Part shown: positions 1 to 64,000 of the stretch, piece by piece
Layout of the letters: each line of letters starts with the position of its first letter
Numbering within the stretch: position 1 is the stretch's first letter
Origin: Dysidea avara
Taxonomy: Eukaryota; Porifera; Demospongiae; Dictyoceratida; Dysideidae
Assembly: GCF_963678975.1 (NCBI RefSeq)
Contig: NC_089285.1
Location: 9,162,694 to 9,226,693 of the forward strand
Length of the DNA stretch: 64,000 bases
Direction of reading: 5' to 3'
Notes under the pieces: model-generated
What the model was told of the DNA's origin: nothing
The model's input: only the letters and a program-made list of their open reading frames with translations
The model's database searches: none
Made by a program: the position numbers and the translations under genes

Positions 1-1240
1 TAGATGTGTATAATTTAATGAATCATTCACACCATTTACTATTAAAGCTGTACATTATTATGTCTACTGCCTTATATGAAACCATGCTACTAAACCACCC
101 AACTACATCGCTATGACGTTTTTTAATATATTATTATTTGATAAAATCAATTAAATCACTTGCATATACTACATAAAAACATCCAGAATATTGTCACAGT
201 TCCCATGACGATTAGATCTCCCAACAGCTGCATGATAATCCACCCATGGAATCCAATGGAATTCTATTAATTGAAAGAGCATGAAATGAAACACCAATAT
301 GTATGCACTCATACCCAATATTATGGTGGACATAAATCAAGTCGATTACCCAATTAGATGTGTTGTAGAAGCGAGTGAAGACTCTCATCTAAAGAAAAAA
401 AGGATATGTTTGTGTATATGTATTGTATGTGTGTGTACGTGTGCATGGATGTGTGTGTGCGTGTGCGTACAAACAACAGTACACAGCAATTACTATTCAA
501 TAACAGCTATCCACAGCTACCATCACCTCTCAAGATTCCAATACTACAACTATGTGAAATAAATGTAGCTGACTTTTACAGCTAGCCTTAAATCAAGAGT
601 TGGGGGAGTGCAGTGGTATGTAGGACACAAACATATGTGACCATCTCAGCAAAACCCCGTATAGTTCACACAGCCCCGAATTTTTTATATTTTTATTTCT
701 CAGCATTGTCCAAGGAATGGTTCACCAAAGTTTCAGCCTTCTGTGGTGAGTAGTTTTGGAATTACAGAAATAGAAAGTAGAGAGAGCAAGGAAATTGATT
801 TATACAGTGACTATACTAAAAATAAACTACAGGCGTGTGCATTCGCAGTAATAACTTCCGTTTGGATTAGTCTACAGAGTTGGAATTTGGCTTACAATGT
901 ACACCATGGATTGGCAGATCAACCAAAGTATAGTTTTAGCCTTGCAGTCACTTGCGCATAGGTGTATGAAGGCAGTTTTGTTGAAGAAATGGCAACAATT
1001 TTAAACAAATGCACCTGACACGCAAACCATTAGGGCTGCAGAAATGAAACAAAGATTTTCGAACTCTCCATGAGTAGGCGAATAAGATGGTTTATAGTTT
1101 TAATCGATCTGAGTCTTCCTTCTTCAAGTACTTGCCTGATAAAAACTTGCTTATTTTTTTCTTGTAGCATGAGCAATTTTATGAATTATTTTTACATTTT
1201 GATTTTCTCAATACGCATGCTTGTGTGAATTAAATGGGTT
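1..1240. other. Gene-poor AT-rich stretch with GT-rich tract
   Basis: No convincing coding exon is visible. Positions about 412-472 form a GT-rich, imperfect microsatellite, and the short open frame across it is a by-product of the repeat. Around 636-660 a fragment (ATATGTGACCATCTCAGCAA) matches the ends of the MITE family seen at 1242-1502 and 4859-5104, so this stretch carries at least one old MITE relic. Confidence 0.5.
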
Positions 1241-1241
1241 T

Positions 1242-1502
1242 TCACTGAGACGGTCACATATGTGACCACATCTGCAAAAGAGGTCTAATAGCTTTTCCAA
1301 TGGTATGTATTTGGCAGTCCATAACTTAACTTGTGTGGGTATGGTATCAGCCTGAAATTTGGTCACCTTACACTCCTAACATAGCACTATTGCTGGATGT
1401 AATTTTAAGACAATAGGTTAAACACACGATGGGTTATGACTTGTCAAACTTGGAAATTTGGAAATGTTATAAGACCCCTTTTCACAGATCTGGTCACACT
1501 TA
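1242..1502. mobile_element. MITE relic, TATGTGACC-ended family
   Basis: The left part reads GTCACATATGTGACC followed by a TCTGCAAAAG-type motif and a block near TAATAGCTTTTCC. The right part is the imperfect reverse complement: TTATAAGACC, then CAGATCTGGTCACA. The same ends and inner motifs occur at 4859-5104. No transposase is encoded. The GTCACATATGTGACC core at 1251-1265 is itself palindromic, which suggests two copies back to back or a truncated neighbour. Superfamily not assigned. Confidence 0.55.
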
Positions 1503-1822
1503 GTATTAACAATCTACTTTGACCTCTATGATGATCCTGAATCTAAAAAAGGGCTACTCTGAATGTGTGCTTACGTATTACCAATTAAGTTAGACTTTTA
1601 TACCGTTCTGTGATGTACGACAACACACACAACAACACACACACACGAACTACACATACTGTACAAACACAATTTAGTCAAATCTCACCTTACACTGTAT
1701 GTGGTCCCAGTCAATTTATTTTCTAAGACCTAATTAACATCGTTGACATTAAAGGCATTCTAATGGAATAACCGTGGCAAGTGACTGTCATATATGTATG
1801 GGATTGAGGGGTATGTCCATAC

Positions 1823-1984
1823 CTTTAGTACATATTGTTGTCCACTGTATGGAAAGGTTGTTGTACTTCTGGTAGAAAACCTGTCTGAGGAATGAGATAT
1901 TTACAAAGATTAATCATTACTCTCACCCACTCACCTATCAATATTTCATACATGATCACTCCAATTGACCAATATCCAGTATGC
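1823..1984 (-). CDS. Protein-kinase-like exon pair (fragment)
   Basis: Two minus-strand exons are predicted. The first is 1984-1935, with acceptor GTACAG before 1984 and donor GGTGAGT after 1935. It encodes HTGYWSIGVIMYEILI, which resembles subdomain IX of AGC-type kinases (the WSxGVIMYEML signature of NDR/LATS-like enzymes). The second is 1884-1823, with acceptor TTCCTCAG and donor GGTATG. It continues the reading frame (phase 1) for about 20 residues that I do not recognise. The usual residues between TGY and W are missing and no catalytic-loop exon was found nearby. It could be part of a real multi-exon gene running in from higher coordinates, or an isolated relic. Confidence 0.4.
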
Positions 1985-2347
1985 CTGTACGATTGTGTTA
2001 GAATATAGTCATTCTGCCTTGCCCAGAGGAACACTTTACTACACGTAAACAAAACAAAACAAAATGAATAAAAGTATAGTTAGCTACAACACAATTATGA
2101 AACAATGAATAAAATCACAAGAGCATCCACATATTCACTATAACTAAGCCACATTTTTTTAACACAAGGGACCTCAAAGTTTGGTAATGCCAATTATGGG
2201 TACACTATGGTATGCATTGAAATATCAATCAAAAACATGTTTACTAAAAAGTCACTGTCATATTTACACAGCACCTTCGAATTGCTGTGTCTGACCGGTT
2301 GTGCTGGGCCAAACACTCACCATCTATCCTACACACAACCCACTCAC

Positions 2348-2380
2348 TTTATGGTGTCCACTTGCACCAACTTCTTCGCT
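2348..2380 (-). CDS. Possible 33-bp mini-exon
   Basis: On the minus strand the acceptor TTTTTCTTACAG precedes 2380 and the donor GTGAGT follows 2348. The enclosed 33 bases are open in at least two frames (one reads AKKLVQVDTIK-like). It may belong with the kinase-like exons at 1823-1984. It is supported only by splice signals and could be chance. Confidence 0.2.
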
Positions 2381-2671
2381 CTGTAAGAAAAATATTAATG
2401 TCATTGTGGTATTTGATTATTGATAATTAACAAGCTATATTCATTACCATGCCACAGTGATCAAATGCTTAAAATGAAATTTAATTGTAAGCCACACAGT
2501 GCATCCATTTGTATACCTTATGGCCTCATATATGCACAAATTGGGATTGTCCACACTTTATTTAAGTATGTAACGGACCAGGAGCCCATAGGCGCCAGCA
2601 GACTATGAACATCTAAGTAATCTGAATTTGTCCCTGGCATACTGCATGTGTGTGGTGTAGTATGTACATAC

Positions 2672-2693
2672 GTGTGTGTGTGTGTGTGTGTGT
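2672..2693. repeat. (GT)n microsatellite
   Basis: A run of eleven GT dinucleotides, preceded by a degenerate GT-rich leader. Simple repeat with no coding meaning. Confidence 0.9.
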
Positions 2694-3029
2694 ATGCAAG
2701 TGTGCCAACCCCCTCTCTGCTATCTTTATGCCACCATTTTATGGCGGCTATAAAAAAAATTTAAAAATTAAAACTAGATTTGGTCGGCAAGCAGTAAGTG
2801 ACATTGTTGCTGCCAAACATTTGCCTGAACTAAGTGATCAGTGTTGCCTAAAACAGGGACCTTACCATTACTTTTAAAGCAAACCTTGTGATATGTGATT
2901 GTGGTATTTATTTACTCATAACTAACAAGCCCCTTAATTATATTCATTGCCATGACGTTACTATTCATGCAATAGAGGCTTGCACATTCTCACAAAAATA
3001 TTGATCAGAAACCAACCAGCTTCACAATG

Positions 3030-3224
3030 CAGTGGAACCTTTCTCATACGGACATTTTGGGACCCAGAAGTTTTGGCTACTTTTTGCTGTAATATAGAGG
3101 TATTCCTCTTTCAGAGCTAAAAAATGTATTAACCAGACCTGTTGGGACTAAAATTGTTGTCCTTATTATGAGTTGTTTCCTATTGTGTCCTTATTTGGGG
3201 GGTTTGTTAAGAGAAGTTTCGCTG
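3030..3224. mobile_element. pogo/Tigger-like MITE
   Basis: The left end reads CAGTGGAACCTTTCTCATAC followed by GGACATTTTGGGACC. The right end is an imperfect reverse complement ending AAGTTTCGCTG. Inside are repeated GTCC-TTAT and TAGAGG blocks. CAGTGGAACCTCTCT-type ends are characteristic of non-autonomous pogo/Tigger elements. It is about 195 bp with no coding capacity. Comparable elements are at 11300-11529 and 60103-60524. Confidence 0.6.
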
Positions 3225-3690
3225 CACCTTCACAGTGTATACATCATATTCTAGCACCATAACACTGTTGGGTTAAACCAGGCTTGACTGGTTTCCAAGC
3301 TGTACAGTAGCCCATGGCCAGGTTATAGTGTATGAAGTGATAGTCCTTACCATGAGGACTGTAAGACCATGAGAACATTTTCTACTCACAAAACATCCTC
3401 CAATAATAACAGTTCACAGCATAATTCATACACAAATACAGACTGTATTTACTTGTTAGGTGTTGGAACTAGCAGTCCAAAATTCTACCTTTACCCAAAC
3501 AAAAACAGACCACAGTCCCCATTAGTGAATAATATTAGAGTTTTTTATAGGTTTGATTCATTTGGTCTTGTTACAGGGAGTTTTTAAAAATAGTTGTTCC
3601 AATACTGAATAAAGACGGGGGGTAGTATTGGAACACTATTTTTGCTGTGGTTTACACACTTTGGATGACACATAAAACAATTATACTCAC

Positions 3691-3732
3691 TCGGGTACCA
3701 GGAGTCGTTGGTAGTTGTTGTCTACGATCAGC
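3691..3732 (-). CDS. Possible 42-bp mini-exon
   Basis: A strong minus-strand acceptor (ATTTTCTCCCTTAG) precedes 3732 and a donor (GTGAGTATAA) follows 3691. The 42 bases encode ADRRQQLPTTPGTR in one open frame. No domain is recognisable. It may belong to the same minus-strand gene as the other small exons here. Evidence is limited to splice signals and openness. Confidence 0.25.
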
Positions 3733-4382
3733 CTAAGGGAGAAAATCACCAACACCTCTGATTAATGACCTTTGTATATACCTTTTCGTCAAGGACTACA
3801 TGCTATTGAGCATGGCAACTGGTTGTTAGGTGACTTTATGGTCCCATCATTAGCACCCACATGTTGGCCAATGTTCTTACAGGACTCCAGCATTATCTGT
3901 AGTACAGTACATTAGCATATGACATAAATAAGGTTGTGCTGCAACTACTATCCAGGAAAAACTATTACATGAGGCAAGACTATTAGTAAAATACGGTAGA
4001 TGCAACTTGGTCTCAAACTGTCTGTGTATAGAAATCACCTCACAAAGGAAGCCTTTGTAATTGTGAAAAAAAAGTTAAAAGAAAAAAAAAAGGAGGAGCT
4101 TGTTACATGACATAGTCCCTTATAAATAAGACCACTTCTTTACCACAGTGATCCAAACAGATCAGTCCACTAAGGAGGTAACACAGATGGTTATTACGAC
4201 ATCAGAGTAACAGAATAAACATAATCATTGTCATAATCAGACAAGAGGTGTCAGTTATCTACCTTAGCACTTGACCAAATGGCCATAGGCCAAATAATAG
4301 CATTTTTGAAGAAGGCAATCCATCCACCATAGTACTCCAGTGATTATACCTGCAGGGGAAGTACCCTTAGCACTTGACTCAC

Positions 4383-4422
4383 CTCAGTAGCTAGATCATA
4401 GCCAGCAATACGAGCAGTTCCA
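4383..4422 (-). CDS. ABC-ATPase-like mini-exon
   Basis: A 40-bp minus-strand exon lies between an acceptor (GATTGTGTATTAG) and a GGTGAGTC donor. It encodes GTARIAGYDLATE, and a serine would be completed from the previous exon. This matches the segment that follows Walker A in ABC transporter ATPases, especially ABCA-type (SGTAxIxGYDIxT). No Walker A, signature or Walker B exon was found in the flanking few kilobases, so it may be an isolated relic or one exon of a widely spaced gene. Confidence 0.35.
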
Positions 4423-4858
4423 CTAATACACAATCACAGAGAATGATTTAACAAATAAAAGCTTAGTACCGACACTGATTGCAGATATTCTTGTGCCACT
4501 GATTGCCAATAGATATAGAAGAACTTTGTTCACTGCCTAATGGTATTTAACGCCTCACTATAATAAAGTTTTATCTCTAAACTAATGCCCACCAGCAAAC
4601 TTAAAAATAGGTCCACCCATTGCCAAACCTAATGCGCACTATGCGTACCGTGGTAAGAGGTTACTTATTGTTACCACTATTTTAGACTGACAATTAACAA
4701 TATAAGATTAGATTTTATAGTAACAACAATATAATAATATATTACCACAACTTCAAATATATAACTAGGAGGATATTAATTGTTAAATAATAGAATAATA
4801 TACAACACAATATGAATGTATGCAATGTGTGAAAGGAACAATTCTCGGCAACAATATA

Positions 4859-5104
4859 TAATATGTGACCAGCTCTGCAAAAACCTGTCTTATAGCCTTT
4901 CTAAAGTTCCAAGTTTGAGCAATCATAACTTCTAATGTAACTGACATATAGGCTTGACACTTTTCTACCTAATAGCAGTATGTAACGGCTATGGTCATGA
5001 CAAGTTTCAAGTTGATATCTTATTCATACGTCAGATTATGAGTTGATAAAGTTGCACAATTGGAAAGGCTATAAGACGGGTTTTCTCAGAGCCGGTCACA
5101 TATA
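4859..5104. mobile_element. MITE, TATGTGACC-ended family
   Basis: A roughly 245-bp non-coding element with good terminal inverted repeats. The left end is TATATGTGACCAGCTCTGCA and the right end is the near-complement, ending GCCGGTCACATATA. Inner inverted blocks CTTATAGCC and GGCTATAAG also pair. Flanking TA is consistent with TA- or TATA-targeted insertion, but the superfamily is not assigned. It lies just downstream of the Crinkler-like ORF (stop at 5116), so it may sit in that gene's 3' flank. Confidence 0.65.
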
Positions 5105-5115
5105 TTACAATAAAT

Positions 5116-6147
5116 TCAAATATACAACATTGAGCATGACTTTAAGAAATCCGATTCATTACTCAAGAGACCTACAACACATTTTTGTTGTGAATGACGT
5201 GACATTGGCTTAAATACATTTGTATCGTTATTATAAAATGTTGTAGTTGATATATAAATGTACAAAATGCGGGACTTATCAAAGGCATCCATTTTTGATG
5301 TCAAATTTTCATAGTACTCAAACATGGTTGGTGGTGCATCATCACCTGCAAGCTCTTTGTAATGTTTTGAGCCTTCCTTCTGTGACAGTAAGGTCTCCAA
5401 GTTAGGATCATGATTTGAATATGGTGAAACTGATACTTGGATAAAAACCAGCCAATAATCTCCAAGTTCATTAGTGATAAATTCAATCCCATCAATAATT
5501 GGATGGTCAGATCTCAACTGGTATAGAATATTCTTTGTAATGTCATCGAGGACTTCATTTACTTGGTTTACTTGAGGAAAATTTAAAACAGTAAGCAATG
5601 GATTATCATTTAACAATATGGTGACATCTATGTTATTTCGATCCCACTTAAAAAGGTGTGCTTCCAGCATGTAACCTCTTACTGCAGTATAGGTGGCGAT
5701 ATTAACTTTTTCACTCCTGTTAGACAGCTTAGTATAGAGGTATTCTTTTAATATCACTGGTAATAGGGGGAAGTTAATTTTTATTCTAACCTGATTTGTA
5801 TTTTCATTATGATTGACAACATAAGTCAAATTGTGTAAACAATAACAGGTTGTATGAGAATCAGTAAGCACTTCCTTATCTAGTGCATGAGTAAGTAAGT
5901 AAGGGTTATAGCTTGTATAGGGCTTCAATCGTTTTAGGAGTGGCAATACTACCTCATCAGTAATACCTTTTTTAACCTTCGCAAATAAAATTGCCTCTGG
6001 TTTATTAAATGGAAAAAAGTTAACCATCTGGTATCCAAGTAATGCACTTTCAAGTTGATCCACACTAGCTGTGTTGCTAAAGGCTGTTCCCATTCCACTA
6101 GATACAGCTATTAAACAACAGCTGGCTGCATTACCTAGATGGATCAA
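5116..6147 (-). CDS. Crinkler/RHS-like nuclease-domain protein
   Basis: An intact, unspliced 343-aa frame. The C-terminal half resembles the PD-(D/E)xK nuclease-like domain of Crinkler (CRN) and RHS-type proteins. A glutamate sits in GYMLEAHLF (about residue 163), followed by HPIIDGIEF (about residue 218) and YWLVFIQVSVS (about residue 235), then SNHDPNLE. That spacing (E, then P-x-xD, then fQvtvs...H) is the family hallmark as I know it. The first 150 residues show no domain I recognise, and no signal peptide or membrane segment is evident. The methionine at 6147 is the first in the frame, but a missing upstream exon carrying an NTPase-like part is possible. Such genes are patchily distributed in eukaryotes and often tied to mobile elements. 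The domain call is by eye. Confidence 0.5.
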   Translation of the reverse strand: MIHLGNAASCCLIAVSSGMGTAFSNTASVDQLESALLGYQMVNFFPFNKPEAILFAKVKKGITDEVVLPLLKRLKPYTSYNPYLLTHALDKEVLTDSHTTCYCLHNLTYVVNHNENTNQVRIKINFPLLPVILKEYLYTKLSNRSEKVNIATYTAVRGYMLEAHLFKWDRNNIDVTILLNDNPLLTVLNFPQVNQVNEVLDDITKNILYQLRSDHPIIDGIEFITNELGDYWLVFIQVSVSPYSNHDPNLETLLSQKEGSKHYKELAGDDAPPTMFEYYENLTSKMDAFDKSRILYIYISTTTFYNNDTNVFKPMSRHSQQKCVVGLLSNESDFLKSCSMLYI

Positions 6148-6639
6148 ACTGATTATGTCGTCAGCAGAAGCACAATTTTAGCAAAAAGGTCCACAATTTT
6201 AGCATACAAGTCCAGTTAAATTAAGTGCTTCGAGTAGCTAGCTCATTCAGTGCTTGTAATGCAATGCAAGATCGAGATACTCTAATAAAGCAGTCAACCA
6301 CCCTAATAGAACAATCACTCTAATAGAACAGTCACAATTACATTTTCTTTTATCGTGTAGGCTAGCTACTTAATTTATTTACAAAACCATATTCGTTGTC
6401 TAAACTAAAACTTTCATAATATAAAATTTTTGGTGGGCAAGCCCCTCCCATGCAGAGCCCATAAATAGCATCCATGCTTCAATGCACAATCCAACAGAGC
6501 GCTCCATCTTTCCCATCAGTCTTATGCACTGTGACATCCCAATATATTATAGACACAGACGGTATAATCACAGATGGTATAATTACAGTAACAGTAGAGA
6601 TATTTCCCAGATGTCATCCACATAGCTGGTCTTGAGCTT

Positions 6640-6745
6640 ACCTAAAAATTGTTATTTTTATTGACTGAAATGCCACTAAATTCAACCTTTTAGTGCCTAT
6701 TTTCAAAAAATTTCCTGGGGGGGCATGCCCCCAGACCCCCCTAGT
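6640..6745 (+). repeat. Dispersed repeat with CATGCCCCCAGACCCCCC core
   Basis: The segment TTCAACC...CCTATTTTCAAAA...TGGGGGGGCATGCCCCCAGA, then CCCCCCTA, recurs at 58226-58340 with the same order of sub-motifs. The core GGGGGGCATGCCCCC is palindromic. It is most likely part of a dispersed transposable element, but the full boundaries are not visible. Confidence 0.6.
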
Positions 6746-6989
6746 TTCAGCATCCATATAAAAAGGGCCTCAAAAAGGTCCACTTTTCTTCTAAAAGAAC
6801 CTACCTAGATAAAAGTCTGCTATGGCCCTGGAATAACTATGTTTTCGTTTGAACAACAAATCTTATTAACCACATCATGGCAGCAAGTCAACTAAGGTTT
6901 TTAGACTTCTCCGACATGGAGCACTACAAAAAAGGAATAGATTTCCTTGTCTTTTGAGGTCAAGGAATGGTAGTAGAAAGGTTGTATTT

Positions 6990-8545
6990 CCACTACCTTG
7001 ATACAAATAAAGCCTGTGGTCCGGTCCATCATTCATCCTTAAACAGTTTGCTGTGGAAATTTCTCCTATCTTACAAGTCATTTTTACACAATCACTATCT
7101 TCAGGCTTACTACCATCAGATTGGAAAAAAGCAAACATTTGTCCAGTCTTTAAGAAAGGTAGGCGTGATGAAGCAAGTAATTATAGACCGATACCCCTTA
7201 CTTCTATATGCTCAAAAACAATGGAACACATCATTTTTCACAACATAATGAGTCACCTTAATGCCAATGACATCCTAATAGAAAACCAACATGGCTTCAG
7301 TGCTGGTCATTCATGTGCTACCCAACTCATTACCCTAACAGAAGATATTCTACATGCTCTAGACCATCAGAAACAAGTTGACATCATATTGCTTGATTTT
7401 GCTAAAGCTTTTGACACAGTTCCACACCAGCGATTACTTACGAAATTACAATACTATGGCATTAGAAACAATACATTTAACTGGATCAAAACATGGTTAA
7501 CTGATCGGACACAATGTGTACTTCTTAATGGCAAATCCTCAACCCCGTACAGTTACATCAGGGGTACCACAAGGAACAGTACTTGGTCCTCTGATGTTCT
7601 TGTTGTATATATTAATGACATTATCAGAAGTATTTCATCACCACTACGGCTGTTTGCTGATGACTGCTTGTTATATAGAGTAATTGATTCCCAGAATGAT
7701 GCTTCTATCCTTCAGCAAGATCTTGACAGACTATCAGAATGGGTACACATATGGTAACTTAGGTTTAATGTATCCAAATGTGTTGTAATAAGATGCACCA
7801 GATCTCAGTCACCTATCATTCATAACTATGAACCGAACAACCATACCTTAACAATTACTGATAGACATACATACCTCGGAGTACTCTTGGATAAACATTT
7901 ATCTTGGTCACCTCATGTATCCAAAATAACAGGAAAAGCATCCAGAACATTAAACTTTCTTAAGAGAAACCTCAGTAAGCAATTGTTCTACACAAGTGAA
8001 AGCAGCAGCATATTTAGCAATGGTAAGACCACAACTGGAATATGCTTCAGTAGTATGAGACCCTATTTATAACAGTGATGTACATAAACTTGAAAATATT
8101 CAAAGAAGAGCAGCAAGATGGGTATTGAAAGATTACAGTAGATACAGTTCAGTTACTTCCATGCTCCAACATCTCTCCTGGCCTGAACTTAAAACTCGAC
8201 GCAAGATAACCAGACTGCAGACATTTCACAAAGCACTTCACAACCAAATTCCCTTATCTATTCCATCCAATTATCTTCCAATGACCAGAGAAACCAGGCA
8301 ATATCATCAGTACCATTTCATACTCCCTACAACATCTACTACAGCTTACCAAAAAAGTTTTTTCTCCAGAACAGCTCAAGACTGGAACTCGTTGCCACAA
8401 TTCCTAATTGATTTAAATGACTCTGACTCTTTCTCAGTTAACATTTCTAATTATTGTGGTAATGTACAATTGTGATTTTTTTTTCCTGGGCGCATCAGCA
8501 GTGCTGGCTGCTCAGTAATAATAAATTTAAAAAATAAAAAAATAA
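6990..8545 (+). pseudogene. CR1/L2-like LINE reverse transcriptase, broken
   Basis: A 5'-truncated non-LTR retrotransposon. RT blocks appear in order: NKACGP (about 7005), SDWKKANICPVFKKG (about 7118), NYRPIPLTSIC, QHGFSAGHSC (7290), DFAKAFDTVPHQRLL (7396), the SGVPQGTVLGP block in another frame (about 7559-7606), and FADD (about 7655). The thumb and C-terminal region (YLGVLLDKHLSW, then RRAARWVLKDY) follows to the stop at 8475. Breaks include a TAA at 7756, frameshifts either side of the PQG block and another near 8060. After the stop come a T tract, a short 3' UTR and an A-rich tail near 8545. No intact endonuclease is present. CR1/Jockey-group assignment is from motif style. Confidence 0.85.
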
Positions 8546-9536
8546 TTCAACAATCACTTCATATAAAATATGGCTTGAACCACAAGAATGCCTGCCAACT
8601 GTCACATGCTGGTCAAGGATGAAGACCATTATTGACTTGTTACTTTACAGGAAGACTTGTGATGAAACTGAAATCTCTACAGGATTACTTGTACAAGTAC
8701 TTGCTATACTGATGTTTTAAGTGTAGAATTCCATCATCAGCTCCCATTATGTTAATTCAGTAAACACCTTTGGACCAAGAATTTTATAAAGGTCAAAGGT
8801 ATTTAGGGCTATCCAGATGATGCAGGTTCATATTAATGTTGATTTCCTCTCATGAAGCTCAGCTCAGTCTCAATCTTAGCTTCATGTGAGCTAGGTATGA
8901 GGTATATTATAAAGAGAGCTAGGGAATACACAGATTGTTACCTCATGCACTCCTGTTTGATACAGTCGATAAATGCCAAGAATGGCTATAGCAAAAACAA
9001 CAAAAATATTGACAGGATATGTAGTTGAATAAGAGGTCATGATCAGGACAATGGTAGATATTATATGCTAACTTTAATATTTATGAAAAGTGGTAAGTGA
9101 CTAAAGTGTAGGCAGTACTGGAGTAGCACAATGTTGGTCACCGCAATTATATTTAATTATGGTCAATTATTACAGGATAAAGCAATATACTACAGGTACT
9201 CATCTGCATGTCAGACCACAGAATTGTCACATGTCAGACCACAGAGTGGTCACAAGCTGTCAAACTGTCACTTATGTAATTAAATTTATGTATTCACAGG
9301 CTTTAACCTTTCACAAGTCCCTAGTGGGATAGCATTTAATAAATGGCATTGTTTATTTACGATCTTTCTTATTACAAATATACGTAACATATCATTATAG
9401 GCTACAGATTTTTTACTATATGTACAAGTATGTGCATCCCTACAAAAACGACCATCCTTACTAGTATGATAAAGGTACTTACAATACGATATATAACCTT
9501 AATACCACTATAAATTGTTCTATTTCTACCTACTGC
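8546..9536. other. Non-coding stretch, nothing recognised
   Basis: AT-rich sequence between the LINE tail and the inverted structure at 9537. A short direct repeat (ATGTCAGACCACAGA, twice near 9208-9250) is visible. No open frame, structured RNA or transposon end could be supported. Confidence 0.4.
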
Positions 9537-9766
9537 CTTATCAAAAGATTGGTCCCACTCTCTTTCAAAATATGTACAATTAAATACATTAGGATATCAT
9601 TCATGCATTCAGTTTATTATAAATTATTCGGGAATAGGACACATCTTAGGGCTAGGGGTTTTAATTGTACATATTTTGAAAGAGGGTGGGACCAATCTTT
9701 TGATAGGACAGATGTGTCCTATTCCCGAATAATTTATAATAAACTGAATGGTATCCTAATGTATTT
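9537..9766. repeat. Scrambled inverted repeat (A-B-C-A'-C'-B')
   Basis: Three blocks each have an inverted partner, but in shuffled order. A (about 9541-9582, beginning TCAAAAGATTGGTCCCACTC) pairs with 9662-9703. B (9583-9603) pairs with 9745-9766. C (9608-9646, containing ATTCGGGAATAGGACACATC) pairs with 9710-9748. The pairs are nearly identical, so the event is recent. Open frames reading through it are structural by-products. It could be a fold-back element or the product of template switching. It lies just downstream of the chromodomain gene. Confidence 0.8.
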
Positions 9767-9848
9767 GTCACAGCTCTCCTTTGTACTATTTAGCTTCCTA
9801 TAATTAACCTATTTACATGGTCCATCACTACTGCCTCAGGAATGTCCT

Positions 9849-11700
9849 CTATGTAAATTGTCTGTAAGATAATACCATTAACAAAACTGGGGATGAAATA
9901 ATATGCTATACCTTAACACTTCCTGTGTACAATCCTTTTCAGATACCCACCCTGCCTGGTCAGTGGGATAATTCCTCCACTTGACCAGGAATTGTCTCGG
10001 TTGGTTCTTCTGATGAATAAATCACAAATATAAGGGTGTATAGCATAAACATATGCATACCTTCTTGTTAGTGGCTAAAACCCTTTCTACTTCATAGTAG
10101 ACCGAGTGGGTATCTGAAAAATTAGTTGCAGCAACAGTAGCAGTGGTACATGTACCAACAGTGGTGGTATCGGTTTCAGTAGCAACGGCAGCAGTGGTGG
10201 AGGTAGTGGTATCTGTAGCAACAGCTGTGGTAGTGGTATCTGTAGCAATAGCAGCAGTAGCGATGGTGGTGGTATCTCTTGACTCAGCTACATCATTCTG
10301 TACAACAATTACATACATGCATGATTTAAAATACAACGTTGAATGAGCTATAGCTATTTGACCAATGACCATGCATAGTCCTGAGTATAGCTAATCTATA
10401 GCCATAGTTTTCTTATTTGTTGGCATTGGACATCCATGCAAAAGCAGAAATAAGTGGTTGCCTTGAATGTCATATTATTGAACATAACTATTACTTATTT
10501 GATCACCTAATTCAAAAGGTCTCTAAGGCAAAATATCTAGGAATAACATTTGATGAACATCTTACTTGGAAAAATCATATTCATAACATCTGTCATAAGG
10601 CCAATTCAGCCTTAGCTTTTCAGAGGAGGAACATCAATCATTGTCCAATGTCTGTAAGATCTCATTGCTATAAGTCCCTTGTCAGACCCATACTAGAATA
10701 TGCTTCACCTATATGGGCTCCTCACCTTCAATCTGATATTTGTGCCATAGAAAAGATTCAACATTGTGCTGCAAGGTATACAATGAACAATTACTCCTGG
10801 AGAAGTAGTGTTACTAACATGCTCACATCACTTAATTGGCCCCCTCTAGAATCACGACGTACATTTTGCAAACTAGTCATGTTTTATAAGATAATCAATT
10901 GTCAAATGGAAGTTCCATCTATCTCATTAACATCAATGTCATCAGTTACCAGAGGTCATTCAAAATCTTTCAGAATCCCACAAGCAAGAATCAACTAGTA
11001 CTTATTTTCCTTTTTACTATCCACTATTAAATTATGGAACACTTTGCCAGAAGATGTGGACAATCAGCCATCTATACAAGGACGTTTTGTTAAACCATCT
11101 GAATTTACTTTGATTTTGTTTTGTATCTGTGTGTTATACTCCTTGATGGAGTCCTACACAGTAATAAATAAAACGTGATTATATACATCTACCTTGCTAT
11201 ATAATCGTGCTATAGGTATGGGAAACACTTACCATTTCGAAGCAATCAGATTTGGACTGCAGGTGGTCATCAAAACGACCATGCTATAAAATTATAATAC
11301 AGTAGACCCTTGGTTATCTGGCCCTCGTTTATCCGGAACCTTGATTATCCGGAATTGAACATGACCATTCTATTAGAGTATTTTGAATATAGGTGTGCGT
11401 TCTATTAGAGTATTTCAACGGAGCTCTGTATATAAATGTATGGACTTCAATTATCCGAACTATTCACTTATCCGAACACTTTTATCATTGCCTGAGAACA
11501 AAGGGGTTCGGATAACCGAGGGTCTACTGTACACCACATAATATCACTATAAGACTTACATAGTATAGCTACTTGTATAGCTACTGTACACCTGCATGAC
11601 ATGACGTGAATGGACAAGAAAGTAGAGCTTACCTTTGACCTTACATCCACCTTCCTTGCAGCAAAGCTACTGCGTCCACTCTCTTTCTCCTTGTTTCCAT
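9849..11700 (-). CDS. Spliced chromodomain protein
   Basis: Minus-strand exons: about 11690-11633, 11283-11233, 10297-10061, 10009-9912 and 9861-9849. The first three junctions are phase 0 and all introns are GT-AG; the last two are 51 and 50 bp. The third exon begins NDVAESRD, runs through a Thr/Ala/Val-rich repetitive linker and ends YYEVERVLATNKK. The fourth adds QFLVKWRNYPTD and GWVSEKDCTQEVL. Together these form a complete chromodomain with the expected aromatic residues (Y of YEVE, W of KWRNY, W of GW), a fold that usually reads methylated histone tails. A TAG stop follows shortly. The first exon (SGRSSFAARKVDVRSK) has a TACTAAC branch-like motif upstream, so earlier exons are likely. 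Introns hold a LINE fragment (10440-11175) and a MITE (11300-11529), which supports a host gene over a retroelement chromodomain. Confidence 0.75.
10440..11175 (+). pseudogene. LINE 3' fragment (RT C-terminal region)
   Basis: A severely 5'-truncated non-LTR retrotransposon in the sense opposite to the chromodomain gene that contains it. Recognisable blocks are YLGITFDEHLTWKNHI (about 10540), SLVRPILEYASPIWAPH (about 10673), then RRTFCKLVMFYK. A frameshift separates the end of the long frame at 10998 from KLWNTLPEDV near 11028. The tail includes TCCTTGATGGAGTCCTACAC and an AATAAATAAA end. It is related to, but not the same subfamily as, the LINE at 6990-8545. Confidence 0.8.
11300..11529. mobile_element. 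pogo/Tigger-like MITE with TA duplication
   Basis: A 230-bp element flanked by TA (11298-11299 and 11530-11531). The terminal inverted repeats are CAGTAGACCCTTGGTTATCT and its near-complement, ending CGAGGGTCTACTG. Internal TTATCCGGA and TTATCCGAA motifs recur. TA duplication with CAGT-type ends and 'GGTTATC' motifs is typical of pogo/Tigger derivatives. It lies inside an intron of the chromodomain gene. Confidence 0.75.
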
Positions 11701-12066
11701 TATAGCCAGTTAGTATGTATAATTATACTGCCTTCAAGTATATAGACCGGGTCGATATAGACAATTCTCTACCTTGCACAGATGCATAGCCTTCAACTTT
11801 TAAAGTCTTGCAGGGAGTGCACCTTTTGTAAAGCTATTGATCACCGCAATCTTACTAATCGTTGCTTGATATATTATAAAAATGAAACAAAGGACACTCG
11901 GGTCTTGATTACTGTTTGGATAATGCTGCTTGATTTGATTTTCAATTTGACTTAGCTAGTAGCTTATAGATAGCTAGTCTATGTATGTTGCACCAGCGCC
12001 TTAAGTTGGTCAAGACTGTATTCGATGGTAAGCACATGCTGCGTATACCTGGTACTTGGCATGTAT

Positions 12067-12378
12067 AGCTGCTATCAAGAGTAAATAATGGAAGAGAGAG
12101 TATCCAACTGCCATATACTGCATCAAAAATGAGCAGGTCAACTAGAGAAGCCAACCTGTAGTGCTTTCAAAGGCAGTGTTGAATGAAGTAATAAACACCT
12201 GCTAGCTCAGACAGTTTGAAGTGTCTGTCAAACAGTCTGAGCTAGAAGGTGTTTATTACTTCATTCAACACTGCCTTTGAAAGCACTACAGGATGGCTTC
12301 TCTACTTGACCTGCTCATTTTTGATGCAGTATATGGCAGTTGGATACTCTCTCTTCCATTATTTACTCTTGCTGCTAT
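12067..12378. repeat. Near-perfect 300-bp palindrome
   Basis: Arms of about 150 bp (12067-12217 and 12230-12378) are almost exact reverse complements around a short spacer near 12218-12229. An ORF-like stretch starting ATGGCTTCTCTACTTGACCT is present on the right arm and mirrored on the left. No clear terminal motif or target duplication is seen, so it could be a fold-back element or an inverted duplication. Confidence 0.85.
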
Positions 12379-12581
12379 GCATGGGTATGCACCAAATAAG
12401 GGGCAAATGATAGAGGGTACAACATGTACAGAGAATTGAGCTACAGAGAATAAAGCTAAATTTGGCGGGATTAGCTGACTGGCGAGATTTAAAACACTAT
12501 AAAACACCGGAATATAGGCTATTTAGGTTATATTTTGTGAAGCTTGTTATAGTGCTCAGCAGGCTAATTTGTAGCTATAAT

Positions 12582-13884
12582 ATGACTTCTCCGTTAGGAA
12601 GCCTGAGCTCCGAATCGCCTCAGCAAGAACTTAAGAAAGACATGGAATGTATTGACAACAAGAGCAAGGGTAAAATTATTCCCAGAGACCACCGTCAGTA
12701 CAAGGCTTGCTTGCAAAATAACCCAATTACAAAGATAGTGATACCTAATTCTTTGTACTACAACTGGGAGGCTAAAATTAAATTAGAGAAAATTACACTG
12801 CTGTGTTTCAACTTACGCTGATCTCCTAAATTTTAGTCTTGCCAGGACAGGCGTGTTCTCATTGGTGAACAGCTATAGAGTGCAGGCTGAAGAGGGAATT
12901 CTGTAAAATCAGATCAAGATATACCGAGTTAATGGGGACAAAAAAAACTGCCTTCAAGGAATCTGGTTCTCGTAAATTTTTACAATTTGAAAAAAAGGTG
13001 TGCTTTCACAGTCAACACATAGGAATTTCAGGTAGGTTGGCACTGATAACTTAGCTTATAATCTACTGATGATTCACTGTAGCTGTGTACTAGCTATATA
13101 TATTAGGCCACATAAACTTAATTATTAGTTCACATCCCCACCCACATCACCATTTTTCCTACCTCATCAAGGATTTTTTTGCACCACTGGTGGCTTAGTG
13201 CAGCCATCCAGCACCTTTTAAAGTTGGTGCCTTGCTAGAGCAGTCTAAGAAAACTGCATTCTGAGCCATTTTAACTAGCTAATTCATTCAATAATGATGG
13301 TTTATCTCAGCTATCCAGTTAGTAAAATAAAAATTAAAAAAAAACATAATCCGCCCTCCAGCAATGCTATTTTTAGTGCAGGAGGATGAGAAACTAATAA
13401 TTAAGTTTATGTGGCCTTATATACCTTGTTTTTACTTGCAGGAATGCCATATACTGAAGTACGGCTAAGTACCCAACAACGAAAACTGGCCTTGATAAAA
13501 GCTAAAACCAAATACTTAAAAGGGTTAGAGGCAATAGGGCTAAAAGCAGCAATGCTGACTGTGGAGACTGGAGGAGAAGACATAAACATTAAGTTGGGGA
13601 AATCAGGCCGCAGATCTAGGATTGTCAAGCAAAGAACTGCTACCAAAGACACACAGAAAGCTCTATTGCACACCCTCACCGTAAATAATGTATCATTCAA
13701 AGTTTATCATGAGATAGCCTCACTGTTTCCATCCCTGCCAAGAGCATATGTGACCAGATTTTACAGAACCGAACCAAATTGCACATCAGGCAAAATCAAA
13801 CTAACACCACCAGTGGATAGCTACACTATCGTACTACAAGTTTTGACCCTCAGCACTACTCAAACTACACGAGGCTGGTTTTAA
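12582..13884 (+). CDS. Unrecognised gene candidate, at least two segments
   Basis: A candidate start at 12582 (MTSPLGSLSSES) opens an Arg/Lys-rich frame to 12821. A separate segment (12933 onward, MGTKKTAF) ends at a good donor (CAG/GTAGGT at 13031). The best-supported exon is 13442-13884. It follows a strong acceptor (TTGTTTTTACTTGCAG), starts GMPYTEVRLSTQQRKLALIK and contains VYHEIASLFPSLPRAYVTRF. That last motif is reminiscent of N-terminal parts of some sponge and cnidarian transposon proteins, but I cannot name a family. A MITE (13104-13418) sits between donor and acceptor. How the segments join is uncertain, and the reading frames were not connected convincingly. Confidence 0.35.
13104..13418. 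mobile_element. MITE with GGCCACATAAAC ends, intronic
   Basis: Terminal inverted repeats of about 27 bp: TAGGCCACATAAACTTAATT on the left and its complement, ending TTATGTGGCCTTA, on the right. TATA sequence flanks both sides. It is about 315 bp with no coding capacity, and lies between the donor at 13031 and the acceptor at 13441 of the unrecognised gene candidate. Confidence 0.65.
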
Positions 13885-16793
13885 TAGACGTCTTTTCTGG
13901 GTGGTGTGGAGTGCCCAAATGGCGGTTTCAGGCCTTGTGAAGGACCTGGCTTGGCAAGAATCAGTGGTTTACTGGTGGACAGCCTTATAATGTTGGCCAG
14001 ACGTGTTCTCTGTAGATTTTGCTACATATCAGCCACTAAGGAGCCAGCACAGCCCTGTAATCTCGTGTCTGGACTCCAATCGTGGTCTGCCACCATTTTG
14101 AGGCCTATCTTTTGCCCTCCCTGCCACCCCCCAGCCTCCACCCTTTGTGAGCACTCGTGATGCTACTTCGCTCGTCCAACTGCTCAGATTTTCTATCTTA
14201 TTTGGCGGGAAACTGTACAAGCAGCTACAAGTACTGGAAGTGGCTTGAAAGGTAACAGATTGATGCATCTTTTGTGTAAATTTCATATGCGTGCTTGCTA
14301 TCCTTGGAGAGTTATGCTGGCTTCAATTCTTTAAAACCGTTTATCTCGAAACTTCTAATGTGCGATTTGGATCGTTTTTCCAAAATCCTGTCACATATGA
14401 GGTAAAGTAAATTATTTTATGCACCCATACAAATGTAATGGTTACGTGTCATCTGTATATAGATAAAGAAACTTAAAAAGGAAATAAAAACAATACCAAT
14501 AACCAGCACAAAAAAATAATGAGATAGAAGGGGCTGAATGCGACTTCGTTGAGCTTCTAACTGAAGCTGCTACAGACTTGGTTAGTCTACATAATGCCGA
14601 TAGTTTAACATACTTGACATAGTATGATATATACCAAGTGCATATAATAGCATATACGCAGTGTGAGCAGCCTGCATGTCCTATTAAACTGTAAACCCCC
14701 TACACATCACTGTAACTGTGTGATGATAAACATTCCCAACCTTCTAGTCTCATACACAAATACTCCGAGTGCCAACTGTGTTACTCCATTGCAATGCAAA
14801 TACAACATATTATGCAGGCTAGGAATCTACATAAATGACAATGTAATATCACAAGTGAAATTTGTGCAGGTCATCTACTGACTATACATAGCACAGAATC
14901 CAAAATATTATCATGCTATCAAGAAGTGATATCATTTACAAAAATTATGCTATTGCAACCATGCAAAAGACTAGGTATTGTAAATATATTACTGACCTTA
15001 TCATGCCTTAAAATTATTAACTTGTACATGTAGCAGAACAATAGCTATTATATAGCTTGTGTTGCTTACACAATTACAACCCCATGTATGAGTGTTTACA
15101 AGAATTTCAGGTGGTTGATCTGGATCAGAGTTTACTGCTTGCTGCTCTTCTAAACAAATCACACACTTCGTGCCCACACCAATTTATTAGAATATTTACG
15201 AAACACATGTACTTGTGTATACTTGCAGTGATAGGGGCTACTACTCTAGCATAGATTCATTCCTTTGCTCCTCAAATACTTAGCACAGGTGTTTAGGTTT
15301 CAGTAATGAGCCAGTACGTATTCTTAGTTACATTGTCAAGTAGTCTCATGCCCACCCACCTCAGTACTCTGACTAGTAAGTTTATACTGATATACATCAC
15401 TATAGCTTATTGTTAGCCTGTGTAGGAATAGCCATGCCACCCTAAAAGCTATAAATTGAATACTGTCATGCATTGCAAAGTTTCTAAAAAAAATAGTGCA
15501 TGCACGACCTTCATTAGTGACTTTTAAGGAAGAGCAGTGCCTGCAGATCACAGTGTAGATTCGTAGTGGTGTCTTCTTACATGTCTGCATTAAACTCCTG
15601 CACAGGTAAACTTTGTTCTGAGGTGGTTTCATTTCAGCGGTCTGAAATACTGGTGTGGCAACTCTTCTCAGACTTCGTGAATTACATTCCCTTTAGGTTT
15701 TACAGGCGTTTGGGCCTACCAGGAATGGGCTATCCCTTTGGGCTTGACCTTTATGTACATGACAAAAATTAAGAGCAGCTTTGAGGTTCTGTCGACAGAA
15801 AAAGTGATAGTTAAACTATACAACAGTTTAGAATATACTTCTGTGCGTAATACTGTATGCTGTTTAAAGTGGTTTGTTTAACAAGCACTTCCTTAGCAGT
15901 CAGTGCATAGCAACGAAATTAAAGAATTATGAAAATTTCATGATTACAAAATCACAATAAATTTTATTGTAAAACCAAAAACCTACTGGCTAAAACCTGG
16001 CTAATTCCAGATTAATTAGTTAGCTGTATAGGTATCTGCCCATTACACAACGATATGAATTAAGAGTAGTGTGAGAAGTGTTTCTGAAATCACCATGGAA
16101 AATACTGGTGATATGCATAGTACAACCACAGGGAAGCCATATAGTGCCACCATGAATTTTTGTCAGCGAAAAGAACTATATTTTACCTGGTATGTTTGTA
16201 CAGGCTACATTGCAGTTAGACACTCTCCCCTACTTAAAATGTGTTTTATTATGAACTCTTGTTTTCCATGATTAAAATATCAAGTAGCCTTGCAGCTGGA
16301 TGGAAGCAGTTCGTAGTCATCTGGTCAAGCCAATTTATAAAATTGTCATATGATGCATCAGAATCAGAACCTGGAACAAGACATGCCAAATGAGGGGTGT
16401 ATCATCACATGTCTGGTGAGCAATGTAGCCAGTTTATGGTCAAGATAACTAGTAAACTTGAGGAATGGGGGTCTGTTGGTGTGTGGTGAAGATAGTCATG
16501 TGGCAGGGTATTGAAAGTTACAGCTTCTGGTGCTGGCCAATGTGGAATAAGTAGAGCATTAGTGGAGCTAATCCGGTACCAGTGATGACTTATTTATTTT
16601 TGTTTCTGTTTTCTTTATTTTAATTTTGTTTTTTTTTTGTTTGTTTGTTTCAACATATTGTGTTATATTCTTCTCAAGGAGTTAAGCACGTTTGTGTGTA
16701 TCCACAATGGCGTATATTGTGTATTGGCAGATCGACAATTTTCAGAGGGGGTTTCAGGCTGTTGAGGTAAGTGGAAATAAATTTATTGCTTAC
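13885..16793. other. No supported gene
   Basis: Scattered short open frames without domain similarity or consistent splice signals. A C-rich patch lies near 14098-14150, and a T-rich, pyrimidine-biased tract at about 16590-16650. I see no transposon termini or RNA genes that can be supported. Confidence 0.4.
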
Positions 16794-16847
16794 TAGGGAT
16801 CTGCAATACATATTGATACAGCAATATATTGATACAACAAATAAGTA

Positions 16848-16992
16848 CGCAATCGAACTGAAATTATTTATTATTAATTATAATTTTATGATTGCTTGTA
16901 ATTACTATATAATTGTATTTATGTATGTGTGTGAAATTATTAAGATCAGTCTTTTTGGCGCCATAAAGCACGTAGTACCTGGATCGGTTACA
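16848..16992 (+). repeat. 5' LTR (145 bp)
   Basis: Nearly identical to 18184-18332, with mutated first bases (CGCAATCG against TGTAATCG in the 3' copy). Very short LTR. Includes ATTAAGATCAGTCTTTTTGG and ends GGATCGGTTACA. Confidence 0.85.
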
Positions 16993-17020
16993 CTGGTAGC
17001 AGAGGACGGTTTGTGAAGAA

Positions 17021-18172
17021 ATGTCTACTACTAGTAAGCATATCAGCCTGCCAAGACAATTTTCGGAGGGTGAGCCAACGGAGTGGTTCCAGAAATACGA
17101 AATATGTTGCGATGCCAACAATTGGGATGATGCAGAGTGTACAGTGTGCCAGAGCTCTAAACCACCCGCTCCACAGAAAGTTCCACTCATCAGTATGTCA
17201 ATTGGAAACTATGGCAGATGGTTGCTGTCGACATCCTGGAAGTGCCATTGTCTTTTAACAGGAATCATTATCTACTTGTTATTCAAGATTACTTTAGTAA
17301 GTGGGCAGACGCCATTCCACTCCCAAACCAGACAGCTGATCACATCACAAAAAGTTAGTGAAGGTGTTTTCCACCTATGGCATGCCTGACATCCTACACT
17401 CAGATCAGGAGAGTAATTTTGAGAGTTGCATTTTAAGACAGACACTTGAAGCTTTTGGAGTGCAAAAATCCCACACCACAGCATACCACCCACAAGGAGA
17501 TGGAATGGTTGAGTGTTTTAACCGCTCTTTGCTGCAAATGCTTCACGCTTATGTTTATGATCATGCAGAGTGGGAACGATACTTGACATTTGTTCTGTTT
17601 GCATATCGCACAGCTGTACATGCCTCAACTGGTGTGTCACCCTTTGAGATGATGTTTGGGCGCCCACCACATCAGCCACCCCTTCCTGAAATCACAGCTT
17701 ACGATGTTATATCATACCAGAACCAATTACGCTCAAAACTAGCACAAATAGCTGATTTTGTGGAAGCACATATGACAGAGGCAGCACGCAAACAAAAGTT
17801 GTATTATGACCAGCATACTACATATCGTTCTTTCAAACCTAGTGATTCTGTGTGGCTAACATCCCTGACAGCTTACAAGTTAGATCCAAAGTGGGAGGGA
17901 GATTGAGAAGTACTAACTGTAAATGGATCAACAACATACACTATCTCTGACGGGAAATGGACACAAACTGTTCATGTCAATAGACTGCGACCTCACATTC
18001 AACCTGCCCTAAGAGCTGCCACCGAGCTAAGGCCAGAAAAAGTTAGCCAATGGTCACCCCCATCTGTCGAACACATAATTATGGACACAGAAGAACCACC
18101 AGCAAGATCTCGTTACCCAACTCGTGATCGTAGAGGTTTAGACCACCTTAGCTCGAGGGCGAGCTTAGTCTA
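17021..18172 (+). pseudogene. gag-integrase remnant of gypsy element
   Basis: The frame opens MSTTSKHISLPRQFSEG with EWFQKYEICC, a gag-like start. It then jumps to the integrase N-terminal region (CTVCQSSKPPAPQK at about 17138), showing a large internal deletion. The catalytic core follows across frameshifts: an Asp near 17230 in another frame, HSDQ at about 17399, YHPQGDGMVECFNRSLLQML (about 17483) with the catalytic Glu, and FAYRTAVHASTGVSPFEMMF. A stop at 17904 (KWEGD then TGA) breaks the C-terminal part, which continues in frame with VNRLRPH to about 18172. Non-functional as it stands. Confidence 0.85.
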
Positions 18173-18183
18173 GGAGGGGCGAA

Positions 18184-18332
18184 TGTAATCGAACTGAACT
18201 TATTTATTTATTATTAATTATAATTTTATGATTGCTTGTAATTACTATATAATTGTATTTACATATGTGTGTCAAATTATTAAGATCAGTCTTTTTGGCA
18301 CCATAAAGCACGTTGTACCTGGATCGGTTACA
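18184..18332 (+). repeat. 3' LTR (149 bp)
   Basis: Starts TGTAATCGAACTG and ends GGATCGGTTACA, so it has the TG...CA form. It differs from the 5' copy by a few substitutions and a TTTA expansion near 18200. Followed directly by the AGTA duplication. Confidence 0.85.
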
Positions 18333-18336
18333 AGTA

Positions 18337-20949
18337 TCACAATACGATACTGTACTTAAAAATATCAATATATCAAAATTTCTAGTACAACAGTCAGTGA
18401 TTGCTCTACTACTGCAACAGTGATGTAAGAAAGCATATGTTATGAAGAGCAATACAACACACGTAGGACTGCTGTTATGGCTAAAATATTTTTACCTGGG
18501 ACTTCTAGTAACAGTAGCTGTTACACTTTAAGTATAAAGAACTGCACCACTAAGCAGGAAACAATCTGCTGTCATGTACTAGCCATCTCGACAGCTCATC
18601 AAAATCCAGAGTAATCTGGACAAGCCTTTATGGGAGCATGCATTAACATGTTTGTGGTAGCTAATTGTCTGGGTGGTGAAATACAGGCAGGTATCCAGGT
18701 AGAGATATGCTTTCTAACAGCACCTCTGTTTTCTCCATACTAAAAGAATCATAACACACTAGCTAATTGTCACATCTGTGTAGCTTATTGGCTTTCACTG
18801 AATAACTTGAGGAAATTTGTATTCATTGTATACACAGTGAATGTATATAGAATTGGTGTCAGCTCTTAAGGTACAGATAAATTACAACTATTAGCCAATA
18901 TGAATAGCCATGACCACTTCACTATCGTATTGTGACACGGTATTGTATTGAACAGTATATTGATGGTGATACGTGATACACAAAATGCACTTGCTGTATA
19001 TTAAGTAGGGGTCCCTCTAAAATGATGTGTGCTGGCTACCTGAGGCAGTTTGTTTATGGTTGCCATCTGTGAATGTATTTGACCGAGGAGCAGAAGGTTG
19101 GACAGTGTTTGTCACTAAGTGAACAGGGAGTCATTGTGCAGCCATACTGGTTTAGTGGAATGTTCAGTCCGGAACAATGTCAAGGTTGTATGCCTTGTTG
19201 TTTATGGACAGAAAATGACACATAAGGATACAAGATGTACACTGCACATCAATTCTATGACACCACCACTAACCAGCAGATTTGTCATGTACCAATAGAA
19301 TGAATGGATACCATTTCATTGTTTACATTGGACAAATGGATTAATTATCATAGAATTTTCTTTCAGTCATATAGAAAATACGATTAAAAGCCACTGAGAT
19401 TTGCAGCAAATAATAGATTGAAAATTAATTGATGCTAACAATGTAAATAATTAATTTTGATAAACCTGACTCTAACCTAACCTTAGGTTCGCCTATGAAC
19501 TACTTGTCGCATGTCCAACTACAAGACCCAAGGCAACTTGGTCAACAATCATTTAGCAAGACAAAAAGATGACCCAGCTACAGATTGTTCGTGGAGTACC
19601 TGTTTATTAGAACTCTTGTACCTGTTTGTCATGATTAATGGAGAAGTCCAATATATATATCAAGGAAAAATCTGTTAAGCACTCATCTGTTTCTACACTG
19701 TTTTCGTCTTCTATTAAACTATGGATGGACTTTACCTAACTGGGTAAGCTTCCTTGTAAAATGTTATTTTGTACTATGTGTAATGTGGGTGTGGTTCATA
19801 TTAGAAACTGAGCCTGTTCTTCGTGCTACTGTGGCATCACTGAAGGCACAAATTGTGACAACTCGTTCCCATCATATAAATCCACACACGCTGCTTCTTC
19901 GACACACGCATTCTATACACTGCTGTGACACCATAGGCACTGGCTACCGCTAGCCTGGTTCAACATTACTGATCACTGCCATTTCCCAGTTGTGCCAGAT
20001 TCAAGTTTAACTTGCAAAAGGAAGCAGTACGTGCTTTGATCTTTTTCAACACATCAACAAAAGCACGTTCACTCTTCCATGATTATTTAACATTGAGCGA
20101 CGGTTTCAGTATGACATATAGCCCAATCCCACAATGACTCCACTTATATGCCCATATATAATGCACACATTTTCTAAGTCGGTTAGAGACCACGCCATTA
20201 GATCTTTGTGCTAGGTCTCTAACCTACTTAAGAACTTGAACACATAGCTAAGGTGACAGTGCTGAAGCTGCGATAGAATTAAACAATGTATTCATTTGGG
20301 AATCATTGTATTTGAATAATATTGATTACTCATAGAGGCTATTGTACTAGTAAATGACATCAAACAGTATGGTAGTACTGTATATTAGGGATCATGGAGG
20401 TTTGGGTTTCTCTGGCCAAAAACCTCACCCAAAAACCAGCTTCACAATACCATCCTGGCACCTTGGTGGTATTGGCAAGGCATAACCAAGCACAAAACTA
20501 CCTTTTGTACTAAATGCTTCCAATAGATTGCTACAAAATTTTAACAAGTTCTTATTCAATGACTGACTAACTGCCTGCCTGGCTGCCTTCAGACAAGCAA
20601 CACTCAATAACAATTAAGGCTATGGACTTGATTTTTTCAATGGTTGACGTTGCTTCAGCCCAACAATAAAACTACTAAAAATCAAACTTCATAAGGATGT
20701 TTTGCAATATAAATAGCAACAATTTTTGAGTACTTGTATTTTTAGAAAGTATGTCACCAGAGGTGTGTGCTTTTAATGTCTTGGTTGGTGATGGTAGAGC
20801 TTGCCAAGTGCGACTACTGTAGCAGTGGAGAAAAGTAGAGTACAACTGCTCTTAGAAGCTAACGAAGAGACTATCGCTGTTCAAGAGAACCACACAGATG
20901 AATGAAAAGGTGAAGGAAGACTGCTCTTAGAGGCTAAGGACAAAATCAT
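18337..20949. other. No supported gene; possible old hAT-like end near 18900
   Basis: Mostly featureless AT-rich sequence. A segment at about 18905-19015 is roughly the reverse complement of the sequence flanking the gypsy element (16795-16847 plus 18337-18352), hinting at an old TIR element into which the retrotransposon inserted. No exon is supported. Confidence 0.35.
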
Positions 20950-21200
20950 CTCCCACCTACCATCCGCATACAGATGGATTAGTCAAGCAGTTTAACCAAA
21001 TGCTGACAGACATGCTGGCTAAGGGCGTCGAAAAGAATAGCTAAGAATGAGAACATTTGCCATATGTGTTGTTTGCCTATAGGAGTAGCTTACAACATTC
21101 AATGGGGGAGAGTACTTGCTACTTATTGTATGGGAGAGAACCACGTTTACCATATGATGAAGCAAGGAGAGGTGTGCTGGCATGGGTTGGCCTGGGATAG
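20950..21200 (+). pseudogene. Ty3/gypsy integrase fragment
   Basis: In one frame the translation reads TYHPHTDGLVKQFNQML, MLAKGV, then EHLPYVLFAYRSSLQHSMGE and LLYGREPRLPYDEA. These are the C-terminal part of a retroviral-type integrase core (the catalytic Glu position is replaced: VKQFN where VERFN is usual) and the downstream FAYR and GREPR motifs. Two in-frame stops lie near 21040. No LTRs are recognisable nearby. It is a different lineage from the integrase at 17358-17906. Confidence 0.7.
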
Positions 21201-21779
21201 GGTACGGTGAACACATTCTGAGCTAGCGCTAACTCAAGTTGATAATATAACTTGCTTCTACAGTGAACATATTCTATACTCTAAAACTGTTTTTCAAAAT
21301 GGCTACGACATCAGCAGTTCTGGTAGACTTTGTGACAGTTACGTTCAATTGACGCTTTAAATTCCTGGCAAAAGATGGCAACTATAACATTCTTTTTCTA
21401 ACTTACACCCCGTTCAGAGTGTTTTCAACTTGGGTTATTGAACTCTTGTTGGCCTTTGTTCTGACACAAACTTGATAGTGCAAGCACTGAATAACAATTG
21501 TCTAAAACAAGCACACCAGCTTTTGATTATTTAGGTACATAACAAAAAGGCACAAGAATTGTAGCGAGAAAGCATAGAACCATCAGAGTATTTTACTGAA
21601 TTTTGTATATTTTCGACCATTGAGCTACAGTAAGACTGGAGTGGTACTTACATACCACTGATAGCAAATAGCCCACTACCTATCTATACAACAAGGAAAG
21701 TACAGTAGAGTAACAGTTGCCGCAAGTAACCTACAATTTATGTTTTAGTAGTAATATATTAAAATCTTAATAGCACAGC

Positions 21780-21912
21780 AAGCCAGACATCAACTCGCAA
21801 GGTCACACGATTCAGTGACTTTCACAAGAGTTGATACCCAGGATAATGTTAGTGACACATGTGACAGTGTTAGTGTATTGACTGTGGTGGACTAGTTGTC
21901 ACTCTCAAAATC
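21780..21912 (+). repeat. Direct repeat copy 1 (131 bp)
   Basis: Begins AGCCAGACATCAACTC and ends CTCAAAATCA. Repeated in the same orientation at 22618-22750 with only a few differences. See the paired copy for interpretation. Confidence 0.8.
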
Positions 21913-22339
21913 AATCAAACAATTAGAGCAAACACTAAATATCTCCCACATGCAGAAATAAGTCAATAGAACTTATAATAACGGAGTGAATTTGGTTGAT
22001 TTTAAGGATTTGCTTAAATTTTACATACCTAGTTCAGTACAAAGTTAACGTGTAATCCGATAGCAAAACAATTTAAGAATGATCAAACAAAAGGGTGGGA
22101 AATATACTGCGACAGAAATCAACAGGCTTATCTCAAACTGGACAAGAACAAATGTGTTACGGATTGGACTGGACCAGAACAAGTGAGTGTCTACGGACTG
22201 AACAAGTGGTTGTGTCATGCATGGACTGGACAACTGAAGCTGGACATACAGTGTTCTGTAGGGTATAGTGAAAGAAGCATCCATGCTTGGCATACAGAGT
22301 TTTATAAAAATGAAGGTGAATGTGAAGAAACAATGAGAG

Positions 22340-22590
22340 GTATTGGATCACAAAATTTGCAGGGAAAAAAGCCTTAGCTTGGTTACATGAGAGGGCATAT
22401 GGTGAAAGCCAGCCATCAATGACAGTTGCCACATTTGCCAATTGGATGAATTCAGACTTAATACCAAATGCCCATTTGCTGCCAGGGATGCTCTTTGCAC
22501 TGCTAGAAGATGGTTGCATGTACTTCGATTTTCTCCCTTAAAAGGTTTATATTTTGATGGACATGAAAGGAGAATACATTTTAAACACTT
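22340..22590 (+). pseudogene. DDE-transposase fragment (DGHER family)
   Basis: Two frames together give a piece of a transposase family that I associate with the motif KGxYxDGHER, common in fungal and some invertebrate genomes. One frame reads KALAWLHERAYGESQPSM and FANWMNSDLIP. After a one-base shift near 22495 the next reads TARRWLHVLRFSPLK and GLYFDGHERRIHF. The downstream catalytic region is absent. It lies between two 131-bp direct repeats. Confidence 0.6.
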
Positions 22591-22617
22591 ACAGCTAATT
22601 TGCAGTTAAGCATAGCT

Positions 22618-22750
22618 AGCCAGACATCAACTCCCAAGGTCACACATTTCAGTGACCTTTACAAGAGTTGATACCCAGGACTATGTTAGTGACACATGTG
22701 ACAGTGCTAGTCTATTGACTGTGGTGGACTAGTTGTCACCCTCAAAATCA
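22618..22750 (+). repeat. Direct repeat copy 2 (131 bp)
   Basis: Partner of 21780-21912 in the same orientation. The pair encloses about 705 bp that includes a transposase fragment. The ends do not have the TG...CA form, so a terminal-repeat retrotransposon is only a possibility; a local duplication is equally plausible. Confidence 0.8.
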
Positions 22751-23454
22751 CTCTGTGTGATAATGGCTCTGATGGTGAACACTAGGACCACAATTAGATA
22801 CCTACTTTAGCAGCAATGCTTGAGCAATGAGGGAAGGACCTGTATAGAGGAATGGTTGGACACAATCATACAGCATCAAGAAAATCTCTGTACCATTGAG
22901 GAAGTTTTCATGTGGCTGAATACTAAGTTACAATCATTGAGCAATAGTTCCATATTGGATTTCACTTGGTTAGCATAGTGAAATACGTTATTAGCTGTGT
23001 ATCATTGCTGACAAACCTGTACCATGTCTTCTCTTGTAAAGCTTCCCTTTGTGTTGGAGTTTTGCTTCCCTCCACATTCTTTAGAGCAAACTGTCATCTG
23101 TGTCAGAATAGATTCACGTTTATACCAAATACAGAGATCTTCACTGGACACAATTACTGATGCTATGGAGGTATCTCTACACCTTGTGTTTATCAACCAA
23201 GATTAGGTACAAGAAACGAGTAAGCATTTAATAATCTATACGTGTGCTTAAGGTTACAGTATAGTCATGGGCCATCATTCAAAAGTTTGAATGCCTATCG
23301 ATACTTTTTGAGAAGCCCCTAAAACCAATTTAGCAGCACAGAATCTTTTTAATGAAGGTGAAGCCCTTCATATTTAATGTTATTATGTAGCTACAGTGTA
23401 GCTTGAGGCAGGTGGAACACTACAATTTGTTAACAAGTAAGCCTGCACTTACCC

Positions 23455-24607
23455 ATTGGGGATGGCAGGTCAAGTTGTGTTTATAAAGATTCTCTAGAAG
23501 GTAAACTGGTAGTAGTTAAACAATTGAAGCTCTATGCACCACAACATGTGTCTATGTTGATTGCAGCTTATGAAATATTTGATCTGAACCATTGCAATGT
23601 TGTAAAGGTGGTGGGTATATGCTCCATAACAGGTAAGCCACTGTTGTTACAGTGGTTATTTAGACTTCCTGAAGTATATTTAATTGGTTCAAAAAGATGT
23701 AACAGAAGCCTGGAATGTATTGAAGAAGTTATGAGAGTTACAAGAAGAGTGGAAGCAGTTACAAGAACAGTTAGAAGAGTGGAAGCAGTTTCAAGAGAAG
23801 CAGCATAGCCCAATGAATAAACTTTCTATTGGTATATAGCTTTAAGCTAATAGAGTTAGATTAGTCTAGCCAGACAGGCCATTCATAATGGTTTTTGTGT
23901 AATCACGTATATAATTACGTGCGGGTTTAAGGGTTAACTAAACTTTACTAATTTTCTCTAATTTTTATGGTGTTGTGCTTGAACATTCGCCGATTTATTA
24001 TTGAACTTTGATAGTAGCTTACCTGAAGACCTCAGGGTTTCTGTAATAACTGATGTAGCACTTACATGACAAAGGTATCATGCACAGGGATATTAAACCA
24101 CATAACATTTTAATATGTGGGGATGTCGATGAATACATATTTAAAATTACAGACTATTAATGTGTTGGGAGTAAAATAAATGCATATACAAAAATCTCCT
24201 CAAGATCACTATCAATGAAACAGTTAATGACACCTGCAGAGTTGCTAGGCAACAAACGGGTGTCATAATGAAAAAAAACTATGGCCAGTGACGTTTACTG
24301 TTTGGGTATCCTGGAGTATGAAGTGATATTGTGCTTGAGTTCTTGGAAACATGTGAGCATTGATCTTATTGACCGAGTTAAACATGGGCACCGCCCTTCT
24401 CTTCCTCACAGTACATCAATAGCTATAGCTAGCACACTTCAGAGGTCTTGGCAACACAACCATGCTTTGAGGCCACCTGCCTCAGAAGTGTCAGCGCATT
24501 ATTTGACCGGCGATGCCCTATGGGACATGCTAAAACCCAGACACTGTAGTTTTGTATCCTATGTGTTTAGCAAAGTTAGCTCATTCATTTCCCAAGATTT
24601 ATATTAA
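23455..24607 (+). pseudogene. Protein kinase pseudogene (TKL/TK-like)
   Basis: An N-lobe at 23455-23679 has a glycine loop (IGDGRSSCVYK) and the ATP-binding lysine in LVVVKQLK. It continues through AYEIFDLNHCNVVKVVGIC. The C-lobe resumes at 24062 with LHDKGIMHRDIKPHNIL (catalytic HRD present). The metal-binding DFG position reads TDY, immediately followed by a stop at 24158. Then come PAELLGN (degenerate APE), double stops at 24266-24271, and ASDVYCLGILEYEV (subdomain IX). Between the lobes lies an Arg/Glu/Val repetitive stretch in place of the hinge. The loss of DFG and the stops make it non-catalytic. Which kinase it derives from cannot be told. Confidence 0.7.
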
Positions 24608-25139
24608 CATATTTGTATCTCTGCTATTTCCATGGAACTCCAAGTGGCAGCCGATATGGTAGTGAAATATATTGCATCTTGTCCAGTTTTCGTTTTTGTG
24701 TAGATGTAGTTATTTCCTTCAACACAATTAGTTTACCTAGTTAACAGTGTTTACCTACTGCTGCTGTAATTATTGTTTCAAATCTGTAAAATTCAAAGAT
24801 ATATAAGATGAGTCATTAATAGCTAATTTATTCAACAGTGTACACTGCATCAGTAGTGATGAACAAAATAATGTATATGGAACTTGGGATTAGGCTAAGA
24901 ACAAACTGAATTAGTACAACCTTATTTAAAGAAGTTTATTCTTAAGCTTTTATTTGAATGTGTTGTCTCGTCCTATTTTTGACTTGTATAATTCTGACAC
25001 ACTTACCATGGGACACAGTCTGTTGATCTGATAAAGGTATGTGCAAAATTATTGGTCACAACTATGCTACAAGTGTGAGAAGCTATTACTTGAAAGTGAT
25101 AAAAAAATTAATAATAATATGCCTTGTTTCATACAGATT
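24608..25139. other. No supported feature
   Basis: AT-rich flank downstream of the kinase relic. Nothing coding or repetitive could be supported. Confidence 0.35.
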
Positions 25140-25890
25140 CTGGAAATCTAAAGTTTCACTTTATTTTTGTTTCAAGTAGTGTGTAAGATTTAAAGGGGTT
25201 TCTTGAAGTCCCTGGAAACCCTCCTGGATGCACCAGTGATTAACTGACCACCTGGAAAATTACCTACAACCTATATAAAGGAATTCGCCAATGTTGAACT
25301 TCTAATTCAGGCCAACTCGATCAAAGATTGTTTTGACTAGGAAAATACAAACCTGATGCTGCATGTCAATGCTCATAAAGTTCTTACATGTGCTTGCACA
25401 GATTAAATCGATCAATGGTGTTATGGAGAATACTTCATGGTTCAAAAAGGATTGGCTTTACTATGGTGGACAATTTAGAAGAAATATCAGTGACAACTTA
25501 TGACAAAGACCTCGAAGGGGCCAACAGTTGTAGAAAAGAGATCTCCAGCAAAAAATCATAAAGAAAACACAGAAGTCAACGTATAATTGTACTGAAATAC
25601 AGTGTAGGGGGTAGAGTGATTGATTTTGATGGTGTTTCATTTACCATTAGACAGAAGAGGGATTTGCACAGTCAGTTTGGCATTCACTATTATCCTCAAA
25701 GTGCAAACAGAATTTTCCAGGAAGGAGACAGATAAACCACCAGCGAATGCTGATAAGGACAAAGAAAGAATAAATGTACAAGGGAAACTAAAGATTGCAT
25801 GGATGTTCAGCTGTCATGATTACTAGTTGAAGGAAAATCTATGGAGTCAAACACCAAGAGGCAGCACATAATAGTGTGTAGGCATTATCT
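25140..25890 (+). repeat. Duplicated segment, copy 1
   Basis: About 750 bp recurs at 26871-28720 in the same orientation with clear but imperfect similarity. Shared landmarks include TTAAAGGGGTTTC, GCACCAGTGATTAAC, GACCACCTGGAAAAT, CTATATAAAGGAATT, AGATTGTTTTGACTAGGAAA, GTAGGGGGTAGAGTGATTGA and AGTTGAAGGAAAATCTA. No coding potential is recognised. This copy lacks the MITE found in copy 2 and so preserves its empty insertion site (TGGAAAAT at about 25253-25260). Confidence 0.8.
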
Positions 25891-26532
25891 GCTGAACTAC
25901 TTGATATGATAAAGTAATTTTGGGAAGATGTCTGTCCGTTTGCTGTTGAATTAATAGCCAATAAGGATTCACATAGCTATATGTATCCATGATACACTGG
26001 ACATGAGTCAATTGTAACTTATTAAAGGATGTAAGCTGCAGTTAGCTTCTACATAGTGCTCCTGTGGATGCCGTCCCAGTAATATTAAAATTTCTCTGTG
26101 GGGATAATACGCTCAGACTTCTCTGGATTGGCATGCACCTCATACATACTGTAGGGCTAGTCTGCACTTATTAAGGTGGCACTGAACCGATTAAGGGCAG
26201 CCGTACAAAATTTATTGGACAATATGTTAGTGGTAATGCGCAAACAAACGCGGAATCCATAGACCACAGTAAAGCATCTCATTGTAGTCTGGCGTGGCCA
26301 GCTGTGTTGCAGGGAAAAGGGGGGACCATCCAGCTACTGTTGTTGATACAACTAACGTAATTCACACTTTAAAACTATTAGCTTGTCACAACTCTGGTCA
26401 TCGCAGGGTTACTGATATACGGAGCATGCACTGACTAGCCACACAGTGTTCTAGATCTCTCACGCTCATTACTTCATCTAAGCTGCTCTTCTCCATTAAT
26501 GATTGCAAACTAAAGATAACGACGCCTGTCAA

Positions 26533-26748
26533 CAACATTGATTATTCGTTGTACTATCAATGTACCTTATATGGATCATCAGTAAACGACACTGATTATT
26601 CTGTGTTATCAACGACGTACGTACCCTTATATGGATCATCAGTAAATGACACTGATTATTCTCACTCTTATCAATGACATACGTACCCTTATATGGATGA
26701 TTAGTAAATGACGGTGATTATTCTCTGTGTTATCCACGATGTACGTGT
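26533..26748. repeat. Minisatellite, about 60-bp unit
   Basis: About three and a half diverged tandem copies of a unit containing CTTATATGGATCATCAGTAA, GACACTGATTATTCT and a GTACGTACC-type end. It lies between the two copies of the duplicated segment. Confidence 0.75.
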
Positions 26749-26870
26749 AAGTTTTTCGATTTTTGTCATAGTTTTTGTGCATGAAACATGCTACGAAAGT
26801 CCTGCTAGTGTGGGGCTCGCTCAGGCTCGCCCCAATGATATAAAATTAAATGTCCTGTTTTATGACAGAT

Positions 26871-28720
26871 TCAGGAAATCTCAAGTTTCAATTTCTTTTA
26901 GTGTGTAAAACTTAAAGGGGTTTCAGGTTTGAAACCCCCTGGGTGCACCAGTGATTAACCGACCACCTGGAAAATGGGTAGGCAAAAACAGTGGACCCAG
27001 GGACCAAGGACAAGACTCTTATTGAAATTTTATACCCTTCACAATATTCTATACTTACAGGAGTATACTAGGTACCTTTGCAAGTAGTCTTGCATGGCCA
27101 ATCCACTTTTCCCTGTTACTGTGTCTCAAACAATGCTTACCTGTAATTTAAACCAATTAGAAATTGTAAGCGCCTTTGAAAAAGTGTCTGAAGTTGACTG
27201 CATTTATAGGCCACTTGCCTGCTGCACAATGAGCATACTAGTGAGTGAGCATACTAGTCTATTATCATGTCGACTCGCCACTAAAGTTTAGAAACATTGC
27301 GCAAATGCACCACAATGAATGAAGTCTGGTTGAATGTCGAGCTGTTGGACTGAAACTTGCTTAGCTATTAGCCAATCGCTATTTCCCAGTGAATATTGCT
27401 TTATCTATTGCTATTACTTTAGTAGCAAGTCGAAATAATAGATTAGTATGCTCATTATGCAGCAGGTGAGTGGCCTACAGCTTTAGACACTTTTATCAGA
27501 GGTGAATATTACTAATTGGTTTAAACATCGTGTGAGACACTGTGACGGGGGGAAAAGTGGATTGGTCACGCAAGTATACTTGCAAAGGTTAGTATAGAAA
27601 GCAGAAAAAATTCCAAGAGGAGTTGAGTCTCCAGGTCCCTTGTTTTTACCTACCTATGGAAAATGACCTACAACCTATATAAAGGAATTTACCAATGTTG
27701 AACTTCCAATTCAGGCCAGCTCGATCAAAGATTGTTTTGACTAGGAAAATACAACCTGATACTACCACGCATCCTCATAAAGTTCTTATATGTGCTTGCA
27801 CACTAGGTTTAAAATTGATAATGGTGTTATGGAGAATACTTCATGGTTTAAAGAAAGTTGGTTTGACAATGGATAATTTAGAAGAAATATTAGAATGTCA
27901 CAGTGACAACTTATGACAAAGACTTCGAAGAAGCCAACAGTTGTAAAAAGAGATCCCGAACAAAAACTCATAAAGAAAACACAGAAGTCAACGTATAATG
28001 TACTGAAATACAGTGTAGGGGGTAGAGTGATTGATTTTGATGGTGTTTCATTTATCATTACACAGAAGACAGATTAGCACAGTCAGTTTGGCAGGCACTG
28101 TCATCCTCAAAGTGCAAACAGAATTTTCCAAGGATAAACCACCAGGGAATGCTGATAAGAAAAAGAAAGAATAAGTGTACAAGGGAAACGAAAGATCGGA
28201 TATTCAACTATCACTCTTAGTAGGGTTGGGAGACAATTTAGATAAAATGCCTATCGAGATAATTTTCTATTATTGTGATAAAGATAACTGTTTTTGTTTT
28301 TTTTTACTATCGAGATAATAGTAAACTTCCGTAAGTTCTACTCTACTGCCAACTCAACTTATAGACTGTTTTAAATTACTTTCAATGTACAGCTACTTGC
28401 TAAACTAACCTTAGATGATCTATATACTAATGTATGATATGAAAGTGTAGTTATATTGTTTTGTGCAGATCACTCCTTAAATCATTAGAGATAAAATTGG
28501 TCTTCATTAAATTTTAAGCATTTTCATTATCCCACAGCCCTTATTCTTATCAGGGATTATACACTGTACTCTGTTTCCTGAGTAGAGTTGTTCATCAATG
28601 CCGTCAAAACAATTAGCAGTTAACAAGTAGGTATGCTTAACCAGTTGAAGGAAAATCTACGGAGTCAAATATCAAGAGGTGGCACATAACAATAGTATGA
28701 AGGCAATATCTGCTGAGGGG
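26871..28720 (+). repeat. Duplicated segment, copy 2 (interrupted)
   Basis: Second copy of 25140-25890. It is split by a MITE (26976-27656) and by a further insertion or divergent stretch at about 28210-28635. The tail motif TTGAAGGAAAATCTA reappears at about 28644, and a block like CTAGCTACTGTTGTTGATA is found after both copies (26331 and 28775), so the original duplication was longer than 1 kb. Confidence 0.75.
26976..27656. mobile_element. Fold-back MITE with 8-bp target duplication
   Basis: A 681-bp element flanked by TGGAAAAT on both sides (26968-26975 and 27657-27664). The ends are GGGTAGGCAAAAACA and, on the other strand, TAGGTAGGTAAAAACA. The inverted similarity continues inward for about 300 bp (for example GAGCATACTAGTCTATTAT against AATAATAGATTAGTATGCTC), making it a long imperfect palindrome. 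The uninterrupted paralog at 25253 confirms the boundaries. An 8-bp duplication fits hAT-like transposition, but the family is not assigned. Confidence 0.85.
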
Positions 28721-29866
28721 GTTGGCTACAAGACACTAGTCTCAGTGCACTAACAGAACAAACTCTTACAACCGTCTAGCTACTGTTGTTGATATATGCT
28801 AAATTAAAGCATCACAGGCCTTATATTGACAGTTGTGAGGTTTGTAGTTTGAAGAATGTGTTTCTAGTTTGTGGACAACATATCAAACTATTATATCTTC
28901 CATATTGTATTTCCACCAACAATATTAGAGATGATGCAATATAGTAATGTGCAGCATCTTTGTCTATAATCAACCCGGTTAGAGTCTGACCAACTGCAGA
29001 AAGTAATGTGACAATTATACCCACATTACGAATAGTGCAGAATTACTATATTTATATGCTATGTGTGTTGACATGTATAAGTAAGTGCTGCCATAAACTA
29101 TACCAGAGGTAGTGGGGAGTTCCATCTGGTTTTCCACTTCGACTGGCTCAAGATGTCTTGAGAGCCTCTCTTGGTGACCAAACACAGCCACTGCAGACTC
29201 TGATAGGACCGATGAATAGTGGATGCCAAAATAAAATAAAAATCACAGAAAACTTTGTAACATGTGAAACTTCACCCTGATATGCCAGCAGCTATGACTA
29301 TTATTCTTGTTGACTTAACACAGTTTCAGGTATGTCTCTATGACTGTAACCTTGATGTTTTACCAAAACTGCTTTCAACCAAAAACAGACTATCAAGAAG
29401 AGCAGTCCTACTTTAGTGGCTAAACACACAGGTAATTGCATTTGATCAGTTTGATGTTCATCCTATTTCATGTACATCGTCCCTCTAATATCTGAACTCA
29501 TTGAGCCCATTGGAGAAGTCATCTGATCCTTTCTTCTGCCCACACTGTTAACTGAACAGTAAGTTGGAGAAATCATTAAAATAAAAGCTGTATAGATTCA
29601 CTCAGCAAGAATCTCAGCACTCTCCAGTCCCTCGTCTAGTCTTCTTTTTGAACAACCTACACACGAGCCCATGCTAACAAGCACATAGCAACCACTTCAA
29701 TACTACCTGATCTATTTACTGTAAATTTTTATCCTCACACTGTCCCTACAAACAAACCATCACTTTCAGCCATGGACAAGAAATATAGCATAGTCATGTA
29801 TGGCATTCAAGAAAAGTCAATCAAAAAAACTACAGAAATTTTGTAGTAACTGACTATTTCAGTACC
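28721..29866. other. No supported gene
   Basis: AT-rich sequence with short frames only. I see no domain, splice pattern or transposon terminus that can be supported. Confidence 0.35.
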
Positions 29867-30890
29867 ACCATGCACTATGGTTGGTTGGGAACAGAGTGTT
29901 GTCACTGGCTCTCCTTGGACAATACATCAATGATCCTACAGAGTATGCTGCAGCTTGTGGGTCACGTGCTGCATTTTCAGGGGAGAGTCATCAGTATGGT
30001 TTGGCATCTGTCTTGGTATCAAAGTGTACAAAATGCAACACTATCTTTTGGCATCACACTGCTGACAAGGTGAAGCAAGGTTGAACAAGTAACTACTCCA
30101 CCAACATATAAGCTGTCTTAGGACACATTAGTACATGCTGTCACTGAAGTAGTGGATGGTGGCTGGATTACAAGAGGGCACACACCATTGACTGCCAAGT
30201 CAGGGGTTGGTGTGATCTTTGGTGCAGCCACCAAGAAACTGCTGTATATTGGTATCAGGAACAAATATTGTGCAGTCTGTACCATTTATGAAAGGAAGCA
30301 GTCTCCAACTCCCGAACACACCTGCTTTAAGAACTGGAGTGGCTCATCCTGTGCAATGGAAACTGGCATCATTGTTGCAGGTTTCAAAGAATCATGGAAG
30401 ATGCACAGGGTGAGGTACATTTGGTTAATTGGAGATGGTGACAGCTCTGTGCACCATGCTGTACAGTTGGAAGTTACATCATATGGTCGTGACGTTGAGA
30501 AGGTTGAATGTGCCAATCACACAGTGAAGTGTTTCCACAATCGGTTGGAGTCACTCTGCAATAGCCACCCTTATTATTGAGGGTGCTTTGGACTATCACA
30601 GACACGTATGAAGAGGATCACTCATGGAGCTCTGTATGTCACCAAAATGCACAGTGCCACTGGTGATGTTGATGCTCTTTGTTGTGATCTGAGGTATGGC
30701 ATTTGTCATTATTTTGGTGATCACCGACAATGCAGTTCCATCTTCTCTAAGCAATCAACTACAGGAGAGATGGGTAATGCACAAGAAGCACTGTCTCTCT
30801 TATTATCATCTTTACGTACAGATCCATTGACTGTTGCAAAGCTGCCACCAAGATTAGTTTTTCCCATTTAGAGAAAATCGTTGATGAGGC
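29867..30890 (+). pseudogene. Mutator-like transposase, broken
   Basis: The central frame (30152-30580) reads DGGWITRGHTPLTAKSG, GVGVIFGAATKKLLYIGIRN with KYCAVC, then NWSGSSCAMETGIIVAGF, YIWLIGDGDSSVHHAV and VECANHTVKCFHNRL. This is the metazoan Mutator-like transposase pattern (the family I know as Pfam 'Mutator-like transposase', with its GDGDSSV and ANH motifs). An upstream frame (29881 on) gives CGSRAAFSGESHQYGLASVL, joined only by frameshifts and stops at 30082-30150. Downstream, after the stop at 30578, a third frame reads DHRQCSSIFSKQ. No terminal inverted repeats were identified. Not functional as read. Confidence 0.75.
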
Positions 30891-31969
30891 TTTGGACTCT
30901 GTCAGTCTTGAATTGATCAGAAAGTACTTTAGAAAAATTAGAGAATAGTACAGAGCATACAGAGAGGGAAACACACTGGGAAAAGAGATGCAAACAATTT
31001 AAAAATATTTAAAAGTCATTGCAGAGTGACAGAATTCGCAACATCATAACTTGATTTTTATTGAGAAATTTAAAAATCTGGTAAACAAGTTTTTTAGTTA
31101 TCTTATGTACTTCATATGTGTGTAATGTGAACATGATTAATTATTGATTAAACCTCAAATGTCTATTTAAATACAAGCATGCAATAATGAAAAACTGCCC
31201 ATAACTTCTGAATGAAACAAAAATCGTAAAATCTGGTAAAGTTTGTTACTGGTGCAAATGTGATGCAGTGTACAAACTTTCAGCTGCATGTGATAAGGGA
31301 TAATGCAGAAATGACTATTAAAGTAAAATCACCAAGTTTTACTTTAAAGCCATATAGCATACACCACTAACAATTACATGGCTTCAATATCAAAGACCTT
31401 TGAAGTATGATAACAAGTGGGTGTTGCATATTGTGTGGGAATGGTGTAATTCTAAAAATTATGTGAATTTTATGGTGGCCCCCACTATATCTTTGCATAA
31501 CTAAAATGTTGTTAGAGAGGCTATGGAGATCCGGAAATTCCAGGATATAATTATACAACGTACCTCTAAATGATAATACTGTTTGTTCACACTTGCCCAT
31601 TGACGTTATCAACAGCAATATACTGTCTAATATACTGTCACAGAAGACGAAATGGTTTCGAAAATGAAGCTATCCTTTTCTAGGAGATATCACTGGATAG
31701 CCACATGTAAGCAGTATTATATGCAGATGATATGTAATATTCTGAATTATTCATATAGTTTTTAATGAAATTGATTAGTACCAGATGCTCTAACAATAAT
31801 CGTGTGCCCCACCTATTACAGTTCCATTTTGTGATACTAAGGTCAGACCATCCAATGAAACACTGGCTGATATTATGCAGCAAAGATAGTTGAACTAACA
31901 CTGACTTGTGTTTTCCTCTAAGATAAGTGTTAGCACACTGTGCCTACAATTTCCACTGCACACATGCAC
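30891..31969. other. No supported gene
   Basis: AT-rich non-coding sequence. It may include the 3' flank of the Mutator-like relic, but no inverted repeat partner was found. Confidence 0.35.
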
Positions 31970-32228
31970 TCAGTGAGTGAGCGAGCACGTACACACACAC
32001 GCACACACACAAAGCAAAGCCAACGGCAGCCATAAGAAACTAAGCTATTGCTGCCTAGCAAACCAGCACTGGGATGCCTGTGCACCACTCAGGCGCTTGA
32101 GCCTTGTGCAGGCAAATCCTCCTGGGGCAAAGCTAGTAACCCACAGGAGGACTGTCCAGGTCTCACATAGAGAGGTCGCGGAACCCAAAGTTCCACGACG
32201 ACCTCAACACTGCTAAACGAGCCAAATG

Positions 32229-32476
32229 AGGCAGCATAGCCAAGTGGTTAGGGCATCTGCCTGGTGATCAAGGGATCCCAGGTTCGATTCCCAGCTATGC
32301 CATTTTGGTGTTGTTGGTTTCCTTGACCAAGAAATTTTCCTCACATTGCTCCAGTCTACCCAGCTGTTTAAATGGGGACCTGGTTGCCTCATGTCAACTG
32401 GGGAAGCAGCCTACCTAGCTGTAACATCAATGGGTACCTGGTATTAACTGGGGAAGCAAATGCCCAACACACACAC
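32229..32476 (+). mobile_element. tRNA-derived SINE
   Basis: The head is tRNA-like, with an A box (TAGCCAAGTGG at 32237) and a B box (GGTTCGATTCC at 32281), so transcription by RNA polymerase III is expected. The body contains TTTCCTTGACCAAGAAATTT, CACATTGCTCCAGTCTACCC and AAATGGGGACCTGG, which resemble conserved central domains shared by distant metazoan SINEs. The tail ends in a CA-rich repeat near 32476. The acceptor-stem halves do not fold into a standard tRNA, so it is not a functional tRNA gene. Flanking duplications are not clear. Confidence 0.75.
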
Positions 32477-32777
32477 ACAAATTGACACATGCATGATCAC
32501 TCACATGATGATGTATCTGCATAGGGTATGCATAAAAAATAAAGTTAACGTAGTATACACGGAACTAGGATTGTAGTACAAAATTTCTAGTCATACTACA
32601 GTATGATGTAGCTCATAGTATGGCTCATACTACATAAATAAAAATGCATGTACTACACCAAAATTTTTTTTATTACAAGTGGAATTATGGTATTGACCAT
32701 GCTGTGTGGAAATGGCTGCTTGTGTGGCTACAAAAGCCCTAGAGCTTTCAGAAAAAGACTAGCACATGTAAATATAG

Positions 32778-32892
32778 TGTTGTATGTGTATATCTATAAT
32801 GCACGCATGCATATGGTGATTGTACTTTAATCAGAGTGTATTGAATAGAGTGAAGCACGTGGCTGGGTCAGGCGTTCCTCTAGTTCAGAACA
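32778..32892 (+). repeat. 5' LTR (115 bp)
   Basis: Matches 34293-34407 with a handful of substitutions. TG...CA termini. Confidence 0.9.
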
Positions 32893-32909
32893 TATTTGGT
32901 GACGAGGAT

Positions 32910-34048
32910 GGGATCATGGAGGTCTACGGGAGTTTGACTCAACGAAAGAATCAATTGAGGACTTTCGGAAAAGGTTTGAATTCTACTGTGTGGTGAATAA
33001 TACTCGTAACGATGCCGCACGACATAAGAAGGCACTTTTTCTTACGCTACAGGGACAAACAACATATGGAAAGTTAAAGGATTTGGCTAGCCCTATGCCA
33101 GTAAGCAAGCTAACACTTGATGATATCATGAGACATTTAGAAGGCCACTATCGCCCACAAACCATAGAAATAGCGGAATGATGATACCATGAGACATTTA
33201 GAAGGCCACTATCACCCACAAACCACAGAAATAGCAGAATGCTTCAAGTTTTTCAAGAGAAGTCAGCAGAATTCAGAATCAGCGGCTGAGTTTATGACAC
33301 AATTACGATGATTGGCAAAAACTTGTTAACTTTAAGCAATATTTGGAACTTGCCATTCGTGACCAATTTGTTTGTGGACTACAAGACTCGAAATGTCAGA
33401 AGGAACTACTCTGTGTTGCAGACTTGACTGCAGACCTTGCTCTACAACGGGTCAAAGCAGCTGAAGTAATTCGCAAAGAGACAGAAGGCATACAAAAATC
33501 CCACAAGGAAAACGAAAAAGGAACTGGTGGGACACACAGAATTCACTCAGCTAAGTTAGAATGCTACCGGTGTGGGAAGTCATATCATTCAGCTGCAGAC
33601 TGTCACTATAAGGATGCTACATGCCATGCGTGCCAGAAGACAGGCCACCTGGTCAGAGTATGCCAATCACGGAAAAAGAAGACCGAACTACAGTGTTCAT
33701 CTTGGAATCACTCGCATGAAATCACTAGCTCGCAGTTTCATATGGTGGCCACGGTTGGATGGAGACATAGAAGACATCTCTAAGAACTGTAATGAATGTT
33801 GCTTGATGGCAATCAACCCTCCTCACGCACCAGCACATCCATGGTTGGTGCCTCAGCAACCATGGGAGCGTGTTCATGTTGACCATGCACAGTGGGGTAA
33901 ATGGTTGCTGTTAGTGGCTATTGATGCATTTTCAAAATGGCCTGAAGTGTTTGTTGTAAGTTCTACATCCGCTTTGCAGACCATTTGCGACCCTAGCCTA
34001 ATAATGATGATCAAGATTCAGCACCTGGCCAACTACAACTACCAGTAG
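32910..34048 (+). pseudogene. gag / integrase remnant
   Basis: gag runs from about 32916 (an early frame with MEVYGSLTQRKNQL) through ARHKKALFLTLQGQTTY. It includes a 61-bp tandem duplication at 33119-33240. Two CCHC zinc knuckles follow (CYRCGKSYHSAADC and CHACQKTGHLVRVC, about 33560-33665). The sequence then passes by frameshift directly into an integrase zinc-binding region (CNECCLMAINPP) and core start (VHVDHAQWGKWLLLVAIDAF, SKWPE). The integrase stops after about 60 core residues. The complete pol region upstream of integrase has been deleted. Confidence 0.85.
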
Positions 34049-34292
34049 CTAACCAAGAGACAGCAAATGAGGAGTCTACTGGAGTTGACAGATCAATAGA
34101 TCGGCTAGAGCTGCCCACATAAAATCAGAGTTCAGCATTCAATACTCGGCCAGAGCGCTCTATAAAGTTCCACCAAAGCGGTTGATTGAAGAACTGTACT
34201 GAATGGGTAACATTCTTAGACTGCAAACTTGATTATGCACACACAATTGTACTCACATGTTGCAATATTTACCTTTTTTAAGGGGGGAGGAG

Positions 34293-34407
34293 TGTTGTAT
34301 GTGTATATCTATAATGCATGCATGCATACGGCGATTGTACTTTAATCAGAGTGTATTGAATATAGTGAAACATGTGGCTGGGTCAGGCATTCCTCTAGTT
34401 CAGAACA
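34293..34407 (+). repeat. 3' LTR (115 bp)
   Basis: Partner of 32778-32892. Followed by the TATAG duplication at 34408-34412. Confidence 0.9.
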
Positions 34408-34574
34408 TATAGCTACTCTATCTTTTTGCATAACAATATGTGTTTAATATACTGGCAAGGTGAAAACAGTGCAAGCACCCACTCAAACAGAAGAAGTGAC
34501 GGCAACATTAGATGGTAAAGGAATGCCTTAGTCTCGCGTGGCCAGACCCTTTCCACGCAGCCGCTTATCGATTG

Positions 34575-35027
34575 GAAATTATAAGCGCCGCGCTACAAGG
34601 GTCTGGAATAGTTCATGAACATGAAATTTTTCGACACGTTGTCGGTGACAATTGATTGATTGGGTAACACCTAAGATCCAAAGATTTAAAATGCAATGGA
34701 TGTTCCCTTGAATCTTTAGTCTGTTTTGATCGGCAAATCAGCTTAAAACCTTTCGCCTACTTTCCTTGTAACTCGAGATGAACTGAGCTTGTTTGTCTTT
34801 ATTCAGCCGTACTTGTTGAAGATTCAGTAGTAGGTAAGAGGAAAACCCTACACGGGTCGATACTCGTCATCCCCAGAGGCCTTCTTCTGCTCATTCTTCA
34901 GTAATCAGATCACTTTGGCGATTAAGGGATCGCGTGAGCCAATTTACACTCCCCAAACACTGAGGATTGTAGATTTTTTAAATACGCGAACTATTCCAGA
35001 CCCTTGTAGCGCGGCGCTTATAATTTC
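34575..35027. repeat. Perfect 40-bp inverted repeat enclosing 373 bp
   Basis: 34575-34614 and 34988-35027 are exact reverse complements. They contain ATAAGCGCCGCGCTACAAGG and GTCTGGAATAGTTC. The AAGGGTCTGG core echoes the subterminal motif of the outer inverted repeats. The right copy abuts the truncated 5' end of the RT coding region. It may be a nested MITE or a rearranged subterminal region. Confidence 0.85.
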
Positions 35028-38000
35028 AAATCCTGGGGTGCGGCCTATTGGTGTGTGCGAGGTTATGAGACGTATTGTTGCTAAGGCTGTGCTATCCTGC
35101 GGGATGACATTCAGGAGGCAGCTGGTTCACACCAACTTTGTGCGGGGCAACTTTCTGGGGCGGAGGCTGCGGTTCATGCTGTCCGAAAGGTTTTTGAGGA
35201 AGGAAGCACTGAGGCTGTGTTGCTGGTGGACGCCTCCAATGCCTTTAACTCGCTGAACTGTTTGGTGGCTCTACACAACATCAGACAACTGTGCCCGCCA
35301 CTTTCCACTATTCTGATCAATATTTTTAGGTCTCCAGCCTCTTTGCTTGTTTCTGGGGAGGTTATTTTATCAGAGGAAGGTACTACACAGGGAGACCCAC
35401 TAGCTATGCCTATGTATGCCCTTGCTACAGTGCCTTTAATCAATCAGTGGACCAGATCTGGTATGCTGATGATGCTTGTGCTTGTGGCAGTATACAGGAC
35501 TTGCTCATCTGGTGGAACCAGCTCTGTATTAAGGGACCTGCTTTTGGCTATTTTGTAAATGCTCCTAAAACTTGGTTAGTTTCTAAGGAAAGGTTCCATT
35601 CAATTGCTACTACTCTGTTCTCAGATACTGATGTTCAAATTACTTCTGCGGGGCCGTTCCTACCTTGGGGCTGCCATTGGTTCAAACGCTTATGTCCAGG
35701 AATTTGTGAGGGACAAGGTTGTTGGATGGTCAGCAGAGATTACACGGCTTGCCAAGTTCGCACAAGTTCAGCCGCATGCTGCTTATTCCGCTCTCACTCA
35801 TGGCTTGTCAAGCCATTGGCTCTACCTTTGTCGCACTACTCCAAACATATCAGAGGCTTTACAACCCCTTGAGGACAACATCCGGCTGGTACTTATCCCT
35901 ACTTTGATGGGATGCTCTCCACCAAATGACACAATCCGTAAATTATTTGCCCTTCCACCTCGATATGGTGGTTTGGGTATCATAAACCCAACTCTTATTG
36001 CAGCTGAGGAGTATTTAGCCTCGTGTCACATTACTGAGCCTCTTTCACAATTCATTCTGGAACGGGGTACCAATTCGGCTATTGTTAAATCAGAACAGCT
36101 ATCTCGCAAGTCCGCAATTCCAAATCTTCCAACTATTCGGATAGATCTTCCAGTTTGCGTACCCATTTAGATCCCCCCTCTCAACGCGCTTTAGATCTAG
36201 CCTCAGCCAAAGGGGCCTCCAACTGGCTTACCACCCGGCCCCTACAGGAACATGGCTTTGCACTGCATAAGTCCGCGTTTCACTATGCCGTGGCACTACG
36301 TTATGGGTGGTCTCCTCAGCGGACTCCTGCTCACTGTGCATGTGGAACTTCCTTTTCAGTGGAGCATGCTTTATCCTGTCCCAAGGGTGGCTTACCTTCT
36401 ATCCGACACAATGAGATCAGAGATCTAACTGCTACCCTGTTGACTGAAGTATGCTCTCAGGTAGCTGTTTAACCAGAGCTCCAGCCGGTTTCACAGCAGG
36501 ACTACCCTGCTTCTGCCAATATCCAAGATGGTGCCCATCTTGACATCGCCATGAATGGTTTTTGGGGTGGAAGAAGTGAAAGATGTTTTGTGGATGTGCG
36601 GGTGTTCAACCCTCTGGCTGCTTCTAATGCATCCTCATCACTGGCCTCCTGTTATCGGAGGCACGAGAACATTAAGAAAGGCGTGTATGCTCAGAGAATT
36701 CGTGAGGAGGAGCATGCCTCTTTTACCCCCCTGGTAATGTCTGCCTCTGGTGGTCTGGCTCATGAGGCTTCTGTTTTTCATCAACGCTTGGCTCATCAAC
36801 TTTCAAATAAGTGGGGCGATGATTACTCTGTTGTCATGGGGTGGTTAAGGTGCTGTCTATCTTTTTCTCTCTTGCGGTCCTCCATAGAGGAGTTTCATCG
36901 CGTGATCAAAATTACGTAACATCCAGGAAGTCGCCATTTTTGTGCACAGTTCAGGTCACTGTTCAGTACTCTCAATGCAGCGGTTATCTACTTATGCCGA
37001 GGATCTACCGAGTGACGCTAAGGCTCGATATAGAGAGAAGTTAGAGGTTATTGGTGGGAATGATCCTTTTCTGTCTGGACGGATTGGCGAAGTGGTTGAT
37101 CGTTTGCCTGATTTAGATGCATTGGATCTAGTTTCGTACCTGGTCTTGCAGACAAGTTTTATTTCGGCAAAGCAATTTCAAGCTCGTAAGGGCCTTGAAG
37201 CTTATAATCAGTTCGTTTGTGGGTGGGTTAAAGATGTGCGCAGCCGCCTTGTTTGTGGAAAGTACCTGATTACCTCTCGAGTAAGCTACTGATTGTATGT
37301 TGTAACGACATAGTAGGGATGTTAAATTTACAGAAGTAACATTGCACTGAGCTGATAATAATACTTACTAGTATAATTGTGTACTGTAAATATTTTGGGA
37401 TGACCCAGTCTAGAAAATCATAAAGTTGTGTTTTAAAATAATGACTGTAGCTAGTAGCTGCCTGACCGGCACCTTCCAACCAAATCTGTTGTAAATGCAT
37501 GTACAGTTATGTGTGTTCTACTATTATGTGAAGTCTTTCTATTTTAAGGTTCGGCATTCCCAAAAAATCAATGAGACACGACTTGGTTGCTGGATAATTG
37601 TAGAGGAGACTGGAGAAATTTGCTGTGCACACTGTAATTGTATGGCTGGGCTCGGAGAGACGTGCACACATATTGCAGCTGTTTTATTTTATGTAGAAGC
37701 TGTAGTGCGAATGCAGGGTGCCAGGATTTGCACCCAGTCACAGTGTGCTTGGGTTATCCCATCTTACATGAAGTCAATTGATTACATGCCTATCAGAAAA
37801 ATTGACTTTACATCTGCAAGTGGGAAGAAAAGAAAATTGGATGAGATGTTGCATGAATCAGTTGATGAAAATGATTCTGCAGAGCCCAGTTCAGACAGTT
37901 GTCTTAAACATTGCGAGCAACCAACTGAAGAAGAACTGAGTCTGCTATTTGAAGCTATAAGCCTTGCAGGTACACGGCCTGCTACCCTATCAATAGACCA

Positions 38001-38104
38001 TATGCATGGTCTAAAAACGCAACGGAATTATTTTACAAAAAAAAGTTGACGGTGAACGACTACCGGAGCGATTATTTTGAACTTGAAAACTAGACCAACG
38101 ACGA

Positions 38105-39805
38105 ATGATGTCTAAACGACAATGCTGTGTTTGGGGTTGCCACAACAGGAAAGGAAGATGTGTGGAGGATATTGATGGAAATCGTCTTTGTGGATGCCCT
38201 CAGCTGCAGGTTGACGGTTGCCCCAAGCCCGAATTGGTGACACTCTACACCATTAGCAAAATGCCCCAGTCTATTAAACGCGCTGTTATACAAAGAATCA
38301 ACCTTACTAGACAAGGTCCAGAACAGAGCAGGTGGAAAGCTTCTTCAACCGCGGTGATCTGCAACGTGCATTATGAGGACTTCATGGGTCCTAGCAAGAC
38401 AAACAAATTTTGTATTCCTGTGTATTTTAAGAAGCCCAGCACCACTCCAGCATCAAAGAAAGCTAGGAGAGAGGAAGAAGATATGCAGGATACAACCAGT
38501 GGATATCAGGATGAAGATCTTGATGATTTGTCACTGCAAGATACTCAGCCAGAAACTATCCGTGTAAGCCTTGATATTTGTACAGCCTCAAGTACTTCTC
38601 AACTGGACTTGGATGCTGAGTTGTACCTTGAATCTACTGAATTTACTGATACAACTGAAGATACTCAGTCAGATACTGTTCCCATACAATCACATTTGCA
38701 TGGTCTTGATGCTGAAGACCCAGGTACAGCCTCCAGTAGTACTCAACTGGTTAATGCTGAGCTGTGCTGTGAACCTGCTATGATACTAAGTGGTACACCT
38801 GTTTCACAACCACATGATCTTAGTTCACCTGATGTTGCAAGTATTGTCTCCAGGTGTGCTCAGGTAGAGCAAGAAAACAGTGAGCTACGTGCAGAGAACT
38901 TGGCATTGAAACAAAAACTTGAGACTTTCAACAGCACTGTGCAGCGATTAAGTTTGAGCCTACTTACAGAAAGTAAACTACAAATGTACACTGGCCTTCC
39001 TCGGAAGGTATTTGAATGTCTTTTAGCGTGGATAATTCCTGCAGTAAGAAAAAGAGGAGCACGTGATGAACTAGATCCATCTCAAAAGTTGCTCTTGGTT
39101 ATGATGAGGGTTCGTTACAACTTTCCGCAAAGTGATTTAGCTTTTCGCTTTAATATTGATCAAAGCACAGTATCCCGTATCCTAAATCAGTGGATACCAA
39201 TGCTGAAAGTTCAGTTGAAACAACTTATTAGATGGCCACAAACAACTATTGGCCCAATTGATCCTCCCTACAATTTATTACCCAATGCTGTAGCCATTAT
39301 TGATGGAACTGAAATTTTTATTGAAAGGCCAAGTAACTTAGCTACACAGAAATCTTCATACAGTGATTATAAAAGTCATACCACAGTAAAGTATTTAGTA
39401 GCTATAGACACTTTTACTGGAGTTTTTGTGTATGTTTCACCCGGATTTTCTGGAAACAGCAGTGATCGGTTTACTATAGAGCATAGTGGGATACTACATC
39501 AATTGAAACCAGGCCAAAGAATCCTTGCTGACAAAGGATACAATGCACGGGATCTTTTTGCTCAGAAGAGATGTTTTTTGACCATTCCGAGTTTCTTAAG
39601 TGAAGGTCGCCTTACTGCACAGGAAGGTTTGAATTCTCGGACAATTGCCAGTGCACGGATTAGAGTGGAGAATGCCATCAAACGGTTAAAGGAGTACAAG
39701 GCTTTATCTGAAACATTAAGCAACAGAGTGAACAAGAAGATTGTGGATGATATGGTCCTTGTAGCTGGTGCACTATGTAACTTGAAACAAAAATTGATTA
39801 AGTAA
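38105..39805 (+). CDS. THAP/DDE transposase of element B
   Basis: An intact 566-aa frame. The N-terminus is a THAP zinc-finger domain (CCVWGCHNRKGRC, VICNVHYEDFMGP, IPVYF within about residues 1-110), which binds transposon ends. An acidic, Ser/Thr-rich linker with internal repeats follows (LDICTASSTSQLDLDAELYL; a similar block recurs about 50 codons on), then a coiled coil (EQENSELRAENLALKQKLE, about 260-280). The catalytic part is of the DDE_Tnp_4 type: HTH-like SDLAFRFNIDQSTVSRILNQ, first Asp in VAIIDGTEIFIERPSN (about 395), second Asp in ILADKGYNARDL (about 475), Glu in ARIRVENAIKRLKE (about 518). All three acidic residues are present. The start at 38105 (two Met in a row) lies about 110 bp inside the element end. 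Possibly functional. Confidence 0.85.
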   Translation: MMSKRQCCVWGCHNRKGRCVEDIDGNRLCGCPQLQVDGCPKPELVTLYTISKMPQSIKRAVIQRINLTRQGPEQSRWKASSTAVICNVHYEDFMGPSKTNKFCIPVYFKKPSTTPASKKARREEEDMQDTTSGYQDEDLDDLSLQDTQPETIRVSLDICTASSTSQLDLDAELYLESTEFTDTTEDTQSDTVPIQSHLHGLDAEDPGTASSSTQLVNAELCCEPAMILSGTPVSQPHDLSSPDVASIVSRCAQVEQENSELRAENLALKQKLETFNSTVQRLSLSLLTESKLQMYTGLPRKVFECLLAWIIPAVRKRGARDELDPSQKLLLVMMRVRYNFPQSDLAFRFNIDQSTVSRILNQWIPMLKVQLKQLIRWPQTTIGPIDPPYNLLPNAVAIIDGTEIFIERPSNLATQKSSYSDYKSHTTVKYLVAIDTFTGVFVYVSPGFSGNSSDRFTIEHSGILHQLKPGQRILADKGYNARDLFAQKRCFLTIPSFLSEGRLTAQEGLNSRTIASARIRVENAIKRLKEYKALSETLSNRVNKKIVDDMVLVAGALCNLKQKLIK

Positions 39806-40010
39806 CTATAATGTATACATATATATGTATTTTTTTTATTTTCTGGGTATTGTACAACAATAAGTGTAGTTGGTACTTTATAGCAGAACATTTATTGTAA
39901 TTTACAAGTGACATAAAATAATTAGCTTACATTGAACTACACAACCCATCAATACTACATGTATACATAACCCATGCGTAATAACACACATAACCTTATA
40001 TAAATTAATA

Positions 40011-41529
40011 CTACATATTACATAACCTATCTAAAGCTTCAACACCTAGTGTAGAGAAGTAAAAATGAGAGAGTTTATCCTTCATATCTGTCCATAGTTC
40101 AACATCAAACATAATCCGCTCAATATGAATGTCTACGTCTGTCCATACCACAAAATCACAAAATTCTGCACCTGTGAGTGCAATCTGACCTGTCACTTGA
40201 AAGTAGTAATCATGCCGGCGATTGAGAGATATTTGGCCATTTTCGGTATTTCTAAACAAACAAAATGCAGGGTCCTTGCAAGCCACTTCAATAGAATTAT
40301 TTCGGTGCTTATAGGGACACTTAACCTCTACCACTCCAAACTTTCCATTTGCAAGGGGAATGATTCCATCAGGAGATGTTGCCAGGTAAGGAAATTCTAC
40401 ACTCAGGTATACACCACATTCTTCAACCTGAGCACCACTCTGCTGAATGTATTGGTGTATAGCATTTGACTCGTGGTCACATCCCCACCGCAGTGCTGCT
40501 GTGTGGGGAATACCATAATCTCCTAACAGAGATTTAACCAGTGAAGGAGGATACAATCGTCGGAATGCTCTGTTGCAAACCCTACCAAAATTGCTAGACG
40601 TGATTCTCCACTGTCTTGCATCTAACCACAATGGATTATGTCTTTGACCAATGGTCATGACTTGGATTAACTCAACCTCTTCAGCTGTCGGCTTTAGCGC
40701 CTCAACAAGATCATCGACATTAACATCTCGAATAGAAGCGATGTCAGATAACTTATCAAGTGGGTCGATTAATACAGGATTAGCACTAGGTGGAGGAGCT
40801 GATTGCAAGGACCTTTCTTCTTCCTGCTTAAAATAATGCTGGACACCTGAGTCACATCCAGCACTCTCCAACTGTTGCAACAAGTCATCAACTTTTACAA
40901 CAGGCCCAGTGAATGCAACATAGCCATCAACAGATGACTTTCCAAAATCTAAGTCTACTACAAAGGATGGCTTTCCACTTTGTGTAGGCCTAGACCAAGC
41001 ACACCTCACACTTGTGCATGCTTGTGGAGTGATCTCGGTAAGTGTAATAAGTAGTGCAGCTATATGTACACAACTGTGTTTCCCCAGCAGGACACTTACA
41101 ATTTCCAGCTACAGGTCTTCCATCCTGTAACTTTGTAAATAGAGAGTAGAATGGAGGGTTCTTCCGCATAGTAGGTCGACATTTAGCTTTTATGAAAGTA
41201 GTGTCATCAGCTTTTGCCATCTCCAAATCAAACAAGTGGCTACACTGACATAAACGAACACCAGTTTGAAAATTCTTGGTGTAGCCTCCCTTTTCCTTAA
41301 GATATGCGGTAACATTACCTTCCCTCACTAACGGAAAGTCGTCTCCTGTCCAACCATCAGCTGGCAGTTGCTCAAAGCTTGGTGGACTTGTATACGTGAC
41401 ACATTGAAATGCGGTAGCCTCAATTTCCTCTTCTAATCTATCTGTATAAACAACATCAGCAACTTTTTGAACCAGTTCAGCCTTGTTTCCAGTTAGGGGT
41501 ATCCGCCTCTCTCGCAGAAAAGTCTTCAA
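40011..41529 (-). pseudogene. SAP-SWIM-YqaJ protein of element B
   Basis: The N-terminus (from 41529) is SAP-like (TFLRERRIPLTGNKAELVQK), followed by FDLEMAKADDTTFIKAKCRP and the start of a SWIM motif (CKCPAGET, about 41095). The frame then shifts by one base near 41080. The alternative frame continues the motif (CVHIAALL), then CTSVRCAWSRPTQSG and the YqaJ nuclease: RQWRITSSNFGRVC, WGCDHESNAIHQY, LATSPDGII, VVEVKCPYKHR, DYYFQVTGQIALTG, VVWTDVDIHIERI. All nuclease residues are visible, and the stop is at 40011. With one base restored this would be a full-length partner of the transposase, so it is either barely inactivated or affected by a consensus error. Start before 41529 not excluded. Confidence 0.75.
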
Positions 41530-42823
41530 TTGATCAACAGTCTACGAACGATACAACTCTACACCTTCCGCCATTCAGCTCACTGACACCGTTCACCGTT
41601 GTGACGTAAAGAGGATCACGAGAATTAGAGATATACGGTACGCATATCGTCTATTGTAGATCCATATTCAGATAATTATGTTCCTAAATCATCTCAAAGT
41701 GTTTTTCCAAAGCCTTTGAAATCTCTGTATGACATATCGTACATGCAGTTGAAGTACCATGAACTGCTGGAAGTGTGTGAATCTGTTTCACTTTCATTAG
41801 AGTTCACAGAGAGGATGTCGCAGTTGGTAGAAAAAGAGACCAGATCCCAAGCCAAATCTAGTTTGTGGTTTAAATACAGAGCTGGCAGGGTTACAGCATC
41901 CTATATGAAGTCAGTCTGCCATACTGACTCTGCAAACCCTGCGCAGAGTTTAATTAAATCGATTTGCTATCCCGAAGAATTTGCTTTCACAAGTAAGCCA
42001 ACAAGTTGGGGTCTAAAGCAAGAAAACATTGCCAGGGAACTGTACCTAAAACATATTGCCCCAAACCACGATTGTTTTGTGGTATCCAACAGTGGGTTGG
42101 TAATTAATCAAGAGTGGCCATTTCTTGGGGCATCTCCAGATGGCATCGTAGAATGTGATTGCTGTGGGAAAGGTGTTTTAGAAATAAAATGCCCTTATTC
42201 CCATCGTAGTGAGAGCATTTTATCGGCAGTGATCAGTGATAAACAGTTTTGCTTGACGAAGAGTGATGATGGTTCACTACATCTGGATCATGGGCATGCA
42301 TACTACTATCAAGTACAGACCCAAATGTTCATTTGCAATGTGGAATACTGTGACTTCTGTGTGTTCACCTTTCCAGCAGAAAGAGAGGATTCTTTGCCAC
42401 ATTTTCTGCTAGTCAATCAGTAGATAACAACCAATATGACAACAACGATGCAAATAACAGCCAAGGAAATGACTTGTTCTGCTATTGCCGTGGTCCTGAT
42501 GAAGGATCAATGATTGCGTGCGACAATAGTGAATGCAAAATTGAGTGGTTTCATCAGAGCTGCCTCAAACTCGAGATCATACCTAGAGGCAAATGGTATT
42601 GCCCTGATTGTCGCATATTACCACAATTTTTGAAAGGAAAAAAGAAGAAAAAGTAACTTTTACTTCATGTAGTGTTATCCTTATATTATTTCCATCATGT
42701 GATTTACAATACTTACAACAATTACATAGCTTAATATACAAAAATAAATCACAAACCACAATTTATACAATAGAAGGAATTGCAGAAAAAGTGTACTCAT
42801 TTACATAACTATGTGCATTTCAG

Positions 42824-44350
42824 TTACTCAAATGGCACAACAGAATCACACAAGTTTGTTAAAGCACAACAGACTCTTACTATACGATCAATAATGGGGA
42901 TGTCTTCACCTTTCCTCGTAGTCAAAAATGTGACCGGTATTGTGCTTTGCAGAATGGTTAATTTCTGCCTAACACAGCCTATTACACATTCAACATGGAT
43001 TCGAACATTTGCAATACTCCTGGTTTCTTCAACTTCAGTAGCTGTCAATTGGCTTTTCCCCCTCGTAAATGCTGGAATATGTAGTCTGGCTTGCATTGTA
43101 CCCACAGATTCCACAATGTCAAACCCACGGTCTGCTAACACAATGTTGCCAGGCAAAAGCTTCTGAAGCAGGCCACTGTTCTCAGTCAAAAATTTATCAC
43201 TCACACGTCCACCCCAGCACTCTGATACAAAAGAAATTGTACCTTGTGGGGTGATTCCTAGAAGCACCTTTGATGTATTGTGATGCTTGTAGTTAGACCA
43301 AGTAGCTGCCCTTGCCACTAAATTAGAAGGCCTTTCCGTGAAAATCTCAAAACAGTCAACAATTACTGCCACCTTTGAACCAAATGATGTCTTAAAACAT
43401 TCCGGCATAGTTTTTCTGAGAACATCACGCTCTGGCCAACGTATCAGATCTGACAATCTTATGTCCATCCTTTTGAGCCATTTCAAAATAACTCTAGACA
43501 TAGTGGCAGGGGAAACATGAAAAAGAAAGGAAATAAATTCATTTGGTAAATTCATTCTTAGCTTTAGCATAACACACATGAACTCCTGAAAGTGAGACAA
43601 CTTTGTGCCTTCATTAGCTGGCAAACCTTTTGCAACATGATCAAATACAGCTTTTACCAGCTTGAATTTTGGCAGTCCAGTATGAAATATGGTGTATTCA
43701 TCACTAATGAAGCTTTCTTCACAAAATGGAGGTAAATAGTCATTGAGTTGCTTTGTCAGGCTATCAACCTTATATTTGTAATAGGCTAACTCTTTCTGCA
43801 AACTTTCAACCTTACTTGCACATTTACATTCAGTGGTTTCTTTGTGACGAACACCAATTTTAACATACTGCTTCCCAAACTCGATTTCCTGAGAGGCAAT
43901 AAAGCCAGTCTCTTTGGTGACTATTTCATCAATAAGTTGTGACACTATGACCGGTACCTCTTTCAGCATTGCTTCAAAAGCATCCTTTCTCCTTTCTCTC
44001 TGTACAAGCCTTTCATACCTCTCCACGTGTACACTAACTGGAACTGTCGCACTCCGTTTCGAATGGCCCAGATTGAGGGTTGGTAGCCAATCTGGATCGT
44101 TAATACGATACAGTGGAGCCGGTTTCCCTGATGCAAAATGCTTCAAGCAAATTCTGTAGTCATGTTCTTCTAGAGAGGAGGGATCTATATCGTCTCTAGA
44201 AATAGCCGCCAAATATCCGTCTAAGCGTTTCCTTCGAAGTTCACAGTCCTTCTGTCCTTGGTGGTCAGACACAGCCGGAAGTTTGTAGAAGGAAATGCCT
44301 TTGTCTCGATCTGAACGGCTTGAGCAGTCTATAATTGCACATATCACCAT
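42824..44350 (-). CDS. THAP/DDE transposase of element A
   Basis: An intact frame. I take Met at 44350 (MVICAIIDCSSRSDRDKG) as the start, because the upstream 25 codons translate the terminal inverted repeat. This gives 508 aa. The THAP domain has Cys pairs (CAIIDC), FYKLP and ICLKHFASGKP. A helical linker (ECKCASKVESLQKELAYYKY) follows. The DDE_Tnp_4 core shows FISFLFHVSPATMSRVILKW, first Asp in VAVIVDCFEIFTERPSN, second Asp in IVLADRGFDIVE, Glu in VRIHVECVIGCVRQK. It ends close to the SWIM-YqaJ-PHD gene, which converges on it. Potentially active, though its mobile element is split by B. Confidence 0.85.
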   Translation of the reverse strand: MVICAIIDCSSRSDRDKGISFYKLPAVSDHQGQKDCELRRKRLDGYLAAISRDDIDPSSLEEHDYRICLKHFASGKPAPLYRINDPDWLPTLNLGHSKRSATVPVSVHVERYERLVQRERRKDAFEAMLKEVPVIVSQLIDEIVTKETGFIASQEIEFGKQYVKIGVRHKETTECKCASKVESLQKELAYYKYKVDSLTKQLNDYLPPFCEESFISDEYTIFHTGLPKFKLVKAVFDHVAKGLPANEGTKLSHFQEFMCVMLKLRMNLPNEFISFLFHVSPATMSRVILKWLKRMDIRLSDLIRWPERDVLRKTMPECFKTSFGSKVAVIVDCFEIFTERPSNLVARAATWSNYKHHNTSKVLLGITPQGTISFVSECWGGRVSDKFLTENSGLLQKLLPGNIVLADRGFDIVESVGTMQARLHIPAFTRGKSQLTATEVEETRSIANVRIHVECVIGCVRQKLTILQSTIPVTFLTTRKGEDIPIIDRIVRVCCALTNLCDSVVPFE

Positions 44351-44652
44351 ACTTCCTGTGCACAAAAATGGCGACTTCCTGGATGTTACATCATTTTGAT
44401 CACGCGATGAAACTCCTCTATACAATGCATCCGCGGAGCCCGCTCATCCATCGGTCACTATATTAAGACTCCCCCAATTGTGGAGCTGATTCGGGCAGAG
44501 TCTCAGTTTGCCGTGGACTAAGAAAGTCCCGGTTTGTCCAGCACAGGCCATTTATGTGCTGGGGGTGGTAGGTAAGGGCAGTCCATCAAGCCCGGAAAAA
44601 AAAATTTCCAATCGATAAGCGGCTGCGCGGAAAGGGTCTGGCCACGCGAGAC

Positions 44653-45104
44653 TAGTCTCGCGTGGCCAGACCGCTTTTTTCCGTATATTGGGTGGGGAAA
44701 AAAAGGGTCTGGTGCAACTCCAATAGCTGTTTACTTCTGAGCCGTCCCCACATTCCGGGGACGCTAATTGAATAACATTGGTCACAAAGGAGGTGCCATG
44801 ACGTCAGTAAGTTAACTAGAGATCTGTTTATCTTTTAAACGAATCTTAATTTGCTCCGATGTCTCTTTTTTTTAGCGTCTTGAAAGTTAATCCTCATCGT
44901 GTAACAAGACTCACAACCGGAGCAGAAGTGTAGGAATACTTCATAGTTTACTGACGTCATGGCACCTCCTTTGTGACCAATGTTATTCAATTAGCGTCCC
45001 CGGAATGTGGGGACGGCTCAGAAGTAAACAGCTATTGGAGTTGCACCAGACCCTTTTTTCCCCACTCAGTATACGGAAAAAAGCGGTCTGGCCACGCGAG
45101 ACTA
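44653..45104. mobile_element. MITE sharing termini with the 10-kb unit
   Basis: A 452-bp element made of two near-identical inverted arms of about 159 bp (44653-44811 and 44946-45104), starting TAGTCTCGCGTGGCCAGACC. Subterminal AAGGGTCTGG lies about 53-62 bp inside each end. The centre (about 44812-44945) is unrelated to the arms. No coding capacity. Confidence 0.9.
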
Positions 45105-45120
45105 GGAATGCCTATCATTG

Positions 45121-45687
45121 GTTGACTAGTTAATTAACCCTTTAAGGACTACAGTAATTTACGCAGTGCCTACCCTGAAAACCCGTAAGTTTTATGATAG
45201 TAGTGGGGCTTAACATTGATAGGTGCATAAGGGCTAATACAAACTGTAGTACAGATTCGCCTATCAATAATAAGCAGAACTATCTAAGTTATTAGTGTGT
45301 AGAACTTACCATTTTAAGCTTTGTTAACACTGGTGACGATCTGTCTTCTTCACGATGCGATCTGTTACAAACCATTGCTTTACTCCTTTTAAAGAGCGCC
45401 ATCATGTGATCTTGTATATCATTATATGCATCTCTAAATGAAGAACACCGTGAAGTTTATTGTAGTTCAATATGAGCTACAAGGCATAGGCGTAGGAACA
45501 GGGGATGCCACAGGAACAGGGGAGGCCACAGGGGCCAGGGCCCCCCTAGTCTGTGGCCATGGATAGATAGAACAGGCCAGGGCCCCTCCAGTTTGCAGCA
45601 GGAATCATTTTTACAGTAATGCACCATGTGACACGTAATAATTATATATCACTGGCCTACTTGGACGCTGATAAGCTGAGGTAAGTA
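45121..45687. other. No supported gene
   Basis: Short spacer between mobile elements. A local GC-rich, partly repeated patch (GGGGATGCCACAGGAACAGG) lies at about 45485-45600. A TTAACCCTTTAAGGAC string at about 45136 resembles piggyBac-like ends, but no partner was found. Confidence 0.4.
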
Positions 45688-46053
45688 AGGGGGTTTCCGG
45701 ACAGCTGTGGTTTCCGGACATTTCACAGTCAACTTGCTCTTACATCACACAAACGAAACCGATTTTGCTGAAATTTGGAGCTAGCAATGCTGTAACATTG
45801 CTCTCTTCGATAGTGGTATAAACAGACTCCAAACGCTTTTGACTGTAGCAGGGGCTTGCGAACTCCTAAAAGATGCATTAGTATTTTCGCTCAAAAACTT
45901 TTTTTTGAGAACCCTCACGACAAAATTAAACCCAATAAGCATGAATAAAGGAATTCACTACACTTAGCAATCATTGTTTGTGATGTATCAAGCCTGTAAA
46001 GTTGTTACAATCACTGCACACAGTAGCATTACCGAGCATTACGTTGTTTCGTA

Positions 46054-46295
46054 CGGGGGTTTTCAAGTCCGTTGTCCTATTATAATTGCGCATGCGCTAA
46101 AAACCTACTAACCGAAGCGCCATTCGCTGGTGATAAAGGAGTCACAACAACACAGTGAGTAATAGTTTTACCACATTTACAATCATCCATAATAGGGCAC
46201 ACACAGTTACCTGATCTCACTTGAATCTGCCATTTCTTTCGCACTGCTAAGCGCATGCGCCAAAATACATAGGACAACGGACTTGAAAACCCCGG
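46054..46295. mobile_element. MITE with GGGGTTTTCAAGTCC ends
   Basis: A 242-bp element with inverted repeats GGGGTTTTCAAGTCCGTTGT and TCCTAT, flanked by TA. Each arm holds a GCGCATGCGC palindrome (about 46089 and 46252). TA-targeted, so likely Tc1/mariner/pogo-derived. It sits between the pogo element's left end and its transposase start. Confidence 0.8.
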
Positions 46296-46371
46296 TATTG
46301 TAAACACACATGCGCACAAAATGTATTTGAATTTCTGCGCGGGAATTTCAATAGCTATTTACCTATTTAGC

Positions 46372-48176
46372 ATGCAGAAGAGTTATAGTGGGAACGACAT
46401 TGAGAAGGCACTTTCTGAGGTTCGTAAAACGGATGGATTAACTGCTCGTGCAGCAGCAAGGAAGTATGGTTTGGCTTCCAGTACACTGCATGATCATTAA
46501 TTTTACATGGAACTGTAAAGAAAGTTGGAGCTGGTGGTCCGACTGTATTGACCATGTCTGAAGAGAGAGAAATTGCCATGACATGCGTTGCACTTGCTGA
46601 GATAGGGTTTGGAATAACTCGTGCACTGGTTGAAGTAGTTATATTTGACTACCTGAAAGATAATGGTATTGAGAATCCCTTTCGTGGAGGAGTACCTGGG
46701 AAAGATTGGTGGCAACGCTTTAAGAGAAGGTGGCCAATGATCAGTGAAAGGAAGCCTCAGCATTTAAGCTTAAAAAGGGCTCAAGCAGGGAATGAAGAGA
46801 TTCTGAGAGCTTGGTTTGATAAGGTGAAGGAGGCACTATCCAAGAACTGCTTACAAATTGATGATGAGGCTATTTCTACTAGGCTATGGAACTGTGATGA
46901 AACAGCCTTTTGTACTTCAGTGTCCTCCCAGAAACTGTTAGCAAGACGTGGAATGAGGACAGTCCATGAGATTGGAGGTGGATCAGGTCGGCAGTATATC
47001 ACAGTGTATTGTGCTGGTAATGCTCATGGGGAAAGGCTGCCGCCATTTATTCTCTACAAGGGGAAAACATGTATCAGAGATGGATGCAGGGTGGTCCTGC
47101 AGGTGCAGTTTATGGTATAAGTGAGTCAGGTTGGATGGATGCAAGCAACTTCTTATCATGGTTTTGTAAGTTGTTTTTACCTGCTGTGGCACATTTGACC
47201 AAAACTGCACCAGTAGTATTATTCTTTGATGGTCACTACTCACACATCAGCATAGAACTAATTAATCAAGCTAGAGCCAATAAAGATGTGCTTATGTACT
47301 TTCCACCAAACACCACACACTTGCTCCAGCCTCTTGATGTTGGAGTATTTGCACCATTGAAGAATGCATGGCGAGCTATCCTTAAGCAGTACAAGCTGGA
47401 AACCAGAGGAGAACATGCCAGCAAAGAGGTTTTCCCAAGTTTAATTGCCAAGTTGTGGGAAACATCCTTCATGCCAAAACACTGCATAGGCGGATTTCGT
47501 TCTGCAGGTCTCACTCCATTCTCTCCAGAGCATGTGCTGCAAAAGCTAATGCCCATCCATGACTGCACCAGCACTAGAGCTTGAACCAGAGCAAGACAAA
47601 CAAATTGACAAGGTCAATCCAGTCAATCCACCCAAGCAACGTACAACAAAAGTTACATGCACCAGTTGTGGAAATGAAATGGTGCCCACAACTCCCACAG
47701 TGAAGATGTGCATTACATCGTACTTTGCTGGTATTTTAGAAATACAAAAGCATAAGCCAAAAGTTGGGGAGAGAAACAATTTGAAATCCGTCTTGAAGGT
47801 GAAGTGCTGACAACTGATGAGTTGATTGAGCTTCTAGAAGAGGAAAAAAGCACCAAGGAGAAGGGCAAAAGCAAAGGAAAAGCGAAGAAGTGTCACGGTG
47901 AGGAACAAGTTGCAGGTATGTGCTATTAGTGTCATACAGCTAATGCAAATAAATTTCTGTACAGTGATCTCACAGTTTCCTTATTTCACAGAAGCCAGTG
48001 CAGATGTGGATGAAAATAAGTGCCAGGAGTGCGGCTGCCTTTATGATAATGATGAGCACCCTGAGGCATGGATTGGCTGTGACAATGACGATTGTGGGCG
48101 ATGGTTCCATTATTGGTGTGCTGGTTTCCGCAGAAAGCGGAGTTCTTGGAAGCAGTTCATCTGCAAATATTGCTGA
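46372..48176 (+). pseudogene. pogo-type transposase with PHD finger, broken
   Basis: It opens with a psq-like helix-turn-helix (SYSGNDIEKALSEVRKTD, ARAAARKYGLASSTLHDH, 46378-46497), then a stop and frameshift. The second frame (46548 on) has a CENP-B-like DNA-binding region (PGKDWWQRFKRRWP, LSLKRAQAGNEE) and the first catalytic Asp in LWNCDETAF (about 46891). A one-base shift near 47062 leads to PAGAVYGISESGWM, FFDGHYSHISIELI (second Asp, about 47225) and HLLQPLDVGVFAPLKNAWR (third Asp, about 47335): a DDD pogo core. The C-terminus adds a CTSCGNEM region and, after a GT-AG intron (47916-47991), a PHD-type finger CQECGCLYD ... CDNDDCGRWFHYWC ... CKYC ending 48176. A PHD at this position is found in some invertebrate pogo transposases. 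Confidence 0.8.
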
Positions 48177-48632
48177 AGACTTTCTGAGTCCATACACAAC
48201 AGTGTTAATTCTGTAGAGAGTTTTGTTGATTTTCCGTCTGGGGTTCAAATCCGTCCTGAAATCCGCATTCAAATCATTCACTTCTGACATTGTAAACTAT
48301 ATATCTCTACTTCTTATACACCTTTACATAATTGAAAATCGTTATAAGTATTAATACGAGCCATCACAGTCACCAAGCCTGCCAAATGAACACAAAACTA
48401 TAGTGTCCGGAAACCCCCGCCCCACAAAATTATTACAAAAATTGAAACTTTAAGTTTACGTCATTCGTTCTGCAGCCACAGTAAACGTGCAGGGCTGAAA
48501 TTTTGCACGTTGATACGCCTATCTATTGGCTATCGTTATAGCCCAAAAGTATTAGAAACAGCCTTGGTTTACAGAAAATACAAACGATTCTTTGAAGTAC
48601 ATGCAAAGTTTGTCCGGAAACGCCCGTCCCTA

Positions 48633-49174
48633 CCTTATGTTCCTTCCTTAACTAGTGAAATGTTGGTCCTAGCATAGATTATCTATGGTCCTAGTTTATT
48701 TGAAATAATATTAGAGGCGCTTAAAATGCTATGATAATAAGCTACACCTCACGTGTGATTCCAGTCAAAACGCAACCTCTCCAAAAAACGCATATTTCGT
48801 CAGTTTTATTTGCTAACGCCATTAAAATAAAATTTCTAAATACCATACGCGCTAAGTCCGCAACCGTCACTAGCGCCATCGTAACTTGCCTTGAAAGTCT
48901 TGATCCATACGTAATTCTACATACATAACGTTACATCATCGTTCTAACACGTGGTAGTTAATTAGCAACGAAGCTGCTTTCGTGAGGTAGCTACATCGCA
49001 GAGTTTTAAAAAGGTAAGTACCGCATTCAAGCTTGGTACACTTTTGTATTATACATTGCATACAGTATTTTCAAACATTGTTAGCAACAATAATGTTTAC
49101 ACTAGCCTATAGTATAGTTAAATAATGTGTCCCACTGTTACAAGAGTTGATAAAAATTTTACAAAAAAAAACAG
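48633..49174. other. Upstream region and possible leader exon
   Basis: No long frame. A GTAAGT donor (after TTTTAAAAAG, at about 49013) and the acceptor before 49175 (TTACAAAAAAAAACAG) suggest a non-coding leader exon ending at 49012 for the large transposon-type gene that follows. Confidence 0.4.
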
Positions 49175-50001
49175 GTCAATTTGATGACTTCCAAGTCTCA
49201 TCTTCTATGACTTCCAAGTCTCCAGTATCTGGCGACAACCACTCATCACCATGCTCCAGTGCAGCCAGAAATGATAAGCAGTGCTGTCTCTGTGGGGGGA
49301 AAGACAGTACAATGTCACAATACAAAAAGGTTGCACTGTGAAAAAAGCTCAGAATAATAAGGTCTATAACAGTCTTATTATGTTAGTATTGGAATGAAAT
49401 AGTACAGCATATATTAATAGATTAAGACTTTACTATAACAAGCTTATTGAATACATTTAAGACAGTCATATATTAGAGATTAAATCACTAGTATAGTGCG
49501 GTGTATTATCAGACTATACTAAGCCTATTTCAACCATATATTGGTTACTATACTACTGTACTTTTTTACTTTCCTATAATCTGTGGCTACCTTAATTAAA
49601 TAATTTCTATAATTATATTTGTAATGAATTTAATTCTGTAAATATGTTAAACCACAATAGGTACAGCTAGTAAATCAATGTCTCCTTGGCCATGACAGTA
49701 TCAAATCAATTTCATCATTTATCAGTCTTTATCCAACTGCAGCAGGTAAGACAGTAAATACAATTCACAAGTTCCATTACTAATACCATACCTGTTTCAC
49801 TGCTCGTACAAAAGTCTCAATAGTAGCAGTGAAATTTATCCCGTATTTCACTGGTAGCAGTGAAAAAGTTGTAATTGCAATTTCATTGGCTAGAATTTAA
49901 TGTAGCGCCAATTAGTGTCGATGCGTGTTTAGTACATAGTGACAAATTGCGTACATAGCAAAGCTAATGCAGCATATGCAGCGAGTATGGTATTAACTGG
50001 G

Positions 50002-50149
50002 AATAGCATGGGTAGCAGTGAAATTTGGGATAAATACCATTCTTGTTGTATTGGAAAATTTCACTCGGCTCCGCCTCGTGAAATTTATCCCCATTTCCAA
50101 TACAACACTCGTGATATTTATCCCAAATTTCACTGCTACCCATGCTATT
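50002..50149. repeat. Hairpin / small fold-back repeat
   Basis: AATAGCATGGGTAGCAGTGA at 50002 pairs with the complement ending at 50149. The inverted arms (50002-50063 and 50078-50149) also contain AAATTTGGGATAAAT and TTGTATTGGAAA, around a GC-richer loop (TCGGCTCCGCCTC). Related AGCAGTGAAATTTATCCC motifs occur upstream at about 49826-49870, so more copies of the same repeat lie nearby. Confidence 0.8.
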
Positions 50150-50229
50150 ACTAGTACAAATTACCTGTATTATCATCACTATGTAGAACTCTATGACAAT
50201 CTGTTAGCCGTCTGGTAGAACTGTCGCAC

Positions 50230-51110
50230 AGCTCTAATACAAAGATGGTAAATATAATGTTTATTCTGGACAATCGTTGGACTTACAGTTTGTAACAATA
50301 AGAATCTCATAAAACCGAGACCTTGTCTGGAAGCCTAGCATTACCATGTAGAATGACGGCTAGGTCCCACAACTCTATTAAAGATGGTAAATATAATGCG
50401 TATACTGAACAATCATTGTACTTACAGTTTGTAACAATCTTTTAAAACTGAGACCGACAATCCATGTACAACTAAGACAAGTCTGATAAGACCAGGTCTC
50501 GCAACCCCAAAAGGAGGCAAACATAATTCATATTCTGGATTACTTGGTGTACTTACAGGTGTTATCAGTGAGTCTAACCAGACATAAAACAGCCACTTAG
50601 TATGTGACTTTGTTGGGCTAATGTGTACGTAAGCTCACAAGAAGCATCTGATACACTGATAACCAAGTCCAAGAATCTTGTAATCACTAAGTACAACTGA
50701 AACAAGACTAAATATAATATAATTTGCATATTCTCAGTGAACTTACTTTTGTTAGCAATATGAGCATGGTCAGTGAAATAAGGACAAACAAGATGGAACA
50801 GGTTCTTGAAAGCACTCAACTCATTTACAGTGCCAGACGAGGTAGCAGCCGTCAGCTGTTGATAAAAAGTAGTGAAAAACATGAAGAAATGAGACCGGTT
50901 CCCAGAAGAAATGAGACCAGTTTCCACAAACCTAAGCGAAGGTAAATATAAATTGTATACTGGACACTCTCAGTGTATTTACTTACAGATGTTAGCAATA
51001 CAAAGAATCTCCTAGAACTGAGACCAAGTCTGTAATTCCTACCCTATTGAAAAGAAAATGAATAAAAACACAATCAGGTTTATTGCACTTACAGCTGTAA
51101 GTAATTAGAA
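50230..51110 (-). repeat. Tandem exon-like units, each ending in a GTAAGT donor
   Basis: On the minus strand the pattern repeats at least four times: a short exon-like block containing a GACC(A/T)(A/T)GTCT or TTGGTCTCAG motif, then TT(T/A)..TTACAAACT or TTGCTAACATCT, then GTAAGT followed by an AT-rich stretch with a TCCAGTATA-like motif. Donors lie at about 50276, 50423, 50562, 50750, 50988 and 51095. Open translations of successive blocks are alike (GLSSRRFFVLLTS, GLSFKRLLQT, GLGFMRFLLLQT). This looks like exon duplication by unequal exchange, within the CACTG element. Confidence 0.5.
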
Positions 51111-51364
51111 GATGACGTTGAACAACTCCGTGAAAAAAGAACCAAAAAGTCCACACATGGTCGCTACCAGATTCTTTAACGGAAGCAGCTGCCATTGAAG
51201 GAAACTAACACTGCAGATGTTGTACACTGACAGCCTGTAGAACCAAGAGGTTCGACAAGAAACTGTACCTCTGAAGAGATAATATACAAAATCATATGAG
51301 CAGACCATGCATACTCTTACCGTTGATGGCTGATGAACTGTGTCCACTCGTCATCCGCCATAAG
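51105..51364 (-). CDS. Small spliced ORF inside CACTG element
   Basis: Exon 51364-51321 starts ATG at 51361 (MADDEWTQFISHQ) and ends at a CG/GTAAGAG donor. The next exon begins at 51270 after TTATCTCTTCAG and continues in frame (GTVSCRTSWFYRLSVYN) to a stop at 51105, giving about 80 residues. No domain is recognised. A candidate upstream leader exon ends at a GA/GTAAGT donor near 51511. The region around 51740-51775 has AAGATGGC and a GCATGCGC motif, as in TATA-less promoters. Whether it encodes a protein or only a spliced RNA is open. Confidence 0.4.
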
Positions 51365-54300
51365 CTGAGATAACAGGATATAAAACATGTAATACGTACA
51401 CAGCAACACCAAAGTTGAATCATTTGCAGGCCATTGTCATACAATACACAATAAACAATTTAATACGGCTAAACCTATCGTACAAGCTATCATTTTAGTC
51501 TAATACTTACTCATCTAGAGCTGTTTTCGATGGCTGCCATTGAAGGAATTGTCCACTTGGCTGCGCCACTTCACCACTACTATGACAGGCCAGCAGGGAT
51601 GTACAGTTGTGGTCCATAACTATCATCGTGGCTCATTGGGCGATGGCGCCGATCGCACACACTCTCTCCGCGAGATACACCGTCCGAGCACACCACCATA
51701 TCACTCACATTTACAACCTATGATACAACAATAGCGACAAAGATGGCAACTTAATTGCATCTAATACGCATGCGCACACCACTGACCCCATCAATTTTAG
51801 ACAAGCATTACTACGAAGTTTTGCAGGTGTGCTAACTGTGCCAGAAAATCTAGATCTTAGATTTAATAATTAATTTTTCTGGTATTATATGCTTTGCCAT
51901 ATGAAAATGTGTGTGTATGAAATTATCACAACAAACTGAAGCTAGTTAGCTAGATATAGTGATTAACAGAAGCGTAGCTACTTATTGTAAAATCATCATG
52001 ACTTTGTTTGGTACAGTAAAAAAATCTCAAGTCACATGGGATGGTGAAGCTATAAAAATAAGACAATAATGAGATCTGATGGTGAAGCTAAAAAGTTATC
52101 ACATTTAGTTAAGTAAACAAAGCCATACAAAGAATGTGTATTAAACTAAAGTATAATCTGTTTCTCATAATATAAGATGGGGTTTATACTAAAGTATAAG
52201 ATAGTTAGTATAATGCAAGACTATACTGAGATTATTTGTATAGTTTAAGCCATTAGATATACCATCTTATATTCCTCTTTTTTCACAGTGTTGGAGCACA
52301 AGTAAAAAGCTTCATCACACAACACTGTGATCAAAGTTTACAAGGTGAGGAATGGATCTGTAGGAAGCATGTGATAGAGGCACAGAGGTACTGTAATAAT
52401 GATGGCTATGTGCCTAAGTGGAAAAGGGTCAGCACCTGTAGGACACCCCCAGATATTAATAAAAGGTGTGGTAATCCAATTTGTGCCAATTTGGAGTGTG
52501 AAAGGGTAATAAAACCATCATTTGCACCACTAAATGAGATTAAGGCCTTGTTTAATCTACGCAGTCTTGAGAGCACTTTTGTGCTGTGTCAAAAATGCTA
52601 CTGCTATGCATATAATGTATTCCATCCCAAGGAAATTTGTAAATCATGTGGAGCCGTCCCTAAGGCAGGTGAAACTTTCAACCGACACAGTCCTCATTCA
52701 GGAAAAGTAACCGAGCACTTAGGAAAACAATAGATAGTGATATCAATATTACCCCACAAGACATACTGTGCCACAGTTGTTATAAGCTACATAACAACAT
52801 ACTAAAAGAAATGAGGAACCCAGGCAATGCAGGGTCAAATGGTACACTACAGGACAAAAGGCATGAATGGGCATCCACTGTTAATGATAAAGGAACAAAC
52901 ATACTTACCAAGTCCATTTTGAATGCAGTCATATTTGTGGCTGAACATTTGATACACCAGAAAGCAGTGCTTCTTCCATGGGTGTGCAATGTATTTCTGG
53001 ACACACACTCACAGGCACTAGCAGGAAGTAAGCCAACACCGTCACCAATCCTGGAGGTTGGAGAAAGCACTGTTAAGTTTAGTTCACGCTGGCTCCTTAA
53101 CCAGCTGATTTTATACCTTAACCAACACATGTCATACAAATGCATACACAAAAGATTTGGAACAATATTGTATCGTAAGGGAGGAGACATACTCACTAGT
53201 CTTTCATGGGCACTAAGTAACAGTAACATGCATGTTGATGATGATGAAACAATTCACGCTACTATTCTTGAGCACGAAACGACAGATAAACTAATACTCT
53301 ACAAGGCAAGCAAAATTGTGAATCGCTTACTGCAAGAAGAATCCAAGAAGTTACCAAAAGATGAAAGTTTATTGTACTTTAATGTGGACACATACTTAGA
53401 CAATATAAACTCTTTACTGGTGCAATTTTTAAACATCAGCGGTAAGTACAAGGCAAGAAGCAAGTGCCTCAGAAAGACAGATAAGCAGCCATGTTAAAAA
53501 GGTTCGCATTTACTTTATACTATGTCTACTGCTTTTTTTGTAAAAACCCCAAACAGCCAACACCAATACACAACATCCTTGCTGATGCAGTAGAAGTTTG
53601 TTCTGGATCACGTCATCTATTAAAGATACTAAACAGACTAGGGTGTACACGTTCATCAGATACACACGACAGATTTGTTACCCAACATGCAGAAAGTAGA
53701 TGGTGTAAAGATGTATGGGACGAGCTGAACAGCAATGTATTTACAATAGCATCTGTCGATAATTTTGATATACTAAAAAGCCATTCAGCAGTATACTGTG
53801 GAGATCAAAATCGTAGCTATCATGGTACTACCTTACAACTTGTACAGCCAGATCCATCACTTATTTACCATCCTATAGCCATGGAAGACAATGTTATGAC
53901 ACCACAACCTGCTATAGAAGACACACCACAGCCACTGACATACACTCAACATTGAAGGAGATCATCATCTCCAGGTACCTCTCCACATAAGTTGGGTAAA
54001 GTTGGACCGAAACGAATGAGAACAGTTACACCAAGAGATATAACAAAATCCATTAGTGAAAGTAGCCTGGAGAGCCGGTTGTCAGATACCCAGTCTGTAG
54101 GGATTAACTTGATTGGACAGCCACCTGTAACAACATTAACGCTTAACAATTTTTTTGAGAATGTAAACAAACACAAAAAACAAGAGGAACTCAAAGAAAA
54201 TATGTTAATGTATGTATTTCAAAAATGTTCACTTTACCAACATTCCAATGAAGCCACCATTTTGAGAGACATGCGGTACTTTTTAAATGCAAGTTTTCCT

Positions 54301-55654
54301 ATTCAACTACAAGCTTCACGTGTACACTATATGGAATTGATCAATGAAAACCCTGATAGTGACAAAACAATGTCTTTGGTAGCAGAGGAAGTGTTAGAAA
54401 AGTTTGAAGAAAAAGTACAAGAAGGCTGGATAGTGCTTGTTGGGGATGGAAAAACATACCAGCATTTAATGAACATAAAAACTACGTATGGCAAGGCATT
54501 ACATAAACTATTGATTTTCCTGGTGACTGGCACATATTAAAGAATTTTCAACCAGTTCTTATGAAGCTATATTATAATGCTGGCCTAAGGGAGCTAGCTA
54601 AGGCATTAGGTTTTCAGGGTGCAACACTTACTTCACTGGAAGGTTGCAGTAACTTTAAGTGCACACACCGATTTTTACTGCAAGTTTGGGAAGCTCTGTA
54701 CAGAGAAATGTTAAATGTGTACATTACAAACACTGATTCAAAGAATATTGTTGAAAGTGTTAGGTGTATTATAGCCACTGCTATACAAGAAAACCAAACA
54801 ACAGACGGTATAGCTTTACGAATCAAACAATTACTAAATGATTCTAATGTATACAATAAGTTTCTTAATTTTGCCCAGCAACAAATGGACGATGCATGGA
54901 AATTATGGGTGCAATTTTTATTTCACGATTGCTACTGCTACATTAGTCTCTACTTAGCAATTAGAGGTAGCAAGTACTAGCAACTGGGACATGCGCATAT
55001 CTAGCCTAAAATTGATGGCCCCTCTGTTTGGAGTATTTGACCACACTACATACCAAAGAATAATTCCACATCACTTGGCAGATATCCAAAAATATCCTGG
55101 ATCAATTTTAACATGCTTACAGTCTGGTGGGATTACAGTCAACATTACAGGACAGAAGTGGCACGCACTAGCACTTGATGAGGCACATGAAATGTGCATA
55201 AATAAAGACCTAAAGGTTGCTGTTGTGCGCCCCACTGATGCTTACATACAGAAGACTACACTATTTCACAATGATAGAATTAAGATTTATAAGAACCTAG
55301 AAGAACAGTTATTTCCTGAGAAAGGTAAAGTAGCCGCACAGACCAACACCACTACAGATACCACACCATTAACTAAGCAGCAAGAAGAGAACATCATACA
55401 AATGTGCACAGCAATTAAAACCAACAAACTATTTGAATTACAACTGACTACTAACAACAGAGGAATACTTAATGTATTTACAGGACAAAAAGCAACAACA
55501 GAACAAGCAACTGATATGTTAAACTGTCGACAAATAGGTAACCAGTCTTTTGAAACATATGTAAAGTATTATATATTGAAACAACCAAAGCTAGTCATTT
55601 CGCAGGCTGTTTGACCCTACAGATGGTTCACTAAGGCAGCCAGCTTGCTATCTG

Positions 55655-56177
55655 CAGTGTTGGGCAAGTTACTTTTTACAAGTAACTAGTTATATATTAC
55701 ATATTACTTGCAACTGAACTATTTAGTTACAGTTACATATTACCCATAAAATAAAGTAACTGTAATAATATTACATATTATATTACTTTGTGTCCACAGC
55801 CTTAAGCTGTCACGTGTGAAACTACCACCTTATCACGTGACATGATTGCGTTGTTGGGCAATGTGTAAATGTTGGTTATAAGTAAGAAGCTGGTGAATAA
55901 GCTTCATTCAGTAGGCTTCATTACTTCGTTGTGGCTAGACATTACTCAATGGATTACTAACGAGATTAGTAACTTCGTTACTTGTAGTAATAATATTATG
56001 TAATATTAGATCCGTTACAGTAACTATATTACTTAGGTAACGCGTTACACTTGTAAGTAAAGTAACTTGAGTTATATTACCTGTTTTTATAGTGTATTTC
56101 GTTATATTACTTTGTTACCACAAAAGTAATAATATTACGTAACGCGATACATAAGTAGCGCGTTACTCCCAACACTG
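55655..56177. mobile_element. hAT-like MITE
   Basis: Terminal inverted repeats CAGTGTTGGGCAAGTTACTT and, inverted, CAGTGTTGGGAGTAACGCG. The interior is rich in GTAACTAGTTA, TAATATTAC and GCGTTAC motifs in both orientations. This CAGTGTTGGG...GTAAC pattern is typical of small non-autonomous hAT elements. A matching 8-bp duplication is not evident. It interrupts the large transposon-type gene. Confidence 0.75.
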
Positions 56178-57161
56178 AACATAGGTTTAGGTTTACTAAA
56201 CAGAGACACCAAACAATACGTAATCCAGCTGAATGTTTTTCATACAACTGAAAGGAAGTATTTATACCTAAACAATCTACAAACAGCACTGCTGAACGAT
56301 CCTGACTTAGCTACCTTACCAAGCCACAATATTTCTGAAATTTTACAGGTTTTGTTTATTTGCACTGGGTGTGACTTTCTATCGTTCTTCAAATCACTAG
56401 GGAAGGCAACTATACTTAATAACTTTTATCAGTATGCAGAATTCATAGGTTGCCTACACAAGACTCTGCCAAGTAATAAAGATGATGGATTTTTGGCTTT
56501 TATTAGATTGGTAGGCACCAGCTATTTTAAAAAAACATTTATCAGCTTTTACATCACAATATGGTCACGAAACACCAAAGCATCTGTTTAATTCACTAGA
56601 GGAATCGTTGGATCCAGAAGCAAAGCATAAGAAGTGGCTTCATGAAATACAGTCTGTAGTCAATATTAGAATCATTACTGAGGATGAGAAAGTGCCATCT
56701 TATACATCTTTATGGAGACACTGGCTACGTACATGTTGGATAGTAGAAATGTGGAGGAATTCATTTCTTCCAGATATCTATTCATCTCTTCCTCCTCCAG
56801 AACAATCCGGTTGGAGATTCTCTGATGGCACCTATACAATTGATTGGGAATCAAGTGAAGTACAGCAAAAAATCCAACGTAGTATAGATTTTTTACTTAA
56901 GGATGCAGTTGTAAAAAGGGGTGCAAGACTCACATTTGTGGATGCTGAAAGAAAAACAGCTTTTGTGGTCCAGGATGCTTGTGCCTAGGTTGCACAAATG
57001 TACGCACTGACAATTCCCATAATTCCCGTGACAACAGTAATTTTGAAAGTGACAACAGCAGTAGTAGTAGCAGCGACAATGACTTCGATGTGGACTCAGA
57101 TGATGATACCCTGCAAACAGAAGTAGTCACTGATGATTTTGAAATTTCTGAACTTGTTTAA

Positions 57162-58225
57162 CAATACTATAGTGACTTAGTATTATTTGTATTATATAAT
57201 CTATATAGCTTATAGTTACAAAGGTAGATATCTAAGGTATTTGAATACAAACTAATCATCATTAATCAGCTGAACAATGATTATGTTATATTCTAGAATC
57301 TTGCATGGAAAGGCTAAGTTACAAGCTCCAATACTGCAATCCATTATGTACGTGCTCATAAAAGTGCAGTACACTTCCATATAAAAGTACGCAAATGGTT
57401 AATCTTTTCCACATAGAAGGCCTATGCATAGGACCAAAGTGTTATGATAAAACGAGGCTTGTATTACCCACTGCAACTCCACAAGCAAGTCAAAGATTCG
57501 CGATATTATAACTGTCATCTGAGTTTGGAAACACAACGTCAAGTTTCACGAATTTTATAACACAGGAAAACTTACATACAGTTACACCTTTCATTTCTTT
57601 TACTACTGTCTATCAGTCAAGTCCGGAATGGTTGAAAACCTTAAAAATCCACCACGGGTCTAGAACGCCATTTTTAGTTTCCGGTGAAAATAAACTATTG
57701 AAAATAATTAAAGAACTGTGCAGCTGCAGAGAGTTAACTTATATCTCAGTCTCACTGCCAGAAAACTTTGTCAGAATTAATTCATAGTCGTGGTAGACCT
57801 GAGTCCAGTTGTTAGTGATACTGAAGGAGCTTCTAGCGGTTCCCAAGCGGTTCTAGCAGAGGTAGTATTGTTCTAGCCCTGGCTCTAGCCCTAATAATGA
57901 ACCTGTGATGGAGGAAGCTGAATCAGAGCAGTCCCACTTCCCCTTGCACTTCCCAGACAACTACGGATCTGCGAACTAATACAGAATGTAGCTAATAGCT
58001 ACTCAGGAGGGTAGATGTTAATTCATTACTTCATCCATATTAGTAATTTATAACTAGCTATCCTATCTATGTGTATTTCTGGGGGTATATTTAACAACAT
58101 GAAATTAGTTCAAGTAACAGCCCCTTAAAGGCCTTATTAATTGTGTTTTGTGATGTCATCATTCTATCACATCATTAACGTGGTATACAAGGTTGCTATA
58201 AGATTACTTATCTAGCATAACTGTG
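57162..58225. other. No supported gene
   Basis: 3' flank of the large decayed gene. A Ser-rich imperfect repeat (GGTTCTAGC-like) lies at about 57828-57895. No further feature could be supported. Confidence 0.35.
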
Positions 58226-58340
58226 ATTACGATTATTGGCTAAAATTGCCTCCAGATTCAACCTCATAGCTCCTATTTTTCAAAATTTTTTCTTGGGGGG
58301 GGGGGGGGGGCATGCCCCCAGACCCCCCTAGAAGGAGTGC
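58226..58340 (+). repeat. Dispersed repeat, second copy, with long G run
   Basis: Second copy of the repeat at 6640-6745: TTCAACCTCATAGCTCCTAT, TTTTCAAAATTTTTTC, a run of 15 or more G, then CATGCCCCCAGACCCCCCTA. The long G tract could form a quadruplex and is also a likely place for length error. Confidence 0.6.
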
Positions 58341-59494
58341 ATGCTCTGAGTGCACTTCGCGCACTGTGCATGTACCCACCACAAGTAGCTACACCCTCCT
58401 CCACCACTGCTTTAGTTACCAGTAGTGGCCCCCCTATAGTGTTTTGCTTTGCTACACCCGTGCAAGGTGAAAGTTATGTACGGATTTGTACAAGGTTAGT
58501 TTTGTTGTTATGTAAATATAGCTAATATACTTAAAAATAGAGGGCTAGTTCTTTCTAGTATAGTTTCACGTACTATATTGGCATTGTATATCAAAAGAAT
58601 TGCCTACTAATGGCGAACAAAATCATCTTTGTTTAAAGCTCATAGTTTCTAATACTGCGAAGATATAGCTCTTTGTTTACTGCTTAACATATTGGACGTA
58701 CATGTACGACGTTGGGGTTTCACTGGAGGATATATTTGGACATACATGTATGACGCTGGTCCTTAAAGGGTTAAAAGTGACAGTTAACAAGAAACTGTAT
58801 GAAGGGATAAAGTAGCTGAAGTAGGAATGTACTTACACACATAGGTGTTAAATGAATGCAAAAAGGCATTTATAAATTGTCAAGAAAGCCTACAGAAAAC
58901 CCTTGAACTAGAAAACTGTTTATAAAGAGTAATTGTATACACATTGTATGTGTATCAGGTAAACAGCAATGACAATATTCTATTGTATATTGTGTAATAC
59001 ACAGCTAGTAAGCAATGGGAGAGACTGGAAATGAGGAATCAGAACTGACAGAAAGGCCAGAAAAAAAGAACAGATGGCAGAAGACCTAGGATACGAAGAA
59101 TCTAGAGGTAGAGTTTGCTAAGAACTTTACAAAAGGAAATCTGTGGTGAGGGTGTACTCATTGCTGACTGCTGTGCTAACTGTATACACACACTTACACT
59201 AGATGGTATTTACAGATACCGCATAAACCAGTACAGAATCCAATGAGAATTGCTATTGGCCTTCATCTTTGTGACTGAAGATTTACAAGTTGTCATATTT
59301 GACAAACATAGACTTGTGTACAACAGGCAAGATGAAGTTGCAGGTTGGCTGACGAGAACTTTCCTCAGGGTGATGTGACACCCCTGTGCTTGTAGCTACA
59401 GAAGCATTTGAGCTAGGGGTTGATAATCCCAACATTACCCAAGTAATTTGAATAGGGTATCCACGAGACCTTGGGGTGTTCCCAGGCAAAATGA
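58341..59494. other. No supported gene; possible piggyBac-like end
   Basis: GGTCCTTAAAGGGTTAA at about 58759-58774 resembles the terminal motif of piggyBac-type elements targeting TTAA, but no opposite end was identified. Otherwise AT-rich non-coding sequence. Confidence 0.35.
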
Positions 59495-59815
59495 TCCTGC
59501 AAGACTGTGCAGGATCCTGCAAGATCTTGACCATTCTTGCAGGATAGTAGATGTAGCAAGATGTGTCTAAATGTTCTTGCAAGAATCTTGCAAGAATAGT
59601 ACTATTTCATCAAGATCTTGCACAGTCTTGCAGGAATGTACCTGTGCTATGATTTCCTGCAAGAATCCTGCAAGAAAATAATACTTAAACAGATTTTGCA
59701 GAAGTCTTGCAAGAAAATATTACTTATGTATATCTCTTGCAAGAAAATATATAGGACTATATCTTGTACGTAATATGATCAAAAATTTGTTTTCTTGCAA
59801 GAATCCTTCTCATTG
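59495..59815. repeat. Cluster of CTTGCAAGA / CTTGCAGGA motifs
   Basis: More than a dozen copies of the near-palindrome TCTTGCAAGA and its variant CTTGCAGGAT occur in about 320 bp with irregular spacing, in both orientations. This is not a regular tandem array. It could be an expanded protein-binding-site cluster or a self-complementary satellite. Confidence 0.75.
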
Positions 59816-60102
59816 AATTGTGCAATATATCCAACTAGTTATAGCTAGCTGATTATACACTTCATGGAAATAATATCGAGATACTCTAATAGAGTAGTCA
59901 TTTACTCTAATACAGCAGCCAGGAAGGACTGATATACTCTAATAATTCAGCCAACTCTAGAGCATAATCTTGATATATATTGAAAGCATAATTTTGAGCA
60001 TAATAGGCTGGATTTTTGAGCACTGCTCAAAAGCACAATAGGTTATTTTCAAAGCATAATTGGCTCCAACCTAGTTATTGCTTGCTTACATAATACTATA
60101 TA

Positions 60103-60524
60103 CAGTGGAATCTCTCTTATCTGGGCGGTCTGGTACATACTACTGTCCGTATCTCAAAAATGTCCGTAACTAAAAATAACATGCCATTGCGCTAAAGTGA
60201 CTAACTTAAATACAAGTAGTGTTGTTATTGCTATCAGTTAGTGCTATGCAGTTTAGTGGGCAGAGGGGGAAGTCACTACAGAACATTCAAGGTCACTCCC
60301 CCTGGGGTATAAAATGCAATATCACCTAGCAACCAAGTGGTAGTAGAATAAACAAGCTACCAAACAGGTAAACAGCAACCTTTAGGCTCCTTCCTTGTGC
60401 TTTCATCTAAACCAAACTTCATTATGGTCAATAAACTACAAGCCACGTGACCAATTTGGGCTGTCCGGACAATGGAGGTGCCTGAATAATAGAGAGGTCC
60501 AGATAAGGAAGGTTCCATGCCTGC
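60103..60524. mobile_element. pogo/Tigger-like MITE
   Basis: The left end, after TA, is CAGTGGAATCTCTCTTATCT with GGGCGGTCTGG. The right end is CCAGATAAGGAAGGTTCCATG, the imperfect complement. Interior TGTCCGTA and TGTCCGGA motifs match other pogo-like MITEs in this window. About 420 bp, non-coding. Confidence 0.65.
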
Positions 60525-60834
60525 ATGAAAAAATAGGATACATGGACACATAAATTGCCCTACTTTTTAAAATTTTGATGCATCATAACTTAGTATTGAA
60601 TTATTGCTTAGCCATGAAATTTTCCATTTAGTATTATATTACCCATATAATTTTTGTTGCACAAATTTTATAGTAATGGCTAACCGTTGCCTCTCAGACA
60701 TACTTGAAATTGATATAGAGAGTTTAGCTATATAACACATAGTCATTATAATGTGATAATTATACATACAGTATATTGAAGTATCACATAATATAATATT
60801 GTGTACAAAAATATGTCAGCTATTTGTTGACAAA

Positions 60835-63141
60835 TCACTCTATTTCAATACTATTTACAGGTAATGTTATAAGGTTACAGCTAGAACTACTAAGGTTACA
60901 ACACAACTTCCTAATTTGGTTACTAAAAATAACCATCCCGTGGTCTTCTTCAAAGGCTAGGTAATCTTCAAATAATAATTCTTTTTGTTTGTTCTGTAAT
61001 GCAATCATCAAAGCTTCTATCAAGCCCTTTTCCAACAACTTTTAGGCTTGTTACAAAAGCAAGGTGATGGTTTCCAACATAGATAAATTTTTCTATTGCG
61101 TAGTTCATTGTACCATCGTTTTCAAAAGAAATTGTGTAGTTATTTCGCTTCTTGTCACTACCATAACATCTTGTGCATATTTTTCTGTTGTTTACGATGC
61201 ATCTGTTATAGCTTCTTGCTTCAGTATTTGAAATTTCTTCAAAGTTGTTCTTCATCATGAGATAGTTTATATCGTCCTTTTCTGTAGATGTTAGGAGACA
61301 GTACTTCCCTTTTCCAAGAAATGATGCCGATCCATATTCTGCAGATTGCAGAATATTCGGAGATCTATTATATATATATAATGGTAAAGGTTGCAATGTT
61401 AGAGATTCTCATACAACACTCTTTATGCACATGCATTTTGCATGGGACAAAGTTTATATTATATTGTGCCTGAAAACGTGGAGTATATAGGAAAAAAACA
61501 AGGTGGAGTACATGGGATTTATTACTCACCCAAAACAACCTAAATAGTGTTGTGTGTTTCCTCTACCTACCGCAATCTACATTTGAATGACATTTTTATA
61601 CACATGTCCAATAATTTATTTGGTAATGCAATTACCGAACATCCAGGTGTTTTGCATGTTAAACAACCATGTTTCCCATTGAACTGAATGCAGTTTAGCA
61701 GTGCAGCCTTGGCCGGTAAATCAACCACCACACACAAAAGAGTTGCTTTCACAATTTGAGTACCATGCTCAGGAATGGTGATCTCAACTCCTAGATGGTA
61801 AGTATATTATATATTACTATGCTATGCACTCACAGGTACATGTACCATTCTGTTCCAATGACTTAAGGGAACTGACAAGTGGACCTAGAAATGTAAAGCA
61901 TGGTGGCTTTTCCTTAGCACACCATAGTCCATGTAGTGCTCATTTTTTCTAATAATATTATTTCCTTGTATTAATAGATGTACATGTATGATAGTAGCAT
62001 ACCTTTCAGATGGAGGGAGCTCATTTATAGATAAATGAACTGGCCATATTTGCATATTGGAGGACTTGAATTTTGGTGCACCATCAAAGTTTAGGGTGAA
62101 AGAGATATTGTATACTGATGAAAAGAAAGAAGATTGCTCTTTATAAATACACCCATCGTAAATGTCAGAAAGTATTTGTCCACCATTGTCGACCCTCTTG
62201 AATCTGTACTGTAGCAATTCCACAAAGTTATTATCTGATAATACATAATTTATACACACATTAATGCAAATTTTATGTGGCTTCATGACAATACTTGTGT
62301 ATTATGTAGTACAATTAGTCAATCACTCATAATACAATTGTAACTATATGTATTACAGTAGGATATAGTATCACAGTTCAAAGCACATGGCTTCAATGCA
62401 CATCAAATTTTAGAATTTCACGTGACACAGTATGTACCTATTTAGCTCTATGGCTTGGCAATAAGATGGTATATGCGTATAGAATTTGTGATGGTGTAAC
62501 TACGTATAAGCTACATTAATCTATATAATACAGCTAGTACGTGTAATAATGAGCATTTTGACCAGATTTGGTTGGAGAATCTTTCTTATAATACTGTTTG
62601 CCTGCATGTATATGGAACGTTTGTACATGCAGGCTATAAAGAAATAAGGTTTTTAAATCTTTTATGCCATGTCAAAGAGTGCATTGCCATACACCTACAT
62701 CCAATTAACCATTTCATACTTTGCCCGCATGAAGACCTTGGCTTAAAAATCCACATACATGGGTATAAGTATACAATTATGGTGCTGGATAATTAGAGTG
62801 CTTTTTTAGTCACTCACAATTCAATTACCTGAAAACAGAATCTGTAATTGCTTGCAAAGATCTACTTGTAAGAATGAGGAGCACGTAGATGATGCTCTTT
62901 GGCAATCGGCAGAAGAACACTTCTGCCCTTTTAGTATTGGGCGAGTACAGTGACCACAGCGCTGATGAGTTATTGTAAATTCATTAAAATCCACAAAGCT
63001 TTTCTGCAGCATATACAGTGATGGAGGTAATAATGTAGTAGATGTCATAGTGAACAGCTTGAGTATATTATTCATGCATGCATTAGTCAAGCTATGCTTC
63101 TGCATCATTGATAACATAGCGACAGACCATTCACTTCTTTC
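60835..63141 (-). CDS. CMC (EnSpm/CACTA-like) transposase gene, spliced
   Basis: Minus-strand exons: 63141-62829 (acceptor TTTTGGTACAG, donor CAG/GTAATT), 62234-62003 (acceptor ATTATCAG, donor AAG/GTATGC), one ending 61834, 61787-61636, and 61367 to about 60970 or 60835. Exon 1 has a zinc-like CGHCTRPILKGQKC. The next has FTLNFDGAPKFKSSNMQIWP and VHLSINELPPSE. Then GLWCAKEKPPCFTFLGPLVS (about 61925), VVVDLPAKAALLNCIQFNGK with HGCLTC (about 61735), and SYNRCIVN ... KKRNNYTISFENDG. This series matches a metazoan EnSpm/CACTA-like transposase family; FDG supplies a likely catalytic Asp. The junction near 61925 and the last exon need frame changes, so it may be partly decayed. The N-terminus is not found; exons above 63141 are possible. 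Confidence 0.65.
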
Positions 63142-63589
63142 CTGTACCAAAAGTGTATAGAGTATGCATGAAGTATTCTGTCTAAATAACACACATAAAT
63201 CTTACATCATATAAATAATAAACATTTTGCGCTTCACTTGGCACACATTTTTCAAATTGCAACATTGAAATTTTATTTTAGCATATAATCAGCTGTTTGG
63301 CTAGCTACATCCTAACCCATGCTGCAATGTAGAATGCTAAATTTCAATTTTGAATGATACGTATGCATGTGATTATAGTACACATATAAATAGTACACAC
63401 AGCACTGCAGGCAGCAGTGACCTACAGTGAGCAACTGAAGCAATTAAGTCTTGATCTGACTCTAGAGACCATGCTACGAAAATGTAAGTTCTAAGACAAC
63501 ACAGAGTCAATCAAAACACCCAAGTAGCTACCGAACAGAGTTAACTTGAGTCAACATGTTACCACCAACTGAGACACTCAGAGCTTTAC
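63142..63589. other. No supported feature
   Basis: Upstream flank of the CMC-type gene. No further exon with convincing splice sites was recognised. Confidence 0.3.
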
Positions 63590-63845
63590 CTGACACTCTT
63601 TGACGGCTCCAATAAGCATGCAATTATCAACATAAATGAGAACTATGAAGCCAGGTATAGACAGAGAATCCAGGTCATACTGCAAACATGACTCGACTAC
63701 ATGCAAATCTGAATGGCTACAGTGTATCTCTGCATCATCAGCACATTAAGATCTAACAAACAGTAATTGACAACAGAAGGCAAATTATTAATATACAGCT
63801 AAAGGAAAGAGTAAAGGACCCAAGATTGATCCCTACCCCACTCAG
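63590..63845 (-). pseudogene. LINE reverse-transcriptase fragment
   Basis: Minus-strand translation in two or three frames gives, in order, a GSILGP-like block (63835), YINNLPSVVNYCLLDL (about 63790), an ADDAEIHCSHSDL block (about 63730, the YxDD catalytic region), and ESCLQYDLDSL (about 63685). CMLIG follows at about 63625. These are motifs of CR1/L2-like reverse transcriptases. Several frameshifts; only a fragment remains. Confidence 0.65.
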
Positions 63846-64000
63846 ATAAATAAAAACTCTTTGCTGTCGTCAAGCTAAATAAGTGTAATTTATTGTTCAC
63901 AATAAATTTAAGTTAACATGCAGGGATCACTGTCAAGGGATTTATTGCGCTACAGCTAGTATAAGTCACATGCGCTAAAATACCAGATCGCGCACTACAA

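Follow-up and report, generated by a model that had tools for sequence, protein, structure and literature searches.

How the segment 34520..45113 came to hold several mobile elements one inside another between two copies of a single 9-bp sequence, and in what order they arrived, was addressed by combining repeat and domain searches of the window (the whole 64-kb stretch of DNA analysed, positions 9162694-9226693 of contig C14) with a search for copies of each element in the genome of the host sponge, probably Dysidea avara (550.8 Mb, 108 contigs). The segment is a real nest of four elements, called here MITE1, RT, A and B, with one further element, MITE2, abutting it; the original prediction had described a three-level stack. 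Read from the nesting, the insertion order is MITE1, then RT, then A, then B, and the overall account of these four elements is given a probability of about 0.9. The features, with the basis for each in brackets, are:

34520..34528, no strand, left copy of the 9-bp target duplication GGAATGCCT (repeat search of the window)
34529..35027, + strand, body and left arm of MITE1, 499 bp with the RT-duplicated AATTTC at 35022-35027 counted in (uninterrupted relatives L049-L051)
34529..34614, + strand, left arm of the MITE1 inverted repeat, ~86 bp (repeat pairs in the window)
35028..44602, + strand, RT, 5'-truncated, probably R2-like, with a poly(A) tail and a broken frame, split by A into 35028-36885 and 44422-44602 (copies, domain, fold)
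36884..36885, no strand, left AT target duplication of A, the right one being 44420-44421 (RT copies)
36886..44419, + strand, A, putative ISL2EU-like transposon, 7534 bp with B, or 3874 bp once B and one AT are removed (comparison with L029)
37495..42423, + strand, YqaJ nuclease gene of A, split by B into 37495-37992 and 41655-42423 (YqaJ, E 3.9e-22)
37995..41652, + strand, B, putative ISL2EU-like transposon, 3658 bp, AT duplication 37993-37994/41653-41654 (nine near-full copies)
38105..39805, + strand, B transposase, open frame of 566 aa (DDE_Tnp_4, E 3.5e-35; HTH_Tnp_4, E 5.7e-16)
40011..41529, - strand, YqaJ nuclease gene of B, in two frames in this copy (YqaJ, E 3.5e-15)
42824..44425, - strand, A transposase frame with THAP, HTH and DDE domains (domain search)
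44603..44654, + strand, AATTTC duplication of RT (44603-44608) and the remaining MITE1 right arm (44609-44654) (repeats, relatives)
44653..45104, + strand, MITE2, 452 bp, 159-bp arms, TA at 44653-44654 common with MITE1 (relatives L053, L054, L055, L057)
45105..45113, no strand, right copy of GGAATGCCT (repeat search of the window)

On the + strand of the window GGAATGCCT occurs at 34520-34528 and 45105-45113 only, and on the - strand once, at 34385. The original prediction, that one 9-bp duplication surrounds a unit with 52-bp terminal inverted repeats, was borne out for the perfect GGAATGCCT pair and for the visible repeats at 34529-34580/44603-44654 (52 bp, 98% identical), but two units are enclosed and the one with the 52-bp repeats ends at 44654. 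A true terminal repeat length of 52 bp was ruled out, both by uninterrupted relatives and by a 45-bp repeat (34570-34614/34988-35032), which holds the inner part of the terminal repeat of MITE1; the 52-bp and 45-bp pairs combine as one repeat of ~86 bp, whose right arm has been split by RT into an inner and an outer part. After removal of RT and one AATTTC, MITE1 is 545 bp long (499 + 46), and its uninterrupted relatives L049, L050 and L051 (545, 544 and 547 bp) match the left 499 bp of that copy at 91.6-94.4% identity. The RT site was undisturbed in both arms of 4/4 MITE1-type loci in the same genome (L049, L050, L051, L067; 0-3 mismatches in 32 bases), which, as the first three were chosen by fitting length, is proof that such copies exist and no measure of their frequency.

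The family to which the outer elements belong was characterised from its 20-bp end, which has 663 + 642 exact occurrences in the genome (control, 0 + 0) and gave no exact match in the viral_contigs and genome_contigs collections. At least 27 facing end pairs were present among the matches listed (100 places, all on contig C1), and 20 of these members were fetched. Perfect 9-bp target duplications flanked 16/20 and perfect 10-bp duplications 2/20 (L056, L068), the remaining two (L062, L065) having a 9-bp duplication with one mismatch; such duplications exceed chance. One member, L068, is a long relative of 5538 bp with the same ends, carrying in separate frames matches to DEAD (3.8e-9), Helicase_C (2.5e-15) and two pieces of DUF6589 (1.8e-28 and 5e-8). 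AcademH generates target site duplications of 9 or 10 bp, according to the available text of PMC10045372. Because of the 9- or 10-bp duplications and the helicase pieces of L068, the outer elements are called AcademH-like MITEs, and MITE1 is a non-autonomous, non-coding element of this kind. The likeness to AcademH lies in those duplications and in the helicase of the autonomous relative; the difference is that MITE1 and MITE2 are non-coding, and the DUF6589 protein of L068 is at most a candidate for the Academ transposase. Assignment of the outer family to MULE was dropped after the helicase and DUF6589 were seen in L068, and a distant BLAST of MITE1 with the start of RT gave no match to phages. 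MITE1 would have been mobilised by a transposase supplied elsewhere, from an AcademH-like element such as L068, making the 9-bp duplication on entry. An unoccupied GGAATGCCT site, which the original prediction had proposed to look for, did not turn up: the joined flanks were matched at 40 reported places in this assembly, and the junction was crossed at none of them, so the order at the outermost step is presumptive.

Copies of AATTTC border RT at 35022-35027 and 44603-44608, and RT ends on the right in a run of nine A, the last two of which are assignable to the RT tail or to the duplication; as two of the six bases of the right AATTTC could thus be poly(A), the duplication is possibly only 4 bp. 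At least 29 other copies are present in the genome, and 27 of the 29 listed (not L028 or L036) end in an A-rich tail, with varied 5' ends and flanks; 17 longer copies (L009-L024, L034) extend further upstream than the window copy, which starts at 35028. Recent activity of the RT family is indicated by L009 and L010, which show no difference over 2502 bp, and a 959-residue frame of L010 matches RVT_1 (E 3.4e-7). In the window copy the frame is broken at places other than the A site. A conserved C-terminal region is visible in an alignment.

The kind of retrotransposon was assessed from a structural model of an RT relative (P0001, 80% identical, mean pLDDT 75.9), for which the seven best solved structures found with Foldseek were R2 entries (best E 4.0e-17, TM-scores 0.37-0.52), with LINE-1 next at 8.2e-13; the overall fold predicted for P0001 is thus of R2 type, and a sequence profile alone gives a weak match to R2 (E 0.15). 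Going by this predicted fold, RT is probably an R2-like non-LTR retrotransposon; it is an independent insertion in the right arm of MITE1. It resembles R2 in the predicted fold of its relative and in having copies with poly(A) tails and truncated 5' ends. R2 occupies one rDNA target, whereas RT copies lie at many different sites; in place of the 28S rDNA specificity of R2 proper, the flanks vary among the 29 listed copies, and RT is not filed as R2 itself for that reason. The truncated, poly(A)-tailed copy would have entered at AATTTC, and we infer target-primed reverse transcription as the mechanism from what is general in the family. The proposal that RT came in or with the outer unit stands for its first half. 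Arrival with that unit is contradicted by boundaries of its own, the A-rich tail, the AATTTC duplication and the copies elsewhere, and RT as a passenger of the unit was ruled out on its own ends and those copies.

A lies inside RT between two AT dinucleotides, in the context C|AT|A. All 29 listed RT copies run through the A site uninterrupted (29/29; at least 29 copies in the genome), and the RT frame of the window is continuous across it once one AT is kept. A may have been inserted by an ISL2EU-like transposase that duplicated AT. The frame listed for the A transposase begins 6 bases outside A, and its true start is presumably inside.

B lies inside the nuclease gene of A, likewise between AT dinucleotides. 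Nine other near-full copies are 99.1-99.5% identical to it in the longest piece, and 8/9 of them (not L040) have AAT/ATT flanks; these counts exclude a tenth relative, L031, which is more diverged (75-94%). Among the matches listed there is one other copy of A, L029, in which the B site is undisturbed and the nuclease frame uninterrupted (1/1 without B), and in the window the nuclease frame of A is continuous over the B site once one AT is kept. B would have entered A later than the arrival of A itself, through an ISL2EU-like transposase duplicating AT. The original prediction is confirmed in these inner levels: A is inside RT and B inside the nuclease gene of A, the interrupted frames resume when each insert is removed with one AT, and a paralogous undisturbed site is available for each step of the order RT, A, B.

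As the available text of PMC4482050 describes it, the ISL2EU group of the PHIS superfamily has AT duplications, a transposase with DDE, HTH and THAP domains, a YqaJ gene, the target A|AT|T, ends that usually start with GG, and a mean length of about 4.84 kb. Like that group, A and B both have AT duplications (as do 8/9 other near-full B copies, not L040), a DDE and HTH transposase and a second gene matching YqaJ; the THAP domain is present in A, and the A|AT|T target is found for B here and for 8/9 B copies. The N-terminus of B gave no Pfam match to THAP at E up to 1. Set against the published description, A and B are shorter (3.7-3.9 kb), A has the target C|AT|A, and both elements have ends starting with AG where the source says "usually" GG; the AG ends are thus not decisive, and A and B are filed as ISL2EU-like. 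With these exceptions, their domains and the published description support this assignment for both.

The nest would thus represent four successive, independent insertions at one sponge locus, together with an adjoining element of MITE1's family. Divergence from paralogs, counted as substitutions with gaps omitted, was 5.2-9.2% for MITE1 (n = 4), 1.3-1.8% for RT (n = 29), 1.3% and 2.8% for the two sides of A (n = 1 paralog), and 0.4-0.6% for B (n = 9). As a rough guide to age these values fall in the same direction as the nesting order, with the ranges of RT and A overlapping, the value for A coming from a single paralog, and paralog distance giving no date. MITE2 differs from its paralogs by 1.6-5.4% (n = 4), and nesting gives it no rank in the order.

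Two accounts in which the nest was not built in place were weighed. Movement of a unit already loaded with RT, A and B, carried as cargo between the outer inverted repeats, would agree with the perfect outer duplication and with the failure to find an unoccupied allele among the 40 places for the joined flanks, but the inverted repeat has its right arm broken by RT, B hardly differs from its paralogs, in contrast to the 5-9% seen for MITE1, and no other locus among the matches listed pairs RT with A; such movement is very improbable. The cargo-carrying composite suggested originally is not needed, and no second locus of the loaded unit was seen among those matches. Still less credence is given to an assembly artefact joining unrelated copies, which would have to explain why matching target duplications occur at the MITE1/MITE2, RT, A and B junctions and why undisturbed paralogs exist for RT, A and B, both unexpected from a mis-join; in its favour all layers are repetitive, A having one other copy among the matches listed and the remaining layers more. 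Successive insertion remains the preferred reading, and the nest is ordinary for a transposon-rich genome, where such nests are common; the sole unusual part is the end-to-end join of the two MITEs.

MITE2 is a member of another subfamily, with relatives (L053, L054, L055, L057) at 92.6-97.4% identity. No separate 9-bp duplication flanks it, and the single GGAATGCCT duplication encloses both MITE1 and MITE2; simple sequential insertion does not account for this doublet. The join with its one common TA reads CGCGAGACTAGTCTCGCG, which has 1 exact occurrence in 550.8 Mb and 21 at up to 2 mismatches, and the other 20 places were fetched. Seven (L072, L073, L075, L077, L078, L080 with one mismatch, and L084) hold a lone element between matching duplications, its target being similar to an end; three are end-to-end joins keeping one TA (L071, L082, L083), one is a possible join (L069, which lacks a left end throughout the 8 kb fetched upstream), and nine have one recognisable end or none, among which there may be further degraded joins. 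L082 and L083, both on contig C10, are identical over 1000 bases and so count as one event; the ends of their second element are degraded, and no clear outer duplication was found there (5/8 bases agree at the expected positions). In L071, on contig C15, the second element is only 51 bp, with no left end within 709 bp and likewise no clear outer duplication. Searched at up to 3 mismatches, the palindromic 28-mer spanning the join was found at 4 places (the window, two on C10, one on C15; control, 0), all keeping one TA and all among the joins from the CGCGAGACTAGTCTCGCG search. In all, the join has one intact case, two degraded parallels and a possible third. Frequent intact dimers are not supported, with 1 exact join against 1305 exact ends.

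For the route to this doublet we infer two candidates: MITE2 either inserted 2 bp from the end of MITE1, with an 11-bp tandem repeat then collapsing, or came already joined to it. The second, to which we give a little less than even odds, supposes a pre-existing MITE1-MITE2 pair moved by its outermost ends into GGAATGCCT, with RT, A and B following later; such a join could arise from annealing of two cut ends by way of their self-complementary TA. It fits the one 9-bp duplication around both units and the 28-mer at 4 places with one TA each and none in the control, but the genome has the exact join at this one place, so that a mobile pair has no known sister copy, and the C10 and C15 joins are both degraded, the former with 5/8 bases of an outer duplication and the latter lacking a left end. 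For the other candidate, held more tentatively, MITE2 inserted 2 bp from the right end of MITE1 and duplicated ACGCGAGAC, after which one of two tandem copies of ACGCGAGACTA before GGAATGCCT was lost by slippage. ACGCGAGAC is indeed the nine-base stretch to the left of MITE2. This route predicts, all together, the common TA, a single outer duplication and none for MITE2, and family members do enter each other's ends (L084, duplication GTCTGGCCA). Against it, the uncollapsed form, as it would stand after insertion and before repeat loss, had no match at 0-2 mismatches genome-wide and five places at 3 mismatches; this absence at up to 2 mismatches slightly favours the pre-joined pair.

Some bacterial insertion sequences form joined-end dimers, to which the TA-joined AcademH-like dimers may be likened. 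A general habit of this kind, in which AcademH-like elements dimerise end to end through the self-complementary terminal TA and the dimer transposes as a unit with a single 9-bp duplication, is a speculative and rather unlikely extension. Cutting and joining of AcademH ends is not treated in the available text of PMC10045372. The coral CMITE arrays and CMITE-IN, in the portion of PMC2872659 available, are similar in being tandem MITEs and in a new mobile unit arising from MITE insertion, whereas they belong to a TTAA piggyBac family and the arrays are ascribed to replication slippage; a shared-TA join is not described for them in that portion.

As in nested transposable elements generally, insertion order here is readable from the nesting. 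Published nests, so far as the available parts of the sources go, concern chiefly plant LTR retrotransposons and a nematode element, along with tools, while the present one combines three kinds of element in a sponge; a literature search for Dysidea avara with transposable elements found nothing. Since the genome also holds an uninterrupted counterpart of the RT, A and B insertion sites, this locus lets one read in which relative order several sponge element families were active. The joined MITEs would offer a natural test of the way in which Academ transposons, which encode a helicase, cut and join their ends.

The nuclease gene of the ISL2EU-like transposon B (window 40011-41529) occupies two frames in the window copy and is a single 521-residue frame in four other B copies of the same genome (L040, L042, L044 and L045). 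At position 830 of another locus, L046 (contig C1:44334900-44339900), one B copy is seemingly inserted within a second B copy. Within transposon A, the ISL2EU-like element that encloses B, a PHD-finger-like stretch, picked out by eye rather than by profile, lies downstream of the YqaJ domain in another frame (window ~42424-42657). Further element remnants in the window were as follows:

7053-7757, remnant with RVT_1
33343-33783, gag-like frame with weak CCHC zinc-knuckle matches
47069-47584, remnant with DDE_1 transposase

In the sole other A copy found (L029, C1:4934000-4943900), a different AcademH-like MITE was located within the transposase gene at ~2482-2855, flanked by the duplication GGCATTTCC, and its undisturbed target, GGAAATGCC, is present in the A copy of the window at 44291-44299.

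Other AcademH-like family members included one MITE1-type element of 3769 bp (L067, C1:24290010-24293900), whose body is split by other DNA near position 240, and seven members of just 72-150 bp, chiefly inverted repeat (L060-L066), flanked by 9-bp duplications that are perfect in five. One of these, a 73-bp element with the duplication GCCGTAGAC, lies close to the end of a copy of the R2-like retrotransposon RT (L060, C1:8803965-8804155); the AcademH-like and RT families have therefore inserted into each other.
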